NCBI GenBank assembly: GCA_017472665.1
Contig: JAFUOS010000026.1
Coordinates: forward strand, 1 to 64,000
Source: Tyzzerella sp.
Lineage (GTDB): Bacteria; Bacillota; Clostridia; Lachnospirales; Lachnospiraceae
DNA length: 64,000 nucleotides
Direction: 5' to 3'
Below, in pieces: positions 1 to 64,000 of this stretch (the stretch's first letter is position 1; every line of letters begins with the position of its first letter). Both the position numbers and the translations under genes were made by a program. The notes beneath the pieces were generated by a model that was given only the letters and a program-made list of their open reading frames with translations, had not been told where the DNA came from and made no database searches.

Positions 1-243
1 CAATTCCACTTAAATTCCGTTTCAGGATATATCTTAATTTCTTCTGTTCGTATATGAATTCTGAAACAATGCTAGTTTTATTAGGCTCAAGATAACGTGG
101 AAGCAGCAAATTTAGCCGTTGAAGATTTTACAAGATTCAGACAGTCTTTCGTGAACTTTTAAAAGAGTTCAACAAATCCAAATTTGCAACTATCCAAACA
201 GTGATGTATAATAAAAAAAGACTAAAAAGATTGGAGGCACAAA
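1..243. other. left-edge intergenic region
   Basis: No open reading frame of convincing quality is visible here. The last 60 bases hold the promoter and ribosome binding site of the antiporter gene that follows. Nothing else is recognised; any gene to the left lies outside the window. Confidence 0.5.
184..212 (+). promoter_or_regulatory. sigma-A type promoter of the antiporter gene
   Basis: TTGCAA (184-189), a 17-base spacer and a perfect TATAAT (207-212) lie 32 bases before the ATG, with a TTGGAGG ribosome binding site in between. Confidence 0.75.
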
Positions 244-1839
244 ATGAGCATCATTATACTAATCGTCGCGCTTGTCATCCTACTTTGTGTCCTTGCTGAA
301 AAATTTTCAGATAAGTTCGGAATGCCAGCGCTGATTTTATTCATGTTTATAGGAATGCTGTTTGGAAGTGACGGCATTTTAAAAATACCATTTGAGAATT
401 TTGAGTTAGCCGAAAATATCTGTGCAGTAGCACTGGTATTTATCATGTTTTACGGTGGATTTAACACAAAATGGGAAGTGGCAAAGAGTGTTGCCGGAAA
501 AGCCGTTACATTATCAACTCTTGGCGTATTGATTACGGCCGGGGTAACAGCACTGTTGTGCAATGTATTTTTGAAATTACCATTTGAGGAAAGTTTTTTA
601 ATTGGCGCAGTATTATCTTCTACTGACGCCGCCAGCGTGTTTGCAATTTTAAGAAAGAAAAAACTGAACTTAAAAGACGGAACAGCTTCCATCCTTGAGG
701 TGGAAAGTGGTAGTAATGATCCAGTGTCATATCTGCTGACTGTGATAGCGATAGGCATGATTAATAACAGTGATTCGGGGAATATTTTTGTGACGATTGT
801 TTTGCAAATCGTGCTTGGTGTTACACTTGGAATTGCTTTAGCGATATTGTCTGGATTTATCATGACAAAAACAAAGATCATTTCAGAAGGCTTAGATATG
901 ATTTTTGTAATTGCTATGGTATTAGCATGTTATGGGGTGACGGCATTCCTTGGAGGAAATGCGTACCTCAGCGTCTATCTTTTCGGTATTTTTATGGGCA
1001 ATAGCAGAATCAAAAACAAACAGACCTTGATTCCTTTTTTTGACGGCGTGACCAGCCTGGCACAGATTTTAATTTTCTTTTTGATAGGGCTGCTGACGTT
1101 CCCGCATCAAATGCCGGCAATTATTCCAACCGCACTTGCAATCGTGATCTTTTTAACCTTAGTGGCAAGACCATTAGCAGTATTTTTACTAATGCTGCCT
1201 ATGAAATGTAGTGTGAGACAATGTTTATTAATTGCCTGGGCTGGACTTCGTGGAGCGTCTTCCTCTGTGTTTGCAATTATGGCAGTTGCAGCTGGCGTTT
1301 CAATGAAACAGGATTTGTTCCATATTGTATTTATGGTGTCGCTCTTTTCAGTGGCGATTCAGGGAACGCTTTTGCCAGCAGTTGCAAATAAACTTTTGAT
1401 GGTGGATGACAATTCCGATGTTAGAAAGACATTCAATGACTATCAAGAGGAAACGTCCCTGCAGCTTATGAGAATGCATATATCAGAAGGGCATGAGTGG
1501 GCTAATCAGAGAATTAAAGACGTAAACTTGCCTACAGGCTCATTGGCACTTATGATTAAACGAGGAAAAGAGACGATTATCACGAAAGGCAACACGAAAA
1601 TACATGCGGGAGACAACTTGATTCTCAGCGTGCCGCCTTATAATACGAATGAGAAAGAAGATTTACAGGAAAAATATATTTCGAAAAATGATGTGTGGTG
1701 CAATAAGGCCATAGGGGAACTGCAGCTATCTAAGAACGAATTGATTGCGATGGTGATACGCGGAGACGAGACGATTATTCCAGATGGGAAAACAGTGATA
1801 CTAGAAAATGATACTGTGGTCATGTATCAAGAAAAATAA
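244..1839 (+). CDS. K+(Na+)/H+ antiporter, CPA1/NhaP2 (CvrA) type with C-terminal RCK_C domains
   Basis: This 531-residue protein is an integral membrane cation/proton exchanger. About a dozen hydrophobic segments cover residues 1-390 and include the motif STDAA at 126-130, where CPA1 exchangers carry an essential Asp. The cytoplasmic tail holds one clear TrkA_C (RCK_C) ligand-sensing domain (about 410-470, with the GDNLILSV ending) and a second, similar stretch (about 485-530). This arrangement is that of K+/H+ antiporters of the NhaP2/CvrA family, which expel K+ in exchange for protons. It has its own promoter, and the next gene starts 12 bases after its stop, so the two may be co-transcribed. 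Substrate (K+ or Na+) is inferred from the family. Confidence 0.85.
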   Translation: MSIIILIVALVILLCVLAEKFSDKFGMPALILFMFIGMLFGSDGILKIPFENFELAENICAVALVFIMFYGGFNTKWEVAKSVAGKAVTLSTLGVLITAGVTALLCNVFLKLPFEESFLIGAVLSSTDAASVFAILRKKKLNLKDGTASILEVESGSNDPVSYLLTVIAIGMINNSDSGNIFVTIVLQIVLGVTLGIALAILSGFIMTKTKIISEGLDMIFVIAMVLACYGVTAFLGGNAYLSVYLFGIFMGNSRIKNKQTLIPFFDGVTSLAQILIFFLIGLLTFPHQMPAIIPTALAIVIFLTLVARPLAVFLLMLPMKCSVRQCLLIAWAGLRGASSSVFAIMAVAAGVSMKQDLFHIVFMVSLFSVAIQGTLLPAVANKLLMVDDNSDVRKTFNDYQEETSLQLMRMHISEGHEWANQRIKDVNLPTGSLALMIKRGKETIITKGNTKIHAGDNLILSVPPYNTNEKEDLQEKYISKNDVWCNKAIGELQLSKNELIAMVIRGDETIIPDGKTVILENDTVVMYQEK

Positions 1840-1851
1840 GGAGTGGAGAAA

Positions 1852-3585
1852 ATGAAAAAGAATCTAAAGAAACTTTTGAGTTACTACAGACCATATAGAT
1901 TATTGTTTTTTAGTGATTTGTTTTTTGCAATTATCGGGGCAATTGTAACATTAATTATTCCTTTGATTGTGCGTTATATAACGAATGAAGTCGTATATTT
2001 CGAAATTGAAAAAGTAAAAGAAAGTATTTTGTTTCTCAGAATTGTAATGACTTTGCTAGTCCTAGTCGAGTTTGGATGTAACTATTTTATGGTATATTAC
2101 GGACATATGATGGGTGCCCGCATGGAAGCAAATATGCGAAGTGACATTTTCGGACATTATCAGAAGTTGTCTTTTGCATTTTACGACAATCAAAAAGTTG
2201 GTGCGCTTTTATCCCGTGTGACCAGCGACTTGTTTGATATTACCGAACTTTTACATCATGGTCCGGAAGATTTGATTATTTCCTTTATTAAAATTGTTGG
2301 TGCTTTCATTATTTTGCTTCACATTAACGCGCCGCTTACGCTTATTACGTTTGCGTTTGTACCGATTATGGCAATTTATGCATATTATTTTAATCGCAAG
2401 ATGAAGCGCGCATTTAAGCGCAATCGTGAGAAAATTGCAGATATCAACAGCCAGATTGAAGACAGCCTTTCTGGGATCCGTGTGGTGAAATCCTTTGCAA
2501 ATGAAGAAATTGAGATGAAAAAATTCAACCATGGTAATAAAAATTTCGTAGCGGCAAAGAAACTCAGTTATTTATATATGGCAGGATACCATTCAGGGCT
2601 CGGCGCACTTACAACGCTGGTAACTGTTGTTGTAATTCTTGCAGGCGTAAATCTTATGACGACAGGAACCATTGTTGTGGCAGATTTGATTACGTTTCTT
2701 CTTTATGTAAATAACTTCATTGAACCTGTAAAGAAGTTAATTAACTTTACTGAAATGTTCCAAAATGGATATTCCGGCTTTGAACGGTTTATGGAAATTA
2801 TGGAAATTGCTCCAGATATCAAAGATGATGAAGATGCGATTTCAGTAAGCGACCTCAAAGGGGATATCGAGTTTGAAAATGTTTCTTTCTATTATGAAAG
2901 CAACCACGAAAAAGTGCTCAACAATATTCAGTTAAATGTAAAAGCCGGTGAATACATGGCGTTAGTTGGCGCTTCTGGTGTTGGAAAGACTACACTTTGC
3001 AGCTTAATTCCTAGATTTTATGATGTGACAGCCGGTACAATTAAAATTGATGGAATGGATATTCGTAAAATGAAGCTGGCCGATTTGCGTAATCAAATCG
3101 GAATCGTACAGCAGGATGTGTATTTGTTTGCAGGAACGATTATGGAAAATATTCGCTATGGAAATCCAGGTGCGACAGACGAAGATGTTATTCGTGCTGC
3201 AAAACGTGCAAATGCACATGATTTTATTATGAGTTTTCCAGATGGGTATGACACTGATATTGGACAACGCGGAGCAAAATTATCTGGTGGTCAGAAACAA
3301 AGACTGTCGATTGCGCGTGTTTTCCTCAAGAATCCGCCGATTCTCATTTTTGATGAGGCAACGTCAGCACTTGATAACGAAAGCGAGCAGGTGGTGCAGC
3401 AGTCATTGGAAGAATTGGCAAAGAATAGAACCACATTCGTCATTGCACACAGACTTTCTACTATTCGAAATGCGCAGCGCATTTTAGTGCTTACGGAAAA
3501 TGGAATTGAGGAGGAAGGTTCTCATGAAGAACTGATTGCTAAGAAGGGAGCCTATGAGGCGCTTTACAACTTACAATTTCGCTAA
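1852..3585 (+). CDS. ABC exporter, fused permease/ATPase half-transporter
   Basis: A 577-residue type IV ABC exporter subunit: six membrane helices in the first 300 residues, then a nucleotide-binding domain with Walker A GASGVGKTT (about 372-380), signature LSGGQ (about 475) and canonical Walker B with catalytic Glu (ILIFDEATSALD, about 497) followed by the H-loop AHRLST. All catalytic residues are intact, so it can act as a homodimer. The ATG at 1852 is chosen over a GTG at 1843 because AAGGAG lies 8 bases before it. It follows the antiporter by 12 bases. The exported substrate cannot be told from sequence; the closest general class is MdlB/MsbA-like. Confidence 0.9.
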   Translation: MKKNLKKLLSYYRPYRLLFFSDLFFAIIGAIVTLIIPLIVRYITNEVVYFEIEKVKESILFLRIVMTLLVLVEFGCNYFMVYYGHMMGARMEANMRSDIFGHYQKLSFAFYDNQKVGALLSRVTSDLFDITELLHHGPEDLIISFIKIVGAFIILLHINAPLTLITFAFVPIMAIYAYYFNRKMKRAFKRNREKIADINSQIEDSLSGIRVVKSFANEEIEMKKFNHGNKNFVAAKKLSYLYMAGYHSGLGALTTLVTVVVILAGVNLMTTGTIVVADLITFLLYVNNFIEPVKKLINFTEMFQNGYSGFERFMEIMEIAPDIKDDEDAISVSDLKGDIEFENVSFYYESNHEKVLNNIQLNVKAGEYMALVGASGVGKTTLCSLIPRFYDVTAGTIKIDGMDIRKMKLADLRNQIGIVQQDVYLFAGTIMENIRYGNPGATDEDVIRAAKRANAHDFIMSFPDGYDTDIGQRGAKLSGGQKQRLSIARVFLKNPPILIFDEATSALDNESEQVVQQSLEELAKNRTTFVIAHRLSTIRNAQRILVLTENGIEEEGSHEELIAKKGAYEALYNLQFR

Positions 3586-3706
3586 ATAAATTATAAAATT
3601 TTCAAGAAGAAGTAAAAAATTTGAAAAAGTGTGATATACTACTCGAATGCAAAACATTTACTTTGATGCAAAATTACGATTAGAAATAGAAACAGGAGAG
3701 GAAAGA

Positions 3707-4609
3707 ATGAAAGAGATTCAGTTTAAACGGCCAGAATTTGAAGACCGAGAATTGATACATTCGTACTTTAAACAATATCCAAGCAGAAGCTGTGAAAAAA
3801 CATTCGTAAATTCTTACCTATGGTCCAGATTCTATCAGGTACAATTTGCTATAGTAGAAAATACATTGATATTTAAATCGGAAGCTCAAGGTTTGGCGTT
3901 CACATATCCTGTGGGAGAATCAGAAGATGCGAAACGTGCACTCGAATTTTTGAAACAATACACAGAAGATAAAGGAGTTCCGTTTGTGCTTTACCTGGTA
4001 ACCGAGGATCAATTTGCACAATTGGAACAATGGTATCCAGGCAGATTTGAAATTGAGTATAACCGTGATGATGCGGATTATGTGTATGAGTCAGAAAAAC
4101 TAGCCACATTGTCTGGAAAAAAATTACATGCAAAACGAAACCATATTAATAAATTTAAGGCAACATTTGAGGATTGGAGCTACGAAACTCTCACAAAAGA
4201 CAATGCAGAGGACTGTTTCCAGATGGCACTCAAATGGCGTAGACAAAATGGGTGCGACGATGATGAAGAAAAAAATGCAGAAATGTGTGTTACACTCAAT
4301 TCCCTTCGTTTATTAGAAGAGTTAGAATTGACTGGCGGAGTTCTTAGAGTCAATGGTGAGGTGATTGCATTTACGATTGGAGAACCAGTCAGCGAAGATA
4401 CATTTGTGGTGCATATTGAGAAAGCATATGCAGATATTCAGGGAGCCTATCCTATGATTAATCAACAGTTTGTAGAGCATGAATGTATGGATTATAAATA
4501 TATTAACCGAGAAGAAGATACGGGAGCAGAGGGACTTCGCAAGGCAAAATTGTCTTACCGCCCGGCCTTCTTAGTAGAAAAAGGAATCGTAAAGGAGAGA
4601 GTACAGTGA
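3707..4609 (+). CDS. DUF2156 (LPG_synthase_C, GNAT-like fold) protein
   Basis: A 300-residue soluble protein matching the DUF2156/PF09924 family, related to the aminoacyl-transferase domain of phosphatidylglycerol lysyltransferases. The C-terminal part carries typical features: LHAKRNHINKF (about 134-144), a Trp-rich segment, and the YINREEDTGAEGLRKAKLSYRP ending is seen around 263-284. No membrane helices are present, so it lacks the flippase half of MprF. The start at 3707 (AGGAGAGG just upstream) is preferred over an in-frame ATG at 3647, which sits right beside a -10-like TATACT. Its stop overlaps the start of the aminotransferase gene, suggesting translational coupling. Its acceptor substrate is unknown. 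Confidence 0.75.
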   Translation: MKEIQFKRPEFEDRELIHSYFKQYPSRSCEKTFVNSYLWSRFYQVQFAIVENTLIFKSEAQGLAFTYPVGESEDAKRALEFLKQYTEDKGVPFVLYLVTEDQFAQLEQWYPGRFEIEYNRDDADYVYESEKLATLSGKKLHAKRNHINKFKATFEDWSYETLTKDNAEDCFQMALKWRRQNGCDDDEEKNAEMCVTLNSLRLLEELELTGGVLRVNGEVIAFTIGEPVSEDTFVVHIEKAYADIQGAYPMINQQFVEHECMDYKYINREEDTGAEGLRKAKLSYRPAFLVEKGIVKERVQ

Positions 4610-5805
4610 TTGCAAAAAAAATGCAAAGTATGGTAGCAAACAGCTCAGCTATCAGGGCAATGTTTGAAGAAGGAAATCGTTTGGCGCAGATTTATGGCAG
4701 AGAGAATGTATTTGATTTTAGCCTTGGTAACCCAAACGTGGCAGCACCACAGGAAGTAAAAGATGCCATTTTAGAAATTTTAGAGGAAGAAGATCCGGTT
4801 GTGCTTCATGGGTATACGAATAGTAATGCAGGATACGCAGATGTCAGACAGGCAGTTGCGGATTCCCTGAATGAACGTTTTGATACAAAGTTTGAAGGGA
4901 AAAATATTATCATGACCGTAGGGGCAGCAGGAGGACTTAACGTTGCGCTCAAGATCCTGTTAAACCCAGGGGATGAAGTGATTACATTTGCTCCATATTT
5001 CGGAGAATATAGAAGCTATACAGCAAACTTTGATGGTGTTTTGGTTGAGATTTCACCAGATACAGAGACTTTCCAGCCGAAACTGGACGAATTTGAAGCA
5101 AAGATTACAGAAAAGACAAAAGCGGTCATTGTAAACACACCAAACAATCCAACGGGTGTTGTTTATTCAGAAGAAACCATCAAAAAGATGGCAGCAATCA
5201 TGGAAGCAAAGCAAAAAGAATTTGGCACCGACATCTATCTGATTTCCGATGAACCATACCGTGAATTGGCATACGACGGAGTAGAAGTTCCATATCTGAC
5301 AAAATATTATGCGAATACGATTGTCGGATATTCATTTAGCAAATCACTCTCCCTTCCAGGAGAGCGTATCGGATATCTGGTAATTCCAGATGAAGCTTCG
5401 GACAGCGCAGACCTTCAGTCAGCAGCAAGTGTTGCGACACGTATTTTGGGATTTGTAAATGCTCCAACATTGCAGCAGAAAATGGTTGCCAAATGTTTAA
5501 ATGCAAAGACAGACATTTCTTATTATGATAGAAATAGGGAGGCTTTATATAATGGACTACGTGAATGTGGTTTCGATTGTATTAAGCCAGAAGGCGCATT
5601 CTATTTATTTGTAAAATCACCGGTTGCAGATGAAAAAGAATTCTGTGCAGCGGCAAAGAAATACAATATTTTAATTGTTCCGGGAAGTTCATTTGGATGT
5701 CCGGGATTTGTGCGTATGGCATACTGCGTATCTTATGAAACGATTGTAAATTCGCTGCCGAAATTCAAAGAACTTGCAAGTGAATTTTTACATAAACAAA
5801 GTTGA
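4606..5805 (+). CDS. class I/II PLP-dependent aminotransferase (aspartate-type)
   Basis: A 399-residue fold-type I aminotransferase. It shows the NTPNNPTG motif (about 182-190), SDEPYRE, the PLP-binding Lys246 in the SKSLSLPGERIGY motif, and the C-terminal Arg in GFVRMAYC. It starts at a GTG that overlaps the stop of the DUF2156 gene and is preceded by AAGGAGAG. A second aminotransferase follows, so the pair may transaminate aspartate, aromatic or branched-chain substrates; the sequence does not decide which. Confidence 0.88.
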   Translation: MIAKKMQSMVANSSAIRAMFEEGNRLAQIYGRENVFDFSLGNPNVAAPQEVKDAILEILEEEDPVVLHGYTNSNAGYADVRQAVADSLNERFDTKFEGKNIIMTVGAAGGLNVALKILLNPGDEVITFAPYFGEYRSYTANFDGVLVEISPDTETFQPKLDEFEAKITEKTKAVIVNTPNNPTGVVYSEETIKKMAAIMEAKQKEFGTDIYLISDEPYRELAYDGVEVPYLTKYYANTIVGYSFSKSLSLPGERIGYLVIPDEASDSADLQSAASVATRILGFVNAPTLQQKMVAKCLNAKTDISYYDRNREALYNGLRECGFDCIKPEGAFYLFVKSPVADEKEFCAAAKKYNILIVPGSSFGCPGFVRMAYCVSYETIVNSLPKFKELASEFLHKQS

Positions 5806-5882
5806 GATAAAGCAGACTGATACTAAGAAAAATTGGTACAAAACAGATTACAAAGAAGACTAACATAAGGAAGGCCGACAAG

Positions 5883-6953
5883 ATGAAAGCATTTGAAAAA
5901 AATATTCGAAAAGTAGAACCTTATGTGCCAGGGGAACAACCGCAGCACAAGGTGATCAAATTAAACACAAATGAGAATCCATATCCACCAGCACCAGGCG
6001 TAAAAGAAGCACTGATGAATATGGATGTGGACCGCATGAGACTTTATCCAGACCCGACAGCAGGAAATCTCGTGCATACTTTAGCTGAATACTACGGTGT
6101 AAAAGACGAGCAGGTTTTTGTGGGCGTCGGTTCCGATGATGTCCTTGCGATGTGCTTTTTAACATTCTTTAATTCGGACAAGCCGATTCTGTTCCCAGAT
6201 ATTACATACTCATTCTACAAAGTATGGGCAGAATTGTACCGCATTCCGTATGAATGCCCTGCACTTGATGACAACTTCCGCATCGTAAAAGAGGATTATT
6301 ATAAAGAAAATGGCGGCGTGATTTTCCCAAATCCAAATGCACCGACTTCAATTTATGAAGATTTAGATTTTATAGAAGATATTTTAAAGCACAATCAGGA
6401 TGTCATAGTCATTGTCGATGAGGCATATATTGATTTTGCAGGAAAATCTGCAATCGAATTGATTGATAAATATGAAAATCTAATTGTAGTTCAGACGTTT
6501 TCAAAGGCCCGCTCTATGGCAGGTATGAGAATTGGCTATGCAATCAGTAACCCAATACTCATCAAGTATTTAAATGATGCAAAATACTCTTTTAACTCCT
6601 ACACAATGAACCAGACTTCTTTGATTTGTGGTGTAGAAGCAGTGAAAGATAAAGCGTATTTCGAAGAACAGGTACAGAAGATTGTGGATACGCGAGAATG
6701 GGCGAAAGAAGAACTTCGTGCCCTCGGATTTGAATTTCCAGATTCCAAATCCAACTTCATTTTCGTGACACATCCTAAATTTTCGGCTAAGAAATTGTTC
6801 GAAGCATTGAAAAAAGCAAATATTTATGTTAGATTCTTAGGCGGTGCTCGTATTCAGGAATATTTGCGAATTTCTGTTGGCACGAGAGAAGAGATGGAAA
6901 TGCTCATTTCCTTCTTGAAAGAATATATGAAAGAAAATAAGGGAGAAAAATAA
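5883..6953 (+). CDS. hisC: histidinol-phosphate aminotransferase family protein
   Basis: A 356-residue PLP enzyme of the HisC family: NTNENPYPP near residue 24, FPNPNAPTS (about 148-156), VDEAYIDF (about 178-185), the catalytic Lys208 in QTFSKARSMAG, and the C-terminal RISVGT. HisC converts imidazole-acetol phosphate to histidinol phosphate, but family members also serve phenylalanine and tyrosine synthesis. No other his gene is near, so its pathway assignment is uncertain. AAGGAAGG lies upstream of the ATG. The DUF368 gene begins 8 bases after the stop, so both are likely on one transcript. Confidence 0.82.
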   Translation: MKAFEKNIRKVEPYVPGEQPQHKVIKLNTNENPYPPAPGVKEALMNMDVDRMRLYPDPTAGNLVHTLAEYYGVKDEQVFVGVGSDDVLAMCFLTFFNSDKPILFPDITYSFYKVWAELYRIPYECPALDDNFRIVKEDYYKENGGVIFPNPNAPTSIYEDLDFIEDILKHNQDVIVIVDEAYIDFAGKSAIELIDKYENLIVVQTFSKARSMAGMRIGYAISNPILIKYLNDAKYSFNSYTMNQTSLICGVEAVKDKAYFEEQVQKIVDTREWAKEELRALGFEFPDSKSNFIFVTHPKFSAKKLFEALKKANIYVRFLGGARIQEYLRISVGTREEMEMLISFLKEYMKENKGEK

Positions 6954-6960
6954 GAAAGAT

Positions 6961-7809
6961 ATGTTAAAACTGATTTTACAAGGTATGGCAGTTGGTATTG
7001 CAAACATTATTCCGGGCGTTAGCGGAGGAACCATGATGGTAGCGATGGGGCTGTATGATAAGCTGATTCATTGCATTACGCATTTGAAAAGTGAATTTAA
7101 GAAGAGTTTGAAGTTGTTGATCCCAATTTTTGCTGGTGCAGGGCTTGCAATTATAGTGTTGTCGAGACTTTTTGAATATTTGTTAGAAGTGCATCCGATT
7201 CCAACGAATTTTGCATTCTGTGGATTGATTGCAGGAAGCCTTCCATTTATTGTGAAGAAAGTCAAAGGACATTCTGTAACAATCGGAAAAATCATTCCAT
7301 TTTTAGTGTTTTTTGCTGTTGTAATTGTGATGGCATTGATGGGTGAGAGTAGCGGTGCGGCAGCAGATGTTAGTTTCACGCTTGTAAACGTAATCAAATT
7401 ATTTGCTGTTGGCGTGATTGCAGCTGCTACGATGGTTGTACCAGGAGTGAGCGGTTCTATGATGCTGATGCTTTTGGGTTACTATGATACGATTCTTGCG
7501 ACAATCAATGACTGCATTGATGCGTTAGTTGCACTTGACTTTGCGGGAATTATGAAAGCAGTTGGAATTCTGGCTCCATTTGGTATCGGAGTTGTAGTTG
7601 GAATTTTTCTGATTGCGAAGATTATTGAATTCATTTTTGCGAGAGCGGAGATTCACGCTTATTATGCAATTATTGGTTTGATTGTAGCATCTCCGATTGC
7701 CATTTTGATTCAGACGGATTGGAGCAGCATTTCGATTCCGACGGCGCTGATTAGTGCGGGAGCGTTTATTGTTGGATGGATTGTGGCTAGTAAATTAGGT
7801 GAAGAGTAA
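6961..7809 (+). CDS. DUF368 polytopic membrane protein
   Basis: A 282-residue protein with about eight hydrophobic segments and two copies of the family hallmark: IIPGVSGGTMM (about 17-27) and VVPGVSGSMMLM (about 160-171). This inverted-repeat-like duplication is characteristic of the DUF368 family (PF04018). DUF368 members have been implicated in undecaprenyl-phosphate or polyprenyl lipid translocation across the membrane; that role is family knowledge and is not shown here. It is probably co-transcribed with the hisC-like gene and ends at a strong terminator. Confidence 0.85.
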   Translation: MLKLILQGMAVGIANIIPGVSGGTMMVAMGLYDKLIHCITHLKSEFKKSLKLLIPIFAGAGLAIIVLSRLFEYLLEVHPIPTNFAFCGLIAGSLPFIVKKVKGHSVTIGKIIPFLVFFAVVIVMALMGESSGAAADVSFTLVNVIKLFAVGVIAAATMVVPGVSGSMMLMLLGYYDTILATINDCIDALVALDFAGIMKAVGILAPFGIGVVVGIFLIAKIIEFIFARAEIHAYYAIIGLIVASPIAILIQTDWSSISIPTALISAGAFIVGWIVASKLGEE

Positions 7810-7823
7810 GGTTGTAGACGAAG

Positions 7824-7868
7824 AAATCGCTATATATTCCTTTGGGTGGAATGTATAGCGATTTTTTG
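7824..7868. terminator. bidirectional terminator between the DUF368 and XRE genes
   Basis: AAATCGCTATA pairs with TATAGCGATTT and ends in a T-run. It lies between convergent genes and can serve both. Confidence 0.85.
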
Positions 7869-7894
7869 TGCATATATAAACATACAGTCTCTGT

Positions 7895-8227
7895 TTATCT
7901 TTTGTTTTTATCACGAAGTTCTAACAAGCGAATATATTTTAATACATCCTGTTTCGATTCAATCGACAGTCTTTGATACGATCTTTGTACCTCCTGGTCC
8001 AATGAACTTTTTGAAGCCGATTTGTCCGCCTCTTTACCCTTTATCAAATAATCAATCGAAACCTGAAAGTACTCCGATAACTTAATCAAACGTTCAAAAT
8101 CAGGCTGATGATTCTTCGTCTCATAACCTGCAATCGTTGGGCGTGATACTTTTAGATATTTTGCTAGTTCGTCTTGAGTAACATTATTTGATTCTCTTAA
8201 ATTTTTCAAAGTATTTGCAAAATTCAT
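7895..8227 (-). CDS. XRE-family transcriptional regulator
   Basis: A 110-residue DNA-binding protein. An HTH_3 domain covers residues 1-60 (SNNVTQDELAKYLKVSRPTIAGYE), followed by a Lys/Ser-rich linker and a helical tail with IESKQDVLKYIRLLE. The start at 8227 is chosen over one at 8260 because AGGAGGTGTGAC directly precedes it. It stands alone, convergent with DUF368 and divergent from ispG; the 200-base intergenic region it shares with ispG is where it might act. Its regulon is unknown. Confidence 0.85.
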   Translation of the reverse strand: MNFANTLKNLRESNNVTQDELAKYLKVSRPTIAGYETKNHQPDFERLIKLSEYFQVSIDYLIKGKEADKSASKSSLDQEVQRSYQRLSIESKQDVLKYIRLLELRDKNKR

Positions 8228-8380
8228 GTCACACCTCCTGATTGTGATAACTTCAATCATTTTAACAATAGTATGTGTGAAAATGCGGAAAAGTGGCGAA
8301 TATCAACTGAAATGGAATAAAAGTTGAGAAACGACACTTAAGTAACAAATATTGGGAGAGCATTGAAAGACAAAATCATC

Positions 8381-8409
8381 TTCACAATCAAGTGCAAGTT
8401 TGGTACAAT
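8381..8409 (+). promoter_or_regulatory. promoter of ispG
   Basis: TTCACA (8381-8386), 17-base spacer, TACAAT (8404-8409). It lies downstream of the alternative upstream start at 8363, which supports the ATG at 8444. Confidence 0.65.
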
Positions 8410-8443
8410 ATATCCAATGAGGTTTTTATCGGAGGTGTATCAT

Positions 8444-9499
8444 ATGAAAAGAGAACATACCAGAGTAATCCAGATTGGCACCCGCAAAATAGGCGGCGGC
8501 AACCCAATCGCGATTCAATCGATGACAAATACAAAAACAGAAGATGTAGAAGCAACTGTAGCACAGATTCTCGCATTGGAAGCAGCCGGCTGTGAGATTA
8601 TCCGCTGTGCAGTTCCGACGATGGAAGCGGCAGAGGCACTGACGGAGATTAAGAAACGCATTCACATTCCACTGGTAGCAGACATTCATTTTGATTACAG
8701 ACTTGCGATTGCTGCTATTGAGCACGGTGCAGACAAGATTAGGATCAATCCGGGAAATATCGGAGATGTTTCCAGAGTGAAAGCAGTCGTGGACAAAGCA
8801 AAAGAATACAATGTACCGATTCGCGTGGGCGTAAACAGCGGCTCGTTAGAAAAAGAATTGGTTGAAAAATATGGTGGCGTAACGGCAGAAGGCATCGTAG
8901 AGAGTGCTTTAGATAAGGTGCACCTAATTGAGAACATGGGATATGAGAATATTGTAGTAAGCATTAAATCTTCCGATGTTTTGATGTGTGTAAAGGCGCA
9001 TGAATTGATTTCGGAGCAATGTGATTATCCGCTGCACATCGGTATCACCGAGTCGGGTACGATTCTTTCAGGAAATATCAAGTCTTCTGTAGGACTTGGC
9101 ATTATGCTATATCAAGGAATCGGAGATACAATTCGTGTATCTTTGACAGGTGATCCATTGGAAGAAATCAAATCTGCAAAATTGATTTTAAAGACACTTG
9201 GACTCCGCAAAGGCGGCATTGAAGTCGTATCATGTCCGACCTGTGGACGAACCAAGATTGATTTGATTGGACTAGCAAATCAAGTTGAAAATATGGTAGT
9301 AGACATTCCGCTTGATATTAAAGTGGCGGTTATGGGCTGCGTGGTAAATGGACCAGGTGAAGCAAAAGAAGCGGACATCGGAATCGCTGGCGGCATCGGC
9401 GAAGGCCTTTTGATTAAAAAGGGCAAGATTATTAAAAAAGTAAAAGAAGAAGAACTGCTCGAAACACTCAGACATGAACTGCTGAATTGGGAGAAGTAA
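8444..9499 (+). CDS. ispG: 4-hydroxy-3-methylbut-2-enyl-diphosphate synthase
   Basis: A 351-residue enzyme of the MEP isoprenoid pathway that reduces ME-cPP to HMBPP using a [4Fe-4S] cluster. The N-terminal TIM-barrel motif GGNPIAIQSMTNT is seen near residue 20. The cluster ligands are Cys264 and Cys267 (SCPTCGRT) and Cys299 (GCVVNGPGE), with the Glu306 fourth ligand in the same motif. It is the two-domain bacterial form of usual length. GGAGGTG lies 8 bases before the ATG at 8444. polC follows 75 bases later, an order common in Clostridia (dxr-rseP-ispG-polC), though dxr and rseP are not upstream here. Confidence 0.95.
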   Translation: MKREHTRVIQIGTRKIGGGNPIAIQSMTNTKTEDVEATVAQILALEAAGCEIIRCAVPTMEAAEALTEIKKRIHIPLVADIHFDYRLAIAAIEHGADKIRINPGNIGDVSRVKAVVDKAKEYNVPIRVGVNSGSLEKELVEKYGGVTAEGIVESALDKVHLIENMGYENIVVSIKSSDVLMCVKAHELISEQCDYPLHIGITESGTILSGNIKSSVGLGIMLYQGIGDTIRVSLTGDPLEEIKSAKLILKTLGLRKGGIEVVSCPTCGRTKIDLIGLANQVENMVVDIPLDIKVAVMGCVVNGPGEAKEADIGIAGGIGEGLLIKKGKIIKKVKEEELLETLRHELLNWEK

Positions 9500-9574
9500 T
9501 GAAAATAATTGCGCTTAGCATTTACGGCAAGCATGTGAAAGTGATTTGAAAGTAGCAGAAGTAGGAGTAACAAA

Positions 9575-12500
9575 ATGGCAAAGAAATTCTTTGATGTATT
9601 TCCAACATTAAAAGTAAATGAAAATATGCGCGCTCTGTTAGCAGACGTGGAAGTGACGAAAGTCGCAACCAACGCAGACAGGGATTATTTGCATGTCCAT
9701 ATGTTCAGTACTCACCTGCTCCAAAAGAAAATGGTGATGCAGTTGGAAACCGCCATCAAAGAACAACTATTTGGCATGACTCCGATTCAATTAAAAATCA
9801 TAGAATCTTATCAGCTTTCCGAGCAATACACTCCGGAAAACCTGATGAAAGAATACTACGAAAGTATTTTACTGGAAATGAAAAACAAAAGCGTTGTGGA
9901 ACACAACCTGTTTTTAAATGCAAAATACCGTTTTGAAAATGAAAACACGATGTTTTTGCAGTTTGAAGACTCCATTATAGCGGAACTGAAATCAGATACC
10001 ATCATAACGCTCCTCAAGGAAATTTTCGAAGAACGCTGTCATGTGCCAATTCGCATAGAAGTCGAGTACCAAAAAGCGAAGAAGAGCAAGATGCAGGAAC
10101 ACAATGCAATCCGTCTGCAGCAGGAAATCAATGCGATTGTAGATGAAAACGCTGCAAAGCACAAAGAAGTCCGCGAAGAAAAAGAGGCGCAGAAAGCAGA
10201 ACGGAAAGCCGCAAAAGAAGAAAAAGCGAAACAATTTGCAGCAAAGAAAGCAGAATTTTACCGGCCAGTTAAAAAATCGGATGATCCGAGTCTGGTTTAC
10301 GGACGAGATTTCGAGGGAGATGCCATCGAACTTTCGGGGGTAATGGGCGAGATGGGAGAAATCATTTTCCGAGGCAAAGTCATCAGTGCGGATACAAGAG
10401 AAATACGAAACGAAAAGACGATTTACTCGTTTGCAGTCACTGACTTTACAGACAGTATCATGGTAAAAATGTTTCTGCGAAACGAACAGCTGCCAGAGAT
10501 TTTGGGAGAGATTAAACCAGGTGCTTTCTTGAAAATCAAAGGCGTTACCAATATTGATAAATTTGATAATGAGCTTACGATTGCATCCGTGGCCGGAGTG
10601 AAGAAGATTCCAGATTTCACGGTCAAACGTAAGGATACGAGTCCGGAAAAACGTGTGGAGCTTCATTGTCATACGAAAATGAGTGATATGGATGGCGTCT
10701 CTGACGTCACGGATATCGTAAAATGTGCCCATGATTGGGGACACAAGGCGATTGCGATTACAGACCATGGTGTGGTGCAGGCTTTCCCAGATGCGAACCA
10801 TTATATTGAGAGATTGGACAAAGAGGACCCATTTAAGATTATTTATGGGGTGGAAGCATATCTGGTTGACGATTTGACAGAGATTGCTGTGCGTGCAAAG
10901 GACCAGACATTGGATGACACTTATGTGGTGTTTGATATTGAAACGACTGGATTTAGTGCAGTCACAGACCGCATCATTGAGATTGGCGCGGTGAAAGTAC
11001 AAAACGGAGAGATTGTGGACAGCTACAGCACGTTTGTAAATCCGGGCGTTCCGATTCCATTTGAAATTACGAATCTGACCAGCATCACAGACGAAATGGT
11101 GATGGATTCACCAAAAATCGACATGATTCTCCCACAGTTTCTGGAATTTGTGGGTGATGCGGTGCTCGTGGCACATAATGCCGGATTTGATGTGGGATTC
11201 ATTGAACATAACTGCAAAAATTTAGGATTGAATCACAAATATACATATTTGGACACTGTGGCATTGGCGCGTGTGTTATTGCCGACGCTAGCAAAATATA
11301 AATTGAACATCGTGGCAAAAACACTTGGTATTTCCCTGGAAAATCATCACCGCGCGGTAGATGATGCAGGTGCGACGGCAGAGATTTTTGTGAAATTCGT
11401 TCAGATGCTAAAAGAGCGTGAAATTTTTACCTTAAAAGAAGTAAATGATTTTGGGGAAACCAACCCAGATGCGATTAAAAAGATGCCGACTTACCATGCG
11501 ATTATTCTTGCGAAAAATGACGTAGGACGCGTGAATCTGTATCGCTTGATTTCCATGTCACATCTCACATATTATGCGAGAAGACCAAGGATTCCAAAGA
11601 GTGAGTTTTTGCGTCATAGAGAAGGCTTGATTATCGGTAGTGCCTGCGAAGCAGGGGAACTGTATCAGGCTTTGCTGGACCACAAACCAGAAGAAACGAT
11701 TGCCAGATTGGTGAATTTTTATGACTATTTGGAAATTCAGCCTCTTGGCAACAACCGATTTATGATAGAAAGTACGAAGCATGAAGAAATTCGCAGTGAC
11801 GAAGATTTGAAAGACATCAATCGAAAGATTGTGAAGCTGGGGGAAGAGTTCCATAAGCCGGTCGTTGGAACCTGTGATGTGCATTTCCTAAATCCGGAGG
11901 ATGAAGTATACCGCCGGATTATTATGGCAGGAAAAGGGTTTGCAGATGCAGACAATCAAGCACCGTTATATTTGCGGACAACAGAAGAAATGTTGGAAGA
12001 GTTCTCATACCTTGGCTCCAAGAAGGCGTATGAGGTTGTCATCGGCAACACGAATAAGATTGCGGATATGATTGAAAAGATTTCTCCGGTAAGACCGGAT
12101 AAATGTCCGCCAGTTATCGAAGATTCGGATAAAACACTGCGAAATATTTGCTATAACACGGCACATAGCATGTACGGGGAAGAACTGCCGCCAATCGTAG
12201 TAGAGCGTTTGGAAAGAGAACTGAACTCCATTATTTCCAATGGTTTTGCCGTGATGTATATCATTGCGCAGAAGTTGGTATGGAAATCGGTGGAGGATGG
12301 ATATTTAGTTGGTTCCCGTGGTTCCGTTGGTTCTTCGTTCGTAGCGACGATGGCCGGAATTACAGAGGTAAATCCGCTCAGTCCACATTATTATTGTACC
12401 AATTGTCACTACAGCGATTTCGAATCACCAGAAGTGCGAAAATACGCTGGTGGCTGTGGCTGGGATATGCCGGATAAAAATTGTCCAGTTTGTGGACAGC

Positions 12501-14032
12501 CGCTTGTAAAAGATGGATTTGATATTCCATTTGAAACATTCCTTGGGTTCAAAGGAAACAAAGAGCCCGATATCGACCTTAACTTTTCTGGAGACTACCA
12601 GAGTAATGCGCATAAATATACGGAAGTTATTTTCGGCGACGGACAAACCTTCCGTGCAGGAACCATTGGCACATTGGCAGATAAGACCGCTTATGGTTAT
12701 GTGAAGAATTATTACGAAGAACGGGGTAAAGGCAAGCGTAGATGTGAAATCGAACGATTGTCAGTTGGCTGCACGGGTATACGTCGAAGCACAGGACAGC
12801 ATCCGGGTGGTATTATCGTGTTGCCAATCGGGCAGGACATTAACTCGTTCACTCCGGTACAGCATCCGGCGAATGATATGACGACGGATATTGTAACGAC
12901 GCACTTTGATTACCACTCGATTGACCATAACTTGCTGAAACTCGATATTCTCGGTCATGATGATCCTACGATGATTAAAATGTTGGAAGAATTAGTGACT
13001 CAACTGACAGGAGAACAATTTATTGCGACAAAGATTAAATTGGATGACCCGGGAGTTATGCAGTTATTTGCGGATACCAGCTCCCTTGGAATTACACCGG
13101 ATGATATCGGCGGATGTCCGGTTGGATGCCTTGGAATCCCAGAGTTTGGTACGGACTTCGTTATCCAGATGGTAGTGGATACAAAGCCAAAGACGCTGTC
13201 GGATTTGATTCGAATTTCAGGACTCTCCCATGGTACCGACGTGTGGTTAAATAATGCCCAGACCTTGATTCAAGAAGGCAAGGCGACCATTTCCACAGCG
13301 ATTTGTACCCGTGATGATATCATGACGTTCCTCATTAATAACGGAATGGAAAGTGAGACGTCATTTAAAATTATGGAAGCAGTTCGAAAAGGAACTGTGG
13401 CAAAAGGAAAATGTGACAAATGGCCGGAGTGGAAGAAAGATATGCTGGCACACGGTATACCAGATTGGTATGTCTGGTCCTGTGAGCAGATTAAGTACAT
13501 GTTCCCGAAGGCGCATGCTGCGGCTTACGTTATGATGGCGTACCGTATCGCATACTGTAAAGTATATTATCCACTTGCTTATTATGCGGCATACTTTAGT
13601 ATCCGTGCAAATGCATTTTCTTACGAACTGATGTGTCAGGGAAAAGAAAGATTAGAATTCTATATTCGTGATTATAAGAAGCGTAGCGACAGTCTCACGA
13701 ACAAAGAACAAGACACGCTGAAAGATATGAGACTTGTGCAAGAAATGTATGCGAGAGGATATGAGTTCCTGCCAATTGACCTTTATCACTCTCAGGCGAC
13801 GAAATTCCAGATTGTGGATGGAAAATTGTTGCCGCCGTTCAGCAGCATTGACGGGATGGGCGATAAAGCGGCGGATGCGGTGGAAATGGCTGCAAAGGAT
13901 GGACCGTTTTTGTCGAAGGATGATTTTAGGCAGCGGACAAAGGTGAGTAAGACGGTGATTGATTTGATGGATGATTTGGGGCTGTTTGGAGATATGCCGG
14001 AGTCGAATCAGTTGTCGCTGTTTGATTTTTAA
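9575..14032 (+). CDS. polC: DNA polymerase III alpha subunit, PolC type
   Basis: A 1485-residue Gram-positive replicative polymerase. In order: N-terminal domain, a charged Lys/Glu helical linker (about 185-230), an OB-fold (about 245-345), a PHP domain beginning with ELHCHTKMSDMDG (about 361), a DEDD 3'-5' exonuclease inserted in the PHP domain (VFDIETTGFS near 452, AHNAGFD, HHRAVDDA), then palm, fingers and thumb with a zinc-type Cys cluster (CTNCHYSDFE ... CPVC, about 945-975) and PDIDLNFSG near 1000. The C-terminus QLSLFDF fits the consensus beta-clamp binding motif. Full length and intact. A terminator follows immediately. Confidence 0.97.
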   Translation: MAKKFFDVFPTLKVNENMRALLADVEVTKVATNADRDYLHVHMFSTHLLQKKMVMQLETAIKEQLFGMTPIQLKIIESYQLSEQYTPENLMKEYYESILLEMKNKSVVEHNLFLNAKYRFENENTMFLQFEDSIIAELKSDTIITLLKEIFEERCHVPIRIEVEYQKAKKSKMQEHNAIRLQQEINAIVDENAAKHKEVREEKEAQKAERKAAKEEKAKQFAAKKAEFYRPVKKSDDPSLVYGRDFEGDAIELSGVMGEMGEIIFRGKVISADTREIRNEKTIYSFAVTDFTDSIMVKMFLRNEQLPEILGEIKPGAFLKIKGVTNIDKFDNELTIASVAGVKKIPDFTVKRKDTSPEKRVELHCHTKMSDMDGVSDVTDIVKCAHDWGHKAIAITDHGVVQAFPDANHYIERLDKEDPFKIIYGVEAYLVDDLTEIAVRAKDQTLDDTYVVFDIETTGFSAVTDRIIEIGAVKVQNGEIVDSYSTFVNPGVPIPFEITNLTSITDEMVMDSPKIDMILPQFLEFVGDAVLVAHNAGFDVGFIEHNCKNLGLNHKYTYLDTVALARVLLPTLAKYKLNIVAKTLGISLENHHRAVDDAGATAEIFVKFVQMLKEREIFTLKEVNDFGETNPDAIKKMPTYHAIILAKNDVGRVNLYRLISMSHLTYYARRPRIPKSEFLRHREGLIIGSACEAGELYQALLDHKPEETIARLVNFYDYLEIQPLGNNRFMIESTKHEEIRSDEDLKDINRKIVKLGEEFHKPVVGTCDVHFLNPEDEVYRRIIMAGKGFADADNQAPLYLRTTEEMLEEFSYLGSKKAYEVVIGNTNKIADMIEKISPVRPDKCPPVIEDSDKTLRNICYNTAHSMYGEELPPIVVERLERELNSIISNGFAVMYIIAQKLVWKSVEDGYLVGSRGSVGSSFVATMAGITEVNPLSPHYYCTNCHYSDFESPEVRKYAGGCGWDMPDKNCPVCGQPLVKDGFDIPFETFLGFKGNKEPDIDLNFSGDYQSNAHKYTEVIFGDGQTFRAGTIGTLADKTAYGYVKNYYEERGKGKRRCEIERLSVGCTGIRRSTGQHPGGIIVLPIGQDINSFTPVQHPANDMTTDIVTTHFDYHSIDHNLLKLDILGHDDPTMIKMLEELVTQLTGEQFIATKIKLDDPGVMQLFADTSSLGITPDDIGGCPVGCLGIPEFGTDFVIQMVVDTKPKTLSDLIRISGLSHGTDVWLNNAQTLIQEGKATISTAICTRDDIMTFLINNGMESETSFKIMEAVRKGTVAKGKCDKWPEWKKDMLAHGIPDWYVWSCEQIKYMFPKAHAAAYVMMAYRIAYCKVYYPLAYYAAYFSIRANAFSYELMCQGKERLEFYIRDYKKRSDSLTNKEQDTLKDMRLVQEMYARGYEFLPIDLYHSQATKFQIVDGKLLPPFSSIDGMGDKAADAVEMAAKDGPFLSKDDFRQRTKVSKTVIDLMDDLGLFGDMPESNQLSLFDF

Positions 14033-14051
14033 AATAGAGAGTATAATATCA

Positions 14052-14078
14052 AAAAGGCACTTGACAAAGGTGCCTTTT
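14052..14078 (+). terminator. polC terminator
   Basis: AAAAGGCAC and GTGCCTTTT form a 9-bp stem around TTGACAAAG and end in a T-run. The loop TTGACA may double as a -35 element for the next locus. Confidence 0.8.
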
Positions 14079-14101
14079 ATGATACAATAATAAGTATCAT
14101 A
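14061..14101 (+). promoter_or_regulatory. candidate upstream promoter with overlapping palindrome, type III TA locus
   Basis: TTGACA (14061-14066), 16-base spacer and TACAAT (14083-14088). An 8+8 palindrome TATGATAC ... GTATCATA (about 14078-14101) overlaps the -10 and probable start point and could be an operator or a small stem. Confidence 0.45.
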
Positions 14102-14120
14102 AAAGAAAATTAAAAAAATG

Positions 14121-14149
14121 TTGTAAAAACTATTTTAGTTGTATATAAT
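14121..14149 (+). promoter_or_regulatory. promoter of the RNA antitoxin/toxin transcript
   Basis: TTGTAA (14121-14126), a 17-base spacer and perfect TATAAT (14144-14149). Predicted start is near 14156, just upstream of the repeat RNA. Confidence 0.7.
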
Positions 14150-14183
14150 AAAAGTGAAAACAGAATAGTTTTTCTTCATCAAT

Positions 14184-14285
14184 GATGAGTCCTGTGACGG
14201 TTCTGACAGGACGGTAAAATAAAAACTGACCGAGCGATGAGTCCTGTGACGGTTCTGACAGGACGGTAAAATAAAAACTGACCGA
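14184..14285 (+). repeat. tandem direct repeat, 2 copies, period 52 nt
   Basis: Positions 14184-14233 and 14236-14285 are identical over 50 bases, separated by two bases. They are the antitoxin units of the surrounding RNA. Confidence 0.95.
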
Positions 14286-14302
14286 ATGATGAAGAACTTC
14301 GA

Positions 14303-14327
14303 CGAGAGGTTTCGGCCTCTCGTTTTT
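14303..14327 (+). terminator. terminator between antitoxin RNA and toxin gene
   Basis: CGAGAGG / CCTCTCG with a six-base loop and TTTTT. In type III loci such a terminator lets only part of transcription read into the toxin, keeping RNA in excess. Confidence 0.88.
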
Positions 14328-14388
14328 CTGTCATTAGGTATATGTGAAGAACTCCAGAAAAATTTTTAGAGAAATATAGGGAGAAAAT

Positions 14389-14895
14389 ATGAATTTACCA
14401 GTTAATGATTTTCAAATACTCAGATTGACAGATGATTTTTATAATGCATATCCCAATCCGCCTTATTTAGAAATCTTGAAAAAGGAGCAGCGGGCATATA
14501 ATTGTATTTTGTTCCAGACTCATTATGATTATTATATATGCGTCCCTTATAGGTCTGAGATTTCCCATACATATGCGTATCGTTTTAGAAACTCGGCACG
14601 ATCAAAAAAACATAGGTCGGGGTTAGATTATACAAAGATTATAATTATAAATAAGGGGAAATATATTGATAATAAAGATGCCTTAGTGGATCAAGATGAA
14701 TATAATGAAACAATGATGAATCTCAAACGAATAAAGAGAGAGGCGTTAGAATATGTAGAAGATTATGTGGCGCATATGGAAGGAATAAAGGTTTTGCAAA
14801 CACAAGAATTTAAGAGGAGATATAGGTATTCGCCACTAAAATATTTTCATAGAGAATTGGGAATAGAGGCTGTGATGAAAAAAAGTAAGGTGTAA
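14389..14895 (+). CDS. type III toxin, TenpN/ToxN-like endoribonuclease (candidate)
   Basis: A 168-residue, Tyr- and Lys-rich cytoplasmic protein. Features reminiscent of type III toxins, especially the TenpN group, are a beta-rich N-terminal half with VPYRSEISHTYAYRF (about 52-66), GLDYTKIIIINKGKYID (about 78-94), and a helical C-terminal half ending in YSPLKYFHRELG. Known members cut RNA in a sequence-specific way and are held inactive by repeat pseudoknots of the RNA encoded just upstream; here that RNA is at 14156-14327. AGGGAG precedes the ATG. I recognise the family from these motifs and from context, not from an alignment; placement within toxN/cptN/tenpN is uncertain. An 'AbiQ-like hypothetical' is the alternative label. 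Confidence 0.7.
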   Translation: MNLPVNDFQILRLTDDFYNAYPNPPYLEILKKEQRAYNCILFQTHYDYYICVPYRSEISHTYAYRFRNSARSKKHRSGLDYTKIIIINKGKYIDNKDALVDQDEYNETMMNLKRIKREALEYVEDYVAHMEGIKVLQTQEFKRRYRYSPLKYFHRELGIEAVMKKSKV

Positions 14896-14967
14896 TTGGT
14901 CATCATGTGAAAAAATTGAAGGAAGAATATGGGTATTCGAAATAAATAGAATAGTAGAGGGTTGAGT

Positions 14968-15249
14968 ATGAGAACAACGAAAGACATGGATTATATTTTC
15001 GAACTGGATGGAACAGAGATTTTAATTGAGGCACAGCAAAAAGATACTAGAAATCATGTGATTGAGCAGTATGTAAAATGCAGAAAAGAAAAAAAGATGA
15101 CGCAGGAGCAATTGTCGCAAAGAACAGGAATCTCTCGTCCAAATATCAGCCGGTTTGAAAGTGGTAATTATAATCCGTCTCTTGAAATGATGGTGCGAAT
15201 TGCAGAAGCGTTGGGGATGAACCTTAATATCAAGTTAGAAAGCAGATAA
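14968..15249 (+). CDS. XRE-family HTH protein, HigA antitoxin-like, without visible toxin partner
   Basis: A 93-residue protein with a C-terminal HTH_3 domain (KKMTQEQLSQRTGISRPNISRFESG, about 44-68) after a 40-residue N-terminal arm, the shape of HigA-type antitoxins. The start at 14968 (ATG) is preferred over a TTG at 14962; GAGGGTTG precedes it. No RelE/HigB gene is adjacent: the 72 bases upstream have only a short unconvincing coding stretch. It sits between the type III toxin and the lysozyme gene and may be an orphan antitoxin or a regulator of either neighbour. Confidence 0.75.
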   Translation: MRTTKDMDYIFELDGTEILIEAQQKDTRNHVIEQYVKCRKEKKMTQEQLSQRTGISRPNISRFESGNYNPSLEMMVRIAEALGMNLNIKLESR

Positions 15250-15275
15250 GGAAACACAAGAGGAATTAAGGGGCT

Positions 15276-17159
15276 ATGGAGAAACTAAAGTATTTTATAC
15301 AGAATTTAACGAAGAAACAGATTTTAATCGGCATCTCGGTGCTGGCAGCTGTAGTTGTAAGCATCGCTGGTGGTATTATTTATTACGATTATCAGATGGA
15401 GATGCAGAGAGCATTAGAAGAGCAGGAAGAGAGTGCACTTGAACAGGAAATTGTCATCGATACTTCGGAAGAAGAACCAGAAGTTGTTGAGGTAATCCAG
15501 CAAATGAGGAATATTTCTTTCTCGGGAACATCGATTGAAAAAGATTTGAAAATCAAAATTGTAGATGAAAGTGCCCAATTAGTATCGGGTGTGGCCTTTA
15601 AAATCACTGTCTTCCCAGAAGGAGCAGAAGATAAAGGCAAAGACTACACCGATGAGGATATGGATGGTATTATTCACATCGAAAATATGGATGCCGGAAA
15701 ATATACCGTGAAGCTGCATGAGATGGAAAATTTCACCATTGCAGAGAATCCAATTTTGGTAGAAGTAAAGGCAAAAATAGAATATGTCAAAGTAAACGTA
15801 GCAGACGAGATTAAGAAAGAGTCGCAAGTCAATACGAAGGTGGAGGACACTGCGAAAAATAACGTGCCTGTGGAGAGTGAAATCGTCAATACTGTACCGC
15901 TTTATGAGAGTAAAATGATTGAGACTGTCGTTGAAAAGCAGAATGTTTCTACTTCCAATTTCACACCGGCTTCTGTGAGTGCATCACAAAATGAGGTTGC
16001 GATTGGGACAACGAAAATACTAATTCCACAATCGGTTACACTATATAGTTGTGGAAGTGATGCTTCAAAAAATTACACGGTAAATCTTAGTGCGATAGAA
16101 ACCAGTGAATTGTCAGCACAGAGTCTTACCTGGAGTACACAGTGGAGTATTGATAATGCGGCTATTGCAACCTTGAGTAATAGTACTGATACGGCAGTAA
16201 CGGTGGTGGCTTTGCAAAATGGCACAGCGAGTATTACTGCAACAATTTCTGATGTGGCAGGCAATGAAGTGAAAAGGTTGCAAATGTCAGTGAATGTGGG
16301 AAACTTCACTGATGATAAAACACAACTTCAAGATTTAAAAGGTAATGCATTATTTCTTGACAGTGAGGCGAAACAGATCGCAACCCTAAAAGATTACAGC
16401 ACAAGAGAAACTTTCTATGGAGCCCCAAAATATACGGGCTGGCAGACTCTCGACGGAAAAGTGTACTATTTTGATGCAAATTATCAGCCAGTAACAGGAG
16501 AACAGGTAATCGGAGGCCTCAAATACACATTTGGTGAGGACGGAAGTCTGATTGAAACACGGGAAACAAGAGGAATCGATGTTTCAAAACATCAGGGGAA
16601 AATAGATTGGAATGCGGTTGCCAATGCCGGCATTGATTTTGCGATTATCCGTGTGGGATATCGTGGCCTGGTTTATGGCACAATGGTAGAAGACGAGTGC
16701 TTTAAAACGAATATTTCAGAAGCAACAAAGGCAGGCATAAAAGTAGGGGTGTATTTTTACTCACAGGCGATTACGGAAGCGGAAGCAATAGAAGAAGCCA
16801 GTGCCGCTATAACATTAGTAAGAGGATATCATCTCGATTATCCAATTTTCATTGATACAGAAGAAGGCAAAAATGGACGTGCAAATAGTCTTAGCAGATC
16901 AGAAAGAACGAAAATTGTAAAGGCTTTTTGTGAAACTGTAAAGAATGCAGGCTATAAGCCAGGAGTATATGCTAATAAATATTGGCTTAGGGACAATTTG
17001 TATGCGTCACAATTAGAAGATTACTTCATCTGGGTTGCACAGTATAACACAGAGTGTACTTACGATGGGAAATATGACATGTGGCAGTATACATCGACCG
17101 GTTCTCTTCCTGGTATCACAGGAAACGTGGATATGAACATTTGCTATAAAGGCATCTGA
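15276..17159 (+). CDS. GH25 lysozyme-like surface protein with Ig-like domains
   Basis: A 627-residue, membrane-anchored cell-wall protein. In order: a signal anchor helix (about 16-38), an acidic linker, a prealbumin/SpaA-like domain (about 85-170), a Ser/Thr/Asn-rich linker, a Big_2-type bacterial Ig domain (about 245-345), one cell-wall-binding-type repeat (GWQTLDGKVYYFD ... GGLKYTF, about 392-425) and a C-terminal GH25 muramidase domain beginning GIDVSKHQGKIDW (about 436) with the acidic IFIDTEEG motif near 530. GH25 enzymes hydrolyse MurNAc-GlcNAc bonds in peptidoglycan. It is followed by a strong terminator. Role in wall turnover or competition is inference. Confidence 0.88.
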   Translation: MEKLKYFIQNLTKKQILIGISVLAAVVVSIAGGIIYYDYQMEMQRALEEQEESALEQEIVIDTSEEEPEVVEVIQQMRNISFSGTSIEKDLKIKIVDESAQLVSGVAFKITVFPEGAEDKGKDYTDEDMDGIIHIENMDAGKYTVKLHEMENFTIAENPILVEVKAKIEYVKVNVADEIKKESQVNTKVEDTAKNNVPVESEIVNTVPLYESKMIETVVEKQNVSTSNFTPASVSASQNEVAIGTTKILIPQSVTLYSCGSDASKNYTVNLSAIETSELSAQSLTWSTQWSIDNAAIATLSNSTDTAVTVVALQNGTASITATISDVAGNEVKRLQMSVNVGNFTDDKTQLQDLKGNALFLDSEAKQIATLKDYSTRETFYGAPKYTGWQTLDGKVYYFDANYQPVTGEQVIGGLKYTFGEDGSLIETRETRGIDVSKHQGKIDWNAVANAGIDFAIIRVGYRGLVYGTMVEDECFKTNISEATKAGIKVGVYFYSQAITEAEAIEEASAAITLVRGYHLDYPIFIDTEEGKNGRANSLSRSERTKIVKAFCETVKNAGYKPGVYANKYWLRDNLYASQLEDYFIWVAQYNTECTYDGKYDMWQYTSTGSLPGITGNVDMNICYKGI

Positions 17160-17218
17160 TAGGCAAAGTAGTTACACGCATAGTATACTGTGTGGAACTA
17201 ATGAAGAAAGAAGCCAAG

Positions 17219-17247
17219 AAAAAAGGAACCGAAACCGGTTCCTTTTT
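17219..17247. terminator. terminator after the GH25 gene
   Basis: AAAAAGGAACC / GGTTCCTTTTT hairpin with T-run, between convergent genes and able to act on both strands. Confidence 0.85.
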
Positions 17248-17318
17248 CTAATCTCATTCCATAGTTGCTTTTTAATTATGTATACTGCATATAAGTAAAA
17301 GGCCACATAAAATTTTGA

Positions 17319-17519
17319 TTAAAGTCTTACTACGTTGATAGCTTGTGGTCCTTTAGCGCCTTCAGTTACTTCATATTCAACTGCTTGACCTTCTTCCAAA
17401 GTCTTGAATCCTTCCATGTTTAAGCCTGTGTAGTGAACGAAAACGTCATTACCAGCTTCATCAGAGATGAATCCATAGCCCTTTTGGTTGTTGAACCATT
17501 TAACAGTACCTTTGTTCAT
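17319..17519 (-). CDS. cspA: cold shock protein, CspA family
   Basis: A 66-residue OB-fold protein with RNP1 (KGYGFI) and RNP2 (DVFVHY) motifs. It binds single-stranded nucleic acid and acts as an RNA chaperone. The ATG at 17519 is chosen over one at 17534 because GGGAGGG directly precedes it and [10 protein letters not shown] is the normal start. It has a long AT-rich upstream region, as is common for csp genes. One copy is seen in the window. The symbol follows family convention. Confidence 0.95.
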
Positions 17520-17626
17520 GGTTTGCCCTCCCATATAATTTATGCCTTATTAAAAAATAATACTTCATCAGATTAGCATAGCAATGTTTTGATGTCAATC
17601 TTTTGGTTAAAAAATTTTAAAAACTA

Positions 17627-17656
17627 TTGAAAAACAATGAAAAGTATTAGATAATG
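17627..17656 (+). promoter_or_regulatory. probable promoter of ptsH-ptsI
   Basis: TTGAAA (17627-17632) and GATAAT (17651-17656) with an 18-base spacer, 46 bases before the HPr start codon. Confidence 0.5.
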
Positions 17657-17701
17657 GTTTTAATGGGAAATAACCATATTTATGAGTAAAGGAGAACGAA
17701 A

Positions 17702-17959
17702 ATGAAAGAATTTAATTATGTAATTAAAGATGAATTAGGAATCCATGCAAGACCAGCAGGATTATTAGTAAAAGAAGCAGGAAAATTTCAATCTGCAATC
17801 AAAATTAAAAAAGGCGACAAAGAAGCTGATGCAAAGAGAATCTTTGGTGTAATGGGATTAGCTGTAAAATGCGCAGATGAAATTACAGTATCAGTTGACG
17901 GAGCTGACGAGGCAGAAGCTATCGCAGCATTAGAAGCATTCTTCAATGCAAACTTATAA
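17702..17959 (+). CDS. ptsH: phosphocarrier protein HPr
   Basis: An 85-residue PTS protein that takes phosphate from enzyme I on His15 (GIHARPAG) and passes it to sugar-specific EIIA domains. The normal second, regulatory site Ser46 is replaced by Arg46: the usual KSIMGVMSL motif reads KRIFGVMGL. This form therefore cannot be phosphorylated by HPr kinase at that position, which would remove the usual CcpA co-repressor function. AAGGAG precedes the ATG. ptsI follows 47 bases later, so the two form the general PTS operon. Confidence 0.95.
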   Translation: MKEFNYVIKDELGIHARPAGLLVKEAGKFQSAIKIKKGDKEADAKRIFGVMGLAVKCADEITVSVDGADEAEAIAALEAFFNANL

Positions 17960-18006
17960 GAATTATTATGAAAGAATAAAATTCATATTAAGGAATGGAA
18001 AAAGAA

Positions 18007-19629
18007 ATGATTACATTAACAGGTAAAAGCGTATTTGGTGGAGTCGAAATCGGCAAGATCGCTTTCTACAAAAGAAACGAACGTCAGATTAAGAGATGGC
18101 GTGTAGAGGATACAGACGCTGAAGTAAAGCGTTTCGAAGAAGCGAAAGCGACTGCAATTAGCCAGTTACAAGCTTTGTATGAAAAAGCGATGAGAGATGT
18201 TGGCGAAGAAAATGCCATGATTTTTGAGATGCATCAGATGATGCTGGAAGATTTAGATTATCTTGATTCTATCATTCATATTATTACAGGGCAAGAAGTA
18301 AATGCAGAGTACGCAGTTAGCACAACAGCGGATAACTTTGCGATGATGTTTTCGTCTATGGATGATGCATATATGCAGGGACGTGCGGCTGACGTAAAAG
18401 ATATTTCAGAACGTGTGTTAAATATCTTGTCAGGAGCCGGACAATCAGGAATTGATACGGACGTGCCAGTAATTGTTGCGGCAGACGATTTGGTGCCAAG
18501 TGAGACAGTTCAACTTGATAAGAAACTGGTGCTTGGATTTGCAACGATGTATGGTTCTTCCAATTCGCACACAGCTATTTTAGCTAGAACGATGAACATT
18601 CCGGCTATTATTGGTCTCGGAGAAGCATTAAAGCCAGAATACGATGGTGCGTTTGCAGTTATCGATGGTTTTGATGGAAAGATTTACATTGATCCAGATG
18701 ATGAGACATTAGAGGCGATGAAGAAAAAGCAGGCAGATGACCGTGCGAAGAAAGCCTTGTTACAAGAATTAAAAGGAAAAGAAAATGTGACACTCAGCGG
18801 TCAGAAGATTAACTTATATGCAAACATTGGAAATAGCTCAGATGTGGGCTTAGTACTCCAAAACGATGCAGGCGGAATCGGCTTATTCAGAAGTGAGTTC
18901 TTGTATTTAGAAAATGATACTTTCCCAACCGAAGATCAGCAATTTGCTGTTTATAAACTGGTTGCAGAAAATATGGCTGGTAAGAGAGTTATCATCAGAA
19001 CATTGGATATCGGTGCAGATAAACAAGTAGATTACTTTAATCTTGATAAAGAAGAAAATCCAGCACTTGGATACCGTGCGATTCGTATCTGTCTGACACA
19101 GCCAGAAATCTTCAAGACACAATTGCGTGCACTTTTACGTGCATCTGCATTTGGCCAGATTGCCATTATGTTCCCTATGATTATTTCCGTAGGCGAAGTA
19201 AAACAGATCAAAGCAATCTTGGAAGAAGTAAAAGCAGAGCTCAGAGAAGCAGGTGTTCCATTCAAAGAAGATATCGAAATCGGTATTATGATTGAGACAC
19301 CGGCAGCTGTTATGATGAGTAGAGAGCTTGCAAAAGAAGTAGACTTCTTCAGCGTTGGTACAAACGATTTGACACAATACACATTGGCAATCGACAGGCA
19401 GAATCCAAAATTGGATGTGTTCTACGATGCTCACCATCCAGCAGTGCTTGCTATGATTAAGATGGCAGCAGACAATGCACATGCAGAAGGAAAATGGATT
19501 GGCATCTGTGGTGAATTGGGTGCAGATTTAGAATTAACAGAGACGTTCCTCGAAATGGGAATTGATGAGTTATCTGTATCCCCATCTATGATTCTTCCTT
19601 TACGTAAAAAGGTAAGAGAAGCAAAATAG
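18007..19629 (+). CDS. ptsI: phosphoenolpyruvate-protein phosphotransferase (PTS enzyme I)
   Basis: A 540-residue enzyme that autophosphorylates from PEP and donates to HPr. The phosphohistidine is His188 in GSSNSHTAIL when counted from 18007, close to His189 of the E. coli enzyme. The PEP-binding barrel has LFRSEFLY, RTLDIGADK, GIMIETPAA, and the catalytic Cys in GICGELGAD. An in-frame ATG at 17995 lies against the AAGGA motif with no spacing, so 18007 is preferred, though its own spacing of 12 is long. It forms an operon with ptsH. Confidence 0.96.
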   Translation: MITLTGKSVFGGVEIGKIAFYKRNERQIKRWRVEDTDAEVKRFEEAKATAISQLQALYEKAMRDVGEENAMIFEMHQMMLEDLDYLDSIIHIITGQEVNAEYAVSTTADNFAMMFSSMDDAYMQGRAADVKDISERVLNILSGAGQSGIDTDVPVIVAADDLVPSETVQLDKKLVLGFATMYGSSNSHTAILARTMNIPAIIGLGEALKPEYDGAFAVIDGFDGKIYIDPDDETLEAMKKKQADDRAKKALLQELKGKENVTLSGQKINLYANIGNSSDVGLVLQNDAGGIGLFRSEFLYLENDTFPTEDQQFAVYKLVAENMAGKRVIIRTLDIGADKQVDYFNLDKEENPALGYRAIRICLTQPEIFKTQLRALLRASAFGQIAIMFPMIISVGEVKQIKAILEEVKAELREAGVPFKEDIEIGIMIETPAAVMMSRELAKEVDFFSVGTNDLTQYTLAIDRQNPKLDVFYDAHHPAVLAMIKMAADNAHAEGKWIGICGELGADLELTETFLEMGIDELSVSPSMILPLRKKVREAK

Positions 19630-19644
19630 ATTTCATAAAGTGGT

Positions 19645-19686
19645 TTAGGGACAGTGAAGCGGTTATGCCGCTAAGCTGTCCCTTTA
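19645..19686. terminator. ptsHI terminator
   Basis: AGGGACAG pairs with CTGTCCCT, with an inner GCGG/CCGC stem, followed by TTTATTGT. Located between convergent genes. Confidence 0.75.
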
Positions 19687-19751
19687 TTGTTAGTCATAGT
19701 TATCAAGAAAGTAGAGAGTTGCTGCCACAGATGTTAGATATAAATCGAAAC

Positions 19752-20759
19752 TTACTTCGCGGCCTTTTCTGCAAATTCTGTCGTTACAAGGTCTTTATAA
19801 GGCGCACGTTTTTCCAATTCTCCAGCAGATTCCAAGATATCCTGTAATAAATCGAAACTTTCTTCTTCAAAAATTAAATCGGCTTTCCAAGTATCCTGTT
19901 CATAATAACGGGTTACAATCGTAGTGATGGTTTCCAAATCTGTTTCTTTGAATTGAGGTTTTATAATTTCAGCGATTTCTTTCGGGGTGTGGGATTGTAC
20001 ATAATCCATACCTTTTTGCAATGCATTTGTGAAGCCTTGGATGGTATCTTTGTTCTTTTCAATGTAGCTTTGTTTTGCACAGAATGCAGTATATGGAACG
20101 TATCCGCTGTCTTCGCCAAGAGATGCCACAACGTAGCCTTTTCCTTCTGTTTCCAATGAGGTTGCATGAGGTTCAAATTCGACGGTAAAGTCAGCTTCGC
20201 TGTCAGCAAAAGCAGCTGCAGTAGAACCAAAGTCAATGCTTTGATTGATTTCCAAATCTGTTTCCGGGTCGATTCCATTTTGCTTTAAAATGTATTCGAA
20301 TACCATTTCAGGCATACCACCTTTTCGACCGCCAAGCACGTAGGAACCCTTCAAATCTTCCCACGAGAAATCAGCCATTTCTTCACGTGCTACAAGGAAG
20401 TTGCCGGCACGCTGAGTTAATTGGGCGAAGTTTACAACGTAATCGGTTGCCCCTTCATTGTAGGTGTAAATGGAAGCTTCAGAACCCATAAAACCGATAT
20501 CTGCTTCGCCAGAGAGAACGGCGGTCATGGTTTTGTCGGCTCCAAATCCAGTCACCAGAGTAATATCAATGCCTTCCTCTGCAAAATATCCTTCTTCAAT
20601 AGCAACGTACATCGGTGCGTAGAAGATTGAGTGAGCCACTTCATTCAGCACCACTTTGGTATTTACGTCTGCCGTTGTTTCTTCGGCTGGAGAGCAGGCA
20701 CACAGACTGCTAAGTGCCAGTGCTGCAATCGTAAAAAAAGTAAATAGACGCTTTTTCAT
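19752..20759 (-). CDS. NMT1/THI5-like (NitT/TauT family) substrate-binding lipoprotein
   Basis: A 335-residue secreted lipoprotein: signal peptide with lipobox SLCAC (Cys22), then a type II periplasmic-binding fold with the family's opening VLNEVAHSIFYAPMYVAIEEGYF and DIGFMGSEASIYTY. Family members deliver aliphatic sulfonates, taurine, nitrate or thiamine precursors to ABC importers. No permease or ATPase is adjacent; the only matching transporter genes in the window lie 10 kb away with their own binding protein. Substrate is unknown. AGGAGG precedes the ATG. Confidence 0.85.
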   Translation of the reverse strand: MKKRLFTFFTIAALALSSLCACSPAEETTADVNTKVVLNEVAHSIFYAPMYVAIEEGYFAEEGIDITLVTGFGADKTMTAVLSGEADIGFMGSEASIYTYNEGATDYVVNFAQLTQRAGNFLVAREEMADFSWEDLKGSYVLGGRKGGMPEMVFEYILKQNGIDPETDLEINQSIDFGSTAAAFADSEADFTVEFEPHATSLETEGKGYVVASLGEDSGYVPYTAFCAKQSYIEKNKDTIQGFTNALQKGMDYVQSHTPKEIAEIIKPQFKETDLETITTIVTRYYEQDTWKADLIFEEESFDLLQDILESAGELEKRAPYKDLVTTEFAEKAAK

Positions 20760-20837
20760 AATTCCTCCTAATCATTACTATGATTTCTCCTATAGCATAT
20801 GATTCAAGGACAAAACGGGTGCTACTTTTAACAGGAA

Positions 20838-21056
20838 TTATTTTAATTTGACTTTAGGTGGTTCAAAATGGTAGATGTCTTTGTAAGATTCCAGTTCCTC
20901 GTCAGAATCTGGAATAGCAGGAATCAGACCTGTGCAATCCTGTGTGGAGGCCGCATTGGCCAGGTAGTCATAGGAATCGATGATTCGTTCATTTTCTTTG
21001 TCGAGATTTTTCCTTTCAAAATTTTCTTTCTCAAAGTTCTTACTTTCAGATTTCAC
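20838..21056 (-). CDS. small hypothetical protein with CTGLIPA motif
   Basis: A 72-residue acidic, charged protein: a Lys/Glu/Asn-rich N-terminal helix, SYDYLANAASTQDCTGLIPA in the middle (single Cys), then PDSDEELESYKDIYHFEPP. The start is a GTG at 21056, since AAGGAGGA lies 8 bases before it; the ATG-like starts further upstream would put the ribosome binding site inside the gene. I recall similar CTGLIPA-type small proteins in other Clostridia, but know no function. Confidence 0.6.
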   Translation of the reverse strand: MKSESKNFEKENFERKNLDKENERIIDSYDYLANAASTQDCTGLIPAIPDSDEELESYKDIYHFEPPKVKLK

Positions 21057-21207
21057 GAAAATGTTCCTCCTTAAAAAAAATGGGTATAATACTAACATAC
21101 TCAAATGAAAAAAAGATATACAGAATCGTGATAAATAGGGGTGGACTTTAAGAATTTACTGTGTTAAAATGTACAAGTAAAATGATTACTGCAAGGGGAG
21201 ATTTGGC

Positions 21208-21498
21208 ATGGGTAAAACGATTAGAACAGAAGCAGTGGATAGTTTGTTTGATGCTATCATGTGTTTAGAGAATAAGGAAGAGTGTTATACTTTCTTTGAA
21301 GATATATGTACGATTAATGAGTTATTATCTTTGTCACAACGTTTTGAAGTTGCAAGGATGCTCCGTGAACAGAAAACATATCTTGAAATTGCAGAAAAGA
21401 CGGGAGCCTCTACAGCGACCATCAGCCGTGTGAATCGTTCCTTGAATTATGGGAATGATGGGTACGATATGGTATTCAAACGTTTGGATAAAAAATAG
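21208..21498 (+). CDS. YerC/YecD family TrpR-like DNA-binding protein
   Basis: A 96-residue all-helical protein of the TrpR-like YerC/YecD family. The helix-turn-helix is YLEIAEKTGASTATISRVNRSLNYG (about 58-82), preceded by ELLSLSQRFEVARML. These are common in Firmicutes, often near pcrA, as here (pcrA begins 0.9 kb downstream). The regulated genes are not known. GGGGAG precedes the ATG. Confidence 0.9.
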   Translation: MGKTIRTEAVDSLFDAIMCLENKEECYTFFEDICTINELLSLSQRFEVARMLREQKTYLEIAEKTGASTATISRVNRSLNYGNDGYDMVFKRLDKK

Positions 21499-21517
21499 AA
21501 TAGCGACAGCATACGAT

Positions 21518-21552
21518 AGGGAGTGCCATGAAAGCACTCCCTGTTATTTTTT
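21518..21552. terminator. bidirectional terminator
   Basis: AGGGAGTGC / GCACTCCCT hairpin and TTATTTTTT, between convergent genes. Confidence 0.8.
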
Positions 21553-22176
21553 CTTCTTTGCTTTTTCTTTTTGGTTTTCTTCGGATGAATCCTCTGCTAC
21601 CGTATCAATTAACTTCTCAATGAGCAGCTTTTTAACATACACATCCAAGCTTAGCATACAGATAAAAGAGAAGAACTGTAATAAATCTTTGTCTTCTTCG
21701 GATGCGTCTGCAAAAGAATTCTTAGAAGCTTCAAAAGCGGATTTGATATCATCCTGAAGTACAGTGGCTCTCTCTTTATCAAAAGCACACACTTCGTCAT
21801 AAATGTGTGTTGTATTTATATTTCCTTCTGCCTGGAAGTATTTCTCCGTGATTGGGGCGAGTAATTTTTCAATGTCACCAATGGATAAAAGGCTCTTGAA
21901 ATAATAAATAAAGTTCAAAACCAAAAGGTGTTCTTTGGAATATTTTTTCTTTACCGGTGGCGGTAATAAATCATTTTTTGCATAATTATTAATCATGGTT
22001 TTGGTTAAAATCTTATCATCCGGATAACGTTTGGTGGATTTTAATGCTTTCTCCATGAAAGAGGTCACCTGATCCATATATAAGTCAATGTTTGGAATGT
22101 CTTCGGATTTTATATAATCAATTCTCGAAATGCTTGCTAGTATACTGTTTAATAAGTCGTCTTTATCTATTGTCAT
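21544..22176 (-). CDS. DUF1836 domain protein
   Basis: A 210-residue cytoplasmic protein of the DUF1836 family, with the family segment TKTMINNYAKNDLLPPPVKKKYSKEHL (about 58-84), which resembles a MerR-like winged helix followed by a helical bundle. The C-terminus is a Lys/Glu-rich tail ending KEKAKKKK. Function is unknown; a DNA-binding role is suggested by the resemblance only. AGGTGAT precedes the ATG. Confidence 0.8.
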   Translation of the reverse strand: MTIDKDDLLNSILASISRIDYIKSEDIPNIDLYMDQVTSFMEKALKSTKRYPDDKILTKTMINNYAKNDLLPPPVKKKYSKEHLLVLNFIYYFKSLLSIGDIEKLLAPITEKYFQAEGNINTTHIYDEVCAFDKERATVLQDDIKSAFEASKNSFADASEEDKDLLQFFSFICMLSLDVYVKKLLIEKLIDTVAEDSSEENQKEKAKKKK

Positions 22177-22290
22177 ATTATCACCTCAATATATTCATTA
22201 TAAAGTAATCAAAACTACATAACAAGCATTTTGTGAAAAATGTTTTGGATTTTGTGAATAAGGTGAAATGAGATTTCAAGTGAATTTCAG

Positions 22291-22319
22291 GTGACAAGAG
22301 AAGCATTTTATACTATAAT
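22291..22319 (+). promoter_or_regulatory. promoter of pcrA
   Basis: GTGACA (22291-22296), 17-base spacer, TATAAT (22314-22319). It overlaps an in-frame upstream start codon, so translation must begin at the ATG at 22357. Confidence 0.7.
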
Positions 22320-22356
22320 GGAAAGCACCGAAACGAGAAGAAAAGGAGCAGTCAGA

Positions 22357-24654
22357 ATGAGTATTTATGATACATTAAATAAAGAACAGAAAGAAGCTGT
22401 TTTACATACAGAAGGGCCGCTTCTGATTCTTGCAGGGGCAGGTTCGGGAAAGACGAGGGTGCTTACGCATCGCATTGCCTATTTGATTGATGAGATGGGA
22501 GTGAATCCTTGGAATATCCTTGCGATTACATTTACGAATAAGGCAGCAGGAGAGATGAGGGAGAGAGTGGACCGCATCGTAGGATTTGGCTCAGAAAGTA
22601 TCTGGGTAAGCACTTTTCACTCAACTTGTGTGAGAATTTTGAGACGTCACATTGACCGGCTTGGATATGATACGAATTTTACGATTTATGATACAGATGA
22701 CCAGAAAACTATGATGAAGGATGTCTGCAAGCTGCTCCAGATTGATACAAAGACATACAAAGAGAGAAATCTTCTGGCAGCGATTTCTTCTGCGAAGAAC
22801 GAGTTTATTTCGCCACAGGAGTATGAACTAAATGCGGCCGGAGATTATAATAAGCAAAAGATTGCCAAGGTGTATTGGGAATATGAAAAGCAGATGCGGG
22901 CAAACAATGCGCTGGATTTTGATGATTTGCTAGTGAAGACGGTGCAACTGTTGCAGACGCAGCCAGATGTTTTGGAATATTATCAGGAACGATTCCGTTA
23001 CATCATGGTGGACGAGTATCAGGATACCAATACGGTACAGTTTAAGTTGATTAGCATTTTGGCGCGGAAGTATAAGAATCTTTGTGTGGTCGGGGATGAT
23101 GACCAGTCGATTTATAAATTCCGTGGCGCGAATATCAAGAATATTTTGGACTTTGAAAGTGTATTTGAGGATGCACATGTGATTAAACTGGAGCAGAATT
23201 ACCGTTCGACAGAGACGATTTTGAATGCGGCGAATGCGGTAATTGCCAATAATATTGGACGAAAGCAAAAACGTCTCTGGACTGAAAATGGTGAGGGGGA
23301 TAAGATTCAATTCCAACAGTTTGACGACGCATTTGAGGAGGCCAATTTTGTTGCCCGTGATATTCAGAAACATGTAGATGAAGGAACGCGCACTTACAAG
23401 GATCATGCGATTTTATATCGTACGAATGCGCAGTCACGTATGTTTGAAGAAAAATTCATTGTGGCAAATATTCCTTATAAGGTAGTTGGCGGCGTGAATT
23501 TCTATGCAAGACGTGAAGTGAAAGACTTGCTTGCTTATTTAAAGACGATTGACAATGGAAAAGATGATTTGGCGGTGCGACGTATTATCAACGTGCCAAA
23601 ACGAGGCATTGGATTGACTACCATTAACCGTGTGCAGGAAAATGCGCAGGAGCGAGGCGTGGGATTTTATGAAGCACTTCGCACGGCAGATATGATACCG
23701 GGAATTGGAAGAGGTGTGAGCAAATTAGAGTCATTTATGGCTTTGATGGAGCATTTTAAAGAGCAGGCGAAGAAACTGTCGATTTCGGATTTGATGCAGC
23801 TGGTGATTGATATGACTGGCTACGAAGAGGAACTGAAAGAAGAAGGGCAGGAAGAATTCGAGAAGCGAAAAGAAAATATCGATGAATTGATGAGCAAGAT
23901 TGTTTCTTATGAAGAATCTTGCGAGGATTATCCGACATTGAGCGGCTTCTTAGAGGAAGTTGCGTTGGTGGCTGATATTGATAGTTTGGATGAAAATAGT
24001 GATTATGTGGTTCTGATGACATTGCATAGTGCGAAAGGGTTGGAATTTCCGGAAGTGTATCTGACCGGAATGGAAGATGGTGTATTTCCAAGTTATATGA
24101 CGATTACTTCGGATGACCCAACGGAAATCGAGGAAGAGAGACGACTTTGCTATGTTGGAATTACGCGGGCACAGGAGAATTTGACGCTGACTTGCGCAAG
24201 AAGACGTATGGTGCGGGGAGAGACGCAGTATAGTAAGATGTCAAGGTTTTTAAGAGAGGTGCCGGTGCAGCTGCTATCTTCTGGAAGAACGGTAGAAAGA
24301 GATTCTTTCGAGATGCCAAAGCAAGAAGCTTATTTCCGGGCAAAGCAGGCATTTCAGACGAAACCATTTCAGGCGGGTGGATACCAAACTGGGGGATATC
24401 AGGTCGGAGGATATCAAAACAAGGCATTGCAGTCAGGAATTTTTGATAAGCCGAAACCAGTGAAATCCTTTGGGGTGAAAGCTGGAGGAGGACTCGATTA
24501 CGAAGTGGGTGACCGAGTCAGAAGCATGAAGTATGGCGAAGGTTTGGTAACAGGAATTACAGAGGGTGGCCGTGATTATGAGATTACGGTAGCGTTTGAT
24601 TCCGGTAATGTAAGAAAAATGTTTGCGCAATTTGCGCAGCTACAGAAAATCTAG
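22357..24654 (+). CDS. pcrA: ATP-dependent DNA helicase PcrA/UvrD
   Basis: A 765-residue superfamily 1A 3'-5' helicase for repair, plasmid replication and removal of proteins from DNA. Motifs in order: LNKEQKEAV (Q motif), Walker A AGAGSGKTR (about 27), TFTNKAAGEM, DEYQDTN (about 217), GDDDQSIYKFRGA, LEQNYRST, TLHSAKGLEFPEVY and VGITRAQ. After the helicase core comes a linker with three GGYQ units and then a short C-terminal domain that begins YEVGDRVRSMKYGEG, as in PcrA proteins that bind RNA polymerase. AAGGAG precedes the ATG. Intact and of normal length. Confidence 0.95.
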   Translation: MSIYDTLNKEQKEAVLHTEGPLLILAGAGSGKTRVLTHRIAYLIDEMGVNPWNILAITFTNKAAGEMRERVDRIVGFGSESIWVSTFHSTCVRILRRHIDRLGYDTNFTIYDTDDQKTMMKDVCKLLQIDTKTYKERNLLAAISSAKNEFISPQEYELNAAGDYNKQKIAKVYWEYEKQMRANNALDFDDLLVKTVQLLQTQPDVLEYYQERFRYIMVDEYQDTNTVQFKLISILARKYKNLCVVGDDDQSIYKFRGANIKNILDFESVFEDAHVIKLEQNYRSTETILNAANAVIANNIGRKQKRLWTENGEGDKIQFQQFDDAFEEANFVARDIQKHVDEGTRTYKDHAILYRTNAQSRMFEEKFIVANIPYKVVGGVNFYARREVKDLLAYLKTIDNGKDDLAVRRIINVPKRGIGLTTINRVQENAQERGVGFYEALRTADMIPGIGRGVSKLESFMALMEHFKEQAKKLSISDLMQLVIDMTGYEEELKEEGQEEFEKRKENIDELMSKIVSYEESCEDYPTLSGFLEEVALVADIDSLDENSDYVVLMTLHSAKGLEFPEVYLTGMEDGVFPSYMTITSDDPTEIEEERRLCYVGITRAQENLTLTCARRRMVRGETQYSKMSRFLREVPVQLLSSGRTVERDSFEMPKQEAYFRAKQAFQTKPFQAGGYQTGGYQVGGYQNKALQSGIFDKPKPVKSFGVKAGGGLDYEVGDRVRSMKYGEGLVTGITEGGRDYEITVAFDSGNVRKMFAQFAQLQKI

Positions 24655-24730
24655 GATTTATTGCTCTTTAGATGGATTTTTTGCGCGAAAAATAAGCTTA
24701 AATAAGTATAAAAAATAAAAATCTACATAT

Positions 24731-24782
24731 GGTAATATTACCGTGGAAATGGTATAATATGTGCAAAAGTAGACACTTTTGC
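24731..24782 (+). promoter_or_regulatory. extended -10 promoter flanked by two palindromes
   Basis: TGG-TATAAT (24753-24758) is an extended -10. A perfect palindrome GGTAATATTACC (24731-24742) lies at the -35 position and GCAAAAGT-AGAC-ACTTTTGC (24763-24782) at the start of the transcript. Confidence 0.5.
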
Positions 24783-24819
24783 CGAAGCGGGATAGTACAT
24801 GTGGTAAAGGAGTCTTATT

Positions 24820-25083
24820 ATGAAGCAGAAAGGACGTGGCTTTATGAACAAAATCGAGGATATGATTACTGAAACAAAATTATATGAAATGTTACGCAAG
24901 AGAGATCAGGACAAAGTAAAGAAAACATTGCTTTGCATCTTGGCAATCGTTGGTGCTGTTGTTGCAGTTGCAGGGATTGCATATGCTGTATATCGTTTCT
25001 TGACACCGGATTATCTGGAAGATTTTGAAGAAGATTTCGATGACGATTTCGAGGATGATTTCTTTGAGGAAGACGAACTCTAA
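24820..25083 (+). CDS. small membrane protein with acidic C-terminal tail
   Basis: An 87-residue protein with a basic N-terminal segment, one membrane helix (about 40-62) and a tail composed almost wholly of Asp, Glu and Phe (about 66-87). It may start at 24820 (AAAGGAG, 7-base spacing) or at the in-frame ATG at 24844 (AAAGGACG). It has its own promoter and terminator, so it is a single-gene unit. I do not recognise the family. Confidence 0.65.
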   Translation: MKQKGRGFMNKIEDMITETKLYEMLRKRDQDKVKKTLLCILAIVGAVVAVAGIAYAVYRFLTPDYLEDFEEDFDDDFEDDFFEEDEL

Positions 25084-25110
25084 GATAGAGTCATTACATG
25101 ATGAAAGTGG

Positions 25111-25151
25111 AAAACTGTCGTGGATTTGAATATGGTCGCGACAGTTTTTTA
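25111..25151 (+). terminator. terminator after the small membrane protein
   Basis: AAAACTGTCG pairs with CGACAGTTTT across a 17-base loop, ending in TTTTTT. Confidence 0.8.
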
Positions 25152-25245
25152 ATGTTAAGTGAAAACGATTGTGATACGCGAGAGGAACAGAATGGTTCTT
25201 GTGCGTGATTGTGGTTTGCGAAAGATTTAGGAGGAATTAACATAG

Positions 25246-26655
25246 ATGAAAAAAGGACAAGTATACGAAGGCTTAATTGAGAAAGTGGAATTTCCAAATA
25301 AAGGAATCGTGTCTGTAGAAGGCGAAGAGAAAAAAGTGATTGTAAAAAATGGGATTTCAGGACAGAAAATTAAGTTCGTGATCAATAAAATGAGAAAAGG
25401 AAAAGCAGAGGGGCGTCTTTTAGAGGTGCTGGAAAAGTCACCATTGGAGCAGCGCGACCCAGTATGCAGTATTTTCCCTGACTGTGGCGGCTGTATGTAT
25501 CAGACGATGCCATACGAGGAGCAGATGAAGATGAAAGGGCAGCAGGTAAAAGAGATTTTGGATGCTGCAATCGATGGGGATTATGGTTTCGAAGGCGTAA
25601 AGGCAAGTCCCAAAGAATTTGCTTACCGTAACAAGATGGAATTCTCGTTCGGAGATGAATATAAGGATGGACCACTTTCATTGGGGCTTCATAAAAAAGG
25701 AAGTACATATGATGTGCTGACTGCGTCGGATTGCAAATTGGTGCATGAAGATATGACGAAGATTTTAAACTGCGTGCTAGAATATTTCAAAGAGAAAAAT
25801 GTAAGTTATTACAAAAAGATGCAGCATGTAGGATATTTGCGTCATTTGCTGCTGAGACGCGGTGATGTGACTGGCGAAATCCTTGTGAATTTGGTTACTA
25901 CTACGCAGGAAGAGTATGACTTACAGCCACTTGTGGAAGCATTATTGGCATTGCAATTAGAAGGGAAGATTGTAGGAATTCTTCATATTTTGAACGACTC
26001 TTTATCCGATGTGGTACAGAGCGACGGAACGAGAATCTTGTACGGACAGGATTTCTTCTATGAGAAATTGCTAGGAATGGAATTTAAGATTACGCCATTT
26101 TCGTTCTTCCAGCCAAACTCACGTGCAGCGGAAGTGCTGTATAGTACTGTGCGAGAATATATTGGCGACATTGATAATATGACGGTATACGATTTGTTTA
26201 GCGGTACTGGTACGATTGGGCAAGTACTTGCGCCAGTTGCGAAAGAAGTTATCGGTGTGGAGATTATCGAAGAAGCGGTGGAGGCTGCAAAGGAAAATGC
26301 GGCGCATAATGGACTTGACAATTGCAAATTCATCGCGGGCGATGTGTTTAAGGTGTTGGATGAGATTGAAGAGAAGCCTGATGTGATTGTGCTCGACCCA
26401 CCAAGAGATGGGATTCATCCGAAGGCACTTCCGAAGATTTTGGATTATGGTGTGGAGCGAATTGTTTATATTTCTTGTAAGGTGACGAGCCTTGCGAGGG
26501 ATTTAGAGATGATTCAGGCGAGAGGGTATAAAGTGGTGAAAGCGGTTTGTATAGACCAATTTTGCCAAGGGGTTCATATTGAGACAGTGATTTTGCTACA
26601 AAAAGGCGGTAATCCGTCGCATCAGCAGATAGCAGAGATGCTGAATCAACAATAA
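25246..26655 (+). CDS. 23S rRNA (uracil-5-)-methyltransferase, RumA/RlmD/RlmCD type
   Basis: A 469-residue SAM-dependent tRNA/rRNA uracil C5 methyltransferase. It has an N-terminal TRAM RNA-binding domain (about 1-62), [4Fe-4S] ligands Cys74, Cys80, Cys83 and Cys163, the SAM site YDLFSGTGTIGQ (about 310-321), DPPRDG (about 385) and the catalytic nucleophile Cys411 in YISCK. Gram-positive homologues modify U747 and/or U1939 of 23S rRNA; the exact target is not set by sequence alone. AGGAGG precedes the ATG by 11 bases. Confidence 0.92.
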   Translation: MKKGQVYEGLIEKVEFPNKGIVSVEGEEKKVIVKNGISGQKIKFVINKMRKGKAEGRLLEVLEKSPLEQRDPVCSIFPDCGGCMYQTMPYEEQMKMKGQQVKEILDAAIDGDYGFEGVKASPKEFAYRNKMEFSFGDEYKDGPLSLGLHKKGSTYDVLTASDCKLVHEDMTKILNCVLEYFKEKNVSYYKKMQHVGYLRHLLLRRGDVTGEILVNLVTTTQEEYDLQPLVEALLALQLEGKIVGILHILNDSLSDVVQSDGTRILYGQDFFYEKLLGMEFKITPFSFFQPNSRAAEVLYSTVREYIGDIDNMTVYDLFSGTGTIGQVLAPVAKEVIGVEIIEEAVEAAKENAAHNGLDNCKFIAGDVFKVLDEIEEKPDVIVLDPPRDGIHPKALPKILDYGVERIVYISCKVTSLARDLEMIQARGYKVVKAVCIDQFCQGVHIETVILLQKGGNPSHQQIAEMLNQQ

Positions 26656-26720
26656 AGAAAGGGTGCATAGGTAATTTAAAAAATAATGCTCTCGCTTAAT
26701 TCCTTTCAAGACAAATATAA

Positions 26721-26767
26721 AAATAAGCTGACTCTCATTGAACAATGCGAAAGTCAGCTTATTTTTT
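26721..26767. terminator. bidirectional terminator overlapping the Abi gene's stop
   Basis: AATAAGCTGACT pairs with AGTCAGCTTATT, ending in TTTTTT. It lies between the convergent methyltransferase and Abi genes. Confidence 0.8.
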
Positions 26768-27691
26768 ATAGCGAGTAATTTTATTCCAGTTTTTCGGGAA
26801 CCCCATTTCCTTTAGCAGTTGGTCTTCTGTAAGATGAGGGCATTTATTGAGAACATCTTTAATTAGAGATGCTAAATTTCTACGAAATGTTTTAAATTCC
26901 TCGTTAGAAATTAAGTATCTGAGTGAAATCACAACAGAGAACAAATCTTTTTTACCATTCTGATATAATCCCTTCTTGCAAGGAATGCCAAGTTTATTAT
27001 GTAATAGGGTGTCCGGAATCATATCGGTTGTTCGGAAATCAAATAAGCGTTCTCCGTGAGCACAGACATTTCGGCATTTAGCAATGATTGTAATAAATTG
27101 GTGTAATTGCTTCTCTGTATATTGTGGATATGCCTTACTAACTTTTGCTTGAATATCATTTGGCATATATTGATAGAATGCAGAGGTTTGTCCCATTGTC
27201 ATTGCATTTGTCGCTACCCATAACGGAACGTTATGATATTTGCGAGCGTGATGGGCAATGTAACGATAATGACTTGGAAGGGCAATTGTCTGTTTTAAAG
27301 AGTTAATGAGGCGGTTAACTGGTTTCTGATGATTGCTATAATCAAAATTTTGAGGATTTAAGTATTCGGTTTGATCCTCACCATATTTTTCAGAGAAGTA
27401 GTAAGAAATCATTGATTTCAAATGACGTTCCACTTGTAAGATATATTTTAGAAATAGACTACGGAGTTGTTCGTCAAAATGATAGAATGCGACTATTTCA
27501 TCAAAGGTAACGCCGTATTTATATTTCTTGGATGCTGGGTGTAAAAATAATCCTTTGTATCCACCGATTAAAGAGTAGTAACTGATTTCTTCCAGCGTTT
27601 TTCGAGCGAAGTCAACATCAGGAATATTTAGACCCTTCTCAGCTTGCAGTTTATGTAGTTGTTGGTCGTATGTCATAAATTTCTGTGCCAT
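26759..27691 (-). CDS. Abi family (AbiD/AbiF, Abi_2) HEPN protein
   Basis: A 310-residue cytoplasmic protein of the Abi_2 family (PF07751), known from phage abortive-infection systems. The N-terminus (FMTYDQQLHKLQAEKGLNI) and ISYYSLIGGYK match the family. The C-terminal region has the HEPN ribonuclease motif RX4H as R207-NVCA-H212, preceded by a helix QFITIIAKC. HEPN proteins with this motif usually cut RNA. Translation starts at 27691, after GAGG. Between its promoter and its start codon lies a compact two-hairpin RNA with a terminator (27720-27790), the arrangement expected of a toxin held in check by an ncRNA. That AbiF proteins act with ncRNA is from memory of recent work; action here is inference. 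Confidence 0.85.
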   Translation of the reverse strand: MAQKFMTYDQQLHKLQAEKGLNIPDVDFARKTLEEISYYSLIGGYKGLFLHPASKKYKYGVTFDEIVAFYHFDEQLRSLFLKYILQVERHLKSMISYYFSEKYGEDQTEYLNPQNFDYSNHQKPVNRLINSLKQTIALPSHYRYIAHHARKYHNVPLWVATNAMTMGQTSAFYQYMPNDIQAKVSKAYPQYTEKQLHQFITIIAKCRNVCAHGERLFDFRTTDMIPDTLLHNKLGIPCKKGLYQNGKKDLFSVVISLRYLISNEEFKTFRRNLASLIKDVLNKCPHLTEDQLLKEMGFPKNWNKITRYKK

Positions 27692-27719
27692 TTAGAGACC
27701 TCGCTTTCTTTGGTTATAG

Positions 27720-27790
27720 GGTAAAAAAAGGAGCCCACGCATGGACTCCTCCGGCTGTGGGCCCCTCGAGCATCCACAGCACAACCACTA
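27720..27790 (-). ncRNA. short structured RNA upstream of the Abi/HEPN gene
   Basis: Reading the minus strand from a consensus promoter, the RNA starts near 27790. Hairpin 1 is GCUGUGG/CCACAGC (27780-27774 with 27760-27754) around a 13-base GC-rich loop. Hairpin 2 is AGGAGUCCA/UGGGCUCCU (27750-27729, loop UGCG) followed by a run of U, an intrinsic terminator. Total length is about 70 nt. The toxin start codon is 30 bases beyond the terminator. It may be a guide/antitoxin RNA or a leader attenuator; sequence alone does not separate these. Confidence 0.7.
27723..27750 (-). terminator. terminator of the Abi-associated RNA
   Basis: A 9-bp stem with a four-base loop and seven T on the minus strand, placed between promoter and Abi start codon. 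Confidence 0.8.
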
Positions 27791-27795
27791 AAGAT

Positions 27796-27824
27796 AATAT
27801 ACATTATGAACCGATAGAAGTCAA
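27796..27824 (-). promoter_or_regulatory. promoter of the Abi-associated RNA
   Basis: On the minus strand: TTGACT (27824-27819), exactly 17 bases, TATATT (27801-27796). Confidence 0.75.
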
Positions 27825-27979
27825 ATGAAATTTTCAAAAGTGGCAATGTTATTATATACGTTGGTATAAACAAATATACATCTTTTTTGTCTCTTCACCC
27901 CATGTTGAGACTATAGCATTGTTGCAGAAAAAGTAAAATAAAGTTGCAGAAAGAAGGTAGAAGAAGTGGGTTATACCAT
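27825..27979. other. AT-rich spacer between the Abi RNA and the GNAT remnant
   Basis: No open frame or clear structure is seen. With the adjacent features it makes up the 485-base gap between the Abi and fucO genes. Confidence 0.4.
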
Positions 27980-28084
27980 GAAAGAATTGCAGGAGAGTCA
28001 AATTGATATAGTCGTAGATATATGGCAGAGCACACCGTGCATGAAAAGGGAAAGACTATGCTCATACATACAGTGTATTCAGTA
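27980..28084 (+). pseudogene. N-terminal remnant of a GNAT acetyltransferase
   Basis: A 34-codon frame starting MKELQESQIDIVVDIW resembles the first 16 residues of small GNAT N-acetyltransferases; the rest of the frame (STPCMKRERLCSYIQ) does not fit and the domain is missing. Identification is by resemblance of this short stretch only. It suggests an internal deletion in the gap next to the Abi locus. Confidence 0.4.
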
Positions 28085-28106
28085 AGTAGCATAACTCAAT
28101 TGAAAA

Positions 28107-28135
28107 TTGACAATCACTTACATGTGAGATAAAAT
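28107..28135 (+). promoter_or_regulatory. strong promoter of the fucO-like gene
   Basis: Perfect TTGACA (28107-28112), 17-base spacer, TAAAAT (28130-28135), 41 bases before the start codon. Confidence 0.8.
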
Positions 28136-28176
28136 AAAAGAAAAAGCATTATATTGCTAAAAAAGGAGGCATTATT

Positions 28177-29322
28177 ATGGGCGTAAATCGATTTGTATTA
28201 AACGGTATTTCTTATCATGGTCATGGTGCTATCAAAGAAATTCCAGGCATCGTTAAATCAAAAGGATTTCAGAAAGCATTTGTTGCTTCTGACCCTGATC
28301 TTGTAAAATTTGGTGTTACAGCTAAAGTTACAAATCTTCTCGAAGAAAATGGCATCGCTTATGAACTTTATACGGACATTAAGCCGAACCCAACAATCGA
28401 AAATGTACAACATGGTGTAGATGCTTACAAAGCATGCGGAGCTGACTTTATGATTACTATCGGCGGCGGTTCTTCCATGGATACAGGAAAAGGCATTGGT
28501 ATTATCGTAAACAATCCAGAATACTATGATGTTCGTTCTCTGGAAGGCGTTGCTCCAACCCAAAATCGTACTGTATTTACTATCGCTGTTCCTACAACAG
28601 GTGGTACAGGTGCTGAATCTACAATCAATTACGTTATCACGGACGTTGAAAAGAAACGTAAATTTGTATGTGTAGATCCTAATGATATTCCTGATATCGC
28701 AGTCGTAGACCCTGATATGATGTCTTCTATGCCAAAAGGACTTACTGCTTCTACAGGTATGGATGCTCTTACGCATGCAATCGAAGGCTACACAACAGCC
28801 GCTGCATGGACACTTTCTGACTGCTTGAACTTAGAAGCAATTAAACTTATTGCTAAGAACCTTCGCGCAGCAGTTGACAATGACCCTGATGGACGTGAAG
28901 GAATGGCGCTTGCTCAGTACGTAACAGCTATGGCATACTCTAACGTAGGTCTTGGAATTGCTCACTCTATGGCACACACACTTGGTGCGGTATATGATAC
29001 TCCTCACGGTGTTGCATGTGCGATGATGCTTCCAATCGTTATGGATTTCAATAAAGAAAATACGGGCGAAAAGTACAAAGCGATTGCAGAGGCATTTGGT
29101 ATTGATACAACTGGTATGGATCAAGATTCGTACAGAAAAGCAGCAATTGATGCAGTACAGCAGTTATCTGTTGATGTTGGAATTCCTACTAAGTTGGAAA
29201 AACTCAGCGAAGAAGATCTTCCTTTCCTTTGTGAATCAGCTGCAGCAGATGCTTGTGCACCAGGCAATCCAAAACCAGCTTCTCTTGAAGAGTTTGAGGC
29301 AATGTTCCGAAAATTAATGTAA
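28177..29322 (+). CDS. fucO: iron-containing alcohol dehydrogenase, lactaldehyde reductase (FucO) type
   Basis: A 381-residue group III alcohol dehydrogenase using NAD(H) and a divalent metal. The nucleotide site GGGSSMDTGKGIG is near residue 96. The metal ligands Asp and His are in TGMDALTHAIEGY (about 194-206) and the further His residues in GIAHSMAHTLGAVYDTPHG (about 261-279). FucO reduces lactaldehyde to 1,2-propanediol; related enzymes act on other diols and aldehydes. It has a consensus promoter, AAAGGAGG binding site and a perfect 20-bp terminator, consistent with high expression. No fucose genes are adjacent, so the substrate is tentative. Confidence 0.85.
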   Translation: MGVNRFVLNGISYHGHGAIKEIPGIVKSKGFQKAFVASDPDLVKFGVTAKVTNLLEENGIAYELYTDIKPNPTIENVQHGVDAYKACGADFMITIGGGSSMDTGKGIGIIVNNPEYYDVRSLEGVAPTQNRTVFTIAVPTTGGTGAESTINYVITDVEKKRKFVCVDPNDIPDIAVVDPDMMSSMPKGLTASTGMDALTHAIEGYTTAAAWTLSDCLNLEAIKLIAKNLRAAVDNDPDGREGMALAQYVTAMAYSNVGLGIAHSMAHTLGAVYDTPHGVACAMMLPIVMDFNKENTGEKYKAIAEAFGIDTTGMDQDSYRKAAIDAVQQLSVDVGIPTKLEKLSEEDLPFLCESAAADACAPGNPKPASLEEFEAMFRKLM

Positions 29323-29335
29323 TCATACATATTTT

Positions 29336-29380
29336 CCTAAAAAGCAGTTACCGAGGATTTCTCGGTAACTGCTTTTTAGG
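29336..29380 (+). terminator. fucO terminator, 20-bp perfect stem
   Basis: A 20-base arm ending GTTACCGAG pairs perfectly with CTCGGTAAC and beyond around a five-base loop; the descending arm contains TTTTT. Confidence 0.9.
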
Positions 29381-29540
29381 AAAGGCAAAAAAATCACAAA
29401 CAATTACTTTGTACATTAGCATTACAGCAGTTACAAACGCTAAATGGCTTGTATTTTCAGCAACAAACATTTTTAATTAATTAAAAGTAAAATAAGCAGA
29501 GGAAGCTTATCATATAATATTACAAGAAAGTAGTCATGGA

Positions 29541-29565
29541 AAAGCGGGCGTGTCCCGCTTTTTTT
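29541..29565 (+). terminator. terminator-like hairpin in the intergenic region
   Basis: AAAGCGGG-CGTGT-CCCGCTTT followed by TTTT. A TATAAT lies about 28 bases upstream, so it could end a very short RNA or be a remnant. Confidence 0.6.
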
Positions 29566-29643
29566 CTATGGTTTTATGTCAAGTGTTGGGGTGTGATTCT
29601 TTGAATCATGCTTTATTGCCAAAAATAGGAAGACCCATAGCGG

Positions 29644-29672
29644 TTGACATCTTTATATATGTATGATACTCT
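29644..29672 (+). promoter_or_regulatory. promoter of the NitT/TauT-type operon
   Basis: Perfect TTGACA (29644-29649), 17-base spacer and TACTCT (29667-29672). Confidence 0.65.
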
Positions 29673-29679
29673 TTGTCGA

Positions 29680-29758
29680 GTGAAGTTAGCCTCTTCTAAC
29701 TTTGCATAAAGATTAGCATTCCTGCAGCGATGCTAATAATACCAGAAAGGAAAATTCT
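29680..29758 (+). promoter_or_regulatory. structured 5' leader of the ABC operon
   Basis: Two simple hairpins: AAGTTAG/CTAACTT (29683-29702) and ATTAGCAT/ATGCTAAT with a ten-base loop (29712-29737), then GAAAGG as ribosome binding site. It matches no riboswitch class I recognise and could be regulatory or just stabilising. Confidence 0.4.
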
Positions 29759-30382
29759 ATGGCATATATATGGATTAATCCAGTGACAGATGGCATGTAC
29801 GAGCCTGATGTACTAAACGAATTTCTTCGTCATCATGGTTATAAACGTTTTCATACATCCACCGACTGGCTTACTATAGTAAAAGAAAAATATCGACTAG
29901 CTGCTAAGCAGGCAGCACATACGGTTATGGATATGAGATGTCCGAAAACCAGGGAATTGCTCGATGAATTGGGGATTACTTCCGAGGTTACCATTCCCGA
30001 AATCAACCCTATTCTGATCCATTGTGGACAGGAAGGCAGTGAGCGGGAAGATTTGTGGGATGAAGAGAAAATCATCACGACGCCCTGCCAGGCTCTTGCA
30101 GACATGGGAAATGCACTTGGACTTAAAAATACCTGGTTTGTGCCATGGAACCAGCTGCTCAAATCAATCGGCGACAAGCCGCCGGGTATTCCGCCGAAAG
30201 AAAGTCCTATTCCCCCAGGGTTCTTTGATGAATTGGGACTAAAAACAGTTTCTATCACGGGAGAAAAAGAAATACGAAATTATTTCGAGAATTATGTGCC
30301 TGATGAAGTACAGCTTGTTGAAATGTTATTTTGCAGGGAAGGATGTCATAACGGCGATGGCATAAGGAAATGTGAATCATGA
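29759..30382 (+). CDS. small [FeFe]-hydrogenase-large-subunit-like cysteine protein
   Basis: A 207-residue soluble protein. Four Cys fall in motifs that echo the cluster-binding loops of [FeFe] hydrogenase C-terminal domains: MRC61P, TPC110QAL and VEMLFC192REGC196HNGDG, the last with the typical C-x3-C-x-x-G spacing; Cys89 and Cys205 are extra. A Pro-rich segment (KPPGIPPKESPIPPG, about 140-154) precedes the last. This suggests a [4Fe-4S] protein, not an active hydrogenase, which is over twice as long. Its stop overlaps the permease start (ATGA), so it is the first gene of the ABC operon. Function is unknown; a role in processing the imported substrate is only inference. Confidence 0.6.
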   Translation: MAYIWINPVTDGMYEPDVLNEFLRHHGYKRFHTSTDWLTIVKEKYRLAAKQAAHTVMDMRCPKTRELLDELGITSEVTIPEINPILIHCGQEGSEREDLWDEEKIITTPCQALADMGNALGLKNTWFVPWNQLLKSIGDKPPGIPPKESPIPPGFFDELGLKTVSITGEKEIRNYFENYVPDEVQLVEMLFCREGCHNGDGIRKCES

Positions 30383-31146
30383 AGAGAACGATAAGCAGGA
30401 TAAGCCCCTTCATCGGTATATTAATTGTTTTTGGTACATGGTTTGTGGTAAGCAGGATTGAAATATTCAGTCCTTATGTCTTGCCAACTCCCGAAAAGGT
30501 ATTAAGTAGTTTTTCGAAAATGTTGCAATCCGGTGAGATTTTTGTGGACATCGCAATTAGCTTTGGTCGTGTGCTGAAGGGATTCTTAATTGCTTTTGTA
30601 TTGGCTTTTGCTCTGGGAACCTTCCGCATTCTTGTGCCGGCTGCTGAAAAATATTATGAATATATTTTGCAGTTTTTTAGAAATGTACCTCCGCTGAGCA
30701 TGATACCGCTTCTTATTTTGTGGTGTGGTATTGGTGAGGTGACAAAGACTGTTATCATAGTGCTGGCGTCCTTTTTTCCAATGTATTTGAACATCGTAAA
30801 AGGTTTCACAGGCTGTGATAAGTGTCTGTTGGAAGTGGGGGATGCCTTCGGCTATACCCAGTTTGAAAAATTCACACATATTGTCCTTCCCTACGCCTTG
30901 GCAGATATTCTTGTTGGTATGCGTATCGGCATGGGTTATAGCTGGAGAGCGATTATCGGTGCTGAGATGGTCGCGGCCTCAACAGGTCTTGGTCACATGA
31001 TTTTATTGGCGCAGCAAATGTCTCGTACCGACAAGGTGATTGTAGGTATTTTTGTCATTGGTATTGTTGGTCTTGTGACCGACAAACTTTTCGGGATTGT
31101 CATCAAAAAACTATTTAAAGGAACTGGTGAAAATGGCTGGAATTGA
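30379..31146 (+). CDS. NitT/TauT-type ABC transporter permease
   Basis: A 255-residue membrane protein with about six helices and the binding-protein-dependent permease signature (EVGDAFGYTQFEKFTHIVLP, about 152-171, containing the EAA-like loop that docks with the ATPase). It resembles SsuC/TauC/ThiX permeases. It overlaps the upstream gene by four bases and the ATPase gene by fourteen, so the operon is translationally coupled. Confidence 0.88.
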   Translation: MKRTISRISPFIGILIVFGTWFVVSRIEIFSPYVLPTPEKVLSSFSKMLQSGEIFVDIAISFGRVLKGFLIAFVLAFALGTFRILVPAAEKYYEYILQFFRNVPPLSMIPLLILWCGIGEVTKTVIIVLASFFPMYLNIVKGFTGCDKCLLEVGDAFGYTQFEKFTHIVLPYALADILVGMRIGMGYSWRAIIGAEMVAASTGLGHMILLAQQMSRTDKVIVGIFVIGIVGLVTDKLFGIVIKKLFKGTGENGWN

Positions 31147-31843
31147 ATTAAAAAACATACAGAAAAAATATAGCGTAGAGAATCGAGTAATCAACGTTCT
31201 GAATGGTATCAATCTACAGATTCCAAGGGAGAGTATTACAGTTATTCTTGGGAGAAGCGGTTGCGGAAAGACTACTCTTCTGCGAATAGTAGGTGGTCTG
31301 GAAGACGCTGATGCAGGTGAGATGGAATGCGATGTGGAGCATAAAACTACTTTTGTTTTTCAGGAATCACGCCTGATGCCATGGCTGAATGTCTGGGATA
31401 ATGTGAAATTCGGTTTGAAGAAACAAGAATGTGACAAAATGGTCATCCAAAGTATCATTGATACTGTAGGCCTACATGGTTTCGAAAAAGCATATCCAAA
31501 CCAGCTTTCCGGTGGCATGCAGCAGAGAACAGCAATTGCAAGAGCTCTGGCATATAATCCGTCTTTCATTATGATGGACGAACCTTTTGCTGCGCTGGAT
31601 TATTTTACCCGCGAGCAGATGCAGAAGGAATTGATTCGGTTGCAACGCGACCGGGGTGTAAGCATTCTTTTTGTAACTCACAGCATTGATGAAGCATTAC
31701 TTCTTGGACACAAAATAGTTGTTATTGAAGGTGGTCAGATTAAAGCAGAATTTATGCTAAAGGCAGATAACAAAGAACGCAATCTTCTTGAACCCGAGTT
31801 TATTGAACTAAAGAAAAATATTATTGAACGACTAGATTTATAA
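31133..31843 (+). CDS. NitT/TauT-type ABC transporter ATPase
   Basis: A 236-residue ATPase with Walker A GRSGCGKTT (about 39-47), Q-loop FVFQESRLMPW, signature LSGGMQQR (about 126) and Walker B FIMMDEPFAALD (about 146), then the H-loop VTHSIDEA. These are typical of SsuB/TauB/NrtD. The ATG at 31133 (AAAGGAACTGG upstream) is preferred to the one at 31097, which would overlap the permease further. It energises import with the permease and the lipoprotein that follows. Confidence 0.9.
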   Translation: MAGIELKNIQKKYSVENRVINVLNGINLQIPRESITVILGRSGCGKTTLLRIVGGLEDADAGEMECDVEHKTTFVFQESRLMPWLNVWDNVKFGLKKQECDKMVIQSIIDTVGLHGFEKAYPNQLSGGMQQRTAIARALAYNPSFIMMDEPFAALDYFTREQMQKELIRLQRDRGVSILFVTHSIDEALLLGHKIVVIEGGQIKAEFMLKADNKERNLLEPEFIELKKNIIERLDL

Positions 31844-31865
31844 AAAATTTGTTTAGGAGAGTATT

Positions 31866-32816
31866 ATGAAAAAGAAAATTATTAGTTTAATAATGGCAGC
31901 ATGTATGGCTGCGGTGACTTTAACAGGATGTGGTGGTTCTGAGACAGAAGCACTTCCGGAGAAGCTTACATTTACCTATGTAACAGCCCCACTCAATGTA
32001 CCAACGATTATTGAAAAAGAAAAAGGTATCTTTGCAAGTGCATTTGAAGATATGGGTATCCCGGTAGAATATGCAGAACTGACATCAGGTGCTGACCAGA
32101 CACAGGCGCTGGCATCTGGTGACGTACAGGTGCTCTATGCCGTAGGTGCATCATCCGTGATTCTATCTGCAGCAAATGGTGCGGATATCAAAGTGCTCAA
32201 TATGTACAGTCGTTCTCCAAAGGCATTTTGTCTGTATTCTCAGGATGAAAGCATTACTTCTCCTGAAGATTTGCGGGGCAAAACAATTGCTGGCCCGGCA
32301 GGCACGAACTTGCATGAACTCTTGGTTTCATACCTTTCAACAGCAGACATGACTATCGACGATGTCAATTATGTAAATATGACTATTCCTGAAGCAAAAG
32401 CGGCTTTGGATGGCGGCAGTATTGATGTTGCTTTGGTTGCAGGAGGGGCAGCGTACCAGGCTGGGCAGCAGGGATACCATTTGATTACTGACGGAGAAGG
32501 TCTTATTGATGCAATCATTGCTGTGGCGGTTACAGATGAATTCTACAATAAATATCCTGAAGTAATTGAAAAACTGGCACAGGCACAGGAGAAAATAGCA
32601 GAATTCATTAGTGAAAAAGAGGCAGAAGCATTGGAAATCACAGCAACTGCTCTTGAACTGGAAGTATCTGCCGTAGAGGAAATGTATGAATACTACAATT
32701 TCTCCACAGAAATCACAGAGAAAGATAAACAGGGCTTTCAGAGAACAGCCGATTTTATGTTTGAATCTGGTATGATTGAAAAAAAACTGGATGTTAACAC
32801 ATTGTTCTATGAATAA
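31866..32816 (+). CDS. NitT/TauT-type substrate-binding lipoprotein
   Basis: A 316-residue lipoprotein: signal peptide with lipobox TLTGC (Cys22), then a two-lobed binding fold with TFTYVTAPLNVPTIIEKEKGIF, SGADQTQALASGDVQVLYAVGASS and LRGKTIAGPAGTN, the SsuA-like pattern. It ends the four-gene operon. Ligand unknown; candidates for the family include sulfonates, nitrate and pyrimidine precursors of thiamine. No riboswitch of the TPP type was seen upstream. Confidence 0.88.
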   Translation: MKKKIISLIMAACMAAVTLTGCGGSETEALPEKLTFTYVTAPLNVPTIIEKEKGIFASAFEDMGIPVEYAELTSGADQTQALASGDVQVLYAVGASSVILSAANGADIKVLNMYSRSPKAFCLYSQDESITSPEDLRGKTIAGPAGTNLHELLVSYLSTADMTIDDVNYVNMTIPEAKAALDGGSIDVALVAGGAAYQAGQQGYHLITDGEGLIDAIIAVAVTDEFYNKYPEVIEKLAQAQEKIAEFISEKEAEALEITATALELEVSAVEEMYEYYNFSTEITEKDKQGFQRTADFMFESGMIEKKLDVNTLFYE

Positions 32817-32914
32817 GAAGATAAATTTCTAAAAGTGATCAGTCAGGCTTGAAAAAAACATCCAAGCACGATAGAATGAAAGACAGCAAGACTGCATGAA
32901 AGGAATCAAAAAAC

Positions 32915-33556
32915 ATGTACAATGGAAATAAAAACATCACAATTTGCGATCACCCGCTGATCAAGCATAAAATTACAATGCTGAGAAATAAAGAAACAGG
33001 AACCAACGAATTCCGAGCAATCGTAGAAGAGATAGCGATGCTGATGGGATATGAGGCACTAAGAGATTTGGAATTAGAAGAAGTCGAAGTTGAGACGCCA
33101 CTTGAAAAAGCAAACTGCCCAGTCATCGCAGGAAAGAAACCTGCCGTAGTTCCGATTTTAAGAGCTGGCCTTGGTATGGTTGGCGGTCTTTTAAAACTGA
33201 TGCCGGCAGCGAAAGTAGGGCATATTGGACTTTACAGAGATGAGGAAACACACGAACCTCATGAATACTATTGTAAACTCCCAGCACCAATCGAACTTCG
33301 TAAGATTTTCGTAGTTGACCCAATGCTCGCAACAGGCGGCTCCGCAGTAGCAGCGATTGATTTCATCAAACAGCATGGTGGAAAAGATATCACATTTATG
33401 TGCGTGATTGCTGCACCAGAAGGTCTGGACAAGCTTCAGAAAGCACATCCGGATGTGAAGATTTTTGTGGGTAATCTGGATAGAGAGCTGAACGAAGCAG
33501 CGTATATCTGCCCGGGACTTGGAGATGCCGGAGACAGAATTTTCGGAACAAAGTAA
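32915..33556 (+). CDS. upp: uracil phosphoribosyltransferase
   Basis: A 213-residue salvage enzyme converting uracil and PRPP to UMP. It carries [15 protein letters not shown] (PRPP loop, about 132-146) and the uracil-binding [16 protein letters not shown] at the C-terminus. Length is typical. AAAGGAATC precedes the ATG. It converges with the uracil permease gene across a shared terminator, a functional pairing for uracil uptake and capture. Confidence 0.96.
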
Positions 33557-33619
33557 ACTCAAAGGAAATACAATTATATAGAAATATGTTGTATAATATA
33601 CAGTCATACAGACAGAAAG

Positions 33620-33659
33620 AAAGCCTTCCGTTTCAAACAAAATCGGAAGGCTTTTTTTC
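33620..33659. terminator. terminator between upp and the uracil permease
   Basis: AAAGCCTTCCG / CGGAAGGCTTTTTTT hairpin. Confidence 0.85.
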
Positions 33660-33722
33660 GGGTCAACCATCGATGAGCCCGATAAATTCATTCTCGTTAC
33701 TTAAGTAACAGTCGTATTAAAA

Positions 33723-35084
33723 TTAGTTGCGTCCGCCAACTTCAAAATCCACCCCAGTATCACCCGGCTCTTCTTCATCAAAAACATAATCTTTTCCCGG
33801 AAGAATCGCATTCAAAATAATACCCGTCAATGCACCAACAGCAAGACCTGAAAGGCTGATCGTAATCTGGCCGATCTGGAATGCAATCGCACCAGTGGCA
33901 CTGTAGTTGATCCCGATAGAAAGTACCAAAATCAATGCGGCGATAATAACGTTACGTGATTTTGTAAAGTCAACTTGATTTTCTACCACATTGCGAACCC
34001 CAACCGCCGAAATCATACCGTAAAGGACAAGTGAAATCCCACCTACAGTTGCGGTTGGCATTGCCTGAATTATCGCAGAAAACTTCGGACAGAATGAGAA
34101 GAAGATTGCAAAACATGCTGCAAGTCTTACTACAAATGGGTCGTAAACCTTAGAAAGGTTTAACACACCTGTGTTCTCACCGTAAGTTGTGTTTGCAGGC
34201 CCTCCAAATAATGACGCAACAATGGTTGCAAGACCATCACCAAGCAGTGTTCTGTGAAGTCCAGGATCTTTAATATAATTTATGCCTGTTGTAGAAGAAA
34301 TGGCAGAAATATCTCCAATATGTTCTACAATCGTTGCAAGAGCAATCGGCATAATGGTAATAATTGCAGTGATTAATTTTGAAGCGTCAAAGTTTTCACC
34401 AAATAAAGCAAGTACAGTCATGTCTTTTGAAATTGGAAGTCCAATCCATGCTGCCTCTCTTACCCCAGAGAAATCAACTGCGCCCATGCAGATGCCTACA
34501 ACATAAGATGCAACGACACCGATGAGAATCGGAATAATCTTAATCATACCTTTTCCAAAAATGTTACATATGATAACTACAATGATTGCAACCAGAGCAA
34601 TCCACCAGTTTGTTGAACAGCTGTCAATCGCTGACTGTGAGAGTGTAAGTCCGATTGCGATAATGATTGGTCCAGTTACGATTGGTGGGAAGAATTTCAT
34701 AATTCTGCCCGCCGAGAATAGTTTAATTAATGCTGCAAGGAGCAGATAGAGTAAACCTGCACAAGCTACGCCGAAGCATGCATACGGAATCATCTCCACA
34801 TTGCTGCTGCCATCTTCAAGCATCGGAGCAATGGTCATATATCCGCCTAAGAAAGCGAATGATGAGCCTAAAAATGCAGGAACTTTTCCTTTGGTTAAAA
34901 GGTGGAAGAGTAATGTTCCAATCCCCGCAAATAAAAGTGTTGTAGAAACGTCCAGACCTGTAAGAAGTGGGACGAGAACCGTTGAGCCGAACATCGCAAA
35001 CATGTGTTGAAGTCCGAGCACAACCGTTTTGCCGGTACCTAATTCTTTCACGTTGTAGATACCTTCTTTTGTTGTGTTGTTCAT
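33723..35084 (-). CDS. uracil permease (NCS2, UraA/PyrP)
   Basis: A 453-residue NCS2 nucleobase:cation symporter with about 14 membrane segments. It shows LGLQHMFAMFGSTVLVPLLTGLD near the N-terminus and the family's NTTYGENTGVLNLSKVYDP motif (about 275-293). Its start is placed at 35084 because TTTTAGGAGGCAC precedes it; an upstream in-frame start at 35219 has no binding site. Specificity for uracil, not xanthine, is supported by the adjacent upp. It has an acidic C-terminal tail. Confidence 0.92.
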   Translation of the reverse strand: MNNTTKEGIYNVKELGTGKTVVLGLQHMFAMFGSTVLVPLLTGLDVSTTLLFAGIGTLLFHLLTKGKVPAFLGSSFAFLGGYMTIAPMLEDGSSNVEMIPYACFGVACAGLLYLLLAALIKLFSAGRIMKFFPPIVTGPIIIAIGLTLSQSAIDSCSTNWWIALVAIIVVIICNIFGKGMIKIIPILIGVVASYVVGICMGAVDFSGVREAAWIGLPISKDMTVLALFGENFDASKLITAIITIMPIALATIVEHIGDISAISSTTGINYIKDPGLHRTLLGDGLATIVASLFGGPANTTYGENTGVLNLSKVYDPFVVRLAACFAIFFSFCPKFSAIIQAMPTATVGGISLVLYGMISAVGVRNVVENQVDFTKSRNVIIAALILVLSIGINYSATGAIAFQIGQITISLSGLAVGALTGIILNAILPGKDYVFDEEEPGDTGVDFEVGGRN

Positions 35085-35300
35085 TTTGTGCCTCCTAAAA
35101 AATTCTTTTAGATTTGTGAAGCGGTCATCTTTCATAAATAACCTTGTATAAAATCGTACCATAAATATTAGTTTAAGTAAATAAGAACAAAACTTACCTT
35201 TTCTGTGAAATATTCTCAAAAAAACTTTGAACTTTCTGTGTCTTTTCAGCTTTATTCAAGTTTTGAGGTTATAATGATATGGAGGAGGAGGCTGTTTTTC

Positions 35301-36038
35301 GTGGCATATCAAACCGTTTTTAAGCGTTACGAACTGAAATATCTGCTTACGCAGGAACAAAAAGAAAAAGTGTTAAAAGCGATGGAACCGTATATGGAAT
35401 TAGATCAATATGGGCGCACGACCATTCGCAATATTTACTATGATACGGACAATTATCGGCTGGTTCGTCACTCGATAGAAAAACCGGCATATAAGGAAAA
35501 ATTGCGTATTCGCAGTTACCGAAAAGCAGAGCCGGAAAGTCCGGTTTTTGTGGAATTGAAAAAGAAATATGATTCTATCGTTTATAAACGGAGACTTGCA
35601 CTTCCAGAAGAGAAGGCGCTGGAGTGGGTGAGCGGAGTGGAATGCAAACATCCTTGTGGTGATACACATTGCCAGAAAAACACGCAGATTTCGGAAGAGA
35701 TTGATTACTTTCTTTCTTACTACGAAAACCTGCATCCGACAGTGTTCCTTTCCTATGAGAGAGAAGCCTATTATTCCAAAAAGGGCGATGACTTCCGTGT
35801 CACGTTTGATGACCACATTCTCTGCAGGCAGGAGGATTTGTCTCTGGAGTCGGAGCCTTATGGCACCCCAATCTTGGACGAGGGCATGGTACTTATGGAA
35901 ATTAAATGCTCTGGAGGCATTCCGCTGTGGATGACCCATGTGTTATCCGAAGAACATATTTATAAAACGTCGTATTCCAAATATGGAACGGCATACCAAA
36001 CTATTATTTTTCCAACGTTGAAAGGGGATAAGATATAA
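35301..36038 (+). CDS. VTC-domain (polyphosphate polymerase-like) protein
   Basis: A 245-residue protein with the VTC domain of the CYTH-like tunnel-fold family: FKRYELKYLLT (about 6-16), IYYDTDNYRL, EKLRIRSYRK, PVFVELKKKYDSIVYKRR, SYEREAYY and MEIKCSGGIP provide the alternating basic and acidic residues of the tunnel that bind triphosphate and metal in eukaryotic Vtc4. The GTG at 35301 is chosen, preceded by GGAGGAGG; the ATG at 35277 is at the likely transcription start. The next gene begins one base after the stop. Whether it makes polyphosphate is unknown. Confidence 0.82.
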   Translation: MAYQTVFKRYELKYLLTQEQKEKVLKAMEPYMELDQYGRTTIRNIYYDTDNYRLVRHSIEKPAYKEKLRIRSYRKAEPESPVFVELKKKYDSIVYKRRLALPEEKALEWVSGVECKHPCGDTHCQKNTQISEEIDYFLSYYENLHPTVFLSYEREAYYSKKGDDFRVTFDDHILCRQEDLSLESEPYGTPILDEGMVLMEIKCSGGIPLWMTHVLSEEHIYKTSYSKYGTAYQTIIFPTLKGDKI

Positions 36039-36039
36039 G

Positions 36040-36732
36040 ATGAATACATTGTTTCGAGGACTTTTTGATACGGACATGACGAGCGTCATTACCGTGTCAG
36101 ATTTTTTACTCTGCGTAGGGTGTGCCCTGCTGATTGGAGTGATTCTGGCATTTAGCCACATGTATCGCAGCCGCTATACGAAAAGTTTTGTTTTGACTCT
36201 GGCACTCTTGCCCGCAGTGGTCTGCGTTGTGATTATGATGGTAAATGGAAATGTTGGCGCAGGGGTTGCAGTCGCAGGTGCATTTAGCCTGGTTCGATTC
36301 CGTTCAGTACCGGGGACTGCGAAGGAAATTACGATGCTGTTTCTAGGCATGGGAGCAGGCCTGATTGCAGGTATGGGATATCTGGGATTTGCACTCCTTT
36401 TTACAGTCATTATGTGTGTGTTCAGTATCTTATATAATCATTTGGATTTGGGGACGAAAAAGAATGCTGCGCTTTACAAGACCTTGCACATTACCATCCC
36501 GGAAGATTTGGATTATACTGGTGTGTTTGAAGAAATTCTTTCTGCATATACTACTTCATGTGAATTGGTGCGGGTGAAAACGACGAACATGGGAAGCATG
36601 TTCCGGCTTACTTATGATTTGACTTTGCGTGACGCGGCACTTGAGAAGGAAATGATTGATAAGCTTCGCTGCAGAAATGGAAATCTTGAGATTACTGTTT
36701 CGAAACAGGAAACAACTGTTGCCGAACTTTAA
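36040..36732 (+). CDS. DUF4956 membrane protein
   Basis: A 230-residue protein with four hydrophobic helices in the first 130 residues (including AGVAVAGAFSLVRFRSVPGTAKEI, about 68-91) and a soluble alpha/beta C-terminal domain. Genes of the DUF4956 family are often beside VTC-domain and CotH or carbohydrate-binding genes, as here. Function unknown; a membrane platform for the VTC enzyme is inference. It is one base from the VTC gene. Confidence 0.82.
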   Translation: MNTLFRGLFDTDMTSVITVSDFLLCVGCALLIGVILAFSHMYRSRYTKSFVLTLALLPAVVCVVIMMVNGNVGAGVAVAGAFSLVRFRSVPGTAKEITMLFLGMGAGLIAGMGYLGFALLFTVIMCVFSILYNHLDLGTKKNAALYKTLHITIPEDLDYTGVFEEILSAYTTSCELVRVKTTNMGSMFRLTYDLTLRDAALEKEMIDKLRCRNGNLEITVSKQETTVAEL

Positions 36733-36751
36733 GAAGGGAGCAAATGAAGCG

Positions 36752-38707
36752 ATGAAGAAAAAAATAATTGCAATATTTTGTGTTTTGATGTTGGTGCTTT
36801 CTGGCTGCGGTAAAAAGGATGGCACAGACACTACTGATGATAATGCGGGACAGTCTGGAGAATCTGGAACGTCAACTTCAGGTGGAACTGGTGAAATCAA
36901 TGTTGCAGATATGTTTACAGACCGCGATTATGAAGTGACTTATGATGAGAGTAAAAGTGCAATTATTCAGTTAAATGGAGACTCTGCTGCCTGTGATAGC
37001 GATGCGGTGCAGATTTCAGGAACTACAGTCACGATTAAGGATGAGGGGACATACATCCTCAGGGGAACGCTGGATGACGGCATGGTGATTGTGAATGCCG
37101 ATGAAAAGGATAAGCCACAGATCGTTTTGGACAATGTTTCTATTAATAGTGAGACGTCGGCACCTATCTATATTTTAGAAGCGGATAAGGTGTTTATTAC
37201 ATTGGCGGAAGGCAGCACAAATACGCTTTCTAATAGCGGTACATTTACAGCGATTGATGATAATAATATTGATGCTGCTATTTTTTCAAAACAGGATTTG
37301 ACACTCAATGGAAATGGAAGTCTTACGGTTAGTTCTCCAGCAGGACACGGAATTGTGTCAAAGGATGACCTTGTTTTTACAAGTGGAACTTATATTGTGG
37401 ATTCAGCCTCTCATGGATTGGATGCAAATGATAGTGTGAGATTGACAAATGCGACTCTGACTATCAGTTCTGGAAAAGATGGAATTCATGCGGAAAATTC
37501 GGATGATACTTCCCTTGGATTTGTGTATGTTGCAAACGGTACGTTTGATATTGCGGCAGAGGGAGATGGTATTAGTGCGGGAACTGTGATGCAGCTTGAC
37601 GACGGCAGCTTTGCAATTGTGTCAGGTGGCGGCAGTGAAAATGCGACGAAACAAAGCTCAGATTCCTGGGGTGACTTCGGCGGCGGACGTGGCGGCATGG
37701 GCGGTGACCGTGGAAATATGGGCAGTGGCCGTGGTGGTAGTCAGATGAACATCGGCGGCACCACAGGTGGCAGTCGCATGAACAATGAAGGAACCAGTGC
37801 TGGAAGTCTGAACATTGAAAATGCAAGTGGCACATATAGCGTCACAGAACTGAGCAGCGGAATCACGAACAGCTCTTATGCAGCTACAGCGGCTGCGACG
37901 ACCACAAGTGATGACAGCAGCACCAGCATAAAAGGCATAAAAGCTTCTGGAAATTTAACTATAAATGGAGGCGCCTTTCATATCAACTCTGCGGACGACG
38001 CAGTTCATTCCAACGCCTCCGTTACCATCAACGGAGGAACATTTGAAATTGCTTCTGGAGACGATGGAGTTCATGCAGATGAAACACTGACAGTGGCTTC
38101 CGGTACAATCAACATTACCGAAAGTTATGAAGGATTAGAGGGACTTCAGGTGAAAATGTCTGGCGGAGATATCAAGCTGGTTGCCAGTGACGATGGACTC
38201 AATGCAGCAGGCGGCACCGATTCCAGCGGAATGGGCGGTCCTCGTGGAGGTGACCAGTTTGGCGGCGGAAGTTCTTCCTCAAGTGGAAGTATCGAAATTT
38301 CTGGTGGAACCCTATATGTTCAGGCTTCAGGCGATGGACTTGATTCGAATGGTACTTTGACGATATCTGGTGGAGCGACGACAGTTTGTGGACCTACCAG
38401 CGGAGATACCGCAGTATTGGATTATGATAGCAGTGGAACCATTACCGGAGGCACCTTTATTGGAACTGGTGCGACTCAGATGGCGCAGACATTTAGTTCT
38501 TCTAAGCAGGGTGTGATAGCAGTGAATGCAGGAAATCAATCTGCAGGAACGAAGATTACGGTACAAGATGCGAAAGGTAATATGTTGGTTTCTTATGAAC
38601 CAGAGTTGTCTTTTTCGTTAGTGATTATAAGTAGTCCAGAAATTGAGTCAGGGGAGACTTATACGATTACGGTGGGTTCTTCTTCGGCAGAAATCGAGGC
38701 AGATTAA
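36752..38707 (+). CDS. carbohydrate-binding domain lipoprotein (DUF4353-type beta-helix repeats)
   Basis: A 651-residue exported lipoprotein: signal peptide with lipobox VLSGC (about Cys18), acidic/Ser-Gly linker, then repeated short beta-strand units such as LTINGGAFHINSADDAVHS, VTINGGTFEIASGDDGVHA and IEISGGTLYVQASGDGLDS, likely a right-handed beta-helix. Two Gly-rich inserts (GRGGMGGDRGNMGSGRGG near 314 and a second near 495) interrupt it. Annotators call this family 'carbohydrate-binding domain-containing protein'. It is the last gene of the VTC/DUF4956 operon; ATG at 36752 with GGGAG upstream. Confidence 0.8.
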   Translation: MKKKIIAIFCVLMLVLSGCGKKDGTDTTDDNAGQSGESGTSTSGGTGEINVADMFTDRDYEVTYDESKSAIIQLNGDSAACDSDAVQISGTTVTIKDEGTYILRGTLDDGMVIVNADEKDKPQIVLDNVSINSETSAPIYILEADKVFITLAEGSTNTLSNSGTFTAIDDNNIDAAIFSKQDLTLNGNGSLTVSSPAGHGIVSKDDLVFTSGTYIVDSASHGLDANDSVRLTNATLTISSGKDGIHAENSDDTSLGFVYVANGTFDIAAEGDGISAGTVMQLDDGSFAIVSGGGSENATKQSSDSWGDFGGGRGGMGGDRGNMGSGRGGSQMNIGGTTGGSRMNNEGTSAGSLNIENASGTYSVTELSSGITNSSYAATAAATTTSDDSSTSIKGIKASGNLTINGGAFHINSADDAVHSNASVTINGGTFEIASGDDGVHADETLTVASGTINITESYEGLEGLQVKMSGGDIKLVASDDGLNAAGGTDSSGMGGPRGGDQFGGGSSSSSGSIEISGGTLYVQASGDGLDSNGTLTISGGATTVCGPTSGDTAVLDYDSSGTITGGTFIGTGATQMAQTFSSSKQGVIAVNAGNQSAGTKITVQDAKGNMLVSYEPELSFSLVIISSPEIESGETYTITVGSSSAEIEAD

Positions 38708-38715
38708 AAACATGG

Positions 38716-38747
38716 CGGAGCTTTGTATATAAGGCTCCGTTATTTTT
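38716..38747 (+). terminator. terminator of the VTC operon
   Basis: CGGAGC ... GCTCCG stem followed by TTATTTTT. Confidence 0.65.
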
Positions 38748-38802
38748 AAATTAAAAATGAAAAAGTTTTTGCAAAAACTTTTTCAGAAAGGAGTCAAAGA
38801 AA

Positions 38803-38922
38803 ATGGCAGTAGTAACAATTATTGGAGCAGGTATGATGGGTTCAGCTTTAGCCTTCCCTGCAAGAAAAATTAGAAAAAATCGGAAAGAAAATGTCCTAAA
38901 AAGCAATCCCGTTTTCTCGTAA
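38803..38922 (+). pseudogene. N-terminal fragment of an NAD-dependent glycerol-3-phosphate dehydrogenase-like gene
   Basis: The frame opens MAVVTIIGAGMMGSALAFPA, a Rossmann GxGxxG start, with AGGAG 9 bases upstream. After about 21 residues the similarity ends and the frame runs on through antisense DeoR sequence to a stop at 38922. It appears to be the left partner of a deletion whose junction lies near 38865-38885. Confidence 0.6.
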
Positions 38923-39352
38923 GCGCACCGCCGGTACAATATACAGAGATGTCACTGTCTTTCAATTCTTCACAGATACGAAGATTGTTTGTAATGATAG
39001 TAAGATTTTTTCGATTCTTAATGTGCCGGCAAATTCGTCTGACAGTAGAGGAAGCATCGAAAATAACGGTATCATTGTCTTTAATTAACTTCGCTGCCTC
39101 AGCTGCAATCCTTTCTTTCAGTTCTGCATTTTCGCGGTCACGTAATGAGACAGGAACTACTTCGTTGGAATACTCAGATAGTACTACGCCGTCGTAAACT
39201 CTTTTTACAAACCCTTTCTGCTCCAGGTTCTGCACATCTCTTCGAACGGTAGCACCGCTGACATAAATGCTTTTTGCAATCTAATCAATGGATGCGAAAT
39301 GGCTATGGAGTAAATAATTCAAAATTTGCTGTTGTCTCTGTAGGTTTTCCAT
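38870..39352 (-). pseudogene. DeoR-family regulator, truncated and with in-frame amber stop
   Basis: From an ATG at 39352 (GAGGTG upstream) the frame reads MENLQRQQQILNYLLHSHFASID, then TAG at codon 24 inside the helix-turn-helix, then IAKSIYVSGATVRRDV and a sugar-binding start (DNDTVIFDASSTVRRI, TGGALTRKRDCFLGH). It ends after about 160 codons where DeoR proteins normally run to about 250. It therefore has both a nonsense codon and a C-terminal deletion and is not functional. AraC lies immediately upstream on the same strand. Confidence 0.75.
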
Positions 39353-39394
39353 GTGTTCACCTCAATATGAAAAAATATTTGCCGACTTAAAACC

Positions 39395-40216
39395 TTACTT
39401 GATATCAGGATATGCAAATGAATGACGGAACTCCTTAGGACTAATGGAAAAGTGCCGTTTAAAACAATCACTAAAATATGCCTGAGAGTTAAAACCGCAC
39501 TTAAACGCAATTTCTGAAATAGGCATAGACGTTGCCTGCAAAAGGGACTTCGCGGCTGCCAGCCTGATTTGACATAGATAGTTATTTGGAGTAGTATGTA
39601 CGGTTTCTAAAAAAAGCTTATGAAAATGAGAAGCACTCAGACAGCAATAATCAGCGATTTGCTGTACTGTCAAAGGTTCCATATAATTTTGTTTCATATA
39701 TTCGATCGCCATACTAGCCACAGGGTAGGTGGCAGGGCCTTTGCCAGAGGAAGGAGCTTTGAAGAGTTCCTTCTTGATATCGCAAAGGAAAGAGATCAGT
39801 TTTGCGGCGGCAGAGATATCACTGTCTGGCTCAAAAGTAAGGGTGGTTTCACAAATATCATTTAGAAGCGGCAAAAGCTTGCTGTAATCTGCCACAGGAT
39901 GGAAACCAGAGATGGAGTAAATCAGTCTTTTAAGCACTTCATCATTGGTTTTAAAATGAACACAGACAGCAGAAAAATGCAATGTGCTCTGTCTTTCGTC
40001 GCCAGGCTGTGCAATCAATATGCATCCTTTTTTGATTGGATAGCTGTTCCCATTGAGGTGCGAAATCCCGCCGTCTTTGATAAAGAATTCCAGTTCATAA
40101 CGTTTTGCTGTACGCAGTTTTGTAACGGCATCATCGGGGTATTTGGTTGAGTCTGCAAAAAAGTCTTTCGACTGAAATAGTCCGGCACGAAGTATAATCG
40201 GAAGGTTTGTGTCCAT
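39395..40216 (-). CDS. AraC-family transcriptional regulator
   Basis: A 273-residue regulator with an N-terminal cupin-like sensing domain (about 1-150; GGISHLNGNSYPIKKGCILIAQPGD) and a C-terminal double helix-turn-helix (about 172-268; LTVQQIADYCCLSASHFHKLF and PISEIAFKCGFNSQAYFSDCFKRHFSISPKEFR). The ATG at 40216 has AGGAGG 9 bases upstream. Probably once regulated the sugar operon whose remnants follow; its present targets are unknown. Confidence 0.88.
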   Translation of the reverse strand: MDTNLPIILRAGLFQSKDFFADSTKYPDDAVTKLRTAKRYELEFFIKDGGISHLNGNSYPIKKGCILIAQPGDERQSTLHFSAVCVHFKTNDEVLKRLIYSISGFHPVADYSKLLPLLNDICETTLTFEPDSDISAAAKLISFLCDIKKELFKAPSSGKGPATYPVASMAIEYMKQNYMEPLTVQQIADYCCLSASHFHKLFLETVHTTPNNYLCQIRLAAAKSLLQATSMPISEIAFKCGFNSQAYFSDCFKRHFSISPKEFRHSFAYPDIK

Positions 40217-40299
40217 ATAGAAGTTCCTCCTGTGAAAATTAATAGAATTTCTAAAAAATATCATTGGAGTATATGAAGCTTTAAAGTAGTTCAATTAGT

Positions 40300-40364
40300 C
40301 AATTGGGGACGTAGTAAAATTTAATTTTACTACGTCCCCAATTGCATTTACCCCTGTCCCTTTC
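40300..40364. repeat. dispersed palindromic repeat, copy 1
   Basis: A 45-base near-perfect inverted repeat, CAATTGGGGACGTAGTAAAA and its complement (40300-40344), followed by TACCCCTGTCCCTTT (40349-40363). The same element in opposite orientation is at 57531-57617. It resembles REP/MITE-type repeats moved by Y1 transposases; no transposase is in the window. Confidence 0.8.
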
Positions 40365-40474
40365 TGAGTTTAATTGGGGATTTATGAAGCATTTTTGAAT
40401 ATTTTGTGATATGATTAACCTAAACAGATTTTGAAATCGATAGGAACTTTCTAGTAAAAGGAGAATCATAAAAT

Positions 40475-40825
40475 ATGCTAATAAGTGAACGTATCTACAA
40501 ATATCTTGAAGAGAAAAAAATGTCACAAATAGAGTTCGCAAATAGAACTGGAATTTCCCAAAGCACAATAAGCGATTGGAGAAGAAAGGGTACAAATCCT
40601 TCTGCCGATAAAATTATGATTATATGTGAAGTGCTTGATATTTCCCCATATGAGTTGCTGTTGGATACAGAAAATAAAAAGCATAAAGAATACAAACAGA
40701 CAGATTGCGTTGTAATAGACAAGCAATCGAAAGAATATAGATTAATTGAAGCTTATCAAAATCTTGATATGGGAGCGCAAGAACGATTAGAAGGGTATAT
40801 GAGAGCTTTGTGTGATATGAAATAA
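40475..40825 (+). CDS. XRE-family regulator
   Basis: A 116-residue protein with an N-terminal HTH_3 domain (KKMSQIEFANRTGISQSTISDWRRKG, about 14-39) and a C-terminal helical tail (EYRLIEAYQNLDMGAQERLEGYM). It resembles phage-type repressors. It lies immediately upstream of a promoter with a palindrome overlapping its -10, so it may repress the ORF6N gene. AAAAGGAG precedes the ATG. Confidence 0.85.
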   Translation: MLISERIYKYLEEKKMSQIEFANRTGISQSTISDWRRKGTNPSADKIMIICEVLDISPYELLLDTENKKHKEYKQTDCVVIDKQSKEYRLIEAYQNLDMGAQERLEGYMRALCDMK

Positions 40826-40852
40826 GGATGTGAAGTGAGAGTGTGTATAGTA

Positions 40853-40887
40853 TTGACACACTCTTATTTTTACGATATAATATCGTA
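40853..40887 (+). promoter_or_regulatory. consensus promoter with overlapping palindromic operator
   Basis: Perfect TTGACA (40853-40858), 17-base spacer, perfect TATAAT (40876-40881). The 17-base palindrome TACGATAT-A-ATATCGTA (40871-40887) covers the -10, a likely repressor site. Confidence 0.8.
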
Positions 40888-40914
40888 TACACGATAAATA
40901 AGAGAGAGAGAAAG

Positions 40915-41942
40915 ATGAGCACGGAGAATACAAAAGCAAAGGTTGAATTAGAAGTGATTGACGAGAAGAAAGAAAAAAAGGAGATTATTCTGATTAATGA
41001 AGAGACAATTCAAAATAAAATCTACATGGTTCGGGGACAGAAGGTAATGCTGGATGTTGATTTGGCAGAAATATATGGGTATGAAACAAAGAATTTCAAT
41101 AGGCAGGTAAAGAATAATCAAGCGAAATTTGAGGGTGATGATTTTATGTTCCAACTTACGAATGAAGAATTGAGTGAACTTTTAAGGTGCAAAAATTGCA
41201 CCTTAAACAGAGGTGCCGGTCAAGGAAAACATGTAAAATATAATCCATATGTATTCACAGAACAAGGCATCTATATGTTAATGACAGTTTTACGTGGAGA
41301 ATTGGCAACAAAACAAAGTCGTGCACTAATTCGTACCTTTAAACAAATGAAAGATTACATTGTTGAGAATCAAGGGCTGCTCAACCAAAGGGATTTTTTG
41401 CAACTGACCCTCGTAACGGCGGAACACACTAGAGACATCAGGGAAATCAAGTCATCTTTAAATAGAATCGACAATGAAGTGGCGAGCCTAAATTTCGCAA
41501 TGAATATGTCATCTGGAATGGCGAACCATTCGAGGCAGATTTGGCATATACAGCTATTTATAAGAGCGCAAAAAAAACGTTGTATGTGATAGATAACTAC
41601 ATTGGAGTTAAGACATTGGCACTTCTAAAGAATAGCGACCCAAATGTAAAGATTATTCTTTTTAGTGATAATGTAGGAAAGGGATTACATAGTGCAGAGT
41701 TTCATGACTTTTGCAAACAATATCCAGACTGTAAGATTGAACTGCGACAAACAGGAAAAAAATATCACGATCGTTACGTCATCATAGATTATGGTACAGA
41801 GCAGGAGAAAATTCTTCATTGTGGGCCATCGTCAAAGGATGGTGGTAAGAAAATTGGTTCTATTGTGGAGATACGAGAGAGAGCCGCTTATCATACCATG
41901 ATTGAGGAATTGTTTCAAATGCCATTGTTGCAATTAGCGTAA
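40915..41942 (+). pseudogene. ORF6N / phospholipase D-like protein, interrupted by a frame change
   Basis: The first frame (40915-41589) has an ORF6N DNA-binding domain (MVRGQKVMLDVDLAEIYGYETKNFNRQVKNN) and a coiled-coil. The second frame (in phase from about 41490 to 41942) carries the expected C-terminus: NGEPFEADLAYTAIYKSAKKTLYVIDNYIG, ILFSDN, HDRYVIIDYG, a PLD-like/restriction-type fold. Joined by a -1 shift they make one normal protein of about 342 residues. At the crossover (41490-41496) is A-AAT-TTC, which fits the X-XXY-YYZ slippery pattern. Either a frameshift mutation or programmed frameshifting is possible; mutation is the default reading. Phage or mobile-element origin is likely for ORF6N proteins. 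Confidence 0.65.
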
Positions 41943-42069
41943 AAAGAGACCAACAATAACAGCCTGCAATACTTAAGATTTTCGGAAGACCAAAATTTTA
42001 CTTGATTAGCAATATCCCCCTGTAGTATCCTTAAACTATCTTATATTTAGAAAATGAGGTGGGACACGA

Positions 42070-42987
42070 ATGAAACTAGAAGTAAATGAACTCAAAAAGT
42101 CCTTCGGTGAAGTGGAAGTCCTTCACGGAGTTTCCTTCTCCGTAGAAAGTGGAAGCGCGCTTGGACTTTTAGGGCGAAATGGAGCAGGAAAGACAACAAC
42201 GATTCGTATCTTAATGGATGTATTTAAAGCAAATAGCGGTACGATTTCGATGGATGGAAAACCATTTATCCCAAAAGAATACCAGATTGGATATCTGCCG
42301 GAAGAAAGAGGTTTGTATCCGAAGAAAACGGTAGGAGAGCAGCTTATTTATCTTGCAATGCTTCGTGGATTGAGTGCGAAGAAGGCGAAAGAGCAGACGA
42401 AAAAGTGGCTGGAGCGTATGGGTGTTTCTGAATACGAGAATCGTAAGTTAGAGACTTTGTCAAAAGGAAATCAACAGAAAGTTCAGCTTGCGCAGACTTT
42501 ACTTTGTGACCCAGATATTGTCATATTAGATGAACCATTTTCAGGGTTAGACCCAGTCAATGCACAGATTTTGAAAGACGTCATCAAAGAGCAGATTCAA
42601 GCAGGAAAACTTGTGATTTTCTCAAGTCACCAGATGAGCTATGTGGAAGAATTCTGTGAAAAGATTGCAATTTTGAATCATGGAGATGTGGTGCTTGGCG
42701 GAAATCTTCGCGATATTAAGCGCGACTTTGGGCGTGATCGCTTAGTATTGTCAAGTCTTGGTGAAACACCAGAAGAATTGGCAGAAATGTTGAAAAATGA
42801 ATTTTCTGATTTGCTGGATGTGGAAAAAGTGCAGAAAGACAGAGTGATTATCCGCAAAAAGGCAGAAGAGAATAAGCCTCTTATTATGCAGCGGCTTTTA
42901 GAGCAGGGAGTGGACCTTGAGTTCTTTGGACTTTATGAGCCATCCTTAAATGACATCTTTGTGGAAAGGGCAGGTGACGAGGCATGA
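42070..42987 (+). CDS. ABC-2 exporter ATPase (NatA-like)
   Basis: A 305-residue ATPase with Walker A GRNGAGKTT (about 36-44), the LPEERGLYP Q-loop region, signature LSKGNQQKVQ and Walker B IVILDEPFSGLD (about 151-162), then a C-terminal domain of about 80 residues as in NatA. It pairs with the permease whose start overlaps its stop by four bases. NatAB-type transporters export Na+ or toxic compounds; the substrate here is not known. The ATG follows GAGGTGGGAC. Confidence 0.88.
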   Translation: MKLEVNELKKSFGEVEVLHGVSFSVESGSALGLLGRNGAGKTTTIRILMDVFKANSGTISMDGKPFIPKEYQIGYLPEERGLYPKKTVGEQLIYLAMLRGLSAKKAKEQTKKWLERMGVSEYENRKLETLSKGNQQKVQLAQTLLCDPDIVILDEPFSGLDPVNAQILKDVIKEQIQAGKLVIFSSHQMSYVEEFCEKIAILNHGDVVLGGNLRDIKRDFGRDRLVLSSLGETPEELAEMLKNEFSDLLDVEKVQKDRVIIRKKAEENKPLIMQRLLEQGVDLEFFGLYEPSLNDIFVERAGDEA

Positions 42988-44264
42988 AACAATTTCTGAC
43001 GGTATTAAAATTTGAGCTTAACAATTATTTTAAGAATAAAAGTTTTGTAATTACGACGTTTTTGTTGGCACTTGTGATTGCTGCAGTAGTCATAGTTCCA
43101 ACCCTGATTCCAGGGCTTTTGGATGACGAATCAGAGACGGCAGAGCCGGATACTTCAGAAGAACTCGTGATAGATGAAGAGACAGACGCGGAAGCTTCAG
43201 ACGAAGAAGAGTCATCTTACGGCATTTGTGTTGTAACTGATGCAGAGGATGTCAATTTAGACATGATATGTGCAGCATTCCCAGCAGAATGGAAAACCTA
43301 TGAATCTGAAAAGGAAATAAAAGAAGCTGTAGAAACTGGAGATATTGAAGCAGGCTTTGTGATGGAGAGTCCAACCGATGTTACATATGTGGTAAATGAC
43401 CTCTCTATGTATGATTATCTTGGAGAAATGTTTAGTGAGACTTTGGCAGAATGCTACAAACAGCAATACCTCTTAGAAAAAGGATTGACAGCCGAGGAAA
43501 TCCTTGAGTCAGAAAGCTTTTATGTGAATGTGACAGAGGAAGTGCTCGGAAAAGACAGCGGGCAAAATTATTGGTACACTTATGTATTAGTGTTCGTGGT
43601 ATATTTCCTGATTATTTTCTACGGACAGATGATTGCAACTTCTGTAACAACAGAAAAGAGCAACCGTGCGATAGAGATTCTGGTAACCAGCGTAAATTCT
43701 AACAGTCTGATTTGCGGTAAGGTATTGGCGGGAGCCATTGCTGGAGTTTTGCAGGCGGGCATCATTCTTGGAAGCGGATTTGCTTCTTATGGTCTAGTAA
43801 AAGAAGCTTGGGGAGGCCTTTTAGACTTCTTGTTCGATATACCTGCAAATGTCTTGATTGTATATGCAGTATTTGCAGTATTGAGTTACCTTTTATATGC
43901 ATTTATCTTTGGAATGCTTGGTGCATTGGTGTCAAAGACGGAGGATATTAGCAAGAGCTCATCTCCAGTATTGATGATTTATATTGCTTCCTTTATGATA
44001 GCAATATTTGGTATGACAAGTGATAGCAACAGTATGCTGATGAAGGTTGCCTCTTATATTCCATTCACGTCTGGAAATGCGATGTTTATTCGAGTATCTA
44101 TGGGAAGTGTTGAAATTTGGGAAGTGTTATTATCTGCGGTTATATTGGTTGCAAGCTGCGTGCTTGCAGGTGTGCTGGCGGCGAAGATTTTCCGGTTTGG
44201 AACACTGCATTATGGAAATCCGATTAAACTTCGGACAGCGCTTAAGAAAGCGAATAGAGAATAA
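42984..44264 (+). CDS. ABC-2 exporter permease (NatB-like)
   Basis: A 426-residue permease of the ABC-2 class: one N-terminal helix, a large acidic extracellular domain (about 45-185, with long runs of Asp/Glu near 50-80), then five or more helices with the conserved MIATSVTTEKSNRAIEILVTSV (about 218-239). Partner of the upstream ATPase. It ends just before a terminator that marks the group II intron insertion. Confidence 0.88.
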   Translation: MKQFLTVLKFELNNYFKNKSFVITTFLLALVIAAVVIVPTLIPGLLDDESETAEPDTSEELVIDEETDAEASDEEESSYGICVVTDAEDVNLDMICAAFPAEWKTYESEKEIKEAVETGDIEAGFVMESPTDVTYVVNDLSMYDYLGEMFSETLAECYKQQYLLEKGLTAEEILESESFYVNVTEEVLGKDSGQNYWYTYVLVFVVYFLIIFYGQMIATSVTTEKSNRAIEILVTSVNSNSLICGKVLAGAIAGVLQAGIILGSGFASYGLVKEAWGGLLDFLFDIPANVLIVYAVFAVLSYLLYAFIFGMLGALVSKTEDISKSSSPVLMIYIASFMIAIFGMTSDSNSMLMKVASYIPFTSGNAMFIRVSMGSVEIWEVLLSAVILVASCVLAGVLAAKIFRFGTLHYGNPIKLRTALKKANRE

Positions 44265-44267
44265 TAT

Positions 44268-44314
44268 GTAAAAAAAGACTATGATTTCAGTGTGTTCGAA
44301 GTCATAGTCTTTTT
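44268..44314 (+). terminator. NatAB terminator, intron target
   Basis: AAAGACTATGA / TCATAGTCTTT with T-run. The group II intron begins right at the T-run. Confidence 0.85.
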
Positions 44315-46170
44315 GTTTGCGCGCCATGGGCGCGCTCTAACGGGTGAAAGTCCCGAATACGCCTAGGCAACGAGGAAGTATATAGCTGAACAACAAGGGT
44401 GTCCGTCGCGAGGTGGAATCTGAAGGAAGTTGTAGGCAAACCCTTGGTCCGACGGACAGGAACCACATATAAGGCTCGGAAATGCGGATAAGTCTGCAAA
44501 AGAAGATGAAGTCCAAAAGTTGCTGGAAGTACGGGTAAATGTGGCGGATAGATGAGGGGAAAGAGCGTGCACCTTAAGCGTGGAGGTCTCACAAGTGGTT
44601 TCATTAGCCATAGTAACAACGAATTGTGAGAAGTCAGCAGAAGCCATAGTAGCGAAGAAGTCTCTGTAATGGAGATGGAGTGAAGGGCTGAACAATCAAT
44701 AAGTTGAAGTAGAGTCTCGTATTGCAGAAGAAACAAACATCTGCCGTAACCAATCGGGTAAAGGGTGGTTAAATCTAGCGAGACAGAAAGGAAACAACGC
44801 ATGAACACAAGTAATCTAATGGAGCAGATACTATCGGAAGAAAATTTTCTGAAAGCATATCAGCAAGTCGTAAAGAATAAAGGTGCAGAGGGAGTGGACG
44901 GAATGGAGTACACGGAACTCAAGGCACACCTTGAGCAAAACGGCGAACTCATCAAGGAGCAGTTGAGGACAAGAAAATACAAGCCTCAACCAGTACGTAG
45001 GGTAGAAATACCAAAACCAGATGGCGGTGTCAGAAATCTAGGAGTACCAACGGTAACAGACAGATTCATCCAACAAGCCATTGCACAAGTTTTAACCCCT
45101 ATCTACGAAGAACAATTCCATGACCATAGTTATGGATTTCGTCCTAACAGATGTGCACAGCAAGCCATACTGAAAGCATTAGATATGATGAATGACGGAT
45201 ATGATTGGATTGTGGACATAGACTTGGCGAAGTTCTTTGATACAGTAAATCATGACAAGTTAATGACACTGGTTGGACGAACAATCAAAGATGGAGACGT
45301 AATCTCTATTATTAGGAAGTTCCTAGTTAGTGGAATCATGATTGACAATGAGTATGAAGAATCAATAGTGGGAACACCACAAGGAGGAAATCTATCTCCA
45401 CTTTTAGCGAACATCATGCTCAATGAACTGGACAAAGAAATGGAACAAAGAGGATTGAACTTTGTGAGATATGCAGATGATTGCATCATCATGGTGGGAA
45501 GTGAAATGTCAGCAAGGCGAGTAATGAGGAATCTCACAAGATATATTGAAGAGAAACTGGGATTGAAAGTGAACATGACAAAAAGTAAGATTGACAGACC
45601 AAGAGGACTAAAATACTTAGGTTTTGGATTTTACTTTGACATGCATGCGAGACAGTACAAAGCAAAGCCACACGCAAAATCAGTAGCGAAGTTCAAAGCA
45701 AAAATGAAAAAGTTAACCTGCCGAAGTTGGGGCGTAAGTAATTACTACAAGATACAGAAACTCAACGAACTAATCAGAGGATGGATAAACTACTTCAAGA
45801 TTGGAAGTATGAAAAAGTTGTGCAGAGAACTTGACGGAAATATCCGATACCGATTGCGAATGTGCATATGGAAACAATGGAAAACCCCGCAGAACAGAGC
45901 GAAAAACTTAATGAAGTTAGGAGTTCCAAAGTGGGCAGCCAAAAGAACTTCATATGCAAAGGGGTATGCACGAGTGTGCAGAGGCTCAGATGTAAGCCAA
46001 GCCATAAGTAATAAGAGATTAGCCGCATACGGACTAATCTCTATGTTAGATTACTACACAGAAAAGTGTGTTACTTGTTAAGTTGATTGAACCGCCGTGT
46101 ACCGAACGGTACGCACGGTGGTGTGAGAGGTCGAAATTTCTTAACTATGAGAAATTTCTCCTACTCGATT
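44315..46170 (+). mobile_element. group II intron, bacterial class C (IIC) type
   Basis: About 1.86 kb, inserted after the NatAB terminator. The 5' end is GTTTGCGCGCC. The 3' end contains a domain V-like hairpin (ACCGCCGTG ... CACGGTGGT around 46089-46123) and a domain VI-like GAAATTTCT/AGAAATTTC hairpin, ending CTACTCGAT. It encodes a maturase without an endonuclease domain. Insertion behind an intrinsic terminator is the habit of IIC introns. Boundaries are good to a few bases. It appears complete. Confidence 0.82.
44801..46081 (+). CDS. ltrA: group II intron reverse transcriptase/maturase (LtrA-like)
   Basis: A 426-residue intron-encoded protein: RT domain with EIPKPDGGVRNLGVPTVTDRFIQQAI (RT2), YGFRPNRCAQQA, TPQGGNLSPLLANIMLNELD (RT4) and the catalytic YADD in FVRYADDCIIM (about 228-238), then a maturase/thumb domain (WINYFKIGSMKKLCRELDGNIR) and a short basic DNA-binding tail. 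There is no HNH endonuclease, as in class C. The ATG at 44801 has AAAGGAAAC upstream. It splices its own intron and copies it into new sites. Confidence 0.95.
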   Translation: MNTSNLMEQILSEENFLKAYQQVVKNKGAEGVDGMEYTELKAHLEQNGELIKEQLRTRKYKPQPVRRVEIPKPDGGVRNLGVPTVTDRFIQQAIAQVLTPIYEEQFHDHSYGFRPNRCAQQAILKALDMMNDGYDWIVDIDLAKFFDTVNHDKLMTLVGRTIKDGDVISIIRKFLVSGIMIDNEYEESIVGTPQGGNLSPLLANIMLNELDKEMEQRGLNFVRYADDCIIMVGSEMSARRVMRNLTRYIEEKLGLKVNMTKSKIDRPRGLKYLGFGFYFDMHARQYKAKPHAKSVAKFKAKMKKLTCRSWGVSNYYKIQKLNELIRGWINYFKIGSMKKLCRELDGNIRYRLRMCIWKQWKTPQNRAKNLMKLGVPKWAAKRTSYAKGYARVCRGSDVSQAISNKRLAAYGLISMLDYYTEKCVTC

Positions 46171-46191
46171 GTTCAGGTATGCGAGAGGGGG

Positions 46192-47121
46192 TTAACTGAG
46201 GATAGCATTAAGAAAATTACTAGTAGCCTCCTCATACTGTTTCGGTCCTACAAGGTAACAAAGGCCATGTCCCGCCCCAGGAACTATTTCCAAAGAGACT
46301 TTGTCCGGACAAATTTTCTGTAACTCCCGGCTCATATCGCATGGCACAAATCTGTCATCATCCCCATGGAAAATCAAAACTGGCACTTTTGCCTGCTTAA
46401 TAGCAGTGATTGCATCGGTTTCTTCCAAATCAAAATGTCCGAAGATGCGGGCTCCTAGCTTGATAAACGGGTACATGAGTTTTGGAGGAAAATGCATATC
46501 CTTACAAACTTTTTGAATGATTGCTTTGGGTGAAGAGTAAGGACAATCTGCAATTATTCCAACGACGTTTTTAGGAAGATCTAAATCGGCCATCATCAGT
46601 ACCGTTGCAGCTCCCATAGAAAGGCCGGAAAGGATAATCGGAATATCTGTTCCGATTCTTTCATTTAGATAGTGGATCCAGTCTAAGCAGTCCTTTCGTT
46701 CTTGAATGCCAAATGTAATCGTAGAACCTTCGCTTTTTCCGTGTGAACGCTGGTCGATGACAAGTGCATTGTGTTTCAATCTTTTTGCAAATTTGATGCC
46801 GCCACAGAAATCCAGGTATGCGCTGCTCTTGTAACCGTGAAGCATGATTTGCACAGGAGCACCATCTGCGGCGTGGTAATAGCGTCCGAACAACTTTTTG
46901 CCATCATGAGCGGTGATATATATTTCTTCATGAGGAAAAAGCAAAATTTCCTCAATCCATTTTTGGATGTTAGCATGTTCTTTATCGTACTGTTCGCCTT
47001 GAGGGAGTTTGTAGGTCTCCTCGTCACTGCGTTTCGGTGAATAAAATGCGATGCGATATGCGTAGAAAGAAATTGCGAAAGTAACAAAAATTATAATAAT
47101 TATAAGAATTATGATTGCCAT
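46192..47121 (-). CDS. membrane-anchored alpha/beta hydrolase
   Basis: A 309-residue hydrolase with an N-terminal membrane anchor (about 2-24) and an alpha/beta fold: oxyanion region MLHGYKSSAY, nucleophile Ser in GLSMGAA (about 165-171), Asp in FHGDDD (about 252-257) and His in GAGHGL (about 285). Probably an esterase or lipase-like enzyme facing the outside; substrate unknown. TAGGAGG precedes the ATG. Its stop is about 20 bases from the intron's end, so the intron did not disrupt it. Confidence 0.85.
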   Translation of the reverse strand: MAIIILIIIIIFVTFAISFYAYRIAFYSPKRSDEETYKLPQGEQYDKEHANIQKWIEEILLFPHEEIYITAHDGKKLFGRYYHAADGAPVQIMLHGYKSSAYLDFCGGIKFAKRLKHNALVIDQRSHGKSEGSTITFGIQERKDCLDWIHYLNERIGTDIPIILSGLSMGAATVLMMADLDLPKNVVGIIADCPYSSPKAIIQKVCKDMHFPPKLMYPFIKLGARIFGHFDLEETDAITAIKQAKVPVLIFHGDDDRFVPCDMSRELQKICPDKVSLEIVPGAGHGLCYLVGPKQYEEATSNFLNAILS

Positions 47122-47267
47122 AAATCTAACCTCCTAAGGGGTGAAGTTTCAGTTAAATAGACTGATTTCTGGTGGTATGATAGCACACTTTTGGTTTAAA
47201 AACAAGAAATAAGTAGCCAACCCTTCCTTTCCTGAATATACTATTAAAAAAATAGAAAGGCTCCTCA

Positions 47268-47834
47268 ATGGTTAATTTTTTCCCAGACGATTCCGTAATC
47301 CATATCTCCAACGGAATCATTGATGAGATTACTCGTGACAATAACAACACTCTTGTCACCATTTCTTATACAGACCGTGTAAACAACAGAAGAAGAGAGC
47401 AGACCGTAAGACTTGTAGTCGGCCGCCATACCACTATCTTAGATGAAAATGGCAACATTGTTCCAGTGAGAACCCTAACCGTCGGCATGACTGTAAATGC
47501 TAGCTTTTCTTCTGCAATGACAAGAAGCATTCCACCACAAGCGACTGCTTTCCTGATACGAATCCTAAGAAGACCTGCTTCCGAGCAAAGTGTAACAGGT
47601 GTGATTTTAGAAATTGACAGGCGAAACAGAAATTTCACAACCATAAGTGATGGAAACCGAACTTCGATTATAAGATTTAATGTGCCTATGAATACGCCGA
47701 TTTTTGATAGAGCGGGAAGACCGATGGATTTTTCAAGGCTGATGCAGGGGATGCGGGTGCGGGTACGACATGCGGCATTTATGACTGCAAGTATTCCGCC
47801 GCAGACTACGGCGTTTGAGATTCGAGTTTTATAA
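47268..47834 (+). CDS. hypothetical protein with internal duplication
   Basis: A 188-residue protein in which two halves (about 10-94 and 105-188) repeat each other: each goes from GIIDEI or GVILEI, through an Arg/Asn-rich strand, a short DENGN or DRAGR turn and a GMTV or GMRV strand, to SIPPQATAFLIRIL or SIPPQTTAFEIRVL. No signal peptide or membrane segment. It is beta-rich, possibly two OB-like or barrel domains. I do not recognise the family. AAAGG precedes the ATG. Confidence 0.65.
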   Translation: MVNFFPDDSVIHISNGIIDEITRDNNNTLVTISYTDRVNNRRREQTVRLVVGRHTTILDENGNIVPVRTLTVGMTVNASFSSAMTRSIPPQATAFLIRILRRPASEQSVTGVILEIDRRNRNFTTISDGNRTSIIRFNVPMNTPIFDRAGRPMDFSRLMQGMRVRVRHAAFMTASIPPQTTAFEIRVL

Positions 47835-47844
47835 GATATAAAAG

Positions 47845-47890
47845 TAAGGAGTCCTAAGTTCAGGATGATGAACGAACTTAGAGCTCCTTA
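47845..47890. terminator. hairpin terminator after the duplicated protein gene
   Basis: AAGGAG ... CTAAGTTC pairs with GAACTTAG ... CTCCTT; the T-run is weak. It lies between convergent genes. Confidence 0.55.
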
Positions 47891-47950
47891 TATACTTGAA
47901 ATTATATGCGGCTATGAAATGTTCTTGTACATATTTACTTGCAACAAATT

Positions 47951-49216
47951 CTACTCAGCCGAATACACGATTTTTCCATCGCAAATCGTATAATAAATTT
48001 TCCCATAAAGTGTCGCACCCTTGAAAGGAGAGTTGGAAGATTTTGAAGCAAAATTATCAACTGTCCATTCTTCATCAGGGTTGAAAATCACGAAATCTGC
48101 CGGCGCATTCACTTCAATGCTGCCTCCTGGAAGTTTATATAATTCCGCAGGATTGCAAGTCATCTTTTCCAACAACTGCATCAATGTCAGATGCCCAGGT
48201 TTTACAAGAGAAGTAATACCAAGTCCCAGTGAAGTTTCAAGTCCGGTGATACCACTTGGAGCAGTCCACATAGGTTCTTTCGCCTTTTCTTCCGCGCTGT
48301 GTGGTGCGTGGTCAGTTGCAATCAAATCAATCGTTCCATCTTTCAAACCTTCGATGATAGCCAAACGGTCTTTTTCAGTACGAAGCGGCGGATTCATCTT
48401 TGCAAGGCTACCATGAATTGCAACAGCATCCTCAGTTAAAGTGAAATGATGAGGTGTTGCTTCTGCGTGTACATTCGCACCAAGCGCTTTTGCGTTGCGA
48501 ACCAATGCAACTGAATTTCCAGAACTAATATGTTGGATTACCGTTTTTGCACCTGAATGAAGCGCAAGCATACAGTCTCTGGAAACCATCACATCTTCTG
48601 CGAGAGCAGGAGAGCCACCGATTCCTAGATGCTTAGAAGCAACTCCCTGATTAATTCCATTTTCAGAAATAAATACAGGGTCTTCTTCGTGAAGGCTGAC
48701 AGGCATATCAAGTTCTGCAGCTTTTTGCATCGCTTTATAGCAGAGGGAAGCGTCCATAATCGGAATTCCGTCATCTGTGAAACCGCAAGCACCAGCTTTA
48801 GCAAGCGCATCCAAGTCATTCATTTCTTTTCCTTGGAGTCCTTGTGTGATAGAGCCCGTCTGGTAAATACGAATGTTTTCTGCTTTTGCACGTTCTAAAA
48901 TGTCAGTCAAAGTGGCTACCGAATCAACAACTGGCTTTGTATTTGCCATACAGATAACAGAAGTAAATCCACCTTTTGCAGCAGCCAGAGAACCGGTGTG
49001 CAAATCTTCTTTATATGTGAATCCTGGATCACGGAAATGGATGTGTGTGTCGATTAAGCCCGGTGCGATGGTGAGTCCGGAGATATCTAAAATTTCTTCA
49101 TTTTCATTTGCAGTCAGTTGTCCGATTTCGCGGATGATGCCGTTTTCTACACGGATGTCGGCGATTTCGGATGTGTTTGTGTGAGGGTTTATCAGAAAAC
49201 CATTTTTTATAATCAT
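47951..49216 (-). CDS. pyrC: dihydroorotase
   Basis: A 421-residue class I dihydroorotase that cyclises N-carbamoyl-aspartate in pyrimidine synthesis. It has the metal-binding DTHIHFRDPG (about 58-67), GGFTSVICMANTKP, SLHEED, a further His in EATPHHF and the catalytic Asp in ATDHAPHS. Length is typical. AGGAG lies 7 bases before the ATG. No other pyr gene is adjacent, and no PyrR-type leader was recognised. Confidence 0.95.
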   Translation of the reverse strand: MIIKNGFLINPHTNTSEIADIRVENGIIREIGQLTANENEEILDISGLTIAPGLIDTHIHFRDPGFTYKEDLHTGSLAAAKGGFTSVICMANTKPVVDSVATLTDILERAKAENIRIYQTGSITQGLQGKEMNDLDALAKAGACGFTDDGIPIMDASLCYKAMQKAAELDMPVSLHEEDPVFISENGINQGVASKHLGIGGSPALAEDVMVSRDCMLALHSGAKTVIQHISSGNSVALVRNAKALGANVHAEATPHHFTLTEDAVAIHGSLAKMNPPLRTEKDRLAIIEGLKDGTIDLIATDHAPHSAEEKAKEPMWTAPSGITGLETSLGLGITSLVKPGHLTLMQLLEKMTCNPAELYKLPGGSIEVNAPADFVIFNPDEEWTVDNFASKSSNSPFKGATLYGKIYYTICDGKIVYSAE

Positions 49217-49451
49217 AGTTTAGCTCCTATTCGATATTTGTTTTTCGTGTTTTCTATTTTAACATACCCTAAAATTCTTGTAAATCTGCGATGGCATAAA
49301 TGTTTAACTAAGTGACATTCATAAAAACTTATAAATGAAATGTTTCTAAAATGTTTCTATAAGTTTGACTTAAAAAACGAATGGTGATAAACTTGTATTA
49401 TTGCAACGAAGGTATCATTCAAGAGAGGAAACGTCAACTAAGGAGGCAACC

Positions 49452-50312
49452 ATGAGCGTAAAAATTATAGCAGACAGTACCTGCGATTTGTCAGCAGAAT
49501 TAGTAGAAAAATATAATATAGAAATCATACCATTGCACATCGTGCTTGGAGAAAAAGAATATTTAGATGGTGTCGAAATCGGTCCGGAAGAACTTTATAA
49601 ATGGTCGGATGAAAATAAAACGACTCCAAAGACATCAGCAGCAGCGATTGCAGATGCAATGGAAGTATATGAAAAATATAAAGTGGAGTATGACGAAATA
49701 GTTTGTTTCTCTATTTCTGGACAAATGTCAACTACAGTTAATGTCATGAGGATGGCAGCAGAAGAAGTAGACATGGAAGACAGAGTATTTGTTATTGATT
49801 CTGCGAGTCTGTCGACCGGAGGCGGACTTTTAGTGGTTGAAGCAGCAGGCATGGCACAGGCAGGAAAATCTGCAAAAGAGATTGTAGAACACATTGAAAT
49901 GTTGAAACCTTATGTAAGAGCAAGTTTTGTGGTGGATACCCTGACTTATTTACATAGAGGAGGAAGATGCAGTGGTGTGGCAGCATTGGCAGGAGGTGCG
50001 TTAAAACTGCATCCGAAGATTGTGGTTGTAGACGGCGCGATGAAACCGGATAAAAAGTATCGTGGCAAGATTGCGCGAGTGATTATGGATTATGCAAAAG
50101 AGTTGGAACCACAGCTTTTGAATGCAAGAAAAGATAGAGTGTTTATTACACATTCCGGATGTGAGCAGGAAGTAATCGATGAAGTTTATCAGTATCTGGA
50201 AAGCTTGAACAAGTTTGATGAGATTTTGATTACGAGAGCTGGAGGCGTGATTTCTAGTCACTGTGGACCTGGAACACTCGGGGTTCTGTTTATTGAGGAA
50301 GCTAAAGGCTAG
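49452..50312 (+). CDS. DegV family fatty-acid-binding protein
   Basis: A 286-residue DegV protein: ADSTCDLS (about 7-14), YLDGVEIGPEELY, TTPKTSAAA and the hairpin VDTLTYLHRGGRCSG (about 158-172) are family signatures. Members bind fatty acids, and some (FakB) present them to the fatty-acid kinase FakA; no fakA is adjacent. The start at 49452 (AGGAGGCAACC) is preferred over 49401. Confidence 0.92.
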   Translation: MSVKIIADSTCDLSAELVEKYNIEIIPLHIVLGEKEYLDGVEIGPEELYKWSDENKTTPKTSAAAIADAMEVYEKYKVEYDEIVCFSISGQMSTTVNVMRMAAEEVDMEDRVFVIDSASLSTGGGLLVVEAAGMAQAGKSAKEIVEHIEMLKPYVRASFVVDTLTYLHRGGRCSGVAALAGGALKLHPKIVVVDGAMKPDKKYRGKIARVIMDYAKELEPQLLNARKDRVFITHSGCEQEVIDEVYQYLESLNKFDEILITRAGGVISSHCGPGTLGVLFIEEAKG

Positions 50313-50341
50313 TTTGTTTGGGGAAGATAAAGTATAATTGA

Positions 50342-50396
50342 GAGGCCGTGTTGGTGGTGTTTGAATTTTTAAACACCATCAAAGCGGTTTTTTTCT
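50342..50396 (+). terminator. degV terminator
   Basis: GGTGTTT / AAACACC stem within a longer GGCCG ... CGG pairing, then TTTTTTT. Confidence 0.75.
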
Positions 50397-50519
50397 TAAA
50401 AACTTATAATAACAACTTTTTACAAAATTTTAAGAAAAAATGTAGCTCAGAACACTTTTTATTCCCCCCAAATATGTTATGATAAAAAGTATTGAATAAC
50501 AACAGGAGGGAGAGACAAC

Positions 50520-52268
50520 ATGTTAAAGACTTTACTAAAAGAAGTAAAAGAATACAAGAAACCATCCTTTATCACACCATGCTGCATGATTCTGGAAGTC
50601 GCCATGGAAATGATGATTCCATTTCTGATGGCCTCCATCATCGACAAAGGTGTAGAAGTGGGTGACATGAACCATATTTTTAAAGTCGGTGCAATCATGA
50701 TAGTAGCTGCTGCGATTGGCCTCTTGGCAGGTATGGCAGGCGGTCGTTTTGGAGCACAAGCCTCTACCGGATTTGCAAAGAATTTAAGAGAAAAGATGTT
50801 TAATCATATTCAGACATTCTCATTTGCAAACATCGACAAATTTAGTACAGCAGGACTGGTAACACGTCTGACCACAGACGTTACCAACATTCAAAATGCA
50901 TACCAGATGATGCTGCGTATGTTTGTAAGAGCACCAATCAGTTTAATTTGTGCCATGGCAATGTCATTTTATATTAATAAGAGGCTTGCCACAGTTTATC
51001 TGGTTGCCGTTTTTTTCTTAGGCATTATTCTATGCATTATGATGAGTAAGGCAACAAAACATTTCCGCGAAGCCTTTCCAAAATACGATGAAATGAACGC
51101 GGCTGTACAGGAAAATGTATCCGCAATCCGCGTGGTGAAGGCATACGTGCGTGAGAAAGAAGAGACAGCAAAATTTAAAAGAACCAGCGAAAATATTTAT
51201 AAGATTTTTGTGAAAGCAGAAAAGATTGTCATCTATAATGCTCCAGTGATGCAATTGACAGTATACAGCTGTATCCTTTTAATCAGCTGGCTGGGCGCTA
51301 AGATGATTGTAGCAGATTCTCTTACTACAGGGGAACTCATGAGTCTTCTTACATACTGTATGAATATTCTCATGAACCTGATGATGCTCTCTATGGTATT
51401 TGTTATGATTTCCATGAGTTCAGCAGCTGTAAGACGTATCTACGAAGTACTGAGTGAAAAGAGTGATATCAATAACCCGCAGAATCCGATTTATGAGGTT
51501 CCAGATGGAAGCGTGGAATTTAGACATGTGAATTTTTCTTACAAAAAAGATTCCAATGAATTTGTGCTGAAAGACATTAATCTGTCCATCAAATCTGGTG
51601 AGACGATTGGTGTTATGGGTGGAACCGGAAGTGCAAAGACCAGTTTGGTCAACTTAATCAGCCGTCTTTATGACGTGTCAGAAGGAGAAGTGCTGGTTGG
51701 TGGACATAACGTAAAAGATTATGATATGGAAACCTTGAGAAACCAAGTATCCGTAGTACTGCAAAATAACGTTTTATTCTCCGGAACGATTTTAGACAAT
51801 CTTCGCTGGGGAAACAAAGATGCTACTTATGAGGAATGTGTGAGGGCATGTCAGTTGGCCTGTGCAGATGAATTTATCCAAAGATTTCCAGATGGATATG
51901 AAACCCGCATAGAACAGGGCGGAACCAACGTTTCCGGCGGACAAAAGCAGAGACTTTGTATTGCACGTGCACTCCTTAAGAATCCTAAGATTCTGATTTT
52001 GGATGATAGTACAAGTGCCGTGGATACAGCCACAGATGCAAAAATCCGCAAGGCATTTGCAGAAGAAATTCCAAATACAACCAAGTTTATCATCGCGCAG
52101 CGCATTTCCAGCGTACAGAATGCAGACCGCATCATTGTAATGGAAAATGGAGAGATTCATGGATTTGGAACCCATGAAGAACTGCTTGAAAATAATGAAA
52201 TCTATCATGAAGTTTACGAGTCCCAGACCAAGGGCGGCGGAGACTTCGATGAAAAGGCAGGTGAGTAA
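50520..52268 (+). CDS. heterodimeric ABC exporter subunit with degenerate ATP site
   Basis: A 582-residue exporter half with six helices and a nucleotide-binding domain. The Walker A reads GGTGSAKTS (Ala for Gly before Lys), Walker B ends LILDDSTSAVD (Asp for catalytic Glu) and the H-loop is AQRISS (Gln for His). The signature VSGGQKQR is intact. These changes define the degenerate site of heterodimeric exporters such as BmrCD or TM287/288. It pairs with the next gene, two bases away. Substrate unknown; multidrug export is common in the family. Confidence 0.92.
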   Translation: MLKTLLKEVKEYKKPSFITPCCMILEVAMEMMIPFLMASIIDKGVEVGDMNHIFKVGAIMIVAAAIGLLAGMAGGRFGAQASTGFAKNLREKMFNHIQTFSFANIDKFSTAGLVTRLTTDVTNIQNAYQMMLRMFVRAPISLICAMAMSFYINKRLATVYLVAVFFLGIILCIMMSKATKHFREAFPKYDEMNAAVQENVSAIRVVKAYVREKEETAKFKRTSENIYKIFVKAEKIVIYNAPVMQLTVYSCILLISWLGAKMIVADSLTTGELMSLLTYCMNILMNLMMLSMVFVMISMSSAAVRRIYEVLSEKSDINNPQNPIYEVPDGSVEFRHVNFSYKKDSNEFVLKDINLSIKSGETIGVMGGTGSAKTSLVNLISRLYDVSEGEVLVGGHNVKDYDMETLRNQVSVVLQNNVLFSGTILDNLRWGNKDATYEECVRACQLACADEFIQRFPDGYETRIEQGGTNVSGGQKQRLCIARALLKNPKILILDDSTSAVDTATDAKIRKAFAEEIPNTTKFIIAQRISSVQNADRIIVMENGEIHGFGTHEELLENNEIYHEVYESQTKGGGDFDEKAGE

Positions 52269-52270
52269 GT

Positions 52271-54181
52271 ATGGCAGGAAAAGGACCAATGGGAAAAGCA
52301 CCAAGAGGTGTAAAGCCAAATGTGAAAAATCCGGGCAAGACTTTTAAACGCCTGATGAGCTATATCTTTCGCAAATATAAATGGCACTACATCATCGTAA
52401 TTGCCTTGATTTGTGTCGGCGTATTGGCAAGCGTACAGGGAACCATGTTCCAAAAGAGTTTGATTGATGATTATATCAAGCCAATGCTCTTAGCAGACCA
52501 TCCAGATTTCAGCCCGCTATTGGGAGCGATGGCAAGGGTTGCCGGATTTTATCTGGTGGGTGTTGTTTCAACTTATGCTTACAACCGCATTATGGTTAAT
52601 GTGACACAGGGCGTATTGCGTGATATGAGAAATGACCTTTTCGAACACATGCAGAGGCTCCCAATCAAATATTTTGACACACACTCACACGGCGATATTA
52701 TGTCTGTTTATACAAACGATATTGATACCTTGCGTCAGGTAGTAAGCCAGAGTATTCCACAGGTGGTAAATAGCGGAATGACGATTGTCAGCGTATTTGT
52801 GAGTATGGTAATCTTAAGTGTTCCATTGACACTGGTGACGCTTATTATGATAGCAGTCATGCTTTGGGCGACCAAAACCGCTGCTGGCAAGAGTGGCAAA
52901 TACTTTGTGGAACAACAGAAAAATCTTGGTAAAGCAAACGGTTTTATCGAAGAAATGATGAATGGTCAGAAAGTCGTAAAAGTATTCTGCCATGAAGAAG
53001 AAAATAAATCCAGATTCAAAGAATTAAACGATGCACTTTGCACAAGCGCTGACCGTGCAAATACATTTGCAAATATCCTCGGACCAATCAATGCACAGCT
53101 TGGTAACATCAGTTATGTGATATGTGCGATTGTAGGTGGATTCTTAGCACTTGGAAATGTAGGTGGATTTACACTTGGAAGCCTGGCAAGTTTCCTTACA
53201 TTTAACAAGAGTTTCAGCATGCCAATCAACCAGATCAGTCAGCAGCTCAACTCCGTTGTTATGGCACTTGCTGGAGCAGAACGTATTTTTGAATTACTGG
53301 ATGAAAAAGTAGAAGTAGATGACGGTTACGTTACTTTGGTAAATGCAAAAGAAGTAAATGGCGAACTGACCGAATGCACTGAGCGAACAGGCCGCTGGGC
53401 TTGGAAGCATACACATCAGGCAGATGGAAGTATTGACTATGTAGAAGTAAAAGGTGATGTGGTATTTGATGGTGTGGACTTTGGTTATACCGATGACAAG
53501 ATTGTTTTGCACGACATAAAAATGTACGCGACACCGGGACAGAAGATTGCGTTCGTCGGTTCCACTGGTGCAGGTAAGACGACGATTACAAACTTAATCA
53601 ATCGATTCTATGATATTCAGGATGGTAAGATTCGTTACGACGGCATTAACATCAATAAGATTAAAAAAGATGACCTGAGACGTTCCCTTGGAATCGTACT
53701 TCAAGATACACATTTATTTACAGGAACAGTAAAAGAGAATATCCGCTATGGTAAGTTGGATGCGACAGATGAAGAAGTTATCGCAGCTGCAAAGCTTGCG
53801 AATGCGGACGGATTCATCAGACGTCTGCCACAAGGGTATGATACAATGCTGACGGGCGATGGTGCGAACCTTAGCCAAGGTCAGAGACAGCTCCTTGCGA
53901 TTGCTCGTGCAGCGATTGCCGACCCTCCGGTGCTCATTCTGGATGAGGCGACGAGTTCTATTGATACAAGAACGGAGCGTATTGTGCAGGATGGCATGGA
54001 TAAGTTGATGAAGGGAAGGACGACGTTTGTTATCGCGCATAGATTGTCAACGGTTCGAAATTCGGACTGCATTATGGTACTGGAGCAAGGAAGAATTATT
54101 GAGCGTGGCACACACGATCAGTTGATTGAGGAAAAAGGTAGATATTATCAATTGTATACAGGAAATGCAATTGCGAATTAG
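52271..54181 (+). CDS. heterodimeric ABC exporter subunit with canonical ATP site
   Basis: A 636-residue exporter half with a 20-residue basic N-terminal extension (KGPMGKAPRGVKPNVKNPGK), six helices, and a nucleotide-binding domain with Walker A GSTGAGKTT (about 432-440), signature LSQGQRQ, Walker B ILDEATSSID and AHRLST, all competent. About 60 residues (about 355-395, ECTERTGRWAWKHTHQ) are inserted before the nucleotide-binding domain, as in many such partners. It forms a heterodimer with the preceding protein. Confidence 0.92.
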   Translation: MAGKGPMGKAPRGVKPNVKNPGKTFKRLMSYIFRKYKWHYIIVIALICVGVLASVQGTMFQKSLIDDYIKPMLLADHPDFSPLLGAMARVAGFYLVGVVSTYAYNRIMVNVTQGVLRDMRNDLFEHMQRLPIKYFDTHSHGDIMSVYTNDIDTLRQVVSQSIPQVVNSGMTIVSVFVSMVILSVPLTLVTLIMIAVMLWATKTAAGKSGKYFVEQQKNLGKANGFIEEMMNGQKVVKVFCHEEENKSRFKELNDALCTSADRANTFANILGPINAQLGNISYVICAIVGGFLALGNVGGFTLGSLASFLTFNKSFSMPINQISQQLNSVVMALAGAERIFELLDEKVEVDDGYVTLVNAKEVNGELTECTERTGRWAWKHTHQADGSIDYVEVKGDVVFDGVDFGYTDDKIVLHDIKMYATPGQKIAFVGSTGAGKTTITNLINRFYDIQDGKIRYDGININKIKKDDLRRSLGIVLQDTHLFTGTVKENIRYGKLDATDEEVIAAAKLANADGFIRRLPQGYDTMLTGDGANLSQGQRQLLAIARAAIADPPVLILDEATSSIDTRTERIVQDGMDKLMKGRTTFVIAHRLSTVRNSDCIMVLEQGRIIERGTHDQLIEEKGRYYQLYTGNAIAN

Positions 54182-54193
54182 AAATGGAAAGTG

Positions 54194-55102
54194 ATGGACA
54201 GTAAAAGCAGAAAGTGTAATTTGTGTCCAAGACAATGTGATGTGGACAGACAAAATGGCCAAAAAGGTGTCTGCGGAGTGACCGGAACAAGCATTTACGG
54301 CGCGAGAGCAGCACTCCACATGTGGGAAGAACCTTGCATTTCAGGTGCAAATGGTTCAGGTGCAGTCTTCTTCAGTGGCTGCCCTCTGCGCTGTGTGTAT
54401 TGCCAAAATTACCAGATTGCGCGTGCTGAACGCGGGACAGAGATTACAGTAGAAAGATTGTCTGAAATCTTCTTGGAATTGCAAGAAAAGAACGCAGCGA
54501 ATATTAATCTGGTGACACCGACACATTATACGTTAGAGATTATTTGGGCGATAGAACTTGCTAAAGCAAAGGGAATGCGCATCCCAATTGTTTATAACTG
54601 CAGCGGTTATGAAAAGGTGGAAACTTTGCAATTGTTAGATGGAATTGTGGATATCTATCTTGTTGATTATAAATATGAAGATACGGAAATTGCTAAACGC
54701 TATTCCAATGCAGCTGATTATCCATTCGTTGTGAAACTTGCATTAACAGAAATGGTACGCCAGTGCGGTGCTGCTGAATTTGGCGAAGACGGAATGATGA
54801 AGCGCGGCGTGATTGTACGCCATTTGCTTCTGCCAGGCTATTTGGAAAATGCAAAGGCAGTAGTGAAATATGTCTATGATACTTATGGAGACAGCGTATT
54901 TCTGAGCTTAATGAACCAATACACGCCGCTTCCACATGTAGAGAAGTGGCCGGAGCTGAATCGCAGAGTGACAGAAGAAGAGTATGATGAACTAGTGGAT
55001 TATGCGATTGAGTTAGGTGTAGAAAATGGATTTATTCAAGAAGGTGAGACGGCGGAAGAAAGTTTTATTCCAGAATTTGACAATGAAGGTTGGAAGGCAT
55101 AA
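54194..55102 (+). CDS. radical SAM protein, pyruvate formate-lyase activating enzyme-like
   Basis: A 302-residue radical SAM enzyme. An N-terminal Cys pattern (CNLCPRQCDVDRQNGQKGVCG, shown as four Cys between about 8 and 28) is followed by the [4Fe-4S] motif GCPLRCVYCQNYQI (CX3CX2C, about 63-76) and LVTPTHY. It resembles PflA-related YgiQ/AmmeMemoRadiSam-like small proteins, function not firmly known. It starts 10 bases after the exporter, at ATG 54194 (a GTG at 54191 is possible), so may be co-transcribed with it. Confidence 0.82.
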   Translation: MDSKSRKCNLCPRQCDVDRQNGQKGVCGVTGTSIYGARAALHMWEEPCISGANGSGAVFFSGCPLRCVYCQNYQIARAERGTEITVERLSEIFLELQEKNAANINLVTPTHYTLEIIWAIELAKAKGMRIPIVYNCSGYEKVETLQLLDGIVDIYLVDYKYEDTEIAKRYSNAADYPFVVKLALTEMVRQCGAAEFGEDGMMKRGVIVRHLLLPGYLENAKAVVKYVYDTYGDSVFLSLMNQYTPLPHVEKWPELNRRVTEEEYDELVDYAIELGVENGFIQEGETAEESFIPEFDNEGWKA

Positions 55103-55153
55103 TCTTATAATTGGGTAATGAAGGCTGGAATTAGAAAATCTAAGAATGAAATT

Positions 55154-55192
55154 AGAAAGTCCCAAAATGGAAAAACGGGGACTTTCTTTTTT
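55154..55192 (+). terminator. terminator after the radical SAM gene
   Basis: AGAAAGTCCC / GGGGACTTTCT hairpin followed by TTTTT. Confidence 0.85.
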
Positions 55193-55245
55193 GAAGAAAA
55201 CCATATATAATAGGTTTGGTATAGATACGGAAAGGGCTTTTAGAA

Positions 55246-56283
55246 ATGAGAAAAGAAGATTTTTATTTTGATTTACCAGAAGAACTGATCGCACAGGATC
55301 CATTAGAGGACCGTTCAAGTTCAAGATTGTTAGTGTTAGATAAGAATACAGGAGAAGTGGAGCACCACGTGTTCCGTGAAGTAATAGATTATTTAGAGGA
55401 AGGCGACTGCCTTGTGATCAATGACACAAAAGTAATACCGGCAAGACTCATTGGAGCAAAAATAGGGACAGAAGCAAAAATCGAAGTGCTGCTTCTAAAA
55501 CGCATGGAAAATGATACTTGGGAGACATTGGTGAAACCAGGGAAAAAGGCGAAAGTCGGAACTAGAATCACCTTTGGTGATGGATTACTGGTTGGAGAAG
55601 TAGTGGATGTTGTCGAAGAAGGAAATCGTCTGATTCGATTTGAATATCAGGGCATTTTTGAGGAAATCTTAGACCAGCTCGGTCAGATGCCATTGCCGCC
55701 ATATATTACACATCAATTGCAGGACAAGAACCGTTACCAGACAGTGTATGCGAAACATACCGGTTCGGCGGCCGCACCGACGGCAGGACTCCATTTTACA
55801 CCGGAATTGTTGAAGCAAATTGAAGAGAAAGGTGTGAAGATTGCAAGAGTCACTCTGCACGTGGGACTTGGTACTTTTAGACCAGTCAAAGTGGATAATA
55901 TTTTAGAACATCACATGCATTCGGAGTTCTATCAAATTAGCGAAGAAGCGGCGGAGAAGATTAATAGCACCAAAGAAAATGGGAAACGAGTGATTTGCGT
56001 AGGAACTACAAGCTGCAGAACGATTGAATCTGCAGCAGATGAAAATGGAAGATTAAAGCCGACAAGTGGATGGACAGATATCTTTATCTATCCGGGATAC
56101 AAGTTCAAAATATTGGACAACCTGATCACGAACTTCCATTTGCCAGAGTCGACGCTTGTGATGCTGGTATCGGCATTGGCTGGAAGAGAGCATGTGCTTA
56201 ACGCATATCAGCAGGCGATTGATGAATGTTATAGATTCTTCTCATTTGGAGACGCCATGATGATTACAGAGTTGAAAAAGTGA
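55246..56283 (+). CDS. queA: S-adenosylmethionine:tRNA ribosyltransferase-isomerase
   Basis: A 345-residue enzyme of queuosine synthesis that transfers the ribosyl of SAM to preQ1-tRNA. Signatures: [13 protein letters not shown] (start), [40 protein letters not shown] (about 178-187), [10 protein letters not shown], and [17 protein letters not shown] (about 299-315). Full length. GAAAGGG precedes the ATG and a TATAAT lies at 55206. Confidence 0.96.
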
Positions 56284-56335
56284 TGTTCTTTCGATTCACT
56301 GTGAAATTGGAAGGGATTTTTCATAGATGAAAAAA

Positions 56336-56385
56336 TGCTTCATTACCTACAATTTGTTTGAAATGCTAGGTAGTGAAGCATAATT
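56336..56385. terminator. bidirectional terminator between queA and tyrA
   Basis: ATGCTTCATTACCTA and TAGGTAGTGAAGCAT form a long stem with AT-rich flanks on both sides. Confidence 0.8.
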
Positions 56386-56404
56386 TATTTATATTTGGAA
56401 AAAT

Positions 56405-57505
56405 CTATCGCTCATATACAATATATCGATACTTTTGCAACACTTCTGCTGCCTTATGAGAAGAATCCTCATCATAAAACTCAATCCGAAGAACCCCTTC
56501 CTCAAATTCTCGATTATGGATAATTCCAATATTTTTCAAGTTAATATTATTTGCAGCAAGAATCGTCGCGATAGTAGCGATGCCACCAGCCTCATCAATA
56601 ATATCGCAATATACCGCAAATACACGTTTAATCGGCCCGGAAGAAGCTCCAGGAATCGAATTGCGGTAGTTTCTGGAAGTTTCGAACATATCATATAGTT
56701 TTTGCTCCGAACTTTCTTTTACGCGCTCTTTTGCATCTTCCAACATATCAATATATTTGTCCAAGATGTCAACAATATTGTCTCTATTCTTTAAGCATAC
56801 GTGTTGCCACATAGTCGGCGAAGAAGAGGCGATACGTGTAATATCCTTAAATCCGCCAGCTGCCAAGTGTTTCATCAGTTCTTCTTTAGAGTCTGATTCT
56901 TTTACGAAATTTACCAGCGTTGCCGCAATAATGTGTGGCAGGTGGCTGATAACACCGGTTATGTAATCGTGTTCTTCGTAAGATAATACAACTGGCAAAG
57001 ATTTCAGTGTTTCTACAAATTTGGCATATGCATTCACTTTTTCTTGTGGCACTTTTGAAGTTGGTGTCAGGATAAAATACGCGTTTTCGATTAGTACGGG
57101 TTTTGCATTGACAAAGCCTGATTTTTCAGAGCCTGCCATAGGATGTCCGCCGATAAAATATTCTTCCAAACCTAATGCGGTTACTTCTTTATGAATAGAA
57201 GTTTTTACGCTGCCGACGTCTGTTAAAATACAATCGTCGTGTAAATAGTTCTTCAATTGTTTTAAATATGCGACGTTGTATCCAACTGGGGTACATAAAA
57301 AGATGTAATCACAGTTGGCAAAGTTGTCGTCGATGCTGGTGCAGGCTACGTTGATTACGGATTCCTGTGTAGCAAGTGCCAAAGTCTCTTTATTTTTATC
57401 AAATGCGATGATTTCGTAGTCTGGGTAGTATTGGCGGATGGCTTTTGCGATGGAACCGCCGATTAATCCTAGGCCTACAAAACCAATTTTCTTTGTTGGG
57501 TTCAT
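56405..57505 (-). CDS. tyrA: prephenate dehydrogenase with ACT domain
   Basis: A 366-residue enzyme that converts prephenate to 4-hydroxyphenylpyruvate for tyrosine synthesis. The N-terminal Rossmann domain begins IGFVGLGLIGGSIAKAI (about 7-23), with the catalytic HPMAGSEKSGF (about 120-130) and YITGVISHLPH. The C-terminal ACT domain (about 295-366) senses tyrosine. AAAGGATG precedes the ATG. Monocistronic in this window. Confidence 0.95.
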   Translation of the reverse strand: MNPTKKIGFVGLGLIGGSIAKAIRQYYPDYEIIAFDKNKETLALATQESVINVACTSIDDNFANCDYIFLCTPVGYNVAYLKQLKNYLHDDCILTDVGSVKTSIHKEVTALGLEEYFIGGHPMAGSEKSGFVNAKPVLIENAYFILTPTSKVPQEKVNAYAKFVETLKSLPVVLSYEEHDYITGVISHLPHIIAATLVNFVKESDSKEELMKHLAAGGFKDITRIASSSPTMWQHVCLKNRDNIVDILDKYIDMLEDAKERVKESSEQKLYDMFETSRNYRNSIPGASSGPIKRVFAVYCDIIDEAGGIATIATILAANNINLKNIGIIHNREFEEGVLRIEFYDEDSSHKAAEVLQKYRYIVYER

Positions 57506-57530
57506 AGTTGTTCATCCTTTCATCGTTCCG

Positions 57531-57617
57531 AAAAGGGACAGGGGTATCTTAAAAAAGGGACACCACTAAATCCAATTGGGGACGTAGTTAAATTTAATTT
57601 TACTACGTCCCCAATTG
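57531..57617. repeat. dispersed palindromic repeat, copy 2 (inverse orientation)
   Basis: AAAAGGGACAGGGGTA (57531-57546), then a 45-base inverted repeat GGGGACGTAGT ... ACTACGTCCCC with CAATTG at each end (57573-57617). It is the reverse complement of the element at 40300-40364, with a longer internal spacer and a one-base change in one arm. Confidence 0.8.
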
Positions 57618-57714
57618 AAAGTCAATACTCCCACACTTTAATGCGTGAAAGTGTTTGAAAATTCAAACAAATTAAAAAACTCCATAAAAAATTTGTACAA
57701 ATTACATAATAGAG

Positions 57715-57743
57715 TTGCTAAAATCAAAAAAATTTAGTACAAT
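57715..57743 (+). promoter_or_regulatory. promoter of the EF-G paralogue
   Basis: TTGCTA (57715-57720), 17-base spacer, TACAAT (57738-57743). It overlaps an in-frame upstream start and supports the ATG at 57784. Confidence 0.65.
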
Positions 57744-57783
57744 GTTTACATGCGAAACTACAAACAAGGAGGCATCACGAAAT

Positions 57784-59859
57784 ATGAAAGTGTACAGAAC
57801 GGACGAAGTAAGAAACGTAGTATTATTAGGGCATGGAGGCAGCGGAAAAACTAGCTTAGTTGAAGCAATGGCATACGTATCAGGCGCAACTAATAGAATG
57901 GGAAAAGTAGCTGACGGAAATACAATCAGCGATTTCGATAAAGAAGAACAAAAACGTAAATTCTCTCTCAGCACAAGCTTAATCCCGATTGAATGGGAAA
58001 AAGCAAAGATTAACATTTTAGATACTCCTGGTTATTTCGACTTTGTTGGTGAAGTAGAAGAAGCAGTGAGCTCAGCGGATGCAGCTGTGATTGTTGTTTC
58101 CGGAAAAGCAGGCGTTGAAGTTGGTACCGAAAAAGCTTGGGAATTATGTGAAAAATACAAACTTCCAAGAATGGTATATGTAACAGAGATGGACGTGGAT
58201 GACGCCAGTTTCCGTCAGGTTGTGGAAGATTTAACAGCAAAATACGGAAAGAAAATCGCTCCACATTTCCAACCAATTCGCGAAAATGAAAAATTAGTTG
58301 GTTATGTCAACGTTATCAAAAACGCAGGTAGAAGATACACAGGTGTCGGACAACGTGAAGAATGTGAAATCCCGGATTACTGTCTTCCAAATCTACAAAT
58401 CTGCCGTGATGCTTTGATGGAAGCCGTAGCAGAGACAAGTGAAGATTTCATGGACAGATATTTTGCCGGCGAAGAATTCTCAGTAGAAGAAATCCGTGCA
58501 GCAATGCGTACATCTGTAACAGACAGCAGCATCGTACCAGTAGCGATGGGCTCTAACACAGAAGCACAGGGCGTTGCGAACTTATTATCTGATATCGTTC
58601 GTTTCTTCCCAAGCCCGGACAAAAAATCTTGTGCAGGTATCAACCGCAAGACAAATGAAATCTTCGAAGCAAACTATGATTTTGCAAAATCAAAGAGTGC
58701 ATACGTATTTAAGACCATGGTTGACCCATTCATTGGTAAATACTCATTTCTTAAAGTTTGCTCAGGCGTATTAAAGAGTGATGACACGCTTTACAATACA
58801 AGCACAGATACAGAAGAAAAAATTGGTAAACTCTACACTATGGTTGGTAACAAACCAGTAGAAGTACCAGAACTTCATGCCGGAGATATTGGTGCAGTTG
58901 CAAAATTAAATGCAGTAAAAACAGGTGATACTCTTTCTACAAAGAATACACAGGTGATGTATGCAAAAACAGAATACTCAAAACCATATACATATATGAA
59001 ATATGTTGTAAAAACAAAAGGTGATGAAGATAAAGTGTCCCAAGCCCTTGCAAGAATGATGGCAGAAGACGTCACACTGAAAGTTGTCAACGACAACGAA
59101 AATCGTCAGTCATTAATTTATGGTATGGGAGACCAACACCTGGAAGTAGTGGTGAGCAAATTAGCAGCTCGTTACAAAGTAGCCGTTGATTTAGAGACAC
59201 CAAAGGTTGCATTCCGCGAAACAATCCGCAAAACATCTGATGTGGATACAAAATATAAGAAACAATCCGGTGGTCACGGACAATATGGTCACGTTAAGAT
59301 GAAATTCGAACCATCTGGCGATTTGGAAACACCATACGTATTTGAACAAATCGTAGTCGGTGGAGCAGTTCCAAAGAACTACTTCCCAGCAGTAGAAAAA
59401 GGTTTACAAGAATCCGTCGTGAAAGGACCTTTGGCAGGATATCCGGTAGTTGGAGTAAAAGCCGTATTATATGATGGCTCTTACCATCCGGTTGACTCTT
59501 CGGAAATGGCATTCAAGACTGCTACAATTCAGGCATTCAAGAAAGGTGTTATGGAAGCAAGTCCAGTACTCCTTGAACCTATCGCAAACATTAAAGTAAC
59601 AGTACCTGATGAATACACAGGTGACGTTATGGGTGATTTGAATAAGCGTCGCGGACGTGTACTTGGTATGACACCAATTCAAGGTGGAAAACAGATTATC
59701 GAAGCAGATATTCCAATGACAGGTGTGTTTGGATATTGTACCGTACTTCGTTCTATGACAGGTGGACGTGGAACTTATGAATACGAATTCGTACGTTACG
59801 AACAGGCACCATCTGATATACAAGAAAAAGAAATTGCAAAACGCGCAAGTGAAGACTAG
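57784..59859 (+). CDS. elongation factor G paralogue
   Basis: A 691-residue translational GTPase with all five EF-G domains: G1 GHGGSGKTS (16-24), G3 DTPGYFDF (80-87), domains II-III, domain IV GGHGQYGHVKMKFE (about 498-511), and domain V. Differences from main EF-G: G1 is GGSGKTS rather than DAGKTT, and the guanine-specificity motif NKxD reads TEMD (134-137). This is the EF-G2-like subgroup, probably a second, specialised copy beside a canonical fusA elsewhere. AAGGAGG precedes the ATG. Role (ribosome recycling, stress) cannot be told. Confidence 0.88.
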   Translation: MKVYRTDEVRNVVLLGHGGSGKTSLVEAMAYVSGATNRMGKVADGNTISDFDKEEQKRKFSLSTSLIPIEWEKAKINILDTPGYFDFVGEVEEAVSSADAAVIVVSGKAGVEVGTEKAWELCEKYKLPRMVYVTEMDVDDASFRQVVEDLTAKYGKKIAPHFQPIRENEKLVGYVNVIKNAGRRYTGVGQREECEIPDYCLPNLQICRDALMEAVAETSEDFMDRYFAGEEFSVEEIRAAMRTSVTDSSIVPVAMGSNTEAQGVANLLSDIVRFFPSPDKKSCAGINRKTNEIFEANYDFAKSKSAYVFKTMVDPFIGKYSFLKVCSGVLKSDDTLYNTSTDTEEKIGKLYTMVGNKPVEVPELHAGDIGAVAKLNAVKTGDTLSTKNTQVMYAKTEYSKPYTYMKYVVKTKGDEDKVSQALARMMAEDVTLKVVNDNENRQSLIYGMGDQHLEVVVSKLAARYKVAVDLETPKVAFRETIRKTSDVDTKYKKQSGGHGQYGHVKMKFEPSGDLETPYVFEQIVVGGAVPKNYFPAVEKGLQESVVKGPLAGYPVVGVKAVLYDGSYHPVDSSEMAFKTATIQAFKKGVMEASPVLLEPIANIKVTVPDEYTGDVMGDLNKRRGRVLGMTPIQGGKQIIEADIPMTGVFGYCTVLRSMTGGRGTYEYEFVRYEQAPSDIQEKEIAKRASED

Positions 59860-59894
59860 AAAACAGCAAAGGTGTTCGAATTTTTGACACTTAC

Positions 59895-59923
59895 AGGGCA
59901 TGGCATTTTGGCCGTGCCCTTTT
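59895..59923 (+). terminator. terminator after the EF-G paralogue
   Basis: AGGGCATGGC / GGCCGTGCCCT hairpin followed by TTTTCTTC. Confidence 0.8.
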
Positions 59924-60053
59924 CTTCGCCGCGAATGAGTTACATTTTCTTTACTACATATGAACCACAGAATGCTTGTGCTTTCGATACAATGGTGCTA
60001 TAATTCGGAGTGCTATAAAGCAATTTATTAATGAGAAAACAGAGGGATTAGAG

Positions 60054-61412
60054 ATGAAAATTGTAATTATTGGAGATGGAAAAGTAGGCTACAAGCTCGC
60101 AAAACAACTCTCCGAAGAAAATTATGATGTAGTATTAATCGATAATAACGAGGAGAAACTAAAAGAGACAATTAACAAGTTGGATATCAACTGTGTCACA
60201 GGGGATGGAGTCAGCGTTGAAGTGCAAGAAGAAGCGGGCGTACCAAACTCAGATTTGGTGATTGCGTGTGCCTCTACCGACGAATTAAATATGCTTAGTT
60301 GTTTGATTGCAAAGCGTCTGGGGGCAAAGCATACCATTGCCAGAGTGCGTAATCCACTTTATTTTCAACAGATTCATATCTTAAAAGAAGATTTACACCT
60401 GAGCATGGTGATCAATCCTGAGCTCACCGTTGCAAATGAAATTGTAAGAGTTTTAATTTTCCCTTCTGCCAGCAAGGTAGAAACATTTGTAAAAGGGAAA
60501 GTTGAATTAGTGGAATTTCCACTTCGTGAAGGCAATCCGATTATCGGAATGAGTCTGGCTGAAGTATACAAAAAATTCCAAATTAAGATTCTGGTGTGTG
60601 CTGTACAGCGTGGAAAAGAAGTATATATACCAGATGGCTCTTTTGTTCCACAAATAGGTGATAAGCTTCATGTTGCTGCATCGCACAAACAATTGGAAGC
60701 ATTGTTTACGGCACTTGGAAACAAAAAGAAATTGATTCGAAAAGTTATGATTGGCGGTGGCGGAAGAGCCAGCTTTTATCTGGCAAAACAGCTTACGACG
60801 ATGGGCATGGAAGTGAAAATCATTGAGCACAACCGTAAAAAATGTGAAGACTTATGCGAGCAGCTGCCAAAGGCAACGATTATTTATGGAGATGCCACAG
60901 ACCATGAACTTCTGTTAGAAGAAGGAATTAACGAAGCAGATGCATACGTTGCTCTTACGGGATTAGATGAAGAAAATATTATTACAGGCCTATTTGCCAA
61001 GGGACAAGGCGTGCACAAGATTGTTGCAAAGGTCAATGAAGATTCCAGAGCGCAGATGGTCGAAGGACTTGGAATAGATAGTCTGGTATCTGCAAAAAGT
61101 GCGACCGCAGACGCGATTATCAGCTATGTACGTGCAAGACAGAATTCATATTCCAGTGCAAATGTAGAAACCATGTATCGTCTGGTAGATGACAGAGTAG
61201 AGGCATTGGAATTTATTATCAAAGAAGAAACGTCTTATACCCATGTTCCATTGAAAGATTTGCGGACGAAACCAAACAATCTGATTGCGTGCATTGCAAG
61301 AAACCGTCAGATTATCATTCCAAGCGGTAATGATTTCTTACAGGTTGGAGATAGTGTAGTAGTTGTAACCAGAGATAAAAAAGTCCAGGATATTCAGGAT
61401 ATTCTAGTATAG
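60054..61412 (+). CDS. trkA: Trk system potassium uptake regulator TrkA
   Basis: A 452-residue cytoplasmic NAD-binding gating protein with two RCK_N/RCK_C units: GDGKVGYKLAKQL (about 8-20) and GGGGRASFYLAKQL (about 234-247), each with a downstream TrkA_C domain, the last ending VGDSVVVVTRD. It gates the TrkH channel. The ATG at 60054 (AGAGGG upstream) is preferred over 59976. trkH follows 12 bases later. The antiporter at the left end carries related RCK_C domains for efflux. Confidence 0.95.
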   Translation: MKIVIIGDGKVGYKLAKQLSEENYDVVLIDNNEEKLKETINKLDINCVTGDGVSVEVQEEAGVPNSDLVIACASTDELNMLSCLIAKRLGAKHTIARVRNPLYFQQIHILKEDLHLSMVINPELTVANEIVRVLIFPSASKVETFVKGKVELVEFPLREGNPIIGMSLAEVYKKFQIKILVCAVQRGKEVYIPDGSFVPQIGDKLHVAASHKQLEALFTALGNKKKLIRKVMIGGGGRASFYLAKQLTTMGMEVKIIEHNRKKCEDLCEQLPKATIIYGDATDHELLLEEGINEADAYVALTGLDEENIITGLFAKGQGVHKIVAKVNEDSRAQMVEGLGIDSLVSAKSATADAIISYVRARQNSYSSANVETMYRLVDDRVEALEFIIKEETSYTHVPLKDLRTKPNNLIACIARNRQIIIPSGNDFLQVGDSVVVVTRDKKVQDIQDILV

Positions 61413-61424
61413 AGGTGAAATGTT

Positions 61425-62867
61425 ATGAATCGAAAAATGACAGCTTATATACTAGGTAGAATGTTGGGAGTAGAAGCTTTGGTACTCCTTATTCCTGCAG
61501 CGGTTGCGGGAATCTATGGGGAAAATGTGTTTCCATTTTTAGTAACCAGCGTGATTCTCATGATTCCTTATCTGATTTTCGGAAGAAAAAAACCTGAGAA
61601 TTCGACGATTTACGGAAAAGAAGGATTTGTGATTATTGCCTGTGCGTGGATTTTATGGTCCATTTTTGGAGCATTGCCATTTTATATTTCCGGTGCGATT
61701 CCGTCGTATGTGGATGCGTTTTTTGAGACGGTTTCCGGATTTACCACAACAGGTTCTACGATTTTGACCGATATTGCGTCACTTCCAAAGGGAATGAATT
61801 TCTGGAGATGTCTGACCCACTGGATAGGCGGCATGGGTGTGCTCGTGTTTGTCATGGTGGTTGTTTCTCTGGAAGATAAAAACTCCATGCATTTGATGCG
61901 CGCGGAAGTACCTGGACCGGAAAAAGATAAACTGGTGCCAAAAGCGAGAGAATCTGCAAGAATCTTATACGGAATGTATCTTTTGTTAACGATAGTAGAG
62001 GTTATTTTGCTGTGCCTTGGTGGAATGAATTTGTATGACAGTATTATTCATTCCTTCAGTACTGCAGGAACAGGTGGATTCAATAACCGAAATAATAGTG
62101 TTGCATACTATGACAGCGCTTATATTGACGGTGTGATTACCGTATTTATGATTCTGTTTGGAATCAACTTTAATATGTACTATTTATTGCTTTTGAAAAA
62201 GGTGAAAATAGTATTTAAGAATGAGGAAGTTAGGACTTATTTGGGAGTGATTGCAGCAGCTACCATAGCGATTACAGTGAACATCCTGCATATTTACAAA
62301 ACGCCATTAAAAGCGTTCCGTTATGCGGCATTTCAAGTGGCTTCTGTGATTACCACAACTGGTTTTGCAACGGCTGATTACAATCTATGGCCAGAATTAT
62401 CGAAATGTATTCTTTTGACTATTATGGTAATCGGTGCCTGTGCAGGATCGACCGGCGGAGGTATGAAGGTTTCCCGTGTTTTGATTCTGTTGAAAAGTGT
62501 AAAACAGGAATTAAAGCGCATTGTCCATCCGAAGTCAGTCAATATTGTGAAGGTGAATGGCAAAAAAGTTGGAGAAGAAACGCTGCACAATGCATATGTT
62601 TATTTCGTTGCATATATTGCAATTTTTATTGGTTCAGTTCTTCTGATTGCAATCAATAATTTTGATTTTGCAACAACCTTTAGTAGTGTACTCACTACGA
62701 TAAATAATGTAGGGCCAGGTATTTCCGCAGTGGGCCCGGTTGAGAATTTCTCAGCATTTTCAAACTTATCAAAGATTGTATTTTGCTTTGATATGTTAGT
62801 AGGAAGATTGGAGATTATTCCATTCTTAGTATTGTTCTCACCAGAGTTGTGGAGAAAGAAATTCTAA
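61425..62867 (+). CDS. trkH: potassium uptake protein TrkH family
   Basis: A 480-residue superfamily of K+ transporter with four MPM repeats; selectivity filter Gly residues are in TVSGFTTTGSTIL (about 101-113), STAGTGGFNNRN (about 210-221), TTTGFATADY and TTINNVGPGIS. The C-terminus is ELWRKKF. Operates with TrkA in K+ uptake. AGAGGTG precedes the ATG. Confidence 0.95.
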   Translation: MNRKMTAYILGRMLGVEALVLLIPAAVAGIYGENVFPFLVTSVILMIPYLIFGRKKPENSTIYGKEGFVIIACAWILWSIFGALPFYISGAIPSYVDAFFETVSGFTTTGSTILTDIASLPKGMNFWRCLTHWIGGMGVLVFVMVVVSLEDKNSMHLMRAEVPGPEKDKLVPKARESARILYGMYLLLTIVEVILLCLGGMNLYDSIIHSFSTAGTGGFNNRNNSVAYYDSAYIDGVITVFMILFGINFNMYYLLLLKKVKIVFKNEEVRTYLGVIAAATIAITVNILHIYKTPLKAFRYAAFQVASVITTTGFATADYNLWPELSKCILLTIMVIGACAGSTGGGMKVSRVLILLKSVKQELKRIVHPKSVNIVKVNGKKVGEETLHNAYVYFVAYIAIFIGSVLLIAINNFDFATTFSSVLTTINNVGPGISAVGPVENFSAFSNLSKIVFCFDMLVGRLEIIPFLVLFSPELWRKKF

Positions 62868-62879
62868 AAGGAGATGTTT

Positions 62880-64000
62880 ATGAAGAAAACGAGTATTAAA
62901 ATAATCGGGGCAGTTGTTGCTTTGCTTCTCGCTGCAATTTATTATTATGTGACTTTGCCGGCGATTAATATCCATTCAGCAGATTTTTGGTTTTATCTGA
63001 TGTTGATTATCGGAATCATTTTGGTTGGTTACATCTTGAAAAAACGTATGAACAGATATGAACTCAAAGAGTCGAAGATGGTGAAAGGACTTGTGGGGGC
63101 ATTGCTTCTTTTGGTAGTTGTGTATCTGATTGGCTCACTTTTATCTTCGCCAATCATCAACGCGAAGAAATACCAGAAACTTCTCACAGTGGAAACCGGA
63201 GAGTTCACAAAAGATATTGAGGAATTGTCCTTTGACCAGATTCCACTTTTGGATAGAGAGTCGGCAACGCTTTTGGGAAATCGTAAGATGGGAAGTATGG
63301 TTGATATGGTTTCTCAGTTTGAGGTGGATGAGATCTATAGTCAGATTAATTATCAGGACAAACCAGTCCGTGTTTCACCGCTCCGTTATGCGAGCCCGAT
63401 TAAGTGGCTGACAAATCAGTCGGAAGGAATTCCAGCTTACATTCGCATTGATATGGCGACACAGACCACGGAACTCGTGAAACTGGAAGATGGAATTAAA
63501 TACTCGACTTCTGAATATTTTAACCGTAACATTTATCGCCATTTGAGATTTAAATATCCGACTTACATCTTTAACGAGCTGAGTTTTGAAATTGATGAAG
63601 AAGGCGTACCATTTTGGGTTTGCCCGGTAAAGAAATTTAACATCGGTCTATTTGGTGGTGCAACTGTAGGCAGAGTGGTCTTATGTAATGCGATTACTGG
63701 AGAAACTGTGGATTATGCAATCGAAGATGTACCACAATGGGTAGACCGTGCATATTCTGCTGATTTATTAGTAGAACTTTATGATTATTACGGAACATTG
63801 AAACATGGATTTATCAACAGTGTACTTGGACAAAAAGATTGTCTGATGACAACGGAAGGATATAATTACCTTGCAATTGACGATGACGTCTGGGTGTACA
63901 CAGGTGTCACTTCTGTGAGCGGTGACCAGTCAAATGTTGGATTTGTTCTTATAAATCAGCGTACGATGGAGACGAAGTTTTATGAAGTGGAAGGCGCTAC
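62880..64000 (+). CDS. membrane protein of unknown function, 3' end outside window
   Basis: An ATG at 62880, with AAAAGGAG upstream, opens a frame that runs past the window end (at least 373 residues). It starts MKKTSIKIIGAVVALLLAAIYYYV, with three membrane helices (about 7-25, 38-50, 68-86), and then a large extracellular soluble part (DKPVRVSPLRYASPIKWLTNQSEGIPAYIRI). I recall similar proteins in Clostridia annotated only as membrane or CvpA-like. It is 12 bases from trkH and probably in that operon. Function unknown. Confidence 0.7.
   Translation, partial: MKKTSIKIIGAVVALLLAAIYYYVTLPAINIHSADFWFYLMLIIGIILVGYILKKRMNRYELKESKMVKGLVGALLLLVVVYLIGSLLSSPIINAKKYQKLLTVETGEFTKDIEELSFDQIPLLDRESATLLGNRKMGSMVDMVSQFEVDEIYSQINYQDKPVRVSPLRYASPIKWLTNQSEGIPAYIRIDMATQTTELVKLEDGIKYSTSEYFNRNIYRHLRFKYPTYIFNELSFEIDEEGVPFWVCPVKKFNIGLFGGATVGRVVLCNAITGETVDYAIEDVPQWVDRAYSADLLVELYDYYGTLKHGFINSVLGQKDCLMTTEGYNYLAIDDDVWVYTGVTSVSGDQSNVGFVLINQRTMETKFYEVEGA

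Follow-up and report, generated by a model that had tools for sequence, protein, structure and literature searches.

The AbiF protein of C. difficile (AbiFCd) is reported to be toxic, the residues of its RX4H motif being required for toxicity, and to be bound by the RNA RCd22, which neutralises it both in cis, through termination, and in trans (PMC12373285). Likewise, PbAbiF is described in a review as an RNase held by its non-coding RNA, with one RNA per monomer (PMC12737573), and HEPN domains of the AbiD/F type are reported to group with those of Cas13an (PMC12165695). Phage-borne mimicry of an antitoxin RNA is documented for ToxIN in the form of pseudo-ToxI (PMC3475682; PMC5086642), and an abiF RNA in cyanophage S-CREM1 has already been published (PMC9964418). 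The locus of Tyzzerella sp. analysed here joins these AbiF-RNA systems with an RNA family that is new relative to Rfam 15. It lies in a stretch of 64,000 nucleotides, hereafter the window, and is very probably an AbiF-type, type III-like toxin-antitoxin system with an RNA antitoxin.

The elements of the locus are collected in Table 1. They follow the order promoter, RNA, terminator, toxin within one transcription unit. The original prediction had placed a promoter with a 17-base spacing, an RNA of about 70 nt with two hairpins and a terminator in front of the gene. Sequence reading confirmed the promoter, and the predicted RNA measures about 67 nt, its 5' end near 27789 being inferred from the promoter position, with hairpin 2 serving both as the terminator and as the second half of the RNA. 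The minimum free energy of the window RNA was -30.7 kcal/mol. The fold z-score was -2.83 for a 67-nt stretch (1 of 200 shuffles equally good) and -2.29 for a 72-nt stretch (4 of 200). The window contains a single RNA unit and no tandem array of the ToxI kind. The same gene order was observed in most toxin-linked loci, with exceptions such as L063, where the RNA is downstream.

Table 1. Features of the locus, with positions counted from the first base of the window
Feature	Position	Strand	Details
Sigma-70 type promoter	27796..27824	minus	-35 TTGACT 27824-27819, -10 TATATT 27801-27796, spacing 17
Small RNA, antitoxin candidate	27723..27789	minus	predicted; AGUGG...UUUUUUU, about 67 nt
Hairpin 1	27754..27780	minus	7-bp stem 27780-27774 / 27760-27754, 13-base loop 27773-27761
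Hairpin 2 with U-tract (intrinsic terminator)	27723..27749	minus	27749-27742 pairs with 27737-27730, loop UGCG, U-tract 27729-27723
Abi_2 / AbiF-AbiD type HEPN gene	26759..27691	minus	310 aa; R207-N-V-C-A-H212
Likely gene terminator	26724..26760	minus	sequence reading; inverted repeat AAGCTGACT ... AGTCAGCTT then T-rich DNA at the stop codon

In G123, a genome of the same genus, both the protein and the RNA were absent at the thresholds used. Its alignment with the window locus was confined to the preceding gene (window 25246-26655), and no clean empty site was seen in the stretch compared. Elsewhere in the window, at 44402-44688 on the plus strand, adjacent Rfam matches to group II intron families (D1D4-3, 139.6 bits; D1D4-1, 56.5 bits) probably mark a group II intron.

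The window protein matched the Pfam family Abi_2 (PF07751) with an E-value of 5.7e-47 and 160.8 bits (cut-off 25.6), and the PADLOC AbiD model with an E-value of 2.3e-67. By sequence search it also matched PDB 8vz6 over residues 11-230 (E 1e-12), R207 and H212 of its RNVCAH motif aligning with an R and an H of that protein. Residues R207, N208, A211 and H212 were invariant in 34 aligned proteins. The reading of the gene as Abi_2 with an RX4H motif at R207/H212 was thus confirmed by the Pfam match, the 8vz6 alignment and the invariance.

We modelled the RNA family with a covariance model, R1, which includes the window sequence and matches the window at 27722-27790 with 86.9 bits. In an alignment of 33 RNAs, stem 1 was paired in 231 of 231 cells and showed both-sided changes at 6 of its 7 pairs, while hairpin 2 was paired in 92.0% of cells, and 6 of its 8 pairs had changed on both sides. 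Over both helices, 95.8% of cells were paired as against 77.4% in shuffles, none of 500 being as high. The covariation score was 0.642, higher than in any of the 500 shuffles (0.293 for shuffled alignments), and it was at most 0.21 when the helix partners were slid. Eight columns were invariant in the 33 RNAs, four of them (C21, G24, G26 and G29) in the 13-base loop of hairpin 1; few parts of the RNA are as well conserved as this loop. The alignment of relatives called for by the original prediction thus revealed both stem covariation and loop conservation. An additional helix inside the loop (columns 21-23 with 27-29) was rejected, being paired in 81.8% of cells against 79.5% in shuffles, 56 of 500 as high.

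At gathering thresholds, Rfam 15 assigned no family to the window RNA, nor to those of 20 relatives. RF03085, the abiF RNA, had no match in window positions 27500-28000 at an E-value of 10, and membership of that family was rejected, no match at gathering being found in the window or in the 20 relatives. Weak Rfam matches in the stretch around the window RNA were attributed to chance: Atu_C8 reached 23.9 bits for a gathering threshold of 50, and the two remaining matches fell far short of their own thresholds. The window RNA represents a family, conserved and covarying, that Rfam 15 does not contain. The proposed connection with published work on AbiF non-coding RNAs and Cas13 was right in kind, but it does not extend to a match with the Rfam abiF RNA.

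Loop conservation also bears on the suggestion that the loop of hairpin 1 contacts a target RNA, as a guide directing the HEPN RNase in the manner of Cas13. The loop is partly single-stranded by prediction, and the grouping of AbiD/F-type HEPN domains with those of Cas13an (PMC12165695) would suit such a role, but the loop is conserved across the clade and across solitary RNAs instead of varying as a spacer would. No spacer-like variable stretch was seen in the loop or in either hairpin, whether in toxin-linked or in solitary RNAs. At L045 (247-383), the sole locus among 79 sources with two tandem RNA units before the gene, the copies repeat the same unit. Because the loop is conserved and no CRISPR-like variable spacer beside a constant repeat is present, the guide RNA was rejected as very improbable. 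An antitoxin RNA remains our preferred reading.

The RNA is linked to one clade of toxins. Relatives of the window protein were found at 34 loci when genome contigs were scanned, and within the bacterial family 106 of 397 genomes contained a protein match at an E-value of 0.001. Upstream DNA was read at 40 loci, including the window's own, and the RNA motif was found within 260 nt of the gene in 38. Two of these, L010 and L017, carry a divergent form, which in L017 was not detected by R1. At the two loci without a motif on first reading, R1 later located the RNA 239 nt upstream (L057) and downstream of the gene (L063). The 397 family genomes contain 42 full-length Abi_2 matches with at least 37% identity, full length meaning 780 nt or more; the one in G122 has an internal stop. 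In 40 of the 42 the RNA lies upstream, at 17-239 nt from the matched start and at no more than 41 nt in 36 of the 40. The exceptions are G190:C35, where the RNA is downstream, and G084:C18. Below 37% identity, none of 49 full-length matches (44 and 5 more) had the RNA upstream. The hairpins are thus kept with Abi homologues within one clade, and this linkage, together with the covariation score, places the observation above chance.

On a 94-protein tree, a single label change accounted for all 48 RNA carriers, compared with a mean of 31.6 after shuffling. Support for the fork of the RNA-carrier clade was modest (84/60), and a single change sufficed in 82% of bootstrap trees. Carriers of RF03085 were on other branches than R1 carriers (one of them, L066, having its RNA downstream of the gene), the label 'neither' denoting proteins with neither RNA at the thresholds used. 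Promoter-like sequence, defined as a match to 9 or more of the 12 promoter consensus bases, was present at the expected place in 33 of 35 toxin-linked RNAs as against 3.9% of shuffled upstream regions. In the class as a whole, R1 matched 20 of 391 genomes at an E-value of 1e-5, 8 of the 20 belonging to the same family, and a plasmid search with one RNA of the family gave no match. Second RNA copies after the gene were seen in L039 (2462-2531) and L175 (1321-1390). Abi_2 genes of other branches (L202-L206, L209, L210, L212 and L173) have other hairpin leaders by eye. Neither RF03085 at an E-value of 0.5 nor R1 at 5 was detected in the leaders of the first eight, and L173, searched with R1, had no match. 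Further antitoxin RNA families may exist for these branches.

Loss of the two partners is one-sided. In the family, 88 RNA matches score above 40 bits. A full-length Abi_2 match follows 41 of them and a partial or broken one follows 13; the other 34 have no Abi_2 match after them. These 34 comprise 2 at contig ends, 2 downstream of a full-length gene, 4 with toxin remnants beside the RNA (L120, L122 by eye, L124 and L129) and 26 with no trace of the toxin at the sensitivity used. In the reverse direction, only 2 of the 42 full-length matches are without an upstream RNA, one of them having it downstream. Read most simply, these counts mean that loci often lose the toxin and keep the RNA, and rarely do the reverse, as expected for an antitoxin. 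In 40 solitary RNAs (26 from the family, 8 from the class search and 6 viral), stem 1 was kept in 98.1% of cells, these RNAs having been found by R1 itself, which favours paired sequences. Promoter-like sequence was found in 19 of 37 solitary RNAs (33 bacterial and 4 viral) against 3.4% of shuffles. The other 18 had fewer than 9 of the 12 promoter bases, and some solitary RNAs are therefore probably relics.

These counts weigh against a role as a leader acting in cis only, that is, attenuator or riboswitch-like control of read-through into Abi_2 with no action in trans. Such a leader would account for the terminator between promoter and gene, and termination is reported as part of the RCd22 mechanism (PMC12373285), but it would leave unexplained the 26 traceless RNAs and a conserved loop and covarying stem that go beyond the needs of a terminator. 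Moreover, RNAs inside phage tRNA arrays, described below, have no U-tract and no Abi_2 in their records, and so cannot be attenuators of Abi_2 there. We consider a purely cis-acting leader improbable, and retain the RNA antitoxin.

Several solitary copies have other neighbours. The window's own genome has a second RNA of 83.5 bits (L113 2175-2243, equal to G000:C9:35174-35242), one of the 26 traceless ones, with no Abi_2 detected downstream and the next long ORF on the opposite strand. The same genome has two further R1 matches of low score (24.5 and 21.3 bits). In four genomes (L118, L126, L156 and L165) the RNA precedes an ORF for a zeta-toxin-like kinase, mostly with a small ORF between. 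The L118 protein matched Zeta_toxin with an E-value of 5e-6, and the four RNAs have 5-7 of the 12 promoter bases and no recognisable promoter. In L128 and L116 the RNA is linked with nucleotidyltransferase/HEPN genes. In L121, L180 and L188, the latter two on viral contigs, a solitary RNA precedes a Phd-like ORF, the L121 protein matching PhdYeFM at an E-value of 2.5e-5, below the Pfam cut-off; two antidotes perhaps stand side by side at these three loci. One idea is that the RNA serves as leader of other toxin-antitoxin operons in the copies linked to zeta, nucleotidyltransferase/HEPN and Phd. Finally, one genome (G467) has two near-identical solitary RNAs, L162 and L171, which share upstream DNA and whose surroundings, judged by eye, resemble those of a phage, with a terminase small subunit-like gene and HNH.

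The antitoxin reading of the window locus is well supported because conservation, covariation, linkage to one clade, one-sided decay and the published kin RCd22 (PMC12373285) and PbAbiF (PMC12737573) agree with it. By analogy with these systems, we infer transcription, RNA-protein binding, RNase activity, neutralisation and an antiphage role for the window locus. One promoter would yield a short RNA ending at hairpin 2, and occasional read-through past this hairpin would produce the toxin mRNA. The RNA, through hairpin 1 with its conserved loop and through hairpin 2, would bind the HEPN RNase and hold it inactive. Were the RNA lost or titrated away, as might happen when a phage infects, the freed RNase would arrest growth.

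We also found the RNA family in phages. A letter pattern retrieved 16 viral contigs, of which R1 confirmed 14. Three further patterns gave none in viral contigs, and another gave 5, all within the 16. The 14 contigs comprise 6 with the RNA and Abi_2 and 8 with the RNA only. In the latter, whose records may be fragments, there was one R1 match each and no Abi_2 match; one of these RNAs (L186, 35.5 bits) is without hairpin 2. Searches of phage records by RNA letters gave 1, 3 and 0 records, and in three phage records the RNA stands with Abi_2, one being cut by the record end.

In 5 of the 8 solitary viral records, representing two distinct sequences, the RNA is inside a tRNA array. Four of these loci have eight tRNAs in the order Asn, Ala, Asp, Tyr, Glu or His, Thr, Met, RNA, Arg, and the fifth, whose record begins there, has the last three tRNAs. 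The RNA fills the slot between tRNA-Met and tRNA-Arg exactly. It begins with AGUG right after the encoded CCA of tRNA-Met, that is, with the 5' end predicted for the native antitoxin, and reaches tRNA-Arg, its second hairpin being retained and its U-tract gone. Both versions of the array RNA have a fold z-score of -3.8. The CCA-AGTG pattern was found in 9 contigs, 5 being the known tRNA-array phages and the other 4 having neither an R1 match nor a tRNA. Maturation of the tRNAs would free the RNA, its native 5' end arising after the CCA of tRNA-Met and its 3' end through RNase P at tRNA-Arg. A second slot of 72-81 nt, between Ala and Asp (L190 2946-3017 and L193 5104-5184), is occupied by sequences that vary from one phage to the other, with 28 of 65 aligned bases identical, and that had no Rfam match at an E-value of 0.05; these are perhaps other small RNAs.

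The YonO-like protein of one array phage has kin in 37 phage records, 23 of Bacillus and 6 of Enterocloster phages. Five of the six best matches are not from Bacillus, and the four best are from Enterocloster bolteae phages (34-35% identical). Enterocloster is a member of the Lachnospiraceae, and this kinship gives a faint hint that the host of the array phage may be related to the window organism. The RNA was absent from the 4 Enterocloster phage records searched and from one uncultured relative.

The other AbiF-associated RNA is present in phages as well. A search with the RF03085 consensus gave 74 phage records at an E-value of 10, 52 of them matching over at least 80% of the query. Six of the 40 matches listed were checked (Acinetobacter phage Acj61, Mycobacterium phage Thibault, Aeromonas phages T7-Ah and PZL-Ah8, Synechococcus phage S-SZBM1 and Salicola phage CGphi29). 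All six contain an RF03085 match of 50-58 bits (cut-off 37), and no Abi_2 match was obtained in any of the six whole records. In S-SZBM1 the RNA is flanked by tRNA-Pro and, 4 nt further on, by the annotated tRNA-Ala. Literature searches in open-licence papers retrieved no paper joining phage abiF RNAs with counter-defence against AbiF.

The toxin-less viral copies suggest that phages may use antidote copies to survive AbiF defence, and mimicry of the antidote is their likely meaning. We regard as evenly balanced the broader proposal that several unrelated phage groups carry two families of AbiF antitoxin RNAs as antidotes, some placed inside tRNA arrays from which the RNA is cut out by tRNA maturation. 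The rival to this phage extension, and to it only, is that the solitary phage RNAs are neutral relics, left over from Abi_2 modules that have been lost. We find this doubtful, although toxin remnants beside some bacterial RNAs and solitary copies without promoters agree with it, viral contigs also bear complete RNA-toxin pairs, and no host with a cognate AbiF was linked to the solitary phages. Between two diverged array phages, however, the RNA is identical at 63 of 69 positions (91%), as against 62-63% for tRNA-Met, tRNA-Arg and tRNA-Thr, 68% for tRNA-Ala and 54-75% for three ORFs; yet tRNA-Asp (93.5%) and tRNA-Asn (100%) are conserved as much as the RNA. The solitary state of RF03085 in 6 of 6 phage records checked is a further argument against neutral relics.

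This analysis adds a candidate family of RNA antitoxins, outside Rfam 15, to the HEPN toxins thought to be ancestral to Cas13. The family is large enough to map the part of the RNA that is predicted to bind the protein. Its solitary phage copies, some hidden in tRNA arrays, turn the idea of RNA antidotes against AbiF into one that can be tested. If the antidote proposal is true, phage tRNA arrays are stores of anti-defence RNAs and not of tRNAs alone.

To our knowledge, the ToxN toxin is not a HEPN protein. The type III ToxIN system resembles the window locus in its RNA antitoxin and in the known principle of phage mimicry; it differs in that ToxI is a repeat array, and the passages concerned make no mention of tRNA arrays (PMC3475682; PMC5086642). 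The RNA anti-CRISPRs (Racrs) likewise occur singly in viruses as copies of an RNA from host defence, but are described as mimics of CRISPR repeats and not of an AbiF antitoxin (PMC10651486). The abiF sRNA of S-CREM1, a lytic phage with many tRNAs, is a member of RF03085; it belongs to another RNA family than that of the window, and neither an antidote role nor placement in a tRNA array is proposed in the relevant passages (PMC9964418). RF03085 itself is, like the window family, a small RNA adjoining Abi_2 genes, with a stem of variable sequence and a conserved loop, but its consensus and fold are different and its carriers are on other branches of the tree. PbAbiF (PDB 8vz6) is a HEPN toxin that matches the window protein at a distance in sequence, the comparison covering the proteins. 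The closest parallel is AbiF of the C. difficile prophage phi027 with RCd22. As reported, RCd22 has two RF03085 motifs where the window RNA is one unit of a family unmatched by RF03085, and the two loci share an Abi_2 HEPN toxin and the same succession of a SigA-type promoter, a structured RNA, a terminator and the toxin gene (PMC12373285).
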